Shown: piece by piece, positions 1 through 64,000 of the stretch | Numbering within the stretch: position 1 is the first letter of the stretch | Layout: every line of letters starts with the position of its first letter | From: Branchiostoma floridae | Taxonomy: Eukaryota; Chordata; Leptocardii; Amphioxiformes; Branchiostomatidae | NCBI RefSeq assembly: GCF_000003815.2 | Contig: NC_049983.1 | Coordinates: forward strand, 11,666,283 to 11,730,282 | Length of the DNA: 64,000 bases | Direction: 5' to 3' | Program-made: the position numbers and the translations under genes | The notes under the pieces: generated by a model | What the model saw: the letters and a program-made list of their open reading frames with translations, nothing else | What the model was told of the DNA's origin: nothing | Database searches by the model: none

Positions 1-2160
1 TGGCCCCTCCTATAGCAAGGAAACACATCACATAATACAGGAACTGGTTCACTACACGGTCCGTCACACCCGTGTTGTCATGGCCCCTCCTATAGCAAGG
101 AAACACATCACATAATACAAGAACTGGTTCACTACACGGTCCGTCACACCCGTGTTGTCATGGCCCCTCCTATAGCAAGGAAACACATCACATAATACAA
201 GAACTGGTTCACTACACGGTCCGTCACACCCGTGTTATCATGGCCCCTCCTATAGCAAGGAAACACATTACATTATTCAGGAACTGGTTCACTACACGGT
301 CCGTCACACCCGTGTTATCATGGCCCCTCCTATAGCAAGGAAACACATCACATAATACAGGAACTGGTTCACTACACGGTCCGTCACACCCGTGTTATCA
401 TGGCCCCTCCTATAGCAAGGAAACACATTACATTATTCAGGAACTGGTTCACTACACGGTCCGTCACACCCGTGCTATCATGGCCCCTCCTAGTGCAAGG
501 AAACACATCACATAATACAGGAACTGGTTCACTACACGGTCCGTCACACCCGTGTTGTCATGGCCCCTCCTATAGCAAGGAAACACATCACATAATACAG
601 GAACTGGTTCACTACACGGTCCGTCACACCCGTGTTATCATGGCCCCTCCTATAGCAAGGAAACACATTACATTATTCAGGAACTGGTTCACTACACGGT
701 CCGTCACACCCGTGCTATCATGGCCCCTCCTAGTGCAAGGAAACACATCACATAATACAGGAACTGGTTCACTACACGGTCCGTCACACCCGTGTTATCA
801 TGGCCCCTCCTATAGCAAGGAAACACATCACATAATACAGGAACTGGTTCACTACACGGTCCGTCACACCCGTGTTATCATGGCCCCTCCTATAGCAAGG
901 AAACACATTACATTATTCAGGAACTGGTTCACTACACGGTCCGTCACACCCGTGCTATCATGGCCCCTCCTAGTGCAAGGAAACACATCACATAATACAG
1001 GAACTGGTTCACTACACGGTCCGTCACACCCGTGTTATCATGGCCCCTCCTATAGCAAGGAAACACATCACATAATACAGGAACTGGTTCACTACACGGT
1101 CCGTCACACCCGTGTTATCATGGCCCCTCCTATAGCAAGGAAACACATCACATAATTCAGGAACTGGTTCACTACACGGTCCGTCACACCCGTGTTATCA
1201 TGGCCCCTCCTATAGCAAGGAAACACATCACATAATACAGGAACTGGTTCACTACACGGTCCGTCACACCCGTGTTGTCATGGCCCCTCCTATAGCAAGG
1301 AAACACATCACATAATACAAGAACTGGTTCACTACACGGTCCGTCACACCCGTGTTGTCATGGCCCCTCCTATAGCAAGGAAACACATCACATAATACAA
1401 GAACTGGTTCACTACACGGTCCGTCACACCCGTGTTATCATGGCCCCTCCTATAGCAAGGAAACACATCACATAATACAGGAACTGGTTCACTACACGGT
1501 CCGTCACACCCGTGTTGTCATGGCCCCTCCTATAGCAAGGAAACACATCACATAATACAAGAACTGGTTCACTACACGGTCCGTCACACCCGTGTTGTCA
1601 TGGCCCCTCCTATAGCAAGGAAACACATCACATAATACAAGAACTGGTTCACTACACGGTCCGTCACACCCGTGTTATCATGGCCCCTCCTATAGCAAGG
1701 AAACACATCACATAATACAGGAACTGGTTCACTACACGGTCCGTCACACCCGTGTTATCATGGCCCCTCCTAGTGCAAGGAAACACATCACATAATACAG
1801 GAACTGGTTCACTACACGGTCCGTCACACCCGTGTTATCATGGCCCCTCCTATAGCAAGGAAACACATTACATTATTCAGGAACTGGTTCACTACACGGT
1901 CCGTCACACCCGTGCTATCATGGCCCCTCCTAGTGCAAGGAAACACATCACATAATACAGGAACTGGTTCACTACACGGTCCGTCACACCCGTGTTATCA
2001 TGGCCCCTCCTATAGCAAGGAAACACATCACATAATACAGGAACTGGTTCACTACACGGTCCGTCACACCCGTGTTATCATGGCCCCTCCTATTGCAAGG
2101 AAACACATTGCTGGATTCACGAACTGGAACATGACATAGGCCACTGCATCCGAGTTCTCA
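1..2160. repeat. 80-bp tandem satellite with 240-bp higher-order structure
   Basis: Twenty-six near-identical 80-bp units begin at 1, 81, 161 and so on to 2001. Each opens TGGCCCCTCCTATAGC and ends CGTGTTRTCA. A diverged 27th unit lies at 2081-2160, and 2161-2240 looks like a further decayed unit. Variants at three sites (TATAGC or TAGTGC; CATCACATAATACAG or CATTACATTATTCAG; GTTGTCA, GTTATCA or GCTATCA) recur every three units. The order B-C-A is seen at 401-640, 641-880, 881-1120 and 1841-2080, and a second trimer type at 1-240, 1201-1440 and 1441-1680. The array runs off the left edge, so its full size is unknown. It appears to lie in a PEX1 intron, because the next PEX1 coding exon would be to its left. 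Long open frames through the array follow from a unit without stops in some frames and are not genes. Confidence 0.97.
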
Positions 2161-9266
<7,106 letters not shown>

Positions 9267-9927
9267 GCACTTTGGTTTGCACGCTTCGCGGAGACAGTCT
9301 TACGGTTATGATTCAGGTCACGGCATTTCCAGTAACGCAACAGAATTAGCTCTTCCTGTCCTTCCTTGATTCTTCAGGAGACAGATTCTTGAAAGTCTTG
9401 CAGCATGCATCTACACACCGAAACGAGCTCACCGAAACAGTTCCTCCAAGCACTGAAGGCGTGGAAACCCACACGATAAATGCCAAAGAAATAATTATTT
9501 CAAATGTTAGAACCAATAGATTGCCATGTTCCCATTAAAAAATCAATTTCATATAATATCGCTAATAATTTTGTATTTTGCTAGGGTCTTAAAACCACGA
9601 GTAGCGACTTCATCTATTTGTTTGTATTTTGTGTTTTGTAGCCCTGATTTCAGACGAAAAGTCAAAGGGCAAGGTTCGGATCTCGAGAACCTTTCTGTTC
9701 AGTGATTGGTCAATTTATAGTCATGGCAAATAAACCGACCAATGAGAGGTCACATTACAGATTGTATGTGTGCTGAATCCAAGATGGTTGCCGTCGAGAA
9801 AAAAGACGCCGGAAACAAGTTTTGGTCAGGTTTGACTTGCGTTACGTTGTGATTTGAGGTATAAGAGCGAACCTCACGGACTAGGGAAGAAGAAAGTGAG
9901 CTAAAGAGTAGCTTGACATATATTAGA
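9267..9927. promoter_or_regulatory. Shared head-to-head promoter region of PEX1 and BORCS6
   Basis: The two start codons face away from each other across about 660 bp, so this segment must hold both 5' untranslated regions and probably a bidirectional promoter. Two CCAAT-type boxes, one inverted (ATTGG, 9705-9709) and one direct (CCAAT, 9739-9743), lie about 30 bp apart, an NF-Y-like pairing. A CCAAGATGG element at 9779-9787, just 5' of BORCS6, resembles a YY1/initiator-type site. No TATA box is obvious. Promoter function is inferred from layout; the motifs are seen directly. Confidence 0.6.
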
Positions 9928-12900
9928 ATGTCTGAAATCATAGCACAACACGAGAACCAGTCCTCCGATGCGGGTGTCTCATCCGGTGGGACGGCGAAGG
10001 GCAAGTCAACACCAAGGACGGACCCAAGTCAGGAAAGAGAAGACCTCTCCGAACGACATGCAAATGGTGAACAAGAATCATTCGATGTGAACGTTTTGAA
10101 CAAAATGGCGGAACTTCGTGCACATGATGAATGCTTTTCTGTTGAAGAAGACGCCAACAAACGCGTTGGTCTTGACGAAAACAACAGTGGTAAACAAACC
10201 ACATGTGATCCAGAGTCACTTCCGGATAAGGAAGACCAGGATACTGTGAATGATAGTGGAAGGGACAAAGTTGTCATGGCTGAAGAAAAGACTTCCAGGC
10301 TACTTCAAGAGGCAATGAAGAACGATGTAGTCCATCTGGACGATCCTGGCAATTTGAGAATGGTAAAACAGGATAAACCAGTTCAAAATGATTCTACTGG
10401 AACAGATGATGTTGACGCAAGAGAAGGAGCGACATCCAATCCACACAACAATGAGTCATCAGCTAATGGAAACGTTTGCAACAGAACTGTAAGTCAGAGT
10501 TCAGAAGAAGTTGACGAAGCATTTGCTGCAGACGAGAGCACAAGTGATGACAACTCACAGCATATTGAAGAAGGAAGCAAAGTGGAAGGAGCAACAGCAG
10601 AGAGCAAACCTACAACATTGGAAGGGGCCGCTGCCAGTGAGCCAAAGAGGCCTGACTCCATCCCCCTAGTGAACAGTATAGACCTGTACAGGAGACTACA
10701 CGACCCGTTGTCAGGCATGAGAACTGAGGGAAGGAAAGAGGAGGAGAGAGGGGCAGCAGGTGGTGCGTGGGGCCTGGCACAGCAGGGGTTCGTGAGCAGG
10801 GAGGGGGACATGGTGTCATTCGTGGCTACTGACTTAACACAGAAGATCAAGAAGAGCACCCCAAACAGACAGACCAATGGTAAGCGATAGGGAGGGAATC
10901 ATTTTAGATAAATGATTACAGGTGTCTTTATTTTATTACTGTAGTCCTTAAAAGTATTGCTACTAGTAGTAACTATCTTTTTCTGTAGGCTTTTATCAGG
11001 AAAAATATTTTTCATCATAGTAAAAAAAATTCATACTACAATGTAGTATCCCCTCTGTCAGGGCTCCTGTACTAGCGCATTTTTTTTACAATCATTTATT
11101 CCCTGTTCATGTATTTCACTTTTAGTTTATTATTTTGATCTTATTTTCTTCTTGTGAATCAATTGTTGATCAATTTTTCATTGCCCTTTTCACTATATTC
11201 CTAGCTTTTTACCCTTTTTAGTCTAATGTCAATCTTTTTTTTTTACATTACATGCATTATAACTACCTTATTTTGTAAACTTGTTGTACATAGTACCTTT
11301 TGCCTTTAATGCTCTCCCCCAAGCTAACCCCTCCTCCCCCATATCGTTGTTTTGTCTGTGTCTCCTTCAGACCCAGAGTTAGAACTCATCCTTGGGCAAA
11401 AAGAGCACAGTGCAGCTGCAAGCGAGGCTGTAGGCAGTAGAAAAGGTTTTCACTTGCCATTTGATATTCATTGGTGCTCTATTATTAGCTAGCATACTTG
11501 TGTGGAGGTATACTGGTGCTTACTAGTAATAGATGAAACTGGCCTACTCCTGCCTGAGTATACTATACTCTATAGTAAAAGAAGAATAAGTATTGAGTCT
11601 TTATGCATTAATTCTTGTACGTACTTTATACCGGTAGTACCATTTAAGTGTTCTCTAAATGATTTAAGTACATACTGAACATTAACTTTCTCATAATCTA
11701 GTTGCACATCTAAAGCAGGGAATTTCCTACTCTACTAAATGACCATTGATAATTTCAAATTTGCAGTCAATGTAACATGTTATTTTTGAAAGTTGACAAG
11801 ATCTACATGTAAATGTATCTGAATCTAGATCTGTTAATATTTTCTCCTTGATTTGATAATTTTCTGTATTCAGCACAATATCAATAATCTTGAGAATTGG
11901 GCAAGACTAGCTAATGCTTGTTCACCTTTACCTGTGGGGTAACCTACATTTGTATATCACTTGTTTTCAAAAAAGGTTATTTAGAGATATAACTAATAAG
12001 TACAAATTACAACATTTTTAGAATACTGCAGTTTGAAACCACAGTCTTGATCCGAAAACGCTTTGTTTTTGAAAATAACAATGGTTGGTAACCCCATGGA
12101 TGAAGACTAATCATCAATACCTGCATAGATGTTCCTTTGGGATTTTGCAACAATGACACCTGGGTCTTTACCAAGTCCTACAGTTGACTCATATGCCTGG
12201 TGTTGCCTGTTGGTAAATGCTAAGAACAAATGGTTGTTCTGTTCCAGCCACTGACATGCCCCCTATAGACCCTCGAGTGTTGGTGCACCTGGAGAAGCAG
12301 GCTAAACAGGTGTCAGAAAGCCTGGAGATCATGATGGGCAACCTGCGGGGAACACTACATAGTGTAAGTAATAGTAGCTATAGGTTCTTTAATGAATAGA
12401 CCAGACTATTGAAAATAGATAATTGATTTACATTATGGCTGAAGAGAATAACAATGTATTTTAGACTCACTAATTAAGGCTGTTTTATAGGTCCACATAT
12501 GGGCCTTCTTGTCTCTCAATGTATTCCTCAAATGACTTACATGCAACTGTAATAGCTGTGCTTTGTGTGTTCAGATGTCGGCCATTACAGTGGGATGTAT
12601 GCAGACACACAGAGACATGGTGGAGTCACTAGGAGATACCACAGATCTTTGTGTTAAGGTAAGTGTCAGTCATTAATATTAGATACACATCAAATCTGTA
12701 CATGCTCCTTATGTTCCCATAGACCTAAGCCCTTTATGAATATCTTAATGGGGCAATGGCCAGCTCTAATTTTGATAGTAGCTAAGGATAAATAGCTTTT
12801 ATGGTTACTTATAAAAGACTTCATCCAGGCCTCAAAGTTATGATGTATTTCCCCATTACTTCATGAAACAATAGATAATGCACATATTTTGACTGAAGTT

Positions 12901-13253
12901 TGAATTAAGAATGATCTCTACATTTTCCTAGGCCATGTACACACTGATAGCAAGGTGCGAAGAACTCAACAACAGCATGAAACCAGTACAGGAGATTGCA
13001 GAACAGATGTATCCTTTTATGGGTAACATAACTTGTCAAGGTCTGTAGTTTTGATGTCAAAGTATGACAACAATACAATACAAAGACTTACTTTCATGAA
13101 CTATGTCAGTTCTACTATTGCAACCTTGCTTTACAGTTTAAGCTTGTACAGTTTTTATTGAATGTAGACTAATTACCCACTGATTCCTTAACCATGGTGT
13201 ACAGAAAAGACATCAAGAAGCAACTTGAAGCCTTTGAAGCTCTGTGCAAGTGA
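9928..13253 (+). CDS. BORCS6: BLOC-1-related complex subunit 6 (lyspersin)
   Basis: BORCS6 is part of BORC, which recruits the small GTPase ARL8 to lysosomes and couples them to kinesin for outward movement. Exons 9928-10879, 11371-11445, 12248-12363, 12575-12658, 12932-13008 and 13205-13253 keep phase and give 450 residues. The ATG at 9928 is the first in frame; the codon at 9913 is TTG. Residues 1 to about 320 are acidic, polar and probably disordered. The C-terminal 110 residues match the conserved domain: DPRVLVHLEKQAKQVSES, then AMYTLIARCEELNNSMKPVQ and the ending KKQLEAFEALCK, close to human BORCS6. The 75-nt exon 2 is phase 1-1 with a weak donor (GTTTTC), so it may be optional. The conserved domain is certain; the N-terminal part is too variable to compare. 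Confidence 0.93.
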
Positions 13254-14604
13254 TTCTCCAATTTATTCAGCCTTATGTTTGCCTATACATGTATCTACAG
13301 GGATTCATAATACCCCAGGGAATTTCATAATACCCCAGGGAAATGAGAGAATGGTTTTTAATAAGTTGTTAGGCCAGGTTAGCCATAAACTTGAACTTAC
13401 AGGCCAAAATGAAATATCTAATTTCAAACCATGTATGAATGTACATAATTGTAAGTGGAGTAAATTAACAAAAACAGTTATATTCTAAAATGCTGTGGAA
13501 ATCAAGAAGTAAAGTAGATTTGTTATTGCTTGCTTTGTGATCATGATAAACAAGCCACGGCAAAATATGTCAGACGAGGAGCTAGGGACATGGGCCAGGG
13601 GCTTGGCTAATTATGCACAATGTATAATTTGTTGGTATTTTGTCATTCATGAAGTGAACTGTACCAAAGTCCTTGACTGTACTGTATGTGGGTGTTGTAC
13701 AGTATGAGTATTACCTAGCCATGGCATGCCCCATTGCATGTCATGGAGGGGGTATTTTGCTTGTATTAGCCTTCTTTTGAGGGCTAATATGATATATCAC
13801 AATTGTGATGGTTGATGGAGAAACAAACAAAAGCCAACTTGGTGTTTTACAAGTGATGTTGGAGCATGTAAGCTCAGTATGATTTAACACATCATGAAGT
13901 GGAATTTGTTCGGGTCAGGAATTATGTGTTCTGAAAAAGATGCTGATTACTATTGTTGTGTAAGGTACTGTACGCTCACTACAAATGGTAGATATGATAC
14001 TGTGGCTCTAGATCTGTTGTAGAAATACACTTCTTCTGCAGTGGTAGATATCTTACATGTGTACTGCTTTTAGAAGTAAACACAGCTTAAGCAACCTAAT
14101 CTGATGTACAGCAACTACTTTTAACAATGTACTTGAATGTATGTGTACTACATGTATTCATGAAAGTGTGCTTATTATAATAATACTTGGTGATATGCCT
14201 AGACATCTTATCCTTGACAGCATATTGCCTATATGATATACCGGTATATTTTAAACAAACATGCTCTCTTTGTCATAAAGAATGGATTCACTGCTTGTGA
14301 TATAAGGCTAGCTCTCATGAAACAATTTAACCTGTCACTGACACTAATTTTCACATCAAACTGGCAAATTGGTAGCACATTTGTACATGTACATGTACAT
14401 GACCAAACTATCAATACATGTAAATTTTGATTGGAAAGGATAAAAAAGTTGTACAAGATTGAGCATCTCCTAATCATCATCAGTTTTTTTTAGTCAATAC
14501 ATTTGTATTCCCCAGTTTACTTTTTGTTATTATTTGGTAGAGTGTTGGCAGCTTATCATTTCTATCAAAAGTACTAGCTACATCTTGATGCAATTGATAC
14601 AATT

Positions 14605-14837
14605 GAATGGCCGAGTCTCCATGCAAGATGGAGAGGTCACAAGTTTGATTCCTGGCTAGATGTGTCCAAGGAACTTAAATCAACTTTCGTCACTCCTCAA
14701 AGGTGTAAAATGGGCACCTGACTTTGTGACTTTGTTGGGGAGGTAAAAGTGGTGAGAGGGATGGGCTCCGTCTTCCAATACCATGCTCTGGACACAGTGG
14801 AATCAAGCCACTGCCTATGGGACTCACCTTTATGTTT
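14605..14837 (+). mobile_element. tRNA-derived SINE
   Basis: The 5' end carries RNA polymerase III promoter boxes at tRNA-like spacing: an A box TGGCCGAGTCT at 14608-14618 and a B box GTTTGATTCC at 14643-14652. About 185 bp of non-tRNA body follows. The unit is flanked by ATTGATACAATT (14593-14604) and ATTGATACAGTT (14838-14849), 11 of 12 bases the same, as expected of a target-site duplication made by LINE-type retrotransposition. It lies in the sense direction in the probable BORCS6 3' UTR. The family name is not known to me. Confidence 0.7.
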
Positions 14838-15185
14838 ATTGATACAGTTTACTTTATGTTTGTGGAAATTGTATCCATTTGTGCAATGAGAAAACATATC
14901 AATTCAATGGCTCATTGAAGTAGCCAGGGATACCTGTAAGCCTTGCCAAGTGCCATGTGCTCCGTGAATGGAGCTATTCTTGCCTTCAACTGGGTTAGAT
15001 GTGAAGATGGTGTTAGTTGTAGTCGTAACTTTTTTCAGTTTTCTTTCGTGTCTTTATAAAGAAATCTGACCAATTCTGGTACCAGGGTCTGCACTAGCCT
15101 GTTGTCAAGCTTGTATCATACATGTATGCAGCTCTCATATATGCTGTTTTGTGTAATGAGATGGCCATTAGAAAATGTATCTCCT

Positions 15186-15202
15186 AATAAAAGATGAATA
15201 AA
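15186..15202 (+). terminator. Polyadenylation signals, BORCS6
   Basis: Two AATAAA hexamers lie at 15186-15191 and 15197-15202 downstream of BORCS6 on the same strand. They are the first clear pair after the stop codon. Cleavage would fall about 15-30 bases later. Confidence 0.5.
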
Positions 15203-15210
15203 AAGAACCA

Positions 15211-17354
15211 AAAACATAGCTGCATGGAGATGACGCTAACTTTGCAGATAGGGCAGAGTAACAGATGCCATGCTCTTCTGGTGTGCATGTTGTACATGTA
15301 CCATCAGCATCTTTGTACCTTATGTGACTGCAGACATAAAACTGGAACTATAGTATGCATCTCTGTTGTAGTCTTAGTGCTGTCTTGGATCACACATGTA
15401 TGATGAAAGAGAAAATAGTGGAATATTAGTCCACATCTATGCTATTCAGATATGCTGCATCATGTTTACTACAGAATAAAACATGCAATCCTTACAGCAA
15501 ATCCACCTTGTTGCCTTTTTTACTATCAGAAAACAATTTTAACAAACTTTTGTCGTTCAGAATAATTCATGGAATAACTGGAAAAACAAGCCTTTTATTT
15601 CTATTTTCATTGTATACAGATACAATACGGTTCTTGTATAATTGACATAGAAGTGTATGGAAGTACTATGTACTGCTAGCAACAGGCTTATATTACATGC
15701 ACATTCTACTCTGAGCACCAATCTTCCAAAACGCAATCATTTCCAAATTCAGTCTAAAGAAATACATTAATTTTTTGCATGTAAAACGTACCAAGACTAA
15801 TGAAAATATCCAAGGAATGTCCCTCACCATACTTAGCAGAAGTGTCATATTCAATAATTAACACACTGCATCATCCAAATACATCATACAGATCTAGAAG
15901 GGCATCCAATCTGGTGCACATGTATCATCTGTGCTCATCTTGACCCCTGTATAAGTCACTCTTCTTCAACATTTTGACTAAATCTTTAAAATAAGGCACA
16001 AATGCAATTAACTAAATCCATCAACTAAAATTATTAAAATGTGAATGTCATATTTGATAAGTATTTAATGCGGACTTGGGGAGATTTTCATCCCCTCAGC
16101 AATAAATTACTGCATAGATAAAGCTTTAAGTATCCACATATACATTGTACATCCAACATAAAGTCCCAAACTAGCTAGAAAATGTAACAAGTTACAAAGA
16201 CAGCACAAGATATTGAATCTATTATTACTAACAACATTTATGTGTTTTAGTGATCAGAATTTGTGATAAACATTGGGAAACTAATAATATTTGAGACCAA
16301 CACAGATGAATATATACAAACAGTATCAAACTTACAAATATCTTTAAAATACTGATGGTAAAAACAATTACCTTAAATCATTAACTACACTATCTAAAAA
16401 CTGTCTTCGGCAAAAGCACAGCTACATGTAAGTGATCAGATTGCAGTATCTGTTGTTCCTAACTACAAAATGTGGATATAAAAAGTTCTTACTGGTAGTA
16501 CAAAAATCTCTATTCAATAACATTTACAGTACATGAAATTTTGTATTTGAAGGCAAACTGTACAATTTTCACTGCATTGTAGTACGTCTTATATGGAGTA
16601 CTGTGGTATGATTAATTAGTATATATCTGGTTCAAGTGGGTACATAAAAAAAGTGAAGCCTCAAAGGACCTGTGTGATTTGCCCAAATTCAAATGCTTAC
16701 TTCTGCCTTTGTGAAAGAAACTTAAGACAATGGCTTCAATATAGCAAATATTTTGTTTCAACAGGTTTGAAATGTGTGGGATGCCTAACTTCACAAAAAA
16801 ATATTGAAAAGAGATTTTGAGTCCAGACTAGGCCCTGGATTATGTCAAAAACCCATTATGCATTGCTAAAAGCCCACTTCAATAATGTATTGCAAGGTAC
16901 ACATCTTAATTATGTACTTCATTTTTAAGAAATTATTTCCATGGTGAAACCATGTTAGCTTAGCAGACTTGAAGTTATGCCAACACAACAGCATTCCTGC
17001 TCTTCTGTAACCACCACATAATGTCACCTCACATATCAATTGTGGATTTTACTCTTCGAAAGTTGAAAACATTTGGTGAAACAATTGCCTCCATTTCCTT
17101 TATCAAGTTATTTTGAAATTCCTCTTTTGCACACTGTTGCAATTTTTGTCCTTGAAAAGATTATTTATCCATTTTTTTTTACAAGTCTTATAAGGCTACC
17201 CCAGTTCCAGGCAAGATGGCAATGAGAAGTTGAGTACTTTTGCCTTTCCTACAATAAAAGGAACATGACTATTAAAAATTGCAAGACGGGTAACAACCCA
17301 CCTGTTCCTACCATAAAAAGCAGCCATGGGCAACTCATAATCTCTTAAACTTTC
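15211..17354. other. Region between BORCS6 and sialyltransferase genes
   Basis: No coding exon was recognised on either strand in this AT-rich stretch. The two genes converge here. A minus-strand polyadenylation signal (AATAAA, seen as TTTATT at 15594-15599) could end the sialyltransferase transcript, giving a long 3' UTR of about 1.7 kb. This is a guess from position only. Confidence 0.45.
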
Positions 17355-20300
17355 TCAGAAAACATCTCTTCTGTACCAATAAGCAAGGCCTTCCCTGTCT
17401 AAGCTGTCCCAAAGTTTAATCTCTCTTCTGTGGTCGTGGCTTCCAAGTACAGGCTTGAACGCTTTGTACTGCTTATCGTAGTAGTAATGGCTGTACTTGG
17501 TGTTGTATCCCACCCCGTACAGACTGAGCTTGTCGCAAGAGTTGAGGGCTGCCATGACCATGATGCCACCAGTGGTGGGGCGGAAGGACTTCACTCTCAT
17601 CCACCTGTAAGGGAAGGGAAGACGTTCTGAGTCAATTTTCGGTTTAATTCAAGCAACCTGGATATCAGAATGATGTTACAGCAAGTACATTTTAAGGATG
17701 TCATCCTCTGCTGACTCTAGATCTCACATGTAAAGTGAAAAAAATTGACAAAAAAAGACACCGAATTTCCAAGCATGGACCATAAACATTGTAACAAGAC
17801 TTAAGTAACCAAAAATTTACTGGGAAAGATGAAACTAGATGTTAGTAGTAAGTAGTAAGTAAGCAACCAGAGTCGTCAATGAAGGTTAGACATCCAGGTA
17901 ATAAGATATACCAAAGAGCAGTTACTTAAGCAACTGGAAAATGACTTTCGAATGTTCCCAAGATCATATCCAGTTGCTTCAGTGACTGCTTTTGGCAAAA
18001 CTTGAGTCATAAAAGGTCAAAACCTTTTTCTTTGTGAGAAACAAATGGCATGTAGAACAACAAAACAGTACTTACACATAGTGAACGTATCTCATCCAGT
18101 CTGGGTGGACGATTCGGACATTTTCTGGTGGCACTGCAAACTTGTTTCTGCCTTCAGCTATAGACTTGAGGTATGAAAAATCTGCCTTTCTGCATGGCAC
18201 AAATATATATGTGATGTCCTGAAAGAAAGAAACAACAGGCTTAGCAAATCATTCAAAGTTGTTCTGCATAAAAAAAATCTAGGATGACACAGTTTGCTTA
18301 CATGTTCACTTTAGAGAATGCACAATCATACTTTACACAAATCTGGAGGCAGGATGAAGGAGGAATTCAATTTTCATCCTGCAAGAATTTGATTCATCTT
18401 GACTCAACATTATAGAGAAAATCACAGAAAATTTTCTAAGCATATCCTGTCAAATTTTCACATAGTTTTCTGTACAAAAATGATAAGAGGGAGTAACCTT
18501 TACCTGCCTACAGTATTTACAGCAGCTGCTTTAACATATGTTCTACAGACTAACCTTACTGATAGGGTAGTCATCTGCCTTCACACCAACAAGAGAGCGG
18601 TCGTAGAACACGTAGTGGGTTGTCCTACTGCCAACATCTTCTTCAAACCCTTTAGTGAGGGCGTGATTTACTCTGGAAAATATTTCATAAACAGAAAATA
18701 AGATGTAGAATTTCTATTTTAATGAGGCTAATTAAGCACAAGCAATGAAGAAAAGACATACTAGTACTAGCACAGATTGAGGTATCCATGATTGTACCTG
18801 AAGATATAGTTGTGCCTGTCAATCTCCTCCCCATTCTTGGAGCCGTTCAACATCCCACCATTGCCAATCACGGCACAGGTTATACACTGGGGCCTGCTCC
18901 TCCCCGTAAAGTTGAAGATGGTATCATCCGCTGGAAACATGTTCAGCACATCTCGGACCTCTGTTGAACAGAAGGCAGAAAGCCATTAAATTAATAAAGA
19001 TTGTAAAACTTTATCCATGAAACATGACTCCTCTGAGGCTCATCTTCAGTCACAATTGTCCTTCCAATTTCAACATTCTTTGCATGTTCACTAAATTTGC
19101 TGTCACATTAAAAGCTGCTTTGAAGAGCTTTACATGTAATATTAACATAAATATTACATGTTATATACATAACTGTGATGATATCGATGGCCCACTGTGC
19201 CTGACATGATGATTTGGTCATAACTGACAATGATGGACAAACAACTACAAATTTGCTGTAGCTACATGCTAAAAATACATAATAGCTGCTTCATGTTACT
19301 TTCTTGCAACATTCTTTAATTTCCTTTTTAGGATACTCTCATAGACTGTTCTTACCTTCATACGTGATGTTCTCCTTGTATTTGTATCCAAACGGTGTTG
19401 CCCAAGGCATCATTCTCCAGTATTCGTCTACATTAAACAACTTGCTGTTAATCACCATCTGTGTGTCAGGTCTGAAGATTGGACCAAACTCCTCTGATAA
19501 GAAGGCTTTTCTCTGCAGACTTCTCGGACATGTCTGTAAAGTAAATCATATGAAGCATTGACTTGTGAAGAACTGCATAGTAACAAAACATACATGTGTG
19601 TATGTAGTATACGTACAGGAAAAGCTTTGTAACAGTTACAAAAAAGCTTAGTATCAGTTAAAGATTGTGAGTGTAGTTTGTTGCATCCTAAGCAGATTTA
19701 TGGAGGCAAAATTTCAAAATCTTGACTGACTTTATCCCAGCACTAGACTACATGTGAGTTACTGTATGTTGTGCACTATTTACTTATTCAAACAGTATTA
19801 GTAACTAACATCAATATTGACACACTTTATAAGACTTACCCAGTCATATTCCATCACCATGCAGATAAATGTGTGGTATGTTTTTCTGACATAACTGTTG
19901 GAAGCGTGTAGTGGTCAGTGTTGCGTCAATGCCACCAGTGCTCTCACCAAGTAGAGTTAGTACAGTAGTACAAGACTGCTATATTGTCTGTGCTGGTACA
20001 GGTGTTAGTCAGGTGTTGGCATTGTTCAAAAGGACAGGTATGTTGACAGGTGGCTGTGATGGTTGCTGTATACTGTGTTAGGTATGTGACAGGAAGAGTA
20101 CTAGACATATTCTAGGTTGTTGTAGTAGAGTGACAGGAGAATACAATGACTGTCTTAACTATCAGAGTGTGAACCATGACTTGTTTATTCTTGACATTAA
20201 CAGCATGCTACTTCAACTATCTACAAGGTATATGGACAGTTTGACTCCATAGAGAATAATATTGTTAAAATGTGCAAATTTCGTTTCAAATCAACTATTG

Positions 20301-22562
20301 ATAAAAGTTTATCATAGTTGGAAATGAAATTTTAATGAAGAAAAATTACATTTGAGTGCTATGGTGTTGTTTTCACAAACCTTCTCATAAATACTGCCTA
20401 ACCCTGTAGAATGTAATAGAGAATTGCCAGCAAAAAAAATGGCTACTTCAGTGTGCTGAAGGTCTAACCAACTCACCGAGTTTTTCCAGTTAGGGTTTTG
20501 TCGGAAGGTAAACTTGGTGTCATTTTTGTCCGTCATGTGGAAGAGCGGACCTATCCGCGGCTCAGGGGGGACGTAAAACAGGTCTTCTCGTCTTCTGTCT
20601 GCAGGGTCAACGTCATCCAGCTCCTTCATGCTGTAATAAAATCAACAGATGAGATATATGTCAATTTCATCACCATTTAATCCTCAAAGAAGATGCAAGG
20701 GAAACAGATTAGGATATCAAATTCATACATTAAAAAATTCTGACTAATGCATGTTAAACAATTCTATTATATTAGATTTGATGAAAAATATACCCAGTAC
20801 GGTACCGGTAACTTTGTGTTTAATTAGTAAACTTCATATCCTGACCAAAGAATAAAATTCTGCATCCAGTATAACGGTGTATTAACTCTAGTCTCTACCA
20901 GACTCTGCCAGAGGAATATAACTGGCCAGGGAACAGCACGCGATCTACGTTCCCTGGTCGGTTATATTCCTCTCTATTTGTTCCATTTCTACGATTTTCC
21001 AGCGATCGGGAGTCTGGTAGAGACTATATTAACTCAGACAAGCCAGTAACCTTAAATTACCCAAACTTGGCTGCTGCTTCATTTAACCAAAGAGTGAAAG
21101 TGACAGTCTGTAAGGAGAAAGGGTCACAGGTCAAGACGACCCACTGGGTGCAGATGGCCAGAGGTTGGGAGAGGTGGAGATCATTAGATTTCACTTTACA
21201 CAGGGCAGACTGCCAAGAAGTGGCTAAGACCTTGAGGAAACTTGGAACATTTACAGCTTTAAAACTTCTAATGGGCAACATGCTAAGATTTCAGTAGGAC
21301 ATAATCAGCCTATTTATGTATGAAATATGGGCAACATGACAAAAGTGCAGTGCACATTTCACACACAAATGATGTAGAGTGCTGGAGTGAATGTGTGTAA
21401 GCTTAAATACAAACACTGCTTGGTAATACATGTGCGATGTATTGACAGTCTACCTGCAGCTAGTATCCAAGGAGAGGACCTTGTCNNNNNNNNNNNNNNN
21501 NNNNNNNNNNNNNNNNNNNNNNNNNNNNNNNNNNNNNNNNNNNNNNNNNNNNNNNNNNNNNNNNNNNNNNNNNNNNNNNNNNNNNAGGCTGGCCACAAGT
21601 TAAAGCTTTGATCAAGATTCAAGGCCAGCCTGTCTCACCCTGATTGGGTCACAGTACATTGCTTTCTGGAAGCAATCTGTAGGGAGCCCTACACTGGAGT
21701 CCTTAGCAAGGTCTCTACCATCCCTGTTTAATCCATCAAGAAAATGTTTTGAAATCACTCCAGGATTTCTCATACAGCATTGAAATAACAGCATGTTCAT
21801 TAACAAGACATACATGTGGGTATATTGGTAAGTACTGTACCTTGGAATTAGACTTTTATTTTTCTAAATATGCTTCTTATACCAAAGCTAACAGTTACAA
21901 CATATCAGGTACGGGTGGGTACCGGTACAGAAAATTCAGGTCCAGGTCCAGTTCAGGTCCAGAGGATCAGGTCCAGGTTTGGACCTGAAGCTGGCTTACC
22001 GGTCAAGAAAAATAACAAGAGCGAAGAAGAGCAGAGTCTATAGCCATTTCTACAAAGTTTTACAGTTAATAGTACAGAGGGAGTTAGCCCTGTAGGATTT
22101 CAAAACGCCAGTTGAGTCGAATACTCTGCAAAACAGATTTCTTTGTTGCGAAATGGACCATTGTTTTGAGTATCGTCTTTTCACAAGTTCTCTTCATTTT
22201 CCAATACCTGGTCCAATATCGGTCCATGGAATTTTTTCAGGCCATTTTTTCTGGACCAATCCAATAAGAAAAACAGGTTTTGTACCGGTTCATCAAGGCT
22301 GTCAGAAAGAAACCTTGAGTATTGAAACTGAGTATTATAAAGTTTAACTTATGCCATCTTACTGTATAAATAAATAAGGAATAGAAATACTATACCCTCG
22401 GAGGTGGGGGAAATTCAGTGCGATGGCGTCACGTTTAAAAATGGTGCTCTTGCCATCTCGGTCGCCGAAGATGTCGGCACCAATCAGTAGAATGACGATG
22501 ATGATGATTCCTCCAGCCAGGACCAACTTCCATCTTCTTCCCAACAATCTTCTTAACAGCAT
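17355..22562 (-). CDS. ST6GALNAC1/2-like: Alpha-N-acetylgalactosaminide alpha-2,6-sialyltransferase (ST6GALNAC1/2 type)
   Basis: This Golgi enzyme family moves sialic acid from CMP-sialic acid to the GalNAc of O-glycans. Exons 22396-22562, 20477-20630, 19356-19533, 18798-18960, 18555-18672, 18076-18218 and 17355-17604 keep phase and give 390 residues. The start [12 protein letters not shown] is followed by a membrane anchor of about 17 residues ([16 protein letters not shown]), as in type II Golgi enzymes. Sialyl motif L runs from Cys192 ([19 protein letters not shown]); motif S is [17 protein letters not shown] near 315; motif III is HYYYD from His347; motif VS is His364-x4-Glu369. All four sialyl motifs are present, so the enzyme is probably active. 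The best family match by eye is ST6GALNAC1/2 (CAVxGNGG, EEIDxHxYxFR). An acceptor at 22585 shows there is at least one upstream noncoding exon. Intron 1 holds the N gap and MITEs. Confidence 0.95.
20889..21026. mobile_element. 138-bp MITE with 17-bp perfect terminal inverted repeats
   Basis: The element starts TAGTCTCTACCAGACTC (20889-20905) and ends with its exact reverse complement (21010-21026). A second inner inverted repeat (GAGGAATATAAC with CCAGGGAAC, against GTTCCCTGG with GTTATATTCCTC) makes almost the whole unit one long hairpin. The 9-bp sequence TATTAACTC flanks both sides (20880-20888 and 21027-21035), which fits MULE-like or hAT-like insertion. It lies in intron 1 of the sialyltransferase gene. 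There is no coding capacity. Confidence 0.9.
21486..21585. other. Assembly gap of 100 N
   Basis: One hundred N bases mark a scaffold join of unknown true length inside sialyltransferase intron 1. The flank just to its right opens with an inverted repeat (AGGCTGGCC at 21586 and GGCCAGCCT ending at 21631), which may be why assembly stopped. Confidence 0.99.
21919..22290. repeat. Possible foldback repeat with GGTCCA-rich end
   Basis: The left end has GTACCGGTACA (from 21919), followed by several CAGGTCCAGGTCC-type units to about 21985. The right end has TGGACC and CAGGTTTTGTACCGGTTC (to about 22290) in the opposite direction. The two ends look like imperfect inverted repeats of a roughly 370-bp element in sialyltransferase intron 1. 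I found no target duplication, so the limits are approximate. Confidence 0.4.
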
Positions 22563-22584
22563 GGTTAATACTGTGTGGTTATGC

Positions 22585-25500
22585 CTGGAAAAAATATTTA
22601 GAAGAGCATTGTTTAGATATATAGTTGTACAGAGGTCTTTGGGTGACAAAGACAGATTAACTCCTACATGAAGTACATCAGACAAATCGTCATATATACA
22701 TTGTATCTATTTATAAGGTATGAAGAATAATCAGGGTTTAAATCATAACTGTAGTCTGACAAGGTAGGTAGGTAGTTTGGCAATGCAACAGGAATGAAGT
22801 ACAGTACAGATAAAAGAAAGAAGTAACAGTAATGAATGAATACTCAATACCTGCACTGATGTGGTGACTTGAAAGTTGACATACTAGTACGGTCAAATTC
22901 AATGTCACTACCAGTGTTAGTCCTTGACATTGTCATGAGTGTTATGCTGAGTATAGCACATCTACCACACACGAATCTGGCACACCGATCTCACAAAGCC
23001 TTTCCAACACAGAGTGTCTGAGAAACTGGTTCACAAAGGACGGTGGTATCTGACAGAGTCTGTACAGAAACACAAGTCCTTTCTCAGAACACAGTAGGAT
23101 TTATACCAAGACTCTGTAACATATTACTAGTAGTAGTACATCCCACAGGCTGATGCAGATAGGATACCACTGACTGGCCATGGGTCAGACTAAGTTGGTT
23201 TAGTGGTTGGTGCAAGGGAAGGTATAATGAGCAAGATATACAGTAAATCTAAACCGGATGGCAGTAATTCTGCGAAGCATTACCTGACTTTGGAAAATGT
23301 ACAACTACAGCCCACTGTAAGTTAACTGAAAGCAGCTTGGCCAATTTCAAGTTGCCGCTGCGAACAGTGTGAAACGAGCTTGTATTGTTGTAAATCTAAA
23401 CTAGCCAATTCACATAAAAGTATTATAACCTACTAGAAGTCACTACCAACCACATCTGGCATGTTAAATGAACAAATTGCAAAAACCACACATTTTATGT
23501 TAAGGTCCAGGGTTGAACCTGACACTAGCTACTGCTGGCTCCCACGATTTGTTCTGAGCATTGCCAACAGAGCTAGAAGTAGAACTAAGCAGCTTTCGTC
23601 TCAGCACCGGGCAACTAGCTTTGTTTCAGTGCTATGATTTACAATCTTATGAAAGTTTTATGGTAAAATAATAAACACTTTTATCAGTGCACAAAGGTTG
23701 CTAGCCAATGTACCAGAGTAAATACTTAAATGGCTGAGCTGTACTCATATTCAAAGGTCATATAGCAGCTGAGCTATCCAGCTACAGAAGCTACTAGGCC
23801 TCAGGCTGACGTATAATTACTGTACTCAGAAACAGGAACACATTTTAAAGCAGGGCAAACTAGGCCAAGACATGACTACCGCACCCAAAGTTGTTGGCTT
23901 GGCTTGTGTGTGTGTCTGCTTATGGGTCTGCTTGTATGTATGTAATGTGTGTCTGCTTGTGTGTGTGTGTGTGTGTGTGTGTGTTTGTGTGTGTGTGACT
24001 GTGTGTTTGTTTCTGTGTTTCTGTGTCTCAAGAGTTTTGGTGATTCCCAACTATACTGTAAGTATACACCACAGCCATAGCATTGATGCTACTATTCTAG
24101 TCTGCAGGCCAATTTGTAGTATGGGTTAAAAGTATGGGCAACAAGGTGGAATCTGTGATTGCCTTCCTTGAATTAACATCTCAGGCAGTTTGGGATGAAT
24201 AGCCGAGACCAAGGACATTCTGAGACATAAGGAAGTGTTGGGACATTGCCAATAAATGTGAAAGAGGATTTTGTGGCAAGCTGTGGACATAATCGCCTGT
24301 AAGTCCTGACCAAACATTTGCCCACCTACAACAGAAGGTGTGGCTGTGTGGTATCTTTGATGCATGCTGCTTTAAGTTTTAACGAGACTGATTAGCTGCA
24401 TAAAATGGCTGCCAACTATGGCCTATGGCAACACCCAGTTTTATACTTATAGGGTATCAAGAGTTGTCCTACATGGGGTGGTGATATGGTCGCCTTACAG
24501 TGGCAAACATTTGACTTTCAAAAATATGATCTCAACGTTTGATAAATAATGGATTCAAGCTGTAAGTCGGCAAAGTTGCTATAGCTAATATCATATGGCT
24601 ATCATATACCGACAAGCAAAGGAAAGGATTCTTTAGACATGAGATGAAATCGGCAAGTAGCACTGAACATTCGCTTTGATTGAAAGTTGTTTGACGCCCC
24701 CCTCCCCAAGCAGAAAGGAGTGAATGCATGAGTCCCACTAAAAATTATGTTGCGTACCAATTCAACTCACCTGGTTATCTATCAACTTGCTGATATTTCC
24801 TTATCTTAAATGTAGACCAGAGGTGCCCGCTAACACATCTTGTTTCGAGCAAGGCCATTGGATACCATAGTCATGTTCTGTTCAACTTCCTTGTCGAGAC
24901 GAACACACGCCTGGCCTTGTAAGAACGTTCATACTTGTAACGTTGTCGCTGTAGGTAACCGAGCACAGATTTACTGAATCAGCCACGTCAGAAAGGTCAG
25001 AAGAATCCACGTCAATGGGTGTAGCCGGTGTGCTGAACCAGAACGGCCAGTCGACTGTCACTAATCAGGATAACTACTACGTTACTGCACTAACAACATC
25101 TCTGGACGTGCTTTGCCCCCACTTACTTCCGGTATCTCGCAAAGGGCTATGGGAAATGTCAACTTTTGATGAACTGGTGATCATCTCACATGTCTCAAGA
25201 TTCTCTCAAGTCTAATATTATCAAGGAGGTTGCAAATCCCCTTGGTCTTATCAAACGGTTGGATAGACAAGCCGTTAAAAGGGGTGAAGTCATCCATGTT
25301 AGCTTTGATACTATCCTTCAAACTCCAGGAGGCATCAAAATTCTCAATGATGATTGAATCCCACCGATAATAATCAATTCGCTTTTCTTATCGCTCCATT
25401 AAAAATCAATGATGCATGTCACATGAGCACACGCCCACGACTGGTTGGTACAAAGGGTGTTCATTTGCTGCTTGTTTGTTTCTTAATACATTCCATAGCA

Positions 25501-26513
25501 TCAGTTGTTTGTTCCTGACAGTTATAATTATGAGGACAGTTACGGTAACGCATTATAGACATGTTACCTCGGTAGCGAAACACACTCCTAAGCCGGCTTC
25601 ACTCCTCTGGCAGCTTTTGATACTGTCTTATGCTACCGTAGGATCTGCTTGGAGATTACTTGTTGTTGTCTGTATTAATTGTATTGTTCCTCACTAGCTT
25701 CACCATGAGTCCCATCCACACCAGCTTCCTCCATCTATCTCTGTTCTTCGCTTGTATTGTGTTAAAAAGCGCAGTTAAGTTAACTATGTGTGTCTTCAGC
25801 AGGATGCAATTCTTCAATGTTTGAAAGTTTAAATAAAATCAAACCATCGTATATAACCGTGCGTAATGTAAAGTAGAGTTACCAGTTTGAGTTTGATACA
25901 TTCATTTATTACTCAAAATGATTATTTACAAGTACCAGGCGTTATTTTTTAGTGCATGCAAGGAGGTTAAAACTCATTGGTGCATGTTATCTAGTCGAAA
26001 CCAACGCATGAGTCTGAAAGGCCAGACTGACAGTCACACCTAGCGGTAAAGTTTGTCATTACACTTAGCTCAACCAGGAATAATACCAGTAATACGTACA
26101 ATCGCAACATTTCCTACTTCCTATGAAATAAGTTAGATAATGTGGAGGCATATAAGTTCTTAAAATCTTAAGAACGCTGCATAAATATTACTATTCTACA
26201 CACAATATATACAAATCATATGCCGCGTCACATTATGTAGTACATAGCCTGAAATTGAATATTTTAGAATATATTAAAGTTACTACACTTTTCTATCCTA
26301 AAACACCTGATTATCCAATAGATTCAAAAATCAGATAGAAGTGGCCAGAAGTATAAAACGATATCATAATTCAGTACCATCAAAATCTGTACATATATCA
26401 TTTGCATGTAACATCGAAGACATAGAATTACTCGTATATTATGATAATTACTAAAAAAAAGTCTTGTTATCTAAGATGACACAAGTCAAGATGCAATGCC
26501 GCGTTGGATATCA
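22585..26513. other. Region between sialyltransferase and FGF genes
   Basis: No coding exon was recognised. The left part should hold the sialyltransferase promoter and a noncoding first exon; one candidate donor is the minus-strand GTGAGT next to 24772. A (TG)n microsatellite lies at 23904-24030. The right part should hold the FGF 3' UTR, with a minus-strand AATAAA seen as TTTATT at 25905-25910, about 600 bp after the FGF stop. Confidence 0.5.
23904..24030. repeat. (TG)n microsatellite, interrupted
   Basis: About 125 bp of TG dinucleotides are broken by a few CTGCT, TATG and TTTG steps. The cleanest run is near 23959-23997. It lies between the sialyltransferase and FGF genes. Confidence 0.95.
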
Positions 26514-28139
26514 TTACTGAGTTTCTATTCGATACGTGACTTCTCGGAGTAGAAATTGGGCGGATCTTGGAGGATAACGACGGCGGCGGTACCTTTGCGC
26601 GAGAGGTTGTCCCGGGTCAAGGTCGGGCCCTGATGTGTCTACGGTTATGTTGAACCTTCTGGGGAGACCTCGCCTCCCGAGGGCCACGTACCATCTCTGT
26701 TCCGTGGAGCCTGAGTCTGACAGGGTGTTTGTGGACGAGTACGTGTTGTACCCATTCTCCTCTAGAGTCTCGCGGAACACGCAGTCCGGTCCGGAAACTT
26801 CCTGAAGAAAACGTAGTTTTGATACGTGGTTCAACTTTGCAAGAGTAATACCTGCTAGCTAGTCTGATATCGNNNNNNNNNNNNNNNNNNNNNNNNNNNN
26901 NNNNNNNNNNNNNNNNNNNNNNNNNNNNNNNNNNNNNNNNNNNNNNNNNNNNNNNNNNNNNNNNNNNNNNNNACCGCTTTAGCCGGTATTTGACCGTCTT
27001 GTGACACGGGTAAATCTGCTTGAAGATTATCGATCTCGGACTATACATTGTAAAAGAAATTCAAAGGGGGCTCGGGACGGATGGATGAGGAATGACAGAG
27101 AAAAAAGTAAGACTGAAAGCAATGATTCAAAGAAAAAGAAGAAGAAAATGGAAATATGAAAATGAGAGGTGGAAAGAGGATAAGAAGGAAAAGGATGAAT
27201 GGATGGATGAAAGGATAGACGGATGGACGGACGGACGGGCGGATGGATGGATGGGTTGTTGGATGAAAACATGATGAATTTCGCTATCAAGATGACTAAC
27301 TTACCGAGCTGTAGAGGTGCCCCGTGTCGTTGTTGATACACAGGTGGAGTCTGGTGTTGAGTCCCATGATCCTCACCTCCCCGTTGTACGGTCTGTCAAA
27401 GGGTGAGTGGACAGCGTACACCACCGGAAACAGCTCCATGATGGCTAACGTCGACAAAGGGAGGGAAATGAGTTACACTGGAAAAGTATGCAAAAAAGCA
27501 CAGCATCTATTCGTATATACTACCGTCTTCATTTGCTAATGCCTAAAGCTAATGCCTGGGTCACTTTTCCGGCCGGCCGGGCAGCTTTCGGGAAAGACAA
27601 ATATGATATAAAGGAGACCAAACAAACAACACAAGACGTAATTCAAGAAACTTGAAGTCGTGGGCATTGTTTGTGTATATTTTCACGCATATATTTCTAT
27701 TTTTCGTTTCCACAAACAGCCCGGCCGGCCCCGGTTTGGAAATGTGACTTTAGCATGAGCGCTACCATATGCTGAAACTTTTCCGAGTTAGATACTGCTG
27801 GCATATGATACTAGTTAACTGCACAAAATGACAAGGAAAGTGATGAAAAGAGGAAAATACCATAACTATACCCATGCAACATAAATCACACTTACAATCA
27901 GGGTGGTTGTCCTCCCTGGTCCCCCCTACAGTCCCGTTAGCGTCAATCCGCAGGTGAAAGCCATTACTCCGGCAGTACAGCTGCCTGATGCGCACCACGC
28001 CGCTGTCGTCCGCGGATATGCCTCTTGTGAGGCGCTCTGAGTCTCTACCGTAAGGCACAAGAACTGGTATACCCACGCTCGTCTTGAGAACTAAGACGCA
28101 CGCCAGTGAAATGACTTTAAATCTGAGAACTTCTTTCAT
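26514..28139 (-). CDS. FGF: Fibroblast growth factor family ligand
   Basis: Exons 27896-28139, 27305-27444 and 26514-26801 keep phase and give 223 residues, the classic three-exon FGF layout. The start MKEVLRFKVISLACVLVLK is a secretion signal. An in-frame ATG nine codons upstream (28166) would put a polar stretch before it, so 28139 is preferred. The beta-trefoil core shows RQLYCRSNGFHLRI, GTVGGTREDNHPDSIMEL, RLHLCINNDTGHLYSS, CVFRETLEENGYNTYSS and RWYVALGRRGLPRR. The GYNTYSS and YVAL segments are FGF signatures. The tail has a basic RYRRRRYPPRS cluster that suits heparan sulfate binding. Between strands there is an insertion (VHSPFDRPYNG) absent from typical FGFs. By eye it is nearest the FGF3/7/10/22 group, but subfamily needs a tree. 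The gene would signal through a receptor tyrosine kinase. Confidence 0.94.
26873..26972. other. Assembly gap of 100 N
   Basis: One hundred N bases lie in FGF intron 2, between the exons at 26514-26801 and 27305-27444. The reading phase across the intron is intact, so no FGF coding sequence appears to be lost. Confidence 0.99.
27193..27265. repeat. (GGAT/GGAC)n simple repeat
   Basis: A tetranucleotide repeat of GGAT and GGAC units lies in FGF intron 2, about 40 bp from exon 2. It follows a purine-rich stretch at 27090-27190. Confidence 0.9.
27560..27748 (+). mobile_element. MITE family copy 1, in FGF intron 1
   Basis: The left end is GTCACTTTTCCGGCCGG and the right end GGTTTGGAAATGTGAC. They form imperfect terminal inverted repeats around GC-rich GGCCGGCC blocks. 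The AT-rich middle contains TTTCTATTTTTCGTTTCCAC then AAACAG. Copies at 42335-42498 (opposite direction) and 46370-46573 (same direction) share ends and middle. It has no coding capacity. It ends about 115 bp from the FGF exon 2 side of intron 1. Confidence 0.85.
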
Positions 28140-31100
28140 GGTGTACATATATTGGTGATCTTTCAAGTTGTAGCTTCGATGTAAGTTTTGAAAGGCACTA
28201 CATTTTTGTGTGGTGTTTTATAGGTACCTATCGGGCACTCCTATGTTTATACCAAATACCAAAGAAGACAAAACGTTCCTTAAGAAAGTTCTTATTGTTT
28301 GTGACAGGAAAAGCTCCAACGTACGTCATAGTACAAGTTCATTTACCATTGGGAAGAATTCCCTTTTTGATTTGTTATCGCAAACATCACAAAGACCCAA
28401 CAAAGCTTTGCGTGATTGCATAACATAAGCTCCACGTCAAAGCATTGATTTGAATACCGCACATATTTTCCCTAACTACCCTTCGCCTACCCCCTTTCAC
28501 AACACCTACCTGTTTACAACGTCAGCTGATGATGATTTATATGTTTTACATAATTCAGACCTTTGGACGTCATTGCCAATATAATGAAACAAAAAGATAT
28601 GTGTTCGCTACGACATTACATTACTATATTTAGGACACCTCTTTTGTTGTTGCCATAAACAGGGCAGGGTACGTTACAAGTGTCAGGATCCATGCTCGGA
28701 AAGAGCCGCATGGCATGTCAACAGGACTTACTGCTTTGTATTTTTCACCGCTTTGAAAACAATCTGGTGCGTACACATCCTTGGTGGCCGGCATGTACCA
28801 TATTACGACAAGAGGGATGTTACATTTCAACGATACTTACAAGGGTCAATGACTTGAGAGTTATATATAATCATCTAGAGACAAGAGAGGTTGGGCTTAC
28901 GGTAAGAACAACGCCTGAATTCGACAGTCGCATGGCGTGCACAGTGTGTCCGGTTAACAGGGCTCTTTTTAACTTCTCACAAGACGGCGGCGTGTGCCGG
29001 TAGTAACAGAGAAGGTCAAGAACAAAAGTAAACTCTGAGGTGTGAAAGCACACTCATATCTGAGACCTCCCAAGAATCCTTCTCGTTCAACTCTCTGTTG
29101 TCACAGGAAACCGACTTGACAAACTTCTCTGATCTCAGTGTCCACACACCAACACGATTCCCGGGCGGGATATCCTGCTAGTGCTGTGAACACAATATCT
29201 TTTTTCTTTAGTATATACTACTACATACATGTAAACAATTTAAAACTAACAAACGACATTTAAGACGCAGTATGTTCTCAATGGAGGGTCTGCATTGGGG
29301 GCTAATAAGTATAAAGGCTTTACGGTAGGTTCAGGAGATTTGGCAACAGTTAACGGTAACTTGACTTCTATAGGATTTTTTCATAGGATATCCTACACAA
29401 TGAGGCGCCTTTAGATTTAGTTTCAGGAACTGCTTCTGGCGTTCGCCGGATTTCGACATACGAATTTGTCAGTAACGCCTAACGTTAACAATGAATTTAG
29501 GATAGAATATCTGGATAGGATCAATCATAAAGTGACAAATTACGCGTTGCAATTAATTTGCCCGGACAATTGTCTTTTAGAGCTTTCACTACACCTCCCG
29601 AAAAGGCATACAGACCCACTAGATATACTTACAGGGTTATCTGTCGGGACTTTAAAATATCAGGTGAGTATTCAAAACATTCATTCCTTCCTTCCTTCCG
29701 GAGCCTCGCACGGAAATTAGTATGGATGGTGGAAGTTTGCTTCGATCGTTGCAAATAGATGCACATTGAAAGTTATGCTTCAAGTTGTAGGTCACTGAAC
29801 TTCGGAAGCACGAGGAATTCCAACATTTCCTAACTGATAATATCGTCTATCATTAATAAAACTTTATGATACAAAATGTACTGTAAAGCTTGACCACTGA
29901 ATGATATGTCAAAAATGAAACACATTTCATCTGCGAATGTCCCCTATTCGATGCTGAAAGAAACACACTGTTTGAAAGAGTGTCCGAAATCACACCAAAC
30001 TTTCCATTTTTTAAAAACACGCAAAAGACCCACCTTCTGCTAAGATCATCGAATCAATCTATCATAGAAAACGTGGGACATGTCATTTTTAACTGTTTTC
30101 AAAAAAGAAGTCAAACCCCGCAATAGTAATGTAGGTACGATATTAATTCTGTATGTACATACAGTCATTAATCTTTGTATGTTAGAATTTAGATTATTTA
30201 CCCGTTTTCAATCACTCCATGTATTTGATTTTGTTCACTTGCAATTAGCCCCATGGGAATGAATTTGCAATAAAACATTGTCCTTTGTAGCATTATTTTT
30301 TCATTGCGAAGACAGCGAAGAAACTTAACTTTGATAAAATCTGTGAGAGAAAAAAGTTGTTTTATTCCGATTCTGACGGTAAATTTGTTGTATCATTTAT
30401 GTCGAGACTGGTCACAGATAGTCCAATCATTTGATCAACCTTTTAAGATGGGCGCCTTTCTAATCTGTTGACTTATCCATCTATAAATTCAGACCTCAGT
30501 TCTTGAAAAGCATCCATCACTGCAGGTATATCCTGTCTGTATGTGCTCGAGGGGGTCACCAGCTGATCGCACGGAAGTGGAAGTGGGACTCCCAATTCTA
30601 CGCCAAGGGGGGGGGGGGTCACAAAAAACTCAAGTCAAAGAAACTATGAAGCGTACATGTAAAACGAGCTCTATTAATAAGATATATTATATTACTAAGA
30701 TATTATTGGGACAAAACGGTTATCTAAGTAATGTCTATCTTCTTAACATAAAAGAGTAAGCTTTGTGTCACTGAGAGGACCCCAAAACTGACGACCAAAT
30801 GGAGCATTCCATCTGATCATAATGACAACAATGGCGGCCTCGAAGGAGCCCTGGCAGATTCCTTATCGAAATTATCGATTAATGTCAACAAATAATCGTC
30901 GCTGAGACAGGTAAGAACCTTTCTTCTCTCGCTGTTGCGACACGTCATGCAATGGTGCAAGAATGGGGCCGAAAATACACCCGGAAAGACTTTGTGGGTG
31001 GCGGTATTTGCGGTCAGATTCCCCGGTCGGGGTGCGTGGTCGCGCGCTGTCGTGTGTGTGCCGCAGTTTGACCTACTAGTATTTCTGAAACACCCTTTGC

Positions 31101-31823
31101 TAAATATGTACTCATTAGCACCCTGTGTTGTAAACACATCAATGCATACATGCGAAAGTACATGACCATACATGGAGGTATTTCCCCCGAAATAAACCGT
31201 CATATAATCTGAAAGATTTTAGGTAGTTCAGGAAATTTTGTGGTAGTGCGCCTCTATGTGTGTGGTCACGTTACGCATGGTAGTTCTAGTGTTGAACGTT
31301 AAAAAAGGGACACTTAAAATGACACTGAAAAAGGTCCGTCGCTTTGTTAGTGTTAAAGGTAAATATTCGCGTACTTTGCGCTGTGCAGGGGTCATAAAGT
31401 GATGTTTGATTCCATAGTTCAGTGCCCTGTTTAACATAGTTGAGTCATCAAGCAAGCCTAACACGTTTTAATTGCGAGGGGGTGTGGCATGCCAAATGAG
31501 GTATAAAACTGAACTGATTGGGTCAACAAGAAATTGAATTGAAATAATTGCATTAAGGATTCTTCACATTTTGGGTGCATCATCCAGAATGGTGAGACGT
31601 AAAAATCACAAATTGTGTACGTGTAGCTGTGGTTTCTTCCCCCCTTTGATTCTAATCTAAATGTGTACACTCCCACTTCTTATCTGAACAACTGTCGCTG
31701 TACACAAAGTAACGCAAACATGTAGATTTAGTCACAGAGGTTGTCATTACATTTCATTTCCTTGTTCCCAGTTGCCGAACACCTTATGTGTTTTTACCTC
31801 TGTCCCTGATAGCTGGAACTGAG
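28140..31823. other. Intergenic region between FGF and the bHLH gene
   Basis: The two genes point away from each other across about 3.7 kb. No coding exon was recognised on either strand. The segment should hold the FGF promoter on its left and the bHLH gene promoter and a noncoding exon on its right. A candidate acceptor (CTGATAG) lies at 31805-31811, 12 bases before the bHLH ATG. A G-run lies near 30606. I saw no clear mobile element. Confidence 0.5.
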
Positions 31824-33736
31824 ATGACTCTTGCCTCAACATCAGCAGAAACCACCGTTACCATGGCAACATCCAGTAGTACTGACGACGCTGGCGAGGA
31901 GCGTCGTATCAACTCCTACCTGTTTGACGACCCCAGGAAGAAGTCCCGCAACTACCTAGATACTCACAAGAACATTGAGAAGAAACGCAGAGATCGTATC
32001 AACACTAGTCTTACAGCGCTGAAGTCCATAATTCCAGAGTGTAAGTCCTATGGCAAGAAAAAATTGGACAAGGCAGAAATCCTAGAAATGACATTGTCGT
32101 ATCTAGACAAAGTTCACAGTAGTGGCTTTACCTTAAGACTAGGAGGAACAGCAAACTCCAGGGAACTGGGCAAAGCAACTCATGCAATGGGTGCACCAGG
32201 AGAAAAAGAATTTCCACACTGTGGATGAGTTTGTCAATGCATTACTGACACATTTGCAGACTTGTGTCGTCAGCGGTAGTTTTGCTCCTGTGGATCTCAA
32301 GGGTATGCTGCAAGGTACGTCCGCGCCAGACACTCATGTGTCACAAACTGTCGTTACCTGTCAAGCTCAGCCAGCTGTCACCAGTAACACAGCTGCTGTA
32401 TCAAGCACGTCTAGCCAAACTCTCGTCACCGCCATGTCTTCAGTGTCCCAGTCTCCAGCCAACACAGTGACCAGTGCTACCTCAGGAAGCTATCAGAATG
32501 GACTGATGAGGGCACGCCCCCCTCCCCCACCCAACGTCACCCCTGCGATTTTTCTCCAGGCAACCAGTTTCCAGGCTCGTCTGCGGGCTCAAGCGGCTTC
32601 GCACATCTCTTCGGCACCAACCATGCAGCAACAGGTGTTTCCCTCGGCTGCCATTATTCTACAGCCTCAGCAACAACAACAACAACAACACCAGGCGATG
32701 CCCTCCCAACAGGTCATAAATGTGACACAACCCATTGACCTCACCCAGCAGTGCAACTCAAAACAAAGAGATGTCCTTGACCTCCGGATGACCTCCCAAG
32801 GTCGTGAGCAACTGGTGGCATCCAATCAGTGCATCCAAAGACTTCAGCAGCTCATTGACCAGCACAGCATGCAAGAACAGAGCCTGATGCAGGTGCAGCC
32901 TCAGAATGTGCAGATGCCAAATGCAGTGCCATATGTGGAGTCGACAGCAAGCCACCCTCCAGCATACACACAGAACATGGCAGGAAATTTACAAGGGAAT
33001 GACCTTTCGTTCATTAACAGTGCTTCACAGGCCTACATTCTTGCCGAGCTCCCAGCGGGAGTGCTGCTGCAGGATAGAATGCTGGGCTCAGTAGGAGAGA
33101 TGCTGTCTGATGGAACAGCCATGGATACTGTCCCAACTGTTCCCCCAAATGGTAAGAGACAGACTTTCATCTCCTGCTAAGAAGGTCATTCTTTCAGTAC
33201 TATTTTTTTGGTAAAGATAGTTGGAAAATATTATTGGATTAGAACAAGTCTTATTGTTTTTGTTGAGAAAATATAGAGTACAAAACAGCACAACCTCAGT
33301 CAAGATGTATGACTTGCTAATTCAAGGAACTAATTCATGTACAAAGGAAAAGCAGAGTTGTGACGTTATTCGATTTATGTTATTGTTTTGTTTTCCGTAA
33401 CAGACAGTGACACCAGCTACCACAACCCAGAACAGCTCCAAGTGCCAGGCATTGGGGAGTCACCAGTCACAGAGTTTGTGGACCCCAGTGCTCTCCATGT
33501 GTCCACTGTTGTAGATGACTCAGCTCTGATGGGTAACTTTATTTGTTAGTTTTCAGTGAAAAATATATCTTGATCACCCCTCCACAATGTCTTAAATGGT
33601 ATAGCCTTTGTTTAAGGTCAGTGTCCGTTCGGGCATAGACATTTGTTAAATCATACTGTCATGTGTTCCAGGGACCCCTGACCTTCCATCCTGGAGTAAC
33701 AGCCCAATCAGTGCCTTGGAACAGGCTCCGACGTGA
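31824..33736 (+). CDS. bHLH-Orange transcription factor (HES/HEY/DEC-related), one apparent frame shift
   Basis: Exons 31824-33151, 33404-33532 and 33672-33736 give about 506 residues if one extra base is discounted. The basic helix-loop-helix reads THKNIEKKRRDRINTSLTAL then KLDKAEILEMTLSYLDKVH. An Orange-like domain follows (SRELGKQLMQWVHQEKKNF, then FVNALLTHLQTC). Its two halves lie in different frames, and the change falls at the AAA at 32172-32174. Exon phases close only with one base fewer there, or with a 43-nt intron at 32119-32161 (GT-AG), which seems too short. A sequencing error is likeliest. Later parts are Gln/Ser/Thr/Pro-rich, with an eight-Gln run near 32668-32691. There is no WRPW or YRPW corepressor motif at the end (SALEQAPT). 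The basic region lacks the HES proline. Repressor action is family inference. Confidence 0.85.
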
Positions 33737-36496
33737 CCAAAGGTTGGACCTCTGGGTTCCAAAGTCTCCACCGTGCACTGCACAATCATCGCTACAGTGG
33801 ATAAAGTTTAGTGCAATTCTACCATATATGTTCAGTCTCTGATGCTGTACTGTACATAAGTTTCCTTTTAAAATGGAAGCAAAATTGCTTCCATAGACAC
33901 AGCAGAGATGGTTAAATTTGTTGACATACACAGAGATCATGTGCAACCTGTACTGAAAAGTATATGTAAGAGAAACCTCTCCAAAGTGCAAACATTTTTT
34001 GATATGATAGCATATACAAAAGTTAAAGCCACTTAAGTGTTTTTCCATCTTGAATTCTAACCACTCTGATAATTCAGTTATGACATACAAAAGTTAGCTG
34101 TTTTTTTTCTGGTCAGACAAACTTTCCTAGCACAGCTAGCAAACTTATGCGACACGTGACTCATACTGAGTCAATACAATGTAGTTGTGTTTTTTTTTCT
34201 TCATAAAATATGTAACCGTGGACATTAAAATCGAACCCTGGCAAAACTGTGCCAACTTGTAAGACGGATTCTAAGCCACTCAAAACAAAGATTCACCAAA
34301 GTCAAATGAATGAGGAATGCCTAATTTTGTGATGGATTGCAGATGATATATGGCCAAAGCCACATGCTTACAAAGATGCAAGGATGCCTCATATTTCAGA
34401 TTTAGTTCCATAGATGTATTGATGGGCAAAAGCTAGTTAATATACAATGTATGCAACACTTGACTGTGATGTTGCTTACAGACATTGTTAAAGGTCACAA
34501 CTAATTTATTACAAATATGCACTTGTTGCATTCATGATAAGGTATCATGTGACAGGTGCCCACCAATAGTAGTGCAGTTTAACCTGGTCTATGCAGACAG
34601 GTGGTCACAATAGACAAAATTCTTGATGCTTGTTTCATTGGGGAAAATTACTTCATGGCTTTCTCACATTCATTGTAAGTCATCATATGATTTTGAAGCC
34701 AAGAATTTTCATATAAGTTGTGACAGAAACAACCACAAAGACAACCTTTTCTGTTAACAGGACTCCCAAATTTTACAGAACGCATACTCGACTATCCCCA
34801 AACTGCCCTTAGTTTGTAATCATCTGACAATCATACAACATCATACAACATGAAGACATCACACTGGTCAGATAGTCCTTGTGTAGAAGTGGTCACTTTT
34901 ACAGGTTAGACCATACATTCAGTTCTAGAAATCCTCCTGTAACCGTCTGGGACCAGATTGGTACCACATGACAGCTCAGTGATTTCAGCATATCAAGTCA
35001 TACCAACCATAAATGTTATATGTTGGTATTTACAAGGAGCTTGGTATTTATGACTAAAAACAACTAAAAGGGTGCAGGGTTACAGCTGATTGTGTGTGTG
35101 GGAAAGATGTCTGCAGTTATAACTGCCTTATATGTGGTATCTACCTCAATTCTTTTGCATTCAAGCCTAATTCACTTTATTCCTGCAACGTTGAAGAGGT
35201 AATAATTGAATTATCTTCACAGCAGTTTTAGCCTCTGTTAGTTTAATGAGCTAAATGCCTTTATCAGTATTTGACTTCATCAAGAAATAATGAAAATAAT
35301 GGTGCAAAATAAAACTTATACCCAATTGGCAATTCTAGATGTTAAAACTTGGACAACATCATTTCTTTAATGATATCAACACCCCTTAGGTACATGTATG
35401 GTGCCTATATGATACAAAAAAATAGTGTATGCCAAAGTACTTTTTCTAGATGTCTAGAAAAGGTCAGTTGTTCAATTTTTTCCTGAGAAAAACATTTACT
35501 GCTATATGAAGTACATATATATAGCATTACAGCATAAAAGGTGACAAACAATATGCAGAGAACTATGATGTGACCCTCTTCCCTTATGCGAATAATAATG
35601 CAACAAAAAAGAGCCAAATCAACGAAAGAGCCAGAAAAGTGCAACCAAGAAATTAAATTGTAAATACAGAGTAACAATGTAGTGCCATTGCTAGGTTGAG
35701 AACTATCACGGATAATTGTAAAAAGATGTATTGACATTTCTATGAGACATAAGAGAGTTATGTTGCCATAATGCTAATTTATGCAGTACTTTTGATGCTG
35801 TCTATAATATGTCTGTCCTGCTGGTGCTTGTAATAAGAGGCAAAGCTGTCTAATTTATATAGAGAAGATTCTACAATGTCTGAATTATTTTAGTGCTAGT
35901 TAGTACTGATATTCTAAATTATTTATCCAAAGCATTCATTTGTATAGAAATTGTCAGAAAACAACTTTCTCTTTTCATAATTGCATTCATTTTCCATGAT
36001 GTTAAACATTTATCCATGCCACTATGTTCCAGGTATTACAATGTAAATGAGTCCAGGCTTTTTTAAAACTCTTGTATCAATGTTTAAGATTGCAGTTTTA
36101 GATATCCAATATTTTGTGTAAGATTCCCTATACAGTTGTACTTTATAATTTATATACCACATGGCTTTATCCTAACCTTCGGTGCAATTTTACGTAATAT
36201 CAATAGTCTGGTGCTCAGTAAGATCAACTTTGTGATAAGAAACAGACTGAAATATGATTTGTCTCTTAGAAATATTTGTGTTATCTGATTAACCACCATA
36301 TCAAACTTATATGTGCTTTTCACAGATACTTTGTCAATACTTTGAGATAGCATAGCTTATTGCAGTTGCCTTGTTTATGCCAGCTGTATCACATGTAACT
36401 GTAACTGTTGCCATTGCTCCTATGCACAGTCGCACAGTCATTATGCTAAATGTTTGGCAAGAATATATAGAAAGGTACTGATGGGCTTTCTTGCCA
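33737..36496 (+). other. Probable 3' untranslated region of the bHLH gene and downstream DNA
   Basis: No coding exon was recognised. A polyadenylation signal AATAAA lies at 35308-35313, which would give a 3' UTR of about 1.6 kb. A short direct repeat CATCATACAACATCATACAA lies near 34830-34850. The rest is AT-rich and unremarkable. Confidence 0.45.
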
Positions 36497-36631
36497 ACTC
36501 TCCAAGCAGACCTTTGGCTCCCTCTGTTTTTTTTACGTTTTAGACGTTTTTATTGGTACAAGAAAAAAAGCCTGATAAATACGCCTGAAAACATTAAAAA
36601 ACAGCCAGAACCGGAAGTCTGCTTGGAGAGT
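36497..36631. mobile_element. 135-bp MITE with 15-bp terminal inverted repeats
   Basis: The element starts ACTCTCCAAGCAGAC (36497-36511) and ends with its exact reverse complement (36617-36631). TTCTTGCCA lies directly before it (36488-36496) and again two bases after it (36634-36642), a 9-bp target duplication. The ends resemble those of the element at 20889-21026 (TAGTCTCTACCAGAC), so the two may belong to related families. It contains no coding sequence. Confidence 0.85.
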
Positions 36632-38539
36632 ACTTCTTGCCAAAGTCCACCCAATTGCTGCTGCTGTAAGAAATCTAACTTGCCAAATATGTGTAAATAT
36701 TACTAGAATGGGTAAGATTCGCTGCCATGTTATAAAGTGTGTCTCTGTCCTTTGACCTCTATTTGTTTGCAAAGGACAAGTTAATTGCAACCATTTTTCT
36801 TTCTTTGAACTAAAATATAGGGCTGATATGATCTGACTTTTGCAGGCAGCTATAGGTCAAAGGTTAGGCTATGACAAGCCAGAGAACAATTTGAAAGTAG
36901 CTTGCTTAGAATAAGCAGGAGAACTAACTCAGGATGAGGCATAATGCCAGACAAATGGATCAAGCTAGTTTTTCATGTGTCAGTAATGCTACAGTTGCCA
37001 ATGGATGACTATTACTTGTCATTTGCCTGTAACAGTGGCCAGAGTGTGTAGAAATGTAACAATCATAGTCTATGACGAATGCTAAATATGAATAGGGCGC
37101 AACTAGATTTAAATTCCCTTCTTATTTATAGGAATCGGTACCATTATTCTGATGATGTCAAAGATTCTACAGCATAAGAAATATATGTAAGATAATATTT
37201 GTTTATATAATCTTTTACAATATTTATGGCATATAGTAATATAAGTCATTCGACTGATGTTGACATCAGTTTTGATTTGCAAAACAGTAGCAGAGCTTCA
37301 TTTTACAAGTACGTAAAATGCCTCTATCATCATTAAGAACTGTCATTTTCAGAATATGAAAAAATTTCATGTATGGCAAATCATTAAGTACAATTTTTGT
37401 ATGATATTTCTTCATGTGTTGCTAGATTATATCTTTACCATTTTTCCTACCAATGCAAGTTCTAGCCCCGAGTTAACTTTTGTTATGTATGATATATACT
37501 CTATACAACTACATTATGTTCGTGATAGTATCAGAGAAGTAATGTATAGAGATAGTAATATTGTGCTATGGAATATGAAACCTTCAATCTAGATAGAATT
37601 TTCTTGACTGAAAAAACAACATGACAAGCCAAAACTAGATCTGTTGTATATTTTACTTTCAATGAGTTACTTTTTCAATTTCTGTGGGGCACTTTTGTTG
37701 TGTGGGTGGGAAAGCACGAGTGAAACCAAGGAGCTTTTATCAGGATAAATTAAAGCTCCTTGGTGAAACCAACTTCCTTGGTCAGACCAGTTGTATTTCG
37801 AGTTACCCCTCCCCCGCTCACACACATGCACAATGACGAAAATATGCCAATAAAAGTGGATCTGTGCCAGCTTCTCCGTTCTGTGTTTTTCCGTTATTAC
37901 GGTGGTAGCATTAGTTTAACAGTGATATCATATATAGATTATGATCGTTTGACAATTAACAGCAGGCCATATTTTCCAGCACACGATACCCGCTGCATTC
38001 AGCAGTCAGTTGCCAAGATAGTTCCAAGTTTTGCAAAGGAAACAATACTTCTGTCAACTTCAATCATTAGCCTGAATTAATCGCGCTTCTTAGGCCCGTC
38101 CTACATTGCCGCGCCCATCCGCAGGGAGGAGTCTACAAGCTCCGGATAGCGGAGTTTGCGTTACACAGACTATTCAATCATCTAGTAGACGTTTTTCAAC
38201 AATGTTCTTGTGAAAAAATGACAGGTATAGATTCTGTGCCTTGAGAATGTCCGGTGTATCAGTTAAGATTTCTATCTGACGACGCTGCGCCTTATGCGAC
38301 TTCCTGAGTGTGCTCCTCTTGCCTTCTCGGAACTTGAGTCCATATCATATAATTGCCTTTTACGTCACTTCCTGTTATTGTGTCGGTCCCTCCATTGTGC
38401 CAAGATGCCAGGACCTCCTGTCTATCAGAGTAGAGCGCAGGCGCACTCAGCGGAGTCAGAAAGCTTACATCAGCAGTACAGAAGCAAAGTCATCACTTGA
38501 CTTCCTCCGCAGTCAGGACTCGCACACCAAGTCTTCGGC
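36632..38539. other. Intergenic region upstream of the factor C-like protease
   Basis: No coding exon was recognised. A perfect 14-bp inverted repeat lies at 37725-37738 (ACCAAGGAGCTTTA) and 37751-37764, with further pairing in its loop. The last few hundred bases should contain the protease promoter and 5' UTR. Short open stretches at 38294-38600 read past the splice donor at 38556 and do not join in frame to the next exon. Confidence 0.5.
37725..37764. repeat. Perfect 14-bp inverted repeat (hairpin)
   Basis: ACCAAGGAGCTTTA at 37725 is repeated in reverse complement at 37751-37764 around a 12-base centre that itself can pair (TATC with GATA). It could be a foldback remnant or a structured RNA/DNA element. 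It lies about 780 bp upstream of the protease start codon. Confidence 0.8.
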
Positions 38540-41500
38540 ATGGCTCATCCACCAGGTGAGTTTATCACGTTTCCTACCCACCACTGCCTTGCTGTTCTAA
38601 TCTGTGTTTGTGTATGGTGTGTTTACTTCTTGATAACTTATCACGCCCGTCCGCTGCGGGTATCTTGACCGTTGGTCGCACCAAGGAGGTATAGAAACCG
38701 CTTGGCCGTGCATACCGTAGTACGGGGCAAGCGATTTCTCAGAATATAAGTGCGAGAACACCGGGCTGGTAACCATCCATAAGTTTCTTATCATTAGGAT
38801 TTATTTAATGTCGAATATGATCATTCTATCAAATGGAAATTATTCAGAAAGTACTTCGGCTTCGACGGCTATGTAGTCCAGTACAACGCAGAGGACATGC
38901 ATGCCATTTCCTTAACATAGAGAGTTGACCGAATTTTGCGTAGTTCAGTTCCTTGATGTTAGTATGTGTTCTTTTGAATCAAGGAGGTTAAAATCATTGT
39001 TTGAATTCACCGTTAAGTGCTGTCGGGACCCCCCAAGGGGCCCAAGCAGACCCGATATGAATTGTATTCCGTTTGCTATCACATAATTCAGAAGATATTC
39101 TGTTTACACAGTAGAAGCATAGCTCCTTCGTAAAAGCCACAACACAGCAGCCTCAACACAAGCATGAGGTCTATTCTTGTTTTCAGCAGGGTGCCCATGT
39201 CATTGTCAAAGGACCCTCTTACTTTGGAGTTTACAAGTTATACAATTGTGTGAAATCCGACAGACAGGGCGCATTGTTACCTATTCACAGTTTCTTTGAA
39301 TGATCTTGAATCCGGCTGGAGAAGTGCTGAATACTTCCTTGTTTGCGAAATTTCCCCCCGTCACGTCTTCAGCCGAGGTTTGTGGTAGCCAGCATGACCT
39401 TTCGCGGGGAAGTTCAACGAACTCAAGAGTTTGTACCGCCAGTACAGGATATCAGATACGGATGAATGAATGTATTGCACTTAGCATGGCGTTGCAATAA
39501 GTCTGTCCACTGTCGGATAAAGGATATCAGGGAAGTTTGAACTTCCTTGATGATATCAAGGTGATGTTGAGCTTACTAAGAAACCACTCTGCAAAACAAG
39601 GAAGTTTCAGATTGGCACGGCTTCAATGTCGCGTCTTAGATGACATGTACAATCTGGTTCCAATAAGAGAAGTAGATATTTACACGTCTGAAGGAACTGC
39701 TCGCATGTTAGATGTTGACCAGAGTCAGCCGGCCCATTCACAAATGCCATTTTCACTTGTTGTCAAACGCTTCGTCCCTCAAACCTCTTCCCGAGTTGGG
39801 GTGAAAATGAGTCTAGATATTAAAAAAGGGCGACATGAGAGGACGTAATGTTATAAAATTTAAAGATTACACTATTCTTTATTCTTTCTTTATATTTACT
39901 TTTCAAACTTTAGCTCAGATTTGCTTCATTGCCCGGTAAACACCGGACTTTCAGGGCTTAGCGAAACATACATACAGTCTATTGTACTAGTCAAGGGACT
40001 TTCTGAATGTCTGTATTTTCTCTGTCATATCCCCAGCTCTAACCGTTGTAACGGCGATCCTGCTGTTGAGCGGCGTTACGGCGTTTGACATAGATGTAGG
40101 GGGCATCTGTGAAGATGAGGCGGAGCCCTGTGCCTGCGGATCTACTGGTCTCAACTTCGTCATCACGTATAAGACGTGAGTCTCTTTAACATGCTTTATT
40201 AATATTCCTCCAACGGTTTTATTGAAAGCAAAGTAGCACTGGATTAGTAAAAATTACAGTTATGTTCCACTCAATACAATGTTCTTGATTTCAAATTAGC
40301 TTTTTATTTGCTCCTACATACAATTGCCATCGGGCTTTACCTTAAGAACACACGTTTAGAACTGTCTAAAAACCATCAATGCCCTCTTAATAATAATACT
40401 CTAAGTCGTAAGCCATACCAAAAACACCAGAATGAGGATGTTGTAGCCCATCATGTGACTTGAAGGGACGGAGCTCACCTATCAAAAGCCTGTGTATAAT
40501 TCTTAAGCTTTGAACATTTCAACAAGACTTGTCTGTATCTGTATCTATATGGCGTAACACACAGGCACTTTGGCGTAACGCACAAGCTTAACGTCGTTGT
40601 CAATGTCCCTCCGCAGATGCGCAGCGTTCTACCGCTGGAAGCCCTACTGTCGCATCTGTGGTGACGTGGACCACAATGACGTGTGTCAGCAGTACCGTTA
40701 CTGCGCAGAGTGCCGTGACCTCAAGTACACGGAGTCTGACGGCTGCGCCAGATGTCCACCCAACAAGTACGGGAAGTTCTGCACATTAGGTCAGTATATC
40801 ATTTTGTACATGTACAATTTAGTACTATGTATACAGTTGCATTTTAATTCTGTCTCAATATTATTCATCGGTATATTGTACATACTCGGTATACCTAGTT
40901 TTGTGATAAGAAGGTATGCTATTTAAATGATGTTATTCAAAAGTTCTCTAACACATGCTTATTATATCCACTATTCATTGTTTCCTTGTTCCTATTAGGC
41001 CATGTTGATTTCAATACATTGATCCATGCGAGCATCAACTTTTGTCCTTTTCGAATAAGAAAGTTTCGATCATAATGTAAATCGTATAAAACAATATATC
41101 TGCAAACTTATGCCCTAAGTTGCAAAAAGAATATCAAAAGCCGGATACTGATGTTTATCAAAAGCCGGATACTGATGTTGTAGGGAGTCAATCCCAAAGA
41201 TAAAGATGACAAAGTGAAAGAACAAGAATGAAAATAGATTGTTTGGCATACCATACCCGACTTGCTTTGTCATTTGCTAAACCTTCCTGATTACTTAGAT
41301 TTCATATTACAGGCAACTTTTTATTCTTATTCACACGCTCGCATCAGTTGTAAGGTTTCTAGATTATGTCATCCATGTAATCTTACACTTTTTGTTCCCT
41401 TTACCCTTCAGATTGTAATTGTCGGAACGGAGGTGTCTGTAAGTCGGACGGGCGCTGCGAATGTTCGGCGGCATTTCATGGTCGATACTGCCAGCATGAA

Positions 41501-44500
41501 GTCGGTCAGTTCTGTCTTTGAACATGTTACAACATTATAAACATGTTTCTGGACTTTTTATTTGATTCAACCCTACAACCTGAAAACGTAACGACACAGA
41601 AAATGTTTGTGTGTGCGCACCGTTCATGTTACTGATATACATAACGCTACAAATTTGATCTGTTCACTTTTGTATCTCGTCGTCCCCCAGAGCCAGAAGT
41701 GACTTGTCCCGACCGAGGAACCCCGCCTAATGGTCAGTTAAGGTCAAGGCCTTTGGCTAGCTACACGGAGGGGTCGACGGTCCGTTTTGAGTGCAACGAT
41801 GGTTACAGTCTACGTGGTTCCAGCACGTCTAGGTGTGAGTCGTCCGGTAGTTGGAGCAGCCCCGTTCCTTCATGTGGTAAGACCCAAAGACTTTGAGTTA
41901 TCCTAATCAACAAGTTTTGAAGAAAAGGGAACTCGTTTTTCAATGAATGAATCCACAATACCCATACCAACTTTGGCATGCATTAAAAAAAGTTTTATTC
42001 ACTTTTTCCTTGCCTTTTACATACAAAGACAACATCTAGGTAGTTGCTGGCAAAGGTTTGACCGTGGGTTTTTGTCGAGTTTGCGGACGTTTATTTTCAC
42101 CTTTTCTTCTCAGTTAAAGTTTGCCAGGACCCTGGGACACCTACCAACGGTAGAATTGTCCCTACCGGAAACCGACAACAACAGCAATACCGACGGCCTG
42201 AATCGCACCACAACATCGGCAGCCAGGTCACATTTCGGTGCAATGACGGGTATCGTCTGGTAGGGGCCGCCCAGATCATCTGTACGTACGATGGGCAGTG
42301 GAACGACGTCATCCCATCTTGTGGTAAGTCTAACTTCACATCCACAAACAGGGACCCGGTCAGGCTGTTTGTGGAAACGAAAAATAGAAATGTATACGTA
42401 AAAATATACACAAGTAATGCCGACGACTATTCTCTATATGTCTTGTGTAGTTATGTGTCTTTTATAGCTGCCCGGCCAGGCCCCGGTTTGGAAATACATG
42501 TATATTCAACGATTCCATTACAACACGTCACAGACATTTTTGCACACGTGATAGTATTTCAACTAAAACGTTTACATGAAAGCAACAAACGGTTTATTTT
42601 ATGCCTCTTATAGTCAACCTACATGGTACATGTACGTTGTATACCCCACACGGTATGATCGTCTTCGTGATTTTGTTACAGTCATAACAAATTAAATCAT
42701 ATTTTTCTCCGCCTTTAAGTCTCATTTTCCAACGCTTATCTAGTGCGTGTTTGCTCCTTGCCGGCTCTGCCACCAAGTGCTGTCATACAAACACCTAGAG
42801 GACGAGACCAGGTAGACGAGGGTGAAGACGTGACGTACGCATGCAACCCTGGGCACGAGTTGACATCCGGGTCTCTTACAAGAAGATGCCAAAGCGATGG
42901 AGAATGGAGCTTACAGGCCCCAGTTTGCAGTACGTCACTGTTATTTCTTTATCATATACAGTTGAATCACAACGGATTACCGCACACTTCTGTTAATTCC
43001 ACGGAATCCCAAAATCCCATGGTGGTGCGATGCAGCTGGATAACCTCGCTTTGTTGGACCACCCGAATAATTGCACGAAACTTGAACTGCGGTATGCAAT
43101 TGAACGGCTTCTACTAGCTGTAATTACGTAACTACGTTATCTGAGAAACAAGTATCAATCAATGACGGTATGAAGAATATGCCTTGAATAATGATGAGTT
43201 TACGGCAAGGATAATTGCACGTAACAGGATGTCATAGTGAGTACAGGCTGCCTCTAACTTTCAACATGTTGGGTTTGAATAAATCACATGAACAAAACCT
43301 CATGTGAAAGGCCTTCAGTACCAAGGACACCGCACATCAATGTCTCCTGAATAACTTCCTTTCTCCCTCATGCTGTACAGAGATCTCCTGTGGTCGGCCT
43401 GAAGATGCCTCGAATGCCGACATGGTCGTGGCCGGGACAATTGAGGGAGACTCTGTGAGGTACAGCTGTCATCCAGGGTACGAGAGGACGACGGGTAACC
43501 TGGAGCGGTGGTGCGTGTCGGACGGGCGGTGGAGCGGCGAGCCCCCGCGGTGTAGTAAGTCAACTTTCTTTATCGTTAGCTTTTATGATTGGAAATCCTG
43601 TATGTGGTGTGTGTGGCACAAAACACAATTTATTTGATATTTTATTAATATTAACATGAGTATGCACTCCGTGAATAGTTTCATCAGGTTGGTACGTCAT
43701 TTACTCTAATATGAATGTAAATTAGTAACTGTATGTAGTCAGTGTCTGTAAATATTTCATGTTGTTTGTACGTCTTGGTTTAACAGTCCATGAAGATTAG
43801 CTTCCTAAATTTTGATGTAGGTAGCTAATGGGCTGAAAAAAAGTTTCCAGAGTTTCCACTTTACGTTTGAAACCGCACCTGAACTGTGAGCAGCGACACC
43901 TGTGCTGCGGTACAATGTGAACCAATCAGAATTGCCCTGAACAAGGATGCAGACGGTCACCGAAACCTTGGTTGTGAATAAAACAATGATTTTGTAAAAC
44001 GGTTATCTTTATTCATTGAGTATGCACTATTTTTTGTATCTCCCCAACCAGTGAAACAGTGTGATGACCCCGGCATGCCGGCACATGGCTCACGACTCTG
44101 GGAAGGAGAGCCACAGCGGGAGGGCTCTGCTGTCGTCTATCGATGCAACCCTGGGTACGAGCTTGTTGGGGACGAGAGGAGGGAATGCCAGTCCTCTGGG
44201 GACTGGACGGGAGAACTGCCCCAGTGTGGTCAGTGTTCTCACCCAGTTAATCTCATCAGCTATGTGGTAACCACTTCCTCAATCAATTGGGAGGACCAGA
44301 GTTTGTCTATCACAATTGTACATCTCCGTCGATGGCGAATGAAATTTTACCTCCGTAATGTGTGTTTTTCCATCAAAACTGAAATAAATCTGTCTGTTAT
44401 TTTCCTTTCTTTTGATTCGTAATACAAACCTTTCTCTTGGTAAAAAAATGTTTTAGATAAAAGTAACACGTAAGAAAATGTCTCAATATAACATCAAACA

Positions 44501-47500
44501 TTCAAATTGCAGTGATTTATTTGCAAACGAAATCTTTCATCTCTCGATCAGGATCGATCTTACCCTGCTTTTTTTTCTCTTTGTAGTCATGGCAACAACC
44601 TGTGACGATCCCGGCGACGTAGCTAACGCGGACAGGAGCGTGATAGGATCGGAACCGCCGACGTTCCTGACCGGGACAAGGGTAGTCTTCAGCTGCCGCC
44701 CTCCCCGCCGGATCGTCGGACAAGCCGAGAGGAGATGTCTGTCCAACGGCACCTGGACCGGCCATCAGCCCGTCTGTACCAAATGTACGATCGTGTGCTC
44801 TCATCTCGTCATCTCGTTATATTTGTATATAAGACTACTAGCTTTTGCCTTGTGGTGTTTGTAAATGACATATTCAATGGCTATACAACAAGCCTAAGTA
44901 TTGTGACGTTACGTATGTTTGATTTTGATAACATTTAGTTTTGATGGGGAGAATAAAGTTGAGATTGAGAACAGTGCTTACCGCAAATGAAAGATAAGTA
45001 CACATTCTTCTACTGGTGCATCAGTTGATATCACCCGGACTCTTTAAACGTGATCCACCTTTAATGGTCTGGATCTTCTGCACATTGGACATCTTAATTT
45101 TGCATTGCAGTCGCAGTGTGCCAGGATCCTGGAACCCCTCTGAATGCCATAAGAAAGATTCTACCACCTGCACAGGGTCAGTCTGGCACACCCAGAAGGT
45201 ATGTGCCATTTCTATACATCTAGAGTCCATTCCAAGACACCACGCGGATGTCTGTTGCCATTGTTTAGAATTGATTTTAAAGTTTTGTAATTATATGTCT
45301 AGGACATTTGATACTTCAGAAATATTTTTAACATTGTTTCAACTTTATAAATATTTCCCTGGTCCTATAAAACTTTGGAAATATTCATGGTGTGGAATTG
45401 GATACTTCTAATGGTTTCTAAATAATGATAACAGCATTCTACCATTATTTACCATTTTCTACCATTTGTTGTAAATGGTTCGGTGGGCTGGGAAGATAGC
45501 AATTCACACATCCTTGCAAAGTATGGTTGGGTGCCATGCAACAATGGCCCACCACAAAGGATCCACCAGTGCCCAGCAGTGAAATCTAAAAATATACAGA
45601 TGCAACAATAGGGCTTACTTTTATGGGGGCAATAAACTAATTTTACCATTTGGCCAGGTTTACAATTTTTTGTAAATGTGAAATAATCACAGAGAGGTTT
45701 CACAATTATTCTAAATAAAGATATTTTTGTACAGTTACTTTCAAAATGTTTCTAAAATATTCAAAGAAATTCAAATAAATGAGTATTTTCTTAGTCAATT
45801 TTTTAAAAATTATCTGGTTATTGTGGCTCAGATATTCTTTTACTCAAAATGATTCAGACTAATTATAAATATCGCCTAAAAACCCTCGTGGTGTCTTGGA
45901 ATGGACTCTATAGCAGACGGTATCAGTTCTTTTTTTCGAAAACGTGAAGAGGGTGAAACCAATTGCAAGGTCTTTGGTGAATACTACCCAAGCGAAACAG
46001 AACCCCCAGAAAAGAGTAGAACAATGGTTTATTTTATTTCTTGGCCTTTTACAGGAGAGTTAACAGTCGACTCCTGACTTTCTTCGGCCTGCGTCCCCTG
46101 AGTCACGTGCCCGCTGAGTCCCCGGCGCAGCCCTCCGCGGAGGGCTCGGGTGACGATGCCGCTGGTGGCGACCCCGAGCCGCGGAACCTGCCTCCGGGTC
46201 ACTACAAACTCCACACCCGCCTGGTGTACAGCTGCGAGTCCCAGTTCTACAAACTGTCCGGACCTTCTCAGAGAACGTGCCTGAGTCACGGGCAGTGGAG
46301 CGGCAGGCAGCCCACATGTTTACCAGGTACTAATGGTCCTGCTAGTGACAAAACTATGTGCTTATTTTTGGTTTACGCCACATTTCCAAACCCGGGCCCG
46401 GCCACGCAGCTTTCGTGAACGAAAAGCATCATATAAAAGACATCCATACTACACAAAACGAAAAAAGCATAGTCGTGTACAATATTTGTATATATGTGTA
46501 CGTAATACATTTCTATTTTTTGTTTCCACTAACAGTCCGGCCGAGCCCCCAGTTTTAAAATGTGACGTTAACCCTATCAAAACGTATGATGATGCGTGAG
46601 TTTAGGATTACTAATTGGTCTAACTTACAGATAGCCTATCAGGACCCAAAATATCTGCACTACATGTGAATAATGAAAAGAAACAGAAATCCCATCTCTG
46701 TGTATAAACTACAAGTTAAAATCAAGCATTGTAGACTCCTTGGTTGAACAGTTTCTGCATTGTCTCCCCGTAGTTTGCGGCAAGAGTCCTGGCGCCAAGA
46801 CTCCGTTTATCTTCAACGGTAACGTGAGTGCGGAGGGGCAGTGGCCGTGGCAGGCAGCCATTCTCAGGAACGTGCAGAACTCAACAGGGCACATCTTCTT
46901 TTACCTGGTCAGCTCAACACTTATTATTTTTCGATACGCAGTGGGAAAGATTCTATTAAATGGTTAAAATGGGGATGGTTATACGTAATAGAATATGTTG
47001 GGAAAAATTAACAATCCATACGACCATGATCATGAACCTCGGCCTGGTTGCTTTGAGCTTTGTGGATATGTTAGAAGTTAACTACTAGTAATCCGTTGAG
47101 CCAGGTTTAGCAGCTCATTGAATTGGAGTAAATGCATTCCAGACCCTCCTTCCCTGTACTCAAAGCATGTTATCCTACCGTCCTGTCTCAGATCTGTGGC
47201 GGCGCCGTCCTGAATGACGAGTGGATCATCACGGCTGCGCACTGTGTGACCTTCCCCGACAGTAGCGCTGTGATCAACCTGGACAACATCAAGGTCAAAT
47301 TGGGCAAGTTCTACCGCGACGAGGCGCTGGACGACGACTATGTCCAGGAGTTTGAGGTATGAAAATTAGCTATGCTAATTCATAACTTATCACAAAGACG
47401 TATGTACATGGTACAAACATTGGGTGTAAAATGTCTCGCCAGTTGGGTGAGTTCGAGTTATGCGGGTCATTCGCAAAGCTAGAACAAAACGACATATTCT

Positions 47501-49033
47501 CGTGGCTAATGCAAATATTCAAAAGAGACATATTTCCTAATGTGTTCATCAATGATGATAGACAACAAGTAAAGTACTTGTATGCAAACACCGTGGTGCT
47601 GAATAACATTATTTCTTTGTTTCAAGTGGAGATTAGAATGAAAAGCCCTTTCCCATTTCAGATTGCTGAGATCCACGTCCATCGGCAGTTTGAACCGTTC
47701 ACGCTGGACAATGACGTGGCCCTGCTCCGACTGTCTAAGAGAGCCACCCTGACGGACCGGGTCCGGCCTGTCTGCCTCCCCACAAGACAGTATGTACTCA
47801 TGTTGTTTGTCGATTATTCATGATATGATATCAGCTTTCCATCTTGTCACTTTATATTCACCTTATTGGCGCTAATAGATAAGTCGTTTGTTTGGACATA
47901 TGGGGGTTCTATCTATGTCCTAGCTACATAGATAGAACGCTAAATACACAGATAGAAGTTTGTCCTTTCTTTGAACGACGAAAATATTGTGTGTGGTGGA
48001 AGATTATGAGTGTTCGGTTAAAAAGCTAAACGTGCACGTGATTCGCTAGTCCAGAATCATGAAATACTGGGAAAGGTCTTGTAACATACATGTACGTGTA
48101 CGTCGTAACGTTACAACAGATTTAAAACTGAGGATACTCTTGTGCGGAGGAGTCGAGGTTGTGTCTTACCTGAAAGTTATGCCGTTTTGTGACGGGAAAG
48201 CTAACATCAAAATGGTACGAAGGCCCATGAAGCAACTAACATACCGCACGTGTTGAACAGGACCACACAGAGACACCTGAGAGCCGGCTCGGAGGGAGTG
48301 GCGATCGGCTGGGGCACCACAGAGACCGGGGAGGTGGCGGCACAGCTGAAGCACGCCCGTGTGCCGGTCATCGACTCCGACACGTGTGAGGAAGCCTACG
48401 CCGAGAAGAATATCGGGCTGACGGTTACCAGGAACATGTTCTGCGCTGGATACGAGGAAGGAAAGGTCAGGAACTACCAACAGTTTACATGTTAGATCTC
48501 ACTGGAAGGGGGGGGGGTGGTTGTGGCAGGGAGAAGAGGAAAGCAAGAAAATGAAAGAAAAAAGAAACAGAGGAAGTAATAAAATAAAACTGAATATAGG
48601 AAAATGTTGAATCGAAGGAAGGGTATGATGGAACAAAGAAAAACGGAATGTAGAAGCAACAAGCAATAGAGAAAGGGGTACAATGAAAGCAATTAGAGCA
48701 ATTAACGTAAAACGACAAAAAATTTGGCTACAGAAGTTGACAAACGAAAATATACCCAAAAGTACAAGTATTATTTTATATCAACTGATAATATGTCATC
48801 ATCATATTGGACTATTGTAGTGATGTTCCCCTGCAATATTTTTTCAGGTTGACGCATGTGCTGGCGACAGTGGCGGGCCCATCGTGTTCCAGACCGGGGA
48901 GGGAGAAGAGAAGAGATGGGTGTTGGAGGGGTTGGTGAGCTGGGGGAGCCCCGAGGGCTGCGGCTTGCCCATGCAGTACGGCGGCTACGTCAAACTCTTC
49001 AAATTTGTCCGCTGGATAAATAGCTTCATTTGA
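38540..49033 (+). CDS. Horseshoe-crab clotting factor C-like serine protease (factor C/PAMR1 family)
   Basis: Seventeen exons keep phase and give 909 residues: 38540-38555, 40037-40175, 40617-40789, 41412-41504, 41691-41876, 42114-42323, 42744-42929, 43381-43554, 44052-44228, 44587-44784, 45111-45198, 46055-46326, 46774-46907, 47192-47356, 47662-47789, 48261-48465 and 48848-49033. In order: signal peptide (MAHPPALTVVTAILLLSG), Cys-rich module (FYRWKPYC, CPPNKYGKFC), EGF (CNCRNGGVC), six sushi domains, a seventh sushi split by a basic Pro/Ser/Gly linker, then an S1 protease. The triad is His699 (TAAHC), Asp755 (DNDVALL) and Ser856 (GDSGGP); Asp850 sits at the trypsin-type specificity site. The activation bond is Phe649-Ile650 (KTPFIFNGN), matching SPFIWNGN in Limulus factor C. 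LCCL and C-type lectin modules of that protein are absent. EGF and sushi exons are all phase 1-1. Secreted; LPS sensing is inference. Confidence 0.95.
41132..41179. repeat. Perfect 24-bp tandem duplication
   Basis: Two adjacent identical 24-bp units (TATCAAAAGCCGGATACTGA, then TGTT) lie in intron 3 of the factor C-like gene. Identity is complete, so the duplication looks recent or has been kept by conversion. Confidence 0.95.
42335..42498 (-). mobile_element. MITE family copy 2, in factor C-like intron 6
   Basis: Read on the minus strand it matches the copy at 27560-27748 along its length: GC-rich ends, then GTGGAAACGAAAAATAGAAA and AAATATACACAA seen here on plus. It begins only about 11 bases after the exon 6 end (42323), directly behind the splice donor. 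The terminal bases are diverged (left TTCACATCC, right GGTTTGGAAATA), so it is an older or partly decayed copy. Confidence 0.8.
45223..45908. mobile_element. 686-bp Tc1/mariner-like non-autonomous element
   Basis: A perfect 22-bp terminal inverted repeat opens GAGTCCATTCCAAGACACC at 45223-45244 and closes at 45887-45908. TA lies directly outside both ends (45221-45222 and 45909-45910), the target duplication of Tc1/mariner elements. The inside is AT-rich with no transposase-like frame; a minus-strand open stretch at 45449-45703 has no recognisable motif. It fills most of intron 11 of the factor C-like gene. Confidence 0.88.
46370..46573 (+). mobile_element. MITE family copy 3, in factor C-like intron 12
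   Basis: The left end GGTTTACGCCACATTTCC and the right end, ending AAAATGTGACGTTAACC, form long imperfect inverted repeats. The interior carries the family middle TTTCTATTTTTTGTTTCCAC. It has the same direction as the copy at 27560-27748. It starts 43 bases after the exon 12 end (46326). Confidence 0.85.
47906..47938. repeat. Perfect 13-bp inverted repeat
   Basis: GTTCTATCTATGT at 47906-47918 pairs perfectly with ACATAGATAGAAC at 47926-47938 around a 7-base loop, in intron 15 of the factor C-like gene. A third partial copy (ACAGATAGAAG) follows at about 47949. It is probably a foldback remnant. Confidence 0.8.
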
Positions 49034-49984
49034 TCCATGGGAATGCATGATCCAGGGAAGGGAGGGGGTATGTTCGTGTACTCAGTACTCATGGTTGGTT
49101 TATACCTGATGTCTAGGAATAAGCACTACGGATAACATTCGGATTCAAAACAGATCGTTTATTTTTCCAAGAAGGCACATGTAGCATCCAGAATAAAATG
49201 ACGTCCTCAATGTACGTAACAGCGTTTATCAATCGCACCATGGAGATATTTTGAAGCTAGAGAATATCTTAAAAATGTAGCTTTTCTCATATAGAACAAG
49301 CTGTACACATAATTTTTATATTCTTGCTCAATAAAACACTACCATGATTTACACGTCTACGCACATTGTGATACTTTTATCGATTAAGAGCATTGTAACT
49401 GTAGCAGAGGTATTTCTTGTGTTTTCAGAAAATGGTAGCATATATACAATAATTTTACATGTAGCAATTAGATTGTTTTATGACACATAAATTATATGGA
49501 TGTTCAGTATAGTATTTACTATATAAGTAAATGGATAATATAGTCTTATCTGCATCATGAGATTAAATAGTAAATCACCAAATCGTAAACTTAATTTTAT
49601 TCACCAAGTAATTAACAAACAATAAAAGGCCAAAGTTAATATGGATAGACCTGGCAACATAATCAGTTTCAGGTAATCCTTAAAAAAGACTTGCTGAGTG
49701 TCATTTGGATTATGTTCACCTCCGAAATATTCAAACTGGTTGTCGTCTTATTAGATCAATCTTAAAATGCTTTTTACAACAGAAATGGCAAAGATGTTTC
49801 TTGTATACTCAGAACACAAGAAACACACACATACAAGGTGTGCTTTGCTAAACCATGCGTAAATGTGACTTGTACTGAAGGAGCTGCCGAACATGGCCGA
49901 AATATCACTTGATATAGCGTAAGAATCGAGTGCATGTTCTCTATTATACAAATACACGTTGGAATTTTACTGCTTTCTCAGATT
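49034..49984. other. Tail-to-tail 3' regions of the protease and the TRPC-like channel
   Basis: The stop codons of the two convergent genes are about 950 bp apart. A plus-strand AATAAA at 49330-49335 probably ends the protease transcript, and a minus-strand AATAAA (TTTATT at 49596-49601) the channel transcript. Further plus-strand (49621-49626) and minus-strand (49158-49163) signals could make the two 3' UTRs overlap. No coding exon was seen. Confidence 0.6.
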
Positions 49985-52900
49985 TTACATGGCAGTAGCA
50001 TCTCCATTCCGACGAACCAAATTATCATAATCCTCCGCTGGTATGTCATAGAACCTATTGTTGTTGTTGGTGCTGCTTCGGCGATAGTTGTTGTTGTTCT
50101 GTTTCTTGTTTACCACTGTAGGTCTGTTACCACCGTAACAGCCTTTCAGCAGCGCATGCTCTGTCCTCCGCGTTGACTGGCAAAGAAACAGAACAGTTGA
50201 ATATCAGAAATCCGTAACATTTCTGCCAAGTGAAATATGTTCGAAAGATTTTAGCAAATACTATCAGCGAAGGAAGCATATGAATCAATGAATACATTTC
50301 AAAATATGCGCTGTCCTATCGTTTCCAAAGTAACGTTCGACCAAAGACATTACACTAGTGATAGAATGTTACATATAAGCGTCTGCTAGAATTTCAAGTG
50401 TACTCCAATAGTTTATCAGAATCGTAACCATCACTACTGTAACAGATTAGAGTAAACAGATGATCAGCAATCAGTACAGGATAGACCCGCTGAAGATGTA
50501 CAAAACTACGATTTCTTACCCGGTGAACTTGTTCCAGCTTGGACAGGACGCCCCCTACGTTCCCGTCGTATGGTTCAGTCCGCGCGACGAAGCGTTTCAC
50601 CAGACGTTGGACAACCAACTAAGAAAACACAACGCAGTGAAACAATGGATTTCTAACTGTTAAACACAATGTCAAGACTAATTTCTGCTTTACGGTGTGT
50701 GAGGTCAAATCAGTGAATTGCTTGAGTGCTTGAGTGCCACCTATGGGAAGACCAGTGATAAAGTCTACGAACTTCGGGAAGCACACAGGCTAGTGAGCCC
50801 AAACAGCTTAGTTGCAAAATATTTAGATAAGAAAATACGCTTGCGTTGTTGTCAGAGAACAGCAATGACATACCCTGTATCGTGCCTCGTGGTCTCTCAG
50901 TCGTGGGATCTGTGCGGAAATATGAAGGTGTGAAAAAATAATCAATCGAAGTGTCATTGTAGCCGATTGTCGCATGTTTCGCCATACATGGTAAAATGAC
51001 GCAGAGGTTATTGACCCCATGCACCTGGCTCGTCCAGGTGGCCAGTGGCAAGGCTAAGTGTAACATCCATTGGCATAATACCGGTCGGTTTACTGCAATT
51101 TCTCAAGCAATGCTAATTTGGCAAATGATCAACGCATCATTTTCTCCAGTTACATGTTGCTGTTACAGCTTACCTTTGCCACTTCTTCTGTGTAAATTAT
51201 TTTGTCTCTCTGGCCCTGCTAAAAACATAATATCGTAATTGGAACACACCGCGGAATTGCACGGAGAACGGGCGCGTGGTTGGAAGGGGGTGCACTATAC
51301 CGGTCGAACGAAACACGGCACAATTAACTGCCGCTATGTACCTTTATACATCCTCTGTTGTTCCTTTCTTTCCTGTTAGTAGTTGCACAAAACAAAAATC
51401 TGCATGAGCATACAAAAAGTCATGAGAAAATGGGCGTATACTGACAAGAATTTTCATTTAATTTTGATCCATCACAACCGCTATGACGTAAAACTTTACT
51501 GCTGGCCGTAGCATTAAAAATGGCGGGAAAATGGCGGCGTACGTTCAATTTGACCCATTCAGCCGTAGATCCGGGCGATAATGCAACGGTTCCTCACACT
51601 TTTACACGAGTTGTAGGTCACCAAAAGAAATTCAAGATTGCTGTTGAATCATGCTCGTCTTGTGCCGTGAGCACATGTGATTATTATCTACAAATCTGGC
51701 GATGAACGTGACAGTGTGTTTGTCCCACGACGAGCTCGCCTGCCCCGAAAATGACCTGAAAACTTTTGGCCTTGTTGTCTTCGAATGCATTGTTATCGAT
51801 GCTTTGTAAATTATGTATTGGACACCTAGATGTCTGAAGTGTGCATACCTCAGAAATAACTATTGTTGCATGTGTAGATCTCTTTAAGTTCCACTATTTT
51901 TAATCGACCGGTATAAGGCTTATGACCGGTATTATGCCAATGCATGTTAAATCAATTATACCTTCAGCCAATCGGTAACGAGAAGTAACAAATGAGACAA
52001 TGCTTCTCAAGTCTCAACCAAACCGCCAATTTCTGTAGACAGAATGTAACGTTACAGGACTTCCCTAACTGCCTCATGCGTCGCACAACGTGGGTGCCTT
52101 TAAGTCTGAGTGACATTCGTGGCCTCCCCCTTTCAAGTTTTAGTACGCCCTGATGTGGTATTGACCAGTCAGAAATATGACATGGAGCTTTTCAAATGGC
52201 AACGTCTTTTAAAGAGAAGGACGCGAGCTGGGGTCTCACCTTGGCCATGGGCACAGGGTTGAACTTGGAACAGCGGAACGCTGTGACAGTTCTGGCCAGC
52301 CCGCGGGGGGTGGGGACCAGGTTGAAGGGAGCGGGAGGGTTCCACTGGCGCCCGAAGTACTGCAACATGAACTTGGAGCGGGCGAAAATCCAATCCTCCT
52401 TCTGAAAGAAAAAAACACATAATCTTTGAAGTAGATCAAGTTGAGTTACATGATGATGATTTCATTTTTTAGGATCTTAATTGATTGTACCAAGTGCATG
52501 ATACCATATCTTAGGGTTTTTTAAAGGTTACCTTTTATACTCTTTCTGCCAGATAAGGGGACACTAAATAGGTTTCATGATCATGCGTACCATATCATCA
52601 TGCGCATACAGACTAGTACCCAATGAAATGTACTCAACCCATGCTATATATGTGATCAAGAGACTAAAACTCCATAAGAAATACATCAATAGCAAATCGT
52701 GTCGTGGTCAGCACCTCGGGTTTCCGGAAAGACCCGGCCAGCACGCCGATGACGCTGAGCGCCAGGATCCACTGCAGCACGATGTACAGGTAGTAGATGG
52801 TGACGCCCGTGCCATACGTCATCAGGGAACCATAGCCAATCACTGTGCCGTTCCGGGTCAAGGTCAGGTCCAATGGTGTGGGGTCGATGATGAAGAACCC

Positions 52901-55646
52901 AGCGAAGAACAGGGCCCCCAAAGAGTTCTCCATGCTTGAAATAGATTGATACAGAGCTTAAGGCTAACCTGCAGAGCAAAAGTCATGGAGATCCATCGAA
53001 CCATTAAGTTATATATCCGCCTTCATAGTTGTAAACATAATCGGCCCCGAACGTAATAAAGTCATAAGGGCCTAAACCGACACCACTTCTTTACGAGCCC
53101 AAGAGCTATCTAGAATAAAGACATCATGATCATGTCCACCCTGCCTGAACACAAGATCTAGATATCAAAACCGGAATCCCTACTTCAGTACAATGTACAG
53201 CCAACAGGGCCCGACCATAATCTAAATTCTAACCATTTCTTCATTTTGCCAACACCTAGCCACATACCAAAGTCATGAAAATCCAGCCACAACTTTTTGA
53301 GCTGTTCAAAGACATACATTTCAAGAAAACATATCTGTCTCTGCGAAGAAAAATTTTATCATAGCGGAATGACAAAACGAAATGTAGTAAAATTTTCTTG
53401 ACAGAAAAGTGTGGCTCCGTACATTTGTAGACACCATTAAGGTTGAACATTTTCGATCAAAAGCTACAACAGCGCCGCCTACCTGCCGAACGGATGAGGC
53501 GTACCACAGGGCACGGCCCCCAGGGTGAAGCTGCTGTTGACGTAAGTCTCGTTCACGGTCACGTGATAGTCGGTCCCTTCTGTGCAGGTGATCTCGTGCC
53601 CAGTGGTGTAGTACCAGTACAGGTAGTACAGGGTCCAGGCGAAGGAGAACAGAATCAAGAAGTAAAGTAGGCCCAGCATTATGATATTCCTCACCAACTC
53701 CTGAAACAGATGAATTTATTTTGTCGTTTTGAGTTGGTATATACGACTTCATTTGATACACGAACGACTTTGGAGGATTGTCTATCAAGGATACATGTAT
53801 ATTACGTGAGGCACAAAAATGTGAATATATACATAAAAACACAAATATCTATGGAAACTAGCTATAGACAGGTAACATTTCCGCCAAATATCCGATGCTT
53901 ACCTTGACATGATTTAGCCTAACAAACCACTGCCTGTTTATTTTTGCTCAAACGTATTTATAAATATGATGGTGACCAGCTCCTCAAGCTCTGTTCTGCC
54001 ACTTGCTACATAATGTAATCGTACACCACAGGATGTCTGCTACTTTATCAGTAACCATGGTGACAGTCGTCTTTATTTTGCGGAGAAGAAGAAGACGAAG
54101 AAACGTGTTAAAAAATATATGCTTCTCTTAGGTAAAAAGAACAAGACAGAATGAAACCTTTAGAGCCATGAGGAAGGGCCCGATGTGACGGTTGAGGATG
54201 CCGAACGGAATCATCCGGATGACGGACAGGATGAGGCAGGGGCCCATCAGCGCCTCGGCCACCAGGGCGGGGGAAAACGGATCCCAGTGGATCCGGAACC
54301 GCTCCCAGCTGGGCAACGCGTCGTAGTCCAGGAACTGGTACTGAAGGGGGAAATATTGCAGCGAAGTTGAGATGACTATTCTATTGCCTTTATCCGTTCT
54401 TATTTAAGTCGATGGCCTTGATCTTCGTCTGTCCTGACATCTACTTTGATTACCGAACTAGATATTAGTACACACAGGCGATTCTACTAAATCAAAGATT
54501 AAATTAAAGACAAGTTTTTTAATTCAGTGCACTGTCTTTCAACGAGACTTTTCCAAACTCTGGTGGGCTCATCATTGTTTGCCTGGCCGATTGTTCTCTC
54601 AGCTTTCGTAATGCGCTTAACCTATTGGAGTATGAAACGGGTGTTTTGGAGAGGATTGGGAGGGGGGTATAGCCAATGATAGCAAGTAATAGCACAGCCA
54701 GTTCCGTGCCGGTAGACGTGACACCTACCCGTCCGTACGCCAGGCCCCGCAGACCTATGATCGTGACGAGCAGGAGCAGGAGGATCATCTCTACCGCACC
54801 CCAGACGCTGGCCAGGTGCTTCCGAGCGCCGTAACGCCACAGGTTGGTGCACATCTGTATCACCATCCCTGTAGGACGACAAGACTACGGTCAAATATTG
54901 TCAACCTGTTTTCAACCTCGGTGCTATTTCAAAAACGCCCACCGTTCAGGCGTAGCCAAAACATTGTCATTGATAAACAAAAGACAAAATACTGAACAAG
55001 CCAATTAGGTTATGAAGAAGTGCCCAATGATAGAAATTATAAGTACCTAATTCATATGTATGATAGCAAGAACATGGAAGCTTGGTGATTAATAATCCTC
55101 TCAACTTACGTCTATCTAAACATGAGTAATACAACGTAGACCTACCAGCGATCCAAACCAAAATGAACCATTCCACAATAGATGGGGGCGAAGCTCGTGA
55201 CTGTCTGTTGAGTGTGTCCAACACCGTGGCTTCACTGCTGTCCACACGAAAGGTAGCCAACAGGAGAAACACCACAAACCACAGTCTCAACCCAATCTCA
55301 CAGATGTACCTACACAAAGGAAAGTTTAAAAGTGGTTATAATGCAAATTATGCTTCACTACTATCCTATATAGAGTTCGGGTATATCTAAATTTAGTAGG
55401 AATGGTCCTTTTGTCTGCTACTGGATCTTTGAAGGTGAAGAGATTTCAAAATATATTTTCGTACGCAAAGTGCAAGTATGTAAATAGCGTATACTACGGT
55501 TTTGTGTACAGAAATAGCATTTAAAATCTATACACCATAAAAATTCTTGAAGTATGGCAGTAGTAGACCTCCACAATGCCAACTACCGTTACAGATAAAC
55601 TTTCATTCAATCTTTAATAGTACATGTATCAAAAGAAGATACAAGG

Positions 55647-55688
<42 letters not shown>

Positions 55689-58600
55689 ACATGTACTACG
55701 TTGTCGCACACTTTCATGTAAGATGCATATCTGGCCCGTCAAGAGTTGCAAAGCGCTATGGCGTCGTAGCTACGGGGAGGCCCTACCTGGTAACGGGAGT
55801 CGCGATGAACTCTCCGACGTAAGACTTGGCCTCCATCCTGTAGACGATGATGAGGAGAGGGCAGACGGCGGACACCAGCAGGCCGAACAGCAGCTGCGCC
55901 AGGAGGGGCGACCGGTTCCACCACTTCACCTTCTCCGCCCACATGGACAGGAGAAGACCCTGGGACACGTCCTTGTTCACAAACTGTTGGAGAGGAGACA
56001 GGCATTAAAAGAAATATCTTGAGAGTTTGTCGAGCATTGGGTTCTACAAAGTAGTTTTAAAAGTATTGGAGTCTGTTAGTGTTACCACCACCATACTACA
56101 TTTTCGTGTCAGAGATTAGATTTGTGGCATAAACAAAGTTAATTTGCCGCAATGTTTGCCTACACAAAGCGTTACATATGATTAGTAGTAGGCTTAAGAT
56201 ATTCTATTTCTGATATACAGATTCTTTCTGGGAACATTGATGTTATAAGGCTGTGGTGATACATAAGAGTCGTGCAATACTGAATTAACTTGTAGTTAAG
56301 TGCCTAGAAGTAGTCAATAGCCTTGCACTGAGAAAACTCCTTAAAAGTGATTTAAAGAATAGATTGCTACTGTGGAATAAACGATTATGGCTCGTTCAAG
56401 CGTAGAAACCAAGCACTCACCCTTATCTGGTTGTTGGAGGCCGCCAGCTGCATGGTCTGCATACACAGCCCCTTGGCGCCCTCCCTGTCCTTGCTCCAGT
56501 CCTCCCCGCTCATGACCGTCACCAGCTCGTCTACGTCCTGTACCTGGCCCAGCAGGTCCGCCGCGAAGTCGCCGCACTGGTCCGCCAGCGCGCGGTACTC
56601 GTGCGCGTGCTGCGAGTCCATCACCATCATCTGGAAAACAAGAGTTGTAAAAACTGCGTTCTTCTTTCCATCAGAATTTGAAAGTTATTTGTAATTATGG
56701 CTCTTTGCTACAGCTTAAAGTTCAGCCCAGGAGCTGACACCAAGCAATATAATAACATATTCGTACTGAACTGAATCTCAGCTACAAACATCCTTATGTA
56801 CACAACCACCTCTGTTTAAGCTTTGTGTTACGGTGTAGACTATTGCAGCTTACAACATTGCCATGTCACCATACGCACATGGTGCAACTCATGATCAAAA
56901 GGGAATCGAGTAAGGGTGACTTAAGTGACAAAAGAGTATGGCCATCTATATTTCTACTAATTGATAGTGATGAAAATAAAACTAACAACATCTTAATCTA
57001 TCACCCTTCCCCCACAGGGTTGACTCTCGCGGCAATTCCTATCGTAAAGCGTTGCCGCGAGAGTCAACCATGTGTGGGAGGTTGTAATGTATCAAAAATG
57101 TGATTCATGTAGCGTAATTGCTTTCACCAGACCATTGCACGACTACTTACCTCGTTCAGCTCCCCAGTGAGCCCGAAGGCAGTCTGGAAGGGGTCGCTGC
57201 TGGTGAGGCTGATGTAGTACGGACTGCACAGGGCGCGGAGGATGTTCAGCCTCGTACTCGTCTGGATCAGGACTCTCTGGCCAATCAGGGCCTAGATAGG
57301 GTCAAACGTCATCGTTTTCGAGTTTTGAATATGTTTAATTGATAAAGGTATTGAAATGGTCTCAAGTTTCTAATGTTTACATGTAGTGAAGGCTATCGAC
57401 AATAACAGTCTAAATTCAGCACCATGGACAAAACTGCCTAGTTGACTTCAAGTAAGTATCATAACAGCGATTGAGCAATTCCTGGCACAGAAGTTAAGCT
57501 CTAACCCTGCTGTTTCATACTATTTTGTACATCGTAATACGTATCTAGGCGTGATATGACATAACGGCATATTTTCATAGACTTCTTCCACGGAAAGAAT
57601 TACAGACAATAACTTTATCTCTCAATCCAAAATTATTGATGTCACCATGGCATAACGCATTTCCAGAAGATAATTCGGTTGATTACGTGTTTGAAATGGA
57701 CTAGACTTACCGGAGGCGGTGTTATAGTGTAGTGATGGAACAGCAGGAGCCGCATGACCTTGTAGTCATTTCTCTGCGCTGCCAGGACGAGTGGCGTCAC
57801 TTCCGGTGGGAAGGCGCTGTCTTTGGGTGACATGGGAGGTCCCTGTCCGGGAACAAAGGTACAAGTAAAGGTTATCAAGCTGATCAGATGCCACTTAAAC
57901 CAGAAAGCGTAAAGCTGCACTTCTATTCAAGCAGATAACATCCATCTTCAAGAGTGTAGTTTGAGTGCAGGCATCAATCTGCCACCAGGATGACAAAGTA
58001 CTTATATGTAAATAAAGTTATTCGAAATGAAAGAAATGCTCCATTACATCGTCTTAAGATCGTCGCACGATCACAAACGGAAGACGTTTTAGGGGAGATC
58101 GTGATTGTATCGTACAAAAATCAACTGGTTTGTTATTGAAAGGCTGTATTAGATGACGAAAGTACATATGATATGTTACGCAATGAGCAGTTTGTCGGTA
58201 TGCTATACAACAGCAACAACAATAACAACAAACACCACTGCTTATGATTGTCGTATACCCGGATCCCCCTTGACCTGCCCCATTCCATTATGATAATGCT
58301 TTGAGAACTTTGACATGCAATTCTTTTCATACATATACATTACGGACACGTTACAGATCGGCACGTCATTGACACAAGGTTAAACCGCCTTATGAATAAA
58401 TGATGTTGCAATGACAACTAGATTCATTTACCTAATGTGAAAATAAGTCCTCGTAGGGTCAATGCTCTTTTGTCAATGTTCAAACGGGTGGATATATTGA
58501 GTATGGCGTATGCTATAAACCTGCCACAATAAGCAAATAGGATCTGCAATCATAGCAACAATCGTACAGATGCAAATAAGCGCGTTGCTTTTTTGTAAAT

Positions 58601-60585
58601 AGGTTTAATACGAAACATGTTTGAAAGGAAAAATTATCCTCATAAGCTTACAATTGGAATACTAACAATACAAACAATACATCGTCATTACATTTCACAA
58701 GGTCTTGTTGCATATGCTTGCAACAAGACATCGTTGATTCTATTTCTCACTCACTCACATTCTCACGCACTCATCCACTATTCACTCACTCAGTCACTTA
58801 CAGTGTTGTTGGTGCTCTTGGTGTAGTGGATGAGCCTCTCCACCAGACGACAGTTGCCGCGGTCCACTGCGAACAGCAGCGAGTTGCCCAGGTTGACGTT
58901 AAAGTACAGCAGCAGCTCCACCACATCCTCGTGCTGGTTACACACCGCCAGCTCTATCGCCGTGCGACCCACCTGACAAAACAGCAAACAACGCTACATG
59001 GAGAAACTTGTTACTGCAAAACTGGTCGGGCAGCCACCTGTCGCAGGCAACCACCTCTAGTAACAAGCTACATTAAAATAGCCCCGTTCAATTGTACATA
59101 AAACACAGGTATTGAGCAACCACCTGTACCCAGTAACCATTTCCGACAGCTCACTGAGTAATTGTTAAAACCAGTTTTGACTGTAGTACCAAATATGACG
59201 TCCCTAAATTGCTGAAGGGATGAAATAGAAGCGTGAAATAGAAATGATTGATTCTTTAAGCCCTCACATATCCTGTGTCTTTTTACACAGAAACGAAGTA
59301 AGGATATCTATGCTGGAAATAGCCCTCCTTAAATTGCTGTTATCAAACAATTATTGTAGAAGTTAAACTTTTAATGTCCACAAAATAAAAACGCCAGGCA
59401 GCATATTCATGAAAGTGTACTGACATAGGGATTGAGTTTGGATGTTTTGTCCTAACTTACGTCGTCGCTGGTGTTGATGTCGAACTCGTGCCTGACGGCG
59501 TTCCGTTCCAACAGCGCCCTGGTCTTCTCCACGTCTCCGTTCTGCACGGCGAACAGGAACTGTCCCTTCGGGTCCTTGATGTCCGTATCCTGAATGTTAT
59601 CCGGGAGGCTGGTGTAAGGCTTCAGCATGAGATCATTTGGGTCTGCATAGTCAGGCTGCGGCAGGTTGTCTAGGCCGGCGGAGGACATGTTGCTCGGGCT
59701 TGCCTCGGGCAGAGCTGCGTATGTTCCCGAGGGAGCATCGGTTTGCGGCTCAGCTCCACCAGTTTTAACTAACGGGAGGAACTTTCGATCATCCAAAGGA
59801 GGCTCTTTATCATCATTCTTGTCGTCTTCATCTTCCTTCGTCTTCTTGTTCTCTTCTTTATCGTCTGGTTCGTCCTCTTTCTCGTCGTCGGACCCATCCT
59901 GACGATGCAGATTGGGCAGGTTTTCTTCGTTCACCACTCGCACGGGAACGCCAAGGTTTTGGAGAATCTTTGCCCGTTTATTATTTGCAGTGTTGGGAAT
60001 GTCGCTGAACGTGGAGTCTATAGACTGGTTGTCTATGTCGTCGTTCTTGGTAGACGCGATGCTCTCTGGCGCCTTCTTCTTGGGTGTGTCCCCTGACTTG
60101 CTAGAAGGACGACCGGAGGGTGGTGCACCAGGACGCCGTAATGCTGTTTTCGGCCGAATCGCCCTCTCATACCTAGGTGGCTCGGGGGCCGCGTTGGTTT
60201 CATCAACAGACTCATAGTCTACCGGCGGCAAGTCGTCCGGCTGTTGACGCTCACTCTGCGGCCTTGGTTGGCTCGGGGTGGGCCCAGGAGCCTGATATGG
60301 CACGGTATTTGGAACAGGAGCCGGCCCTTGTGCTGAAGGCGGGTGCCTACCCGGCCAACCTTGCGGGTTCTGCGGTCCTGAATCCACCGGGTCCCTAGTC
60401 CGAGGATCCCCATATATCGGATCTACTTCCTCGTTTCCCGGACTCCAGACAAAGCCTTCCTTCGGCCCGAAGTGGAGAGAGCTGGACGTCACGGACCCAC
60501 GGCCTATCGAGTCCTGGTCTGACGCGCGAGGGAGTCGGATGGGGCGCCGGTTGTTGCTACCGCGGAAGCCGTCGTCCCAATCCAT
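49985..60585 (-). CDS. TRPC-like: Divergent TRPC-type cation channel with long acidic N-terminus
   Basis: Fifteen exons keep phase and give 1129 residues: 59461-60585, 58802-58972, 57711-57842, 57151-57291, 56421-56630, 55787-55983, 55146-55309, 54729-54868, 54158-54340, 53483-53700, 52715-52934, 52240-52401, 50874-50909, 50520-50618 and 49985-50176. Residues 1 to about 335 are Pro-rich then acidic (DDEKEDEPDDKEE) and unlike known TRPC. Ankyrin-like repeats follow (360-475), with TRPC-type VTPLVLAAQRNDYKVMRLLL. Six or so membrane spans run from about 610 to 960. The TRP box is EDWIFARSKFMLQYF, then PPAPFNLVPTPRG, close to TRPC EWKFARxKLW and PPPFNLVPSP. RYRLVVQRLVKRFVART matches the calmodulin/IP3-receptor binding region. 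The pore and S6 are odd: the usual LFW and LLNMLIAMI are replaced by ALFFAGFF and LSVIGVLAGSF. Start ATG at 60585; 60603 is GTG. Confidence 0.88.
55648..55684. repeat. (TA)n microsatellite
   Basis: About 18 uninterrupted TA units lie in an intron of the TRPC-like gene, between the exons at 55146-55309 and 55787-55983. Confidence 0.97.
57018..57069. repeat. Perfect 18-bp inverted repeat, extended hairpin in TRPC-like intron
   Basis: GGTTGACTCTCGCGGCAA at 57018-57035 pairs perfectly with 57052-57069 around a 16-base loop. Pairing continues imperfectly outward through CCCACA/TGTGGG to about 57000-57085, giving a stem of around 35 bp. It lies in the intron between exons 57151-57291 and 56421-56630. 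It is GC-rich in an AT-rich setting. It could be a small RNA precursor or a foldback element; the sequence alone does not decide. Confidence 0.75.
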
Positions 60586-62268
60586 GGTCCCTTCCCCTAC
60601 CACAGCGGGACCTTAACTTTCAATAGTTCTCAGATACAGTATCAGTATGTTTCCAGAAACAAAAAAGACCAAATGTAAACGTAACACTAGCCTGCAGCAA
60701 AAGCGAGTGGTAAGAGCCCGTCAGAAAAAAGACTACGCTTTGCTACTATCATGGTCCGCATAAAATATTCAGAAGTTCCAGGTGACTTCACTGGGGGTGG
60801 TTTCACCTATCCATTGTCGTTGTGAAGTCTTCTGTTTCACAAATGGATGTTCACAGAACTTAATTATGACTCAACACAAAGTAGACCACACCCAATAAAT
60901 CGTAAGACACGCGAAAGTACTACCACCTAGCTACTGCATAACAGAGATAACAAAAATAGTTGTCACCACCACAGCACAGGGCAGCATCAGCATATTTCAT
61001 CTTTTCTTATGTCACTGACATTGCCATAGCGTATTTACAAACCACTCATAAGCAGTGGTAAAGCAACCCTATAAAGGAACGCCCTCACCATGTATACATG
61101 CGACCTTTTTTCCCTGGATAATTGCATTATCAGTAATACCATTTTTGTGTGCAACAGTACAAGGATCCTAAAGGTATCCATCTGTACATATGTGAAGCTG
61201 TCCTGTGGGCTGATGAACTCTGGCACAATCATGTCTTTAATAATTAATGTGACAACATATCAACAAGTGCTGCTTTGGGATTCAGTATCTGTTGCTTTCA
61301 TGGCTATTGTTGTACCTAATGTTATATCATGGTGGATGGATAAATTGAATACACATAGAATGTCTTAAATTCCTTAGATGATAAGAATGTAAGTTTTAAT
61401 TTTCCATCATTTCCATTATCTAGGAGAGCTGCAGGAGTATGTTATGTGCTACTGATACAATGGTTTTGTGTAACTCCAGGCTGTAGAGTGAAGTGGTCTT
61501 ATTGGAAGGTTGAGTCTTTACCACTTAATTGCAAAATCTGCATTGAGACAGAAATGTGGCAAATTGCCATGATGCATGCACAGGCTTGTATTTACTACAG
61601 ATACTAGCATGAAAAACAACTCAAACCAATGATGTAAACTTGTATAATCATATGTGCAATTTTCTGGCCAATCTAGAAGTTTTTTTTTACCAATCAAACT
61701 CAAATCATGGTCTATGCAATAGTGGTTAGACTGTGGGATACACCATTTGCCTTGCACAAGTTGTAATGCTGTATTGTGTGATGAGTACATTTGTATGTTG
61801 ATATCTATGGTAGTGATAGCACAATTGCATGGACTCAAATAATTACAGTCATGTACTGTATAAGACTTTCAGCATAAACAGGCATAATAGAAATGTCCAA
61901 TCAATGTTTGATTCACTTCCAGTAGCAGCACTGATCTTAATTCAATGGTGTTCAATATTGATGTTATCAGGAATTCTGGGACAAGGAATATGTTTAAGCT
62001 CCAACCAGCAGATGAATGAATTGTAAACTGGGCTGGTTTTAAAATAGCATGTTTAAATCCAATAAATATTGGATAGGTTTGAGGGAAAATGCTGTCTTTA
62101 TTCATGAAACCTTTTAGTATTCTGAATGATGAGCTGCTGGTATATTTAACAGACAAACTTGGATCTGCCAAGATAAAGAGAACTCTACAGGACTGAATCA
62201 TCCAAGGATTTTCAGGTCCTTGACCATGAGGCTGGCCATGGTACTGTGAATGAAATGCCTGAAGTTCA
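60586..62268. other. TRPC-like promoter region and LTA4H 3' flank
   Basis: No coding exon was recognised. The left part must contain the channel 5' UTR and promoter. The right end contains the LTA4H 3' UTR, with a minus-strand AATAAA (TTTATT at 62097-62102) 167 bp after the LTA4H stop codon. Confidence 0.55.
62097..62102 (-). terminator. Polyadenylation signal, LTA4H
   Basis: TTTATT on plus is AATAAA on minus, 167 bp downstream of the LTA4H stop. It gives a short 3' UTR and is the nearest canonical signal. Confidence 0.55.
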
Positions 62269-64000
62269 CTACTGGATGTGCAGGTCCTTGGCCACCAGGC
62301 TGGCCGTGGTGCTGTGCATGAAGGGCCTGTTTTGTTTGAAGGTTTCCAGCGTCTTTTCTCTGGCCTTTTCAAACCCGTACAGGTCCCTGAAATAGGCAAA
62401 CAAATACCTGGTGTTGTTAAGTATTTTGAAATTCTTTGAAACTTGACCAAAACACACATTGTTGTATATGCCTTTTGAGACAGTAGCCCTGCAACATATT
62501 GCAATCTATACATGGACGAAATGCAGGAAAATAAAGAAAGCAACTAGTGCAGGGAAAAGAGTGTGCCTAAACTTATTTTGACATATAAAGATCTTTAGTA
62601 TCAGTGGAGCCTTTAGAGTGAATATTTGCTCTGTTGTAGAACTAGTGTATCTGGTATATAAACAACAGAGTCTGAAATAATCATGTTGCAATTTCTTCCC
62701 AATACATTAGTCATTACCTGTAAAGTGGTCGAACAAACTTCATCCTCCCCTGTACAGTAACCATCTCGAGGGCAGGGTCCACAGCACCCTCCCACTGTGC
62801 CCTGATCCCCAACCTCAGCCATCTGGGGAGGGGGAGGGAATAGTAGTGAGAAACATAATATTATAATATGTGGCCTTTGGTGCAACAAAATGTTACTGTA
62901 GCCGTGGAGATATATTACATGGCATTGTTTTCATCATCAGGTTATCAGGAATGCACTGTTTCCATATCTTTCCAATTCCTTTTTTATTTCTATAGTGCAT
63001 ATGCATGAATGGAGGATGTTTCCATGATGAAGGTATAACATCACAAATTCTATAAGCTTCCAATATATGTCCAAAATAAACTTTTTAAGCAGCTACTCAC
63101 CTGAACTTGATCTCTGAGTTGTTGTTGGCACTCATGCCATAAAGTTGGTCCATCTTTTCAATATGCTGGATTGACAGTGGGGCCTGAAATGGGAACATTG
63201 CCAAAGTCAGGACAGGGACAGGATTTGGCAATACTTTGACAAAGGTACATGTACCTTGATCCTGGAGAGTTGACCTTAGAAAAGTCCATATTTCAATGAA
63301 GCTGATCAGAGTGACAAAGATCACTACTAGATAATAAAAGCTATGTTAATTTCTGTACCTCCAGTAGCAGCTGTGCCAGAAACTCAGTCTTCTGTCCTGG
63401 GGACATGCCCTCCAGGTCCTGTGCAGAAAACTGGTCTAGGTTGTCGGGTGTCGCCTGACTCCATCGCTGGCACAGTGCTGAACAGGCATCTGCCAGGGTC
63501 GTGTCATAGCTGGGGCAGAAGGTGATTCGTACAAATGTTTATGATTTTCAAAGACTTTCATCGTCTCAAAATTGGTCAAACTGAATGCGGCAAGACATTC
63601 TTTGGAAAGAGTACAGCCAAATACAGCCCTTATCAAACTCCAGAGCCATGGGGTCCTTCAAAGTCTGCTCTCTTGAGAACACACTCTGACACTGGTTCCT
63701 GCTAGATTGTGCTCTCAAAATGGTGCTAGAGTTTGGAAAGGGGTCTATGAGTCAAATATGAACAAGATAGGAGACACACTGGCAATATGTGCACTACTGA
63801 CCTGGGCTTTACTGGTGGCATACCAGGCGTGTGTAGCCAGGCCTTCCAGTCCACCTTGTCAAATAGCCCTTCAGAAACCTGGTTGAACAGTATTTGGTAC
63901 TTCATTAGGTTTACGTAATATACATGACATCTGTAGACAGCAATAAAAAAAGGAAGATAGTAAAATCCTACTTCACCTCTTTCTTGAAGTAGTCTAGAAG
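62269..64000 (-). CDS. LTA4H: Leukotriene A4 hydrolase / aminopeptidase, C-terminal part
   Basis: This is an M1-family zinc enzyme that hydrolyses leukotriene A4 to B4 and trims peptides in the cytosol. Six exons are in the window: 63977-64000 (cut by the edge), 63802-63878, 63359-63509, 63101-63183, 62718-62822 and 62269-62386. They keep phase and give about 185 C-terminal residues. VDWKAWLHTPGMPPVKPSYD, APLSIQHIEKMDQLYG, NNNSEIKFRWLRLGIRAQWE and the final SLVAKDLHIQ align step by step with human LTA4H. GRMKFVRPLY keeps the Arg and Lys that in the human enzyme (Arg563, Lys565) bind the substrate carboxylate. The zinc-binding HExxH motif lies in exons to the right of the window. The gene follows the TRPC-like gene on the same strand. 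Confidence 0.97.

Follow-up and report, generated by a model that had tools for sequence, protein, structure and literature searches.

The gene at positions 38540-49033 of the window (the whole 64-kb stretch of DNA analysed) is strongly supported as an orthologue of factor C, the horseshoe crab protease that senses bacterial endotoxin, because its domain order, split last sushi domain, FYRWKPYC motif, Phe|Ile activation site and position in a protease tree all point to that family. Taken as a whole, the explanation we prefer, with a probability of roughly 0.62, is that amphioxus, an invertebrate closely related to vertebrates, has a factor C orthologue that would act as a secreted, surface-triggered zymogen, with complement C3 as its likeliest substrate and vertebrate PAMR1 as its probable orthologue.

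Seventeen exons splice into an open frame of 909 residues in which all 16 introns are GT...AG, with the limits and protein length given in the preliminary description. The deposited Branchiostoma ‘clotting factor C-like’ protein P0001, an annotation rather than a transcript, spans all 909 residues (799 identical, 2 gap residues) and joins N-terminal and protease exons in one protein. Exon limits below are from the spliced model.

38540-49033, + strand: whole gene, strongly supported factor C orthologue; 17 coding exons, GT/AG throughout, stop-free, P0001 matched end to end
38540-38555, + strand: exon 1, start codon
40037-40175, + strand: exon 2, signal-peptide-like hydrophobic stretch and start of Cys-rich domain (alignment)
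40617-40789, + strand: exon 3, Cys-rich domain with FYRWKPYC (alignment)
40633-40641, + strand: Arg58-Trp59-Lys60 codons, aligned counterpart of the Arg-Trp-Arg described as LPS-binding in Tachypleus factor C (available text of PMC10672452)
41412-41504, + strand: exon 4, EGF-like domain (alignment)
41691-44784, + strand: exons 5-10, each one sushi domain, all phase 1-1 (Pfam)
41691-41876, 42114-42323 and 42744-42929, + strand: sushi exons 5, 6 and 7
43381-43554, 44052-44228 and 44587-44784, + strand: sushi exons 8, 9 and 10
45111-45198, + strand: exon 11, split sushi part one (split-sushi comparison)
46055-46326, + strand: exon 12, low-complexity insert (predicted disordered in P0001) and split sushi part two
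46774-49033, + strand: exons 13-17, serine protease domain (Pfam, tree)
46774-46907, 47192-47356 and 47662-47789, + strand: protease exons 13, 14 and 15
48261-48465 and 48848-49033, + strand: protease exons 16 and 17
46806-46811, + strand: Phe649|Ile650 codons, predicted zymogen activation site (alignment)
47240-47242, + strand: His699 (H57) codon
47713-47715, + strand: Asp755 (D102) codon
48851-48853, + strand: Asp850 (D189, trypsin-like S1 pocket) codon
48869-48871, + strand: Ser856 (S195) codon

From a signal-peptide-like start the protein runs through a Cys-rich domain, an EGF domain, six sushi domains and a final one interrupted by a long insert to a C-terminal trypsin-type (S1) protease, the order found in factor C. 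A Pfam scan (E ≤ 0.001) returned seven sushi stretches, in agreement with the six plus one split counted previously, and Trypsin at residues 650-905; the EGF and Cys-rich domains were recognised by alignment with factor Cs. The same scan found no LCCL, C-type lectin or CUB domain. An AlphaFold2 model of P0001 built from 16 sequences (mean pLDDT 77.6, pTM 0.45) is best in the protease and falls below pLDDT 50 at residues 540-589, inside the split-sushi insert. Tachypleus factor C (P0012) is 51% identical over residues 620-909. Like the amphioxus protein it has FYRW[RK]PYC in its Cys-rich domain, an EGF and a sushi array whose last member is split, together with the Phe|Ile activation site, the complete triad and the trypsin S1 Asp. 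Horseshoe crab factor C differs in having LCCL and lectin domains and, in the available text of PMC10672452, five sushi domains rather than seven. The preliminary description called the LCCL and lectin domains missing; by their distribution they appear instead to be chelicerate additions. Among the named matches in the best 120 of 1103, LCCL is confined to chelicerates and pycnogonids and the lectin to horseshoe crab, and a loss in amphioxus was rejected on these grounds. The myriapod, brachiopod, chiton, hemichordate and crinoid members have neither domain entered among the matches listed, so we did not take the two as family-defining.

All four residues named previously, His699, Asp755, Asp850 and Ser856, are in place in the translated model (contexts ITAAHC, TLDNDVAL and DACAGDSGG). 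The predicted activation cut follows a non-basic residue, Phe649, as is usual in the family: across 30 factor C-type proteins this residue is Phe in 25, Tyr in two, Leu, Val and Ser in one each, and never Arg or Lys. Those 30 and 97 PAMR1-type proteins were scored by pattern, which missed hemichordates P0002 and P0004 (Tyr before the cut), the second chiton copy P0236 (Lys) and PAMR1 P0185; the Asp102 pattern also passed over three PAMR1s and P0045, whose Asp is visible by eye. Phe649|Ile650 is a family mark that the preliminary description did not name.

Use of the factor C label for such deuterostome proteins is not new, with proteins so named known in two hemichordates and one crinoid; a literature search found no paper on them. 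A protein search placed proteins named factor C, from Branchiostoma, Glandiceps and Ptychodera, at ranks 1, 2 and 4 (96, 59 and 57% identity over residues 620-909), rank 3 being a multi-protease TMPRSS9-like protein (36%). P0001, P0002 and P0004 match the 909-residue protein in their whole architecture, with no essential difference. Among the matches listed in two protein searches (best 120 of 1103 and best 120 of 1667) we saw no vertebrate factor C whose site is intact; a third returned 61 proteins, chiefly other sushi proteins.

The tripeptide Arg-Trp-Arg of Tachypleus factor C is described as LPS-binding in the available text of PMC10672452, and in our alignment the basic-aromatic-basic RWK at amphioxus residues 58-60, inside FYRWKPYC, occupies the site of RWR in P0012. 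This is a second family mark, again unnamed previously. FYRW[RK]P is present in amphioxus, the crinoid, Lingula, both hemichordates and both chiton copies; two of the four centipede proteins also have it, as does one of the two from Tachypleus. A first motif count gave FYRW[RK]P in 9 of 30 and was widened afterwards; RW[RK] occurs in 22 of the 46 proteins checked, fragments counted. RW[RK] is absent from 15 of the 33 factor C proteins in which a Cys-rich domain can be recognised, including a second Tachypleus copy and ticks, so that conservation of the motif is incomplete even within factor C.

An active LPS-triggered protease in amphioxus is a good hypothesis, and the protease cascade suggested in the preliminary description is likewise conjectural. 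The secreted zymogen would use its Cys-rich/EGF/sushi part to dock on lipid A or on some other anionic surface of a microbe, zymogens clustered in this way would cleave one another after Phe649, and the freed Ile650 would turn on the trypsin-like enzyme. Since the arthropod clot partners are not expected in a chordate, complement C3 would be the likeliest substrate; Tachypleus factor C is described as converting C3 on Gram-negative bacteria (PMC3351276, in the text available). Two features speak against LPS sensing, namely a tripeptide that is RWK rather than RWR and the absence of the lectin domain, which in horseshoe crab is said to add to LPS binding (PMC10672452, available text). The orthologue might instead have a wound, developmental or matrix role in amphioxus, LPS triggering being a chelicerate refinement. 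This is a credible minority reading: the accessible parts of the literature found describe LPS triggering for horseshoe crabs only, the distribution of LCCL and lectin among the named matches fits such a refinement, and PAMR1 is described, in what was accessible, in association with muscle regeneration. Against it, the site of the tripeptide belongs to the N-terminal domain, where amphioxus keeps RWK, a form that recurs in Lingula, chiton and the hemichordate Glandiceps.

PAMR1 is the nearest vertebrate relative we found of amphioxus factor C and probably its orthologue, made a pseudoenzyme and with a CUB domain added. It shares the split sushi, CGK linker and protease scaffold. The preliminary description held that PAMR1 had lost catalytic residues, and this is right for the nucleophile and the S1 pocket: in all 97 PAMR1-type proteins from the best 120 of 1667 matches Ser195 is Thr, Asp189 is Asn or Ser, and neither a recognisable activation site nor FYRW[RK]P is found. 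It is not right for His57, kept in 97 of 97, nor for Asp102, kept in 94 of 97 by pattern. The amphioxus protein, with its complete triad and no CUB, is not itself a PAMR1.

That PAMR1 is a silenced descendant of factor C, as previously proposed, is favoured because PAMR1 nests inside factor C in the best tree (97/92 for the branch leaving the crinoid outside), the split sushi is common to both, and no second such amphioxus gene was found. The claim is weakened by an AU test, which does not reject a factor C clade that leaves PAMR1 out (p 0.212). PAMR1 could thus be an ancient paralogue, lost from amphioxus while vertebrates lost factor C. This we think unlikely, even with a CUB entered for no factor C among the matches listed and long PAMR1 branches (1.52 in the protease tree, 2.25 in the split-sushi tree, where a deuterostome grouping is unsupported at 17/0). 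It needs two reciprocal losses and runs against both the nesting and a short likeness, seen by eye, where the split-sushi insert begins: [IV]R, then LP two or three residues on, in amphioxus, hemichordates and PAMR1 (LS for LP in catshark), and not in Lingula, chiton, arthropods or the crinoid.

The N-terminal Cys-rich domains of factor C and PAMR1 are a probable homologous pair by profile comparison. Scored alone, three of four PAMR1s reach 26.5-29.1, a level matched by 5 of 198 control windows, which come from tick factor Cs P0061 and P0073 and from P0066 (unnamed, sushi plus trypsin), proteins that should not have counted as controls. Coelacanth PAMR1 scores 20.9, with 12 of 198 control windows at or above it, and no Cys-fixed shuffle of chicken PAMR1 (0/200) reaches the chicken score. 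A comparison including the EGF was set aside because controls scored as high (24 of 42 Cys-rich windows at or above the PAMR1 profile score; coelacanth score reached by 15 of 200 Cys-fixed shuffles).

Within the amphioxus genome the gene is apparently single-copy. The split sushi of the window gene was matched both by the amphioxus query and by coelacanth PAMR1 (49%, E 4e-9 for the latter), and an exon-by-exon search, scoring the best candidates only, found no second factor C or separate PAMR1. A PAMR1 N-terminal query gave CUB-region matches only. None of five regions of weaker match contains a split sushi, these being ordinary sushi (genome sequence C3), ordinary proteases (C7, and C17 twice) and a MASP-like gene with sushi and two proteases (C14). 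For synteny with human 11p13 the single probe ELP4, whose family and human position we presume, lies on C2 and the window gene on C5; no neighbour in the 64-kb window is known to be a PAMR1 neighbour.

The protease tree, the check proposed in the preliminary description, gave the expected grouping: factor C with PAMR1 at 97/91, apart from MASP1/2/3 (C1r and C1s left out), thrombin, TMPRSS9 types, factor-B-like and three other amphioxus proteases, with amphioxus and the two hemichordates together at 97/92. The MASP2 and thrombin rows are partial stretches, and the ‘MASP3’ and ‘MASP1’ rows both come from P0072 (source name ‘Complement C1s subcomponent’), one from each of its two protease domains, the first best matched by solved MASP-3 and the second taken by us to be MASP-1. 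MASP-1/2/3 begin CUB-EGF-CUB and are activated at Arg|Ile. A complement protease of the MASP/C1r or ordinary trypsin-like type, made to resemble factor C by domain shuffling, has next to no likelihood and was rejected on the tree and the activation site. MASP and C1r/s do also end in sushi plus protease, and on C14 amphioxus has a gene of this kind, with two domains of each sort, but the tree splits the protease from all three MASPs, its cut is Phe|Ile, and it is encoded by five exons against one in the best other amphioxus match.

More broadly, and only as a doubtful proposal, factor C may be an old bilaterian lipid-A sensor acting as a surface-triggered C3 convertase, active in invertebrate chordates and silenced to PAMR1 in vertebrates as other LPS sensors took over. 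B. belcheri is described, in the available part of the source, as having complement C3 and Bf. Finding factor C intact in a chordate with complement makes it testable whether the complement of the chordate ancestor was begun by an LPS-sensing protease. The vertebrate protein PAMR1, whose protease is dead, would gain a plausible working ancestor, having the parts that PAMR1 jointly lacks: nucleophile, S1 Asp, activation site and LPS tripeptide.

The amphioxus factor C-type gene comprises 17 coding exons (38540-49033, + strand), separated by 16 introns that all start with GT and end with AG, and its joined frame runs for 909 codons without an internal stop. The coordinates and protein length in the preliminary description were exact, and the spliced model places His699, Asp755, Ser856 and Asp850 where that description had them. 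Exons 5-10 each encode one sushi domain and are phase 1 at both ends, and Pfam recognises seven sushi stretches and a trypsin domain (650-905) in the protein, the sequence of which combines a signal-peptide-like start, recognition-type domains, a zymogen site and an intact enzyme. Other features in the window are:

256-1155: tandem-repeat ORF, probably a minisatellite rather than a gene
3474-4592, - strand: long ORF with an AAA ATPase domain (Pfam), presumably resembling the peroxisome factor PEX1
6020-7060, - strand: long ORF without a Pfam match
about 26.6-27.1 kb: run of N near the following ORF
27762-28217, - strand: ORF with a partial fibroblast growth factor domain (Pfam, E 2e-6)
31713-33180, + strand: helix-loop-helix gene (Pfam, E 2e-14), which we take to have a Hairy/HEY/DEC look

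Residues 620-909, searched against 5.8 billion proteins, had as top match P0001, a 'clotting factor C-like' protein from Branchiostoma floridae x belcheri (96% identity). A full-length comparison gives 799 identities in 909 residues and two gap residues, identity being highest in protease exons 13-17 (93-100%), lower in exons 2-12 (76-94%) and 40% in the five residues of exon 1. Among the matches listed for residues 620-909, the next with factor C names are from hemichordates (59 and 57%), along with those of horseshoe crabs (51 and 48%), spiders (46-51%), Lingula (50%), and centipede, crinoid and chiton (43-49%). TMPRSS9-type and other multi-protease proteins also stand high among these, one even in third place, since the contributions of several domains sum; we take them to be non-orthologues, and the protease tree agrees for those it includes.

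LCCL and C-type lectin domains were not found in the window protein by Pfam (E<=0.001), as the preliminary description had stated. Among the matches listed, LCCL is annotated in spiders, ticks, sea spiders and horseshoe crabs, and lectin in horseshoe crab entries plus an unnamed protein, while the members from myriapods, Lingula, chiton, hemichordates and crinoid have neither annotated. Given this confinement by lineage, the plain reading is that both would be chelicerate additions rather than amphioxus losses.

Besides domain order, an alignment of ten sequences has in common a Cys-rich domain with FYRW[RK]P, an EGF domain, a last sushi interrupted by a long insert and the position of the activation site. 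Arg36-Trp37-Arg38 is the LPS-binding site of Tachypleus factor C, and Carcinoscorpius sushi modules also bind LPS, according to a review (PMC10672452). The amphioxus tripeptide is Arg58-Trp59-Lys60, against Arg36-Trp37-Arg38 in Tachypleus. With fragments included, exact FYRW[RK]P occurs in 12 and RW[RK] in 22 of the 46 factor C-type proteins checked, and RW[RK] is absent from 15 of the 33 whose Cys-rich domain is recognisable, including those of ticks and a second Tachypleus protein. Since its presence is patchy, the amphioxus motif supports, without proving, LPS binding. The predicted amphioxus activation site is Phe649|Ile650. Among 30 members chosen by the split-sushi pattern, which missed the hemichordates, the residue before the cut is Phe in 25, Tyr in two, and Leu, Val or Ser in one each; the hemichordate proteins have Tyr. 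The chiton Liolophura sinensis has two factor C-type proteins, P0058 and P0236, the second with Lys at this position. Chymotrypsin reportedly activates factor C and trypsin does not.

The protease tree held 38 domains: 17 factor C, six PAMR1 and 15 others (MASP1, MASP2, MASP3, thrombin, six TMPRSS9 types, two factor-B-like and three other amphioxus proteases). A branch (97/91) separates the factor C and PAMR1 domains from all 15 others, the grouping anticipated beforehand, and amphioxus joins the hemichordates (97/92). The further proposal that PAMR1 descends from factor C fared less clearly. PAMR1 nests inside factor C alongside amphioxus, hemichordates and Lingula (93/89), but the odd position of the crinoid at the base counts against this reading, as does the fact that a factor C clade excluding PAMR1 costs just 4.9 log units (AU p 0.212). 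Constraining PAMR1 with amphioxus alone gave AU p 0.076, with deuterostomes including the crinoid 0.094, and with deuterostomes without it 0.386. When the split sushi was added in a second tree of 23 rows, a branch of amphioxus, hemichordates and PAMR1 was present, unsupported (17/0); the same grouping with the crinoid gave AU p 0.172.

The split sushi is a better argument than the tree for PAMR1's membership of the family. The first part of its insert has [IV]R, then LP two to three residues on, in amphioxus, hemichordates and PAMR1 (LS for LP in the catshark), and LP is absent there in Lingula, chiton, arthropods and crinoid, a short likeness judged by eye. Among the best 120 of 1667 profile-search matches PAMR1s rank after the factor Cs, with a few multi-protease proteins between and 98% of split sushi plus protease covered. 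The loss of catalytic residues previously ascribed to PAMR1 holds in part: in the 97 PAMR1-type proteins among these 120, chiefly from birds and other land vertebrates and so not independent, the catalytic Ser is Thr in all and the S1 Asp is replaced by Asn in 96 and by Ser in one, but all 97 retain His57, and 94 have Asp102 by pattern. Neither the activation site nor FYRW[RK]P was recognised in any of the 97. P0130, a PAMR1-type model from the shark Scyliorhinus torazame with several sushi and no CUB annotated, outscores named PAMR1s against factor C, yet has an ETGG dead site.

In the amphioxus genome a split-sushi query matches the window gene (90% over query 28-132), other matches reaching that part of the query being weaker (E 1e-6 or more). 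Five inspected regions, on contigs C3, C7, C14 and C17 (twice), contain sushi domains or proteases of the ordinary kind, and none has a split sushi. Coelacanth PAMR1 matches the same window exon (49%, E 4e-9). A query with PAMR1's N-terminal part (Cys-rich and CUB) gives genome matches only from query residue 82 on, the CUB side; it also misses the window gene's own Cys-rich exon, so a divergent copy could escape that search. Outside the window gene, the best amphioxus match to the protease (41%) is an IVGG protease encoded in one exon; it belongs to a MASP-like gene on contig C14 (11990500-11999500), which has two sushi exons and a second, split protease downstream. On contig C15 (11345349-11352533) lies one open frame of ~2423 codons that is rich in sushi matches and apparently intronless.

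Proteins of amphioxus, two hemichordates and a crinoid already carry the label 'clotting factor C-like'. In the literature searched, outside which most subscription journals lie, we found neither a study of amphioxus factor C nor one treating PAMR1 as its relative; the sole paper found to contain both 'clotting factor C' and 'amphioxus' deals with thrips, and a tick study has both names, separately. Amphioxus factor C may share both the trigger and the self-activation of horseshoe crab factor C, and C3 would be a likelier target for it than a clot. The gene brings with it a testable evolutionary claim.
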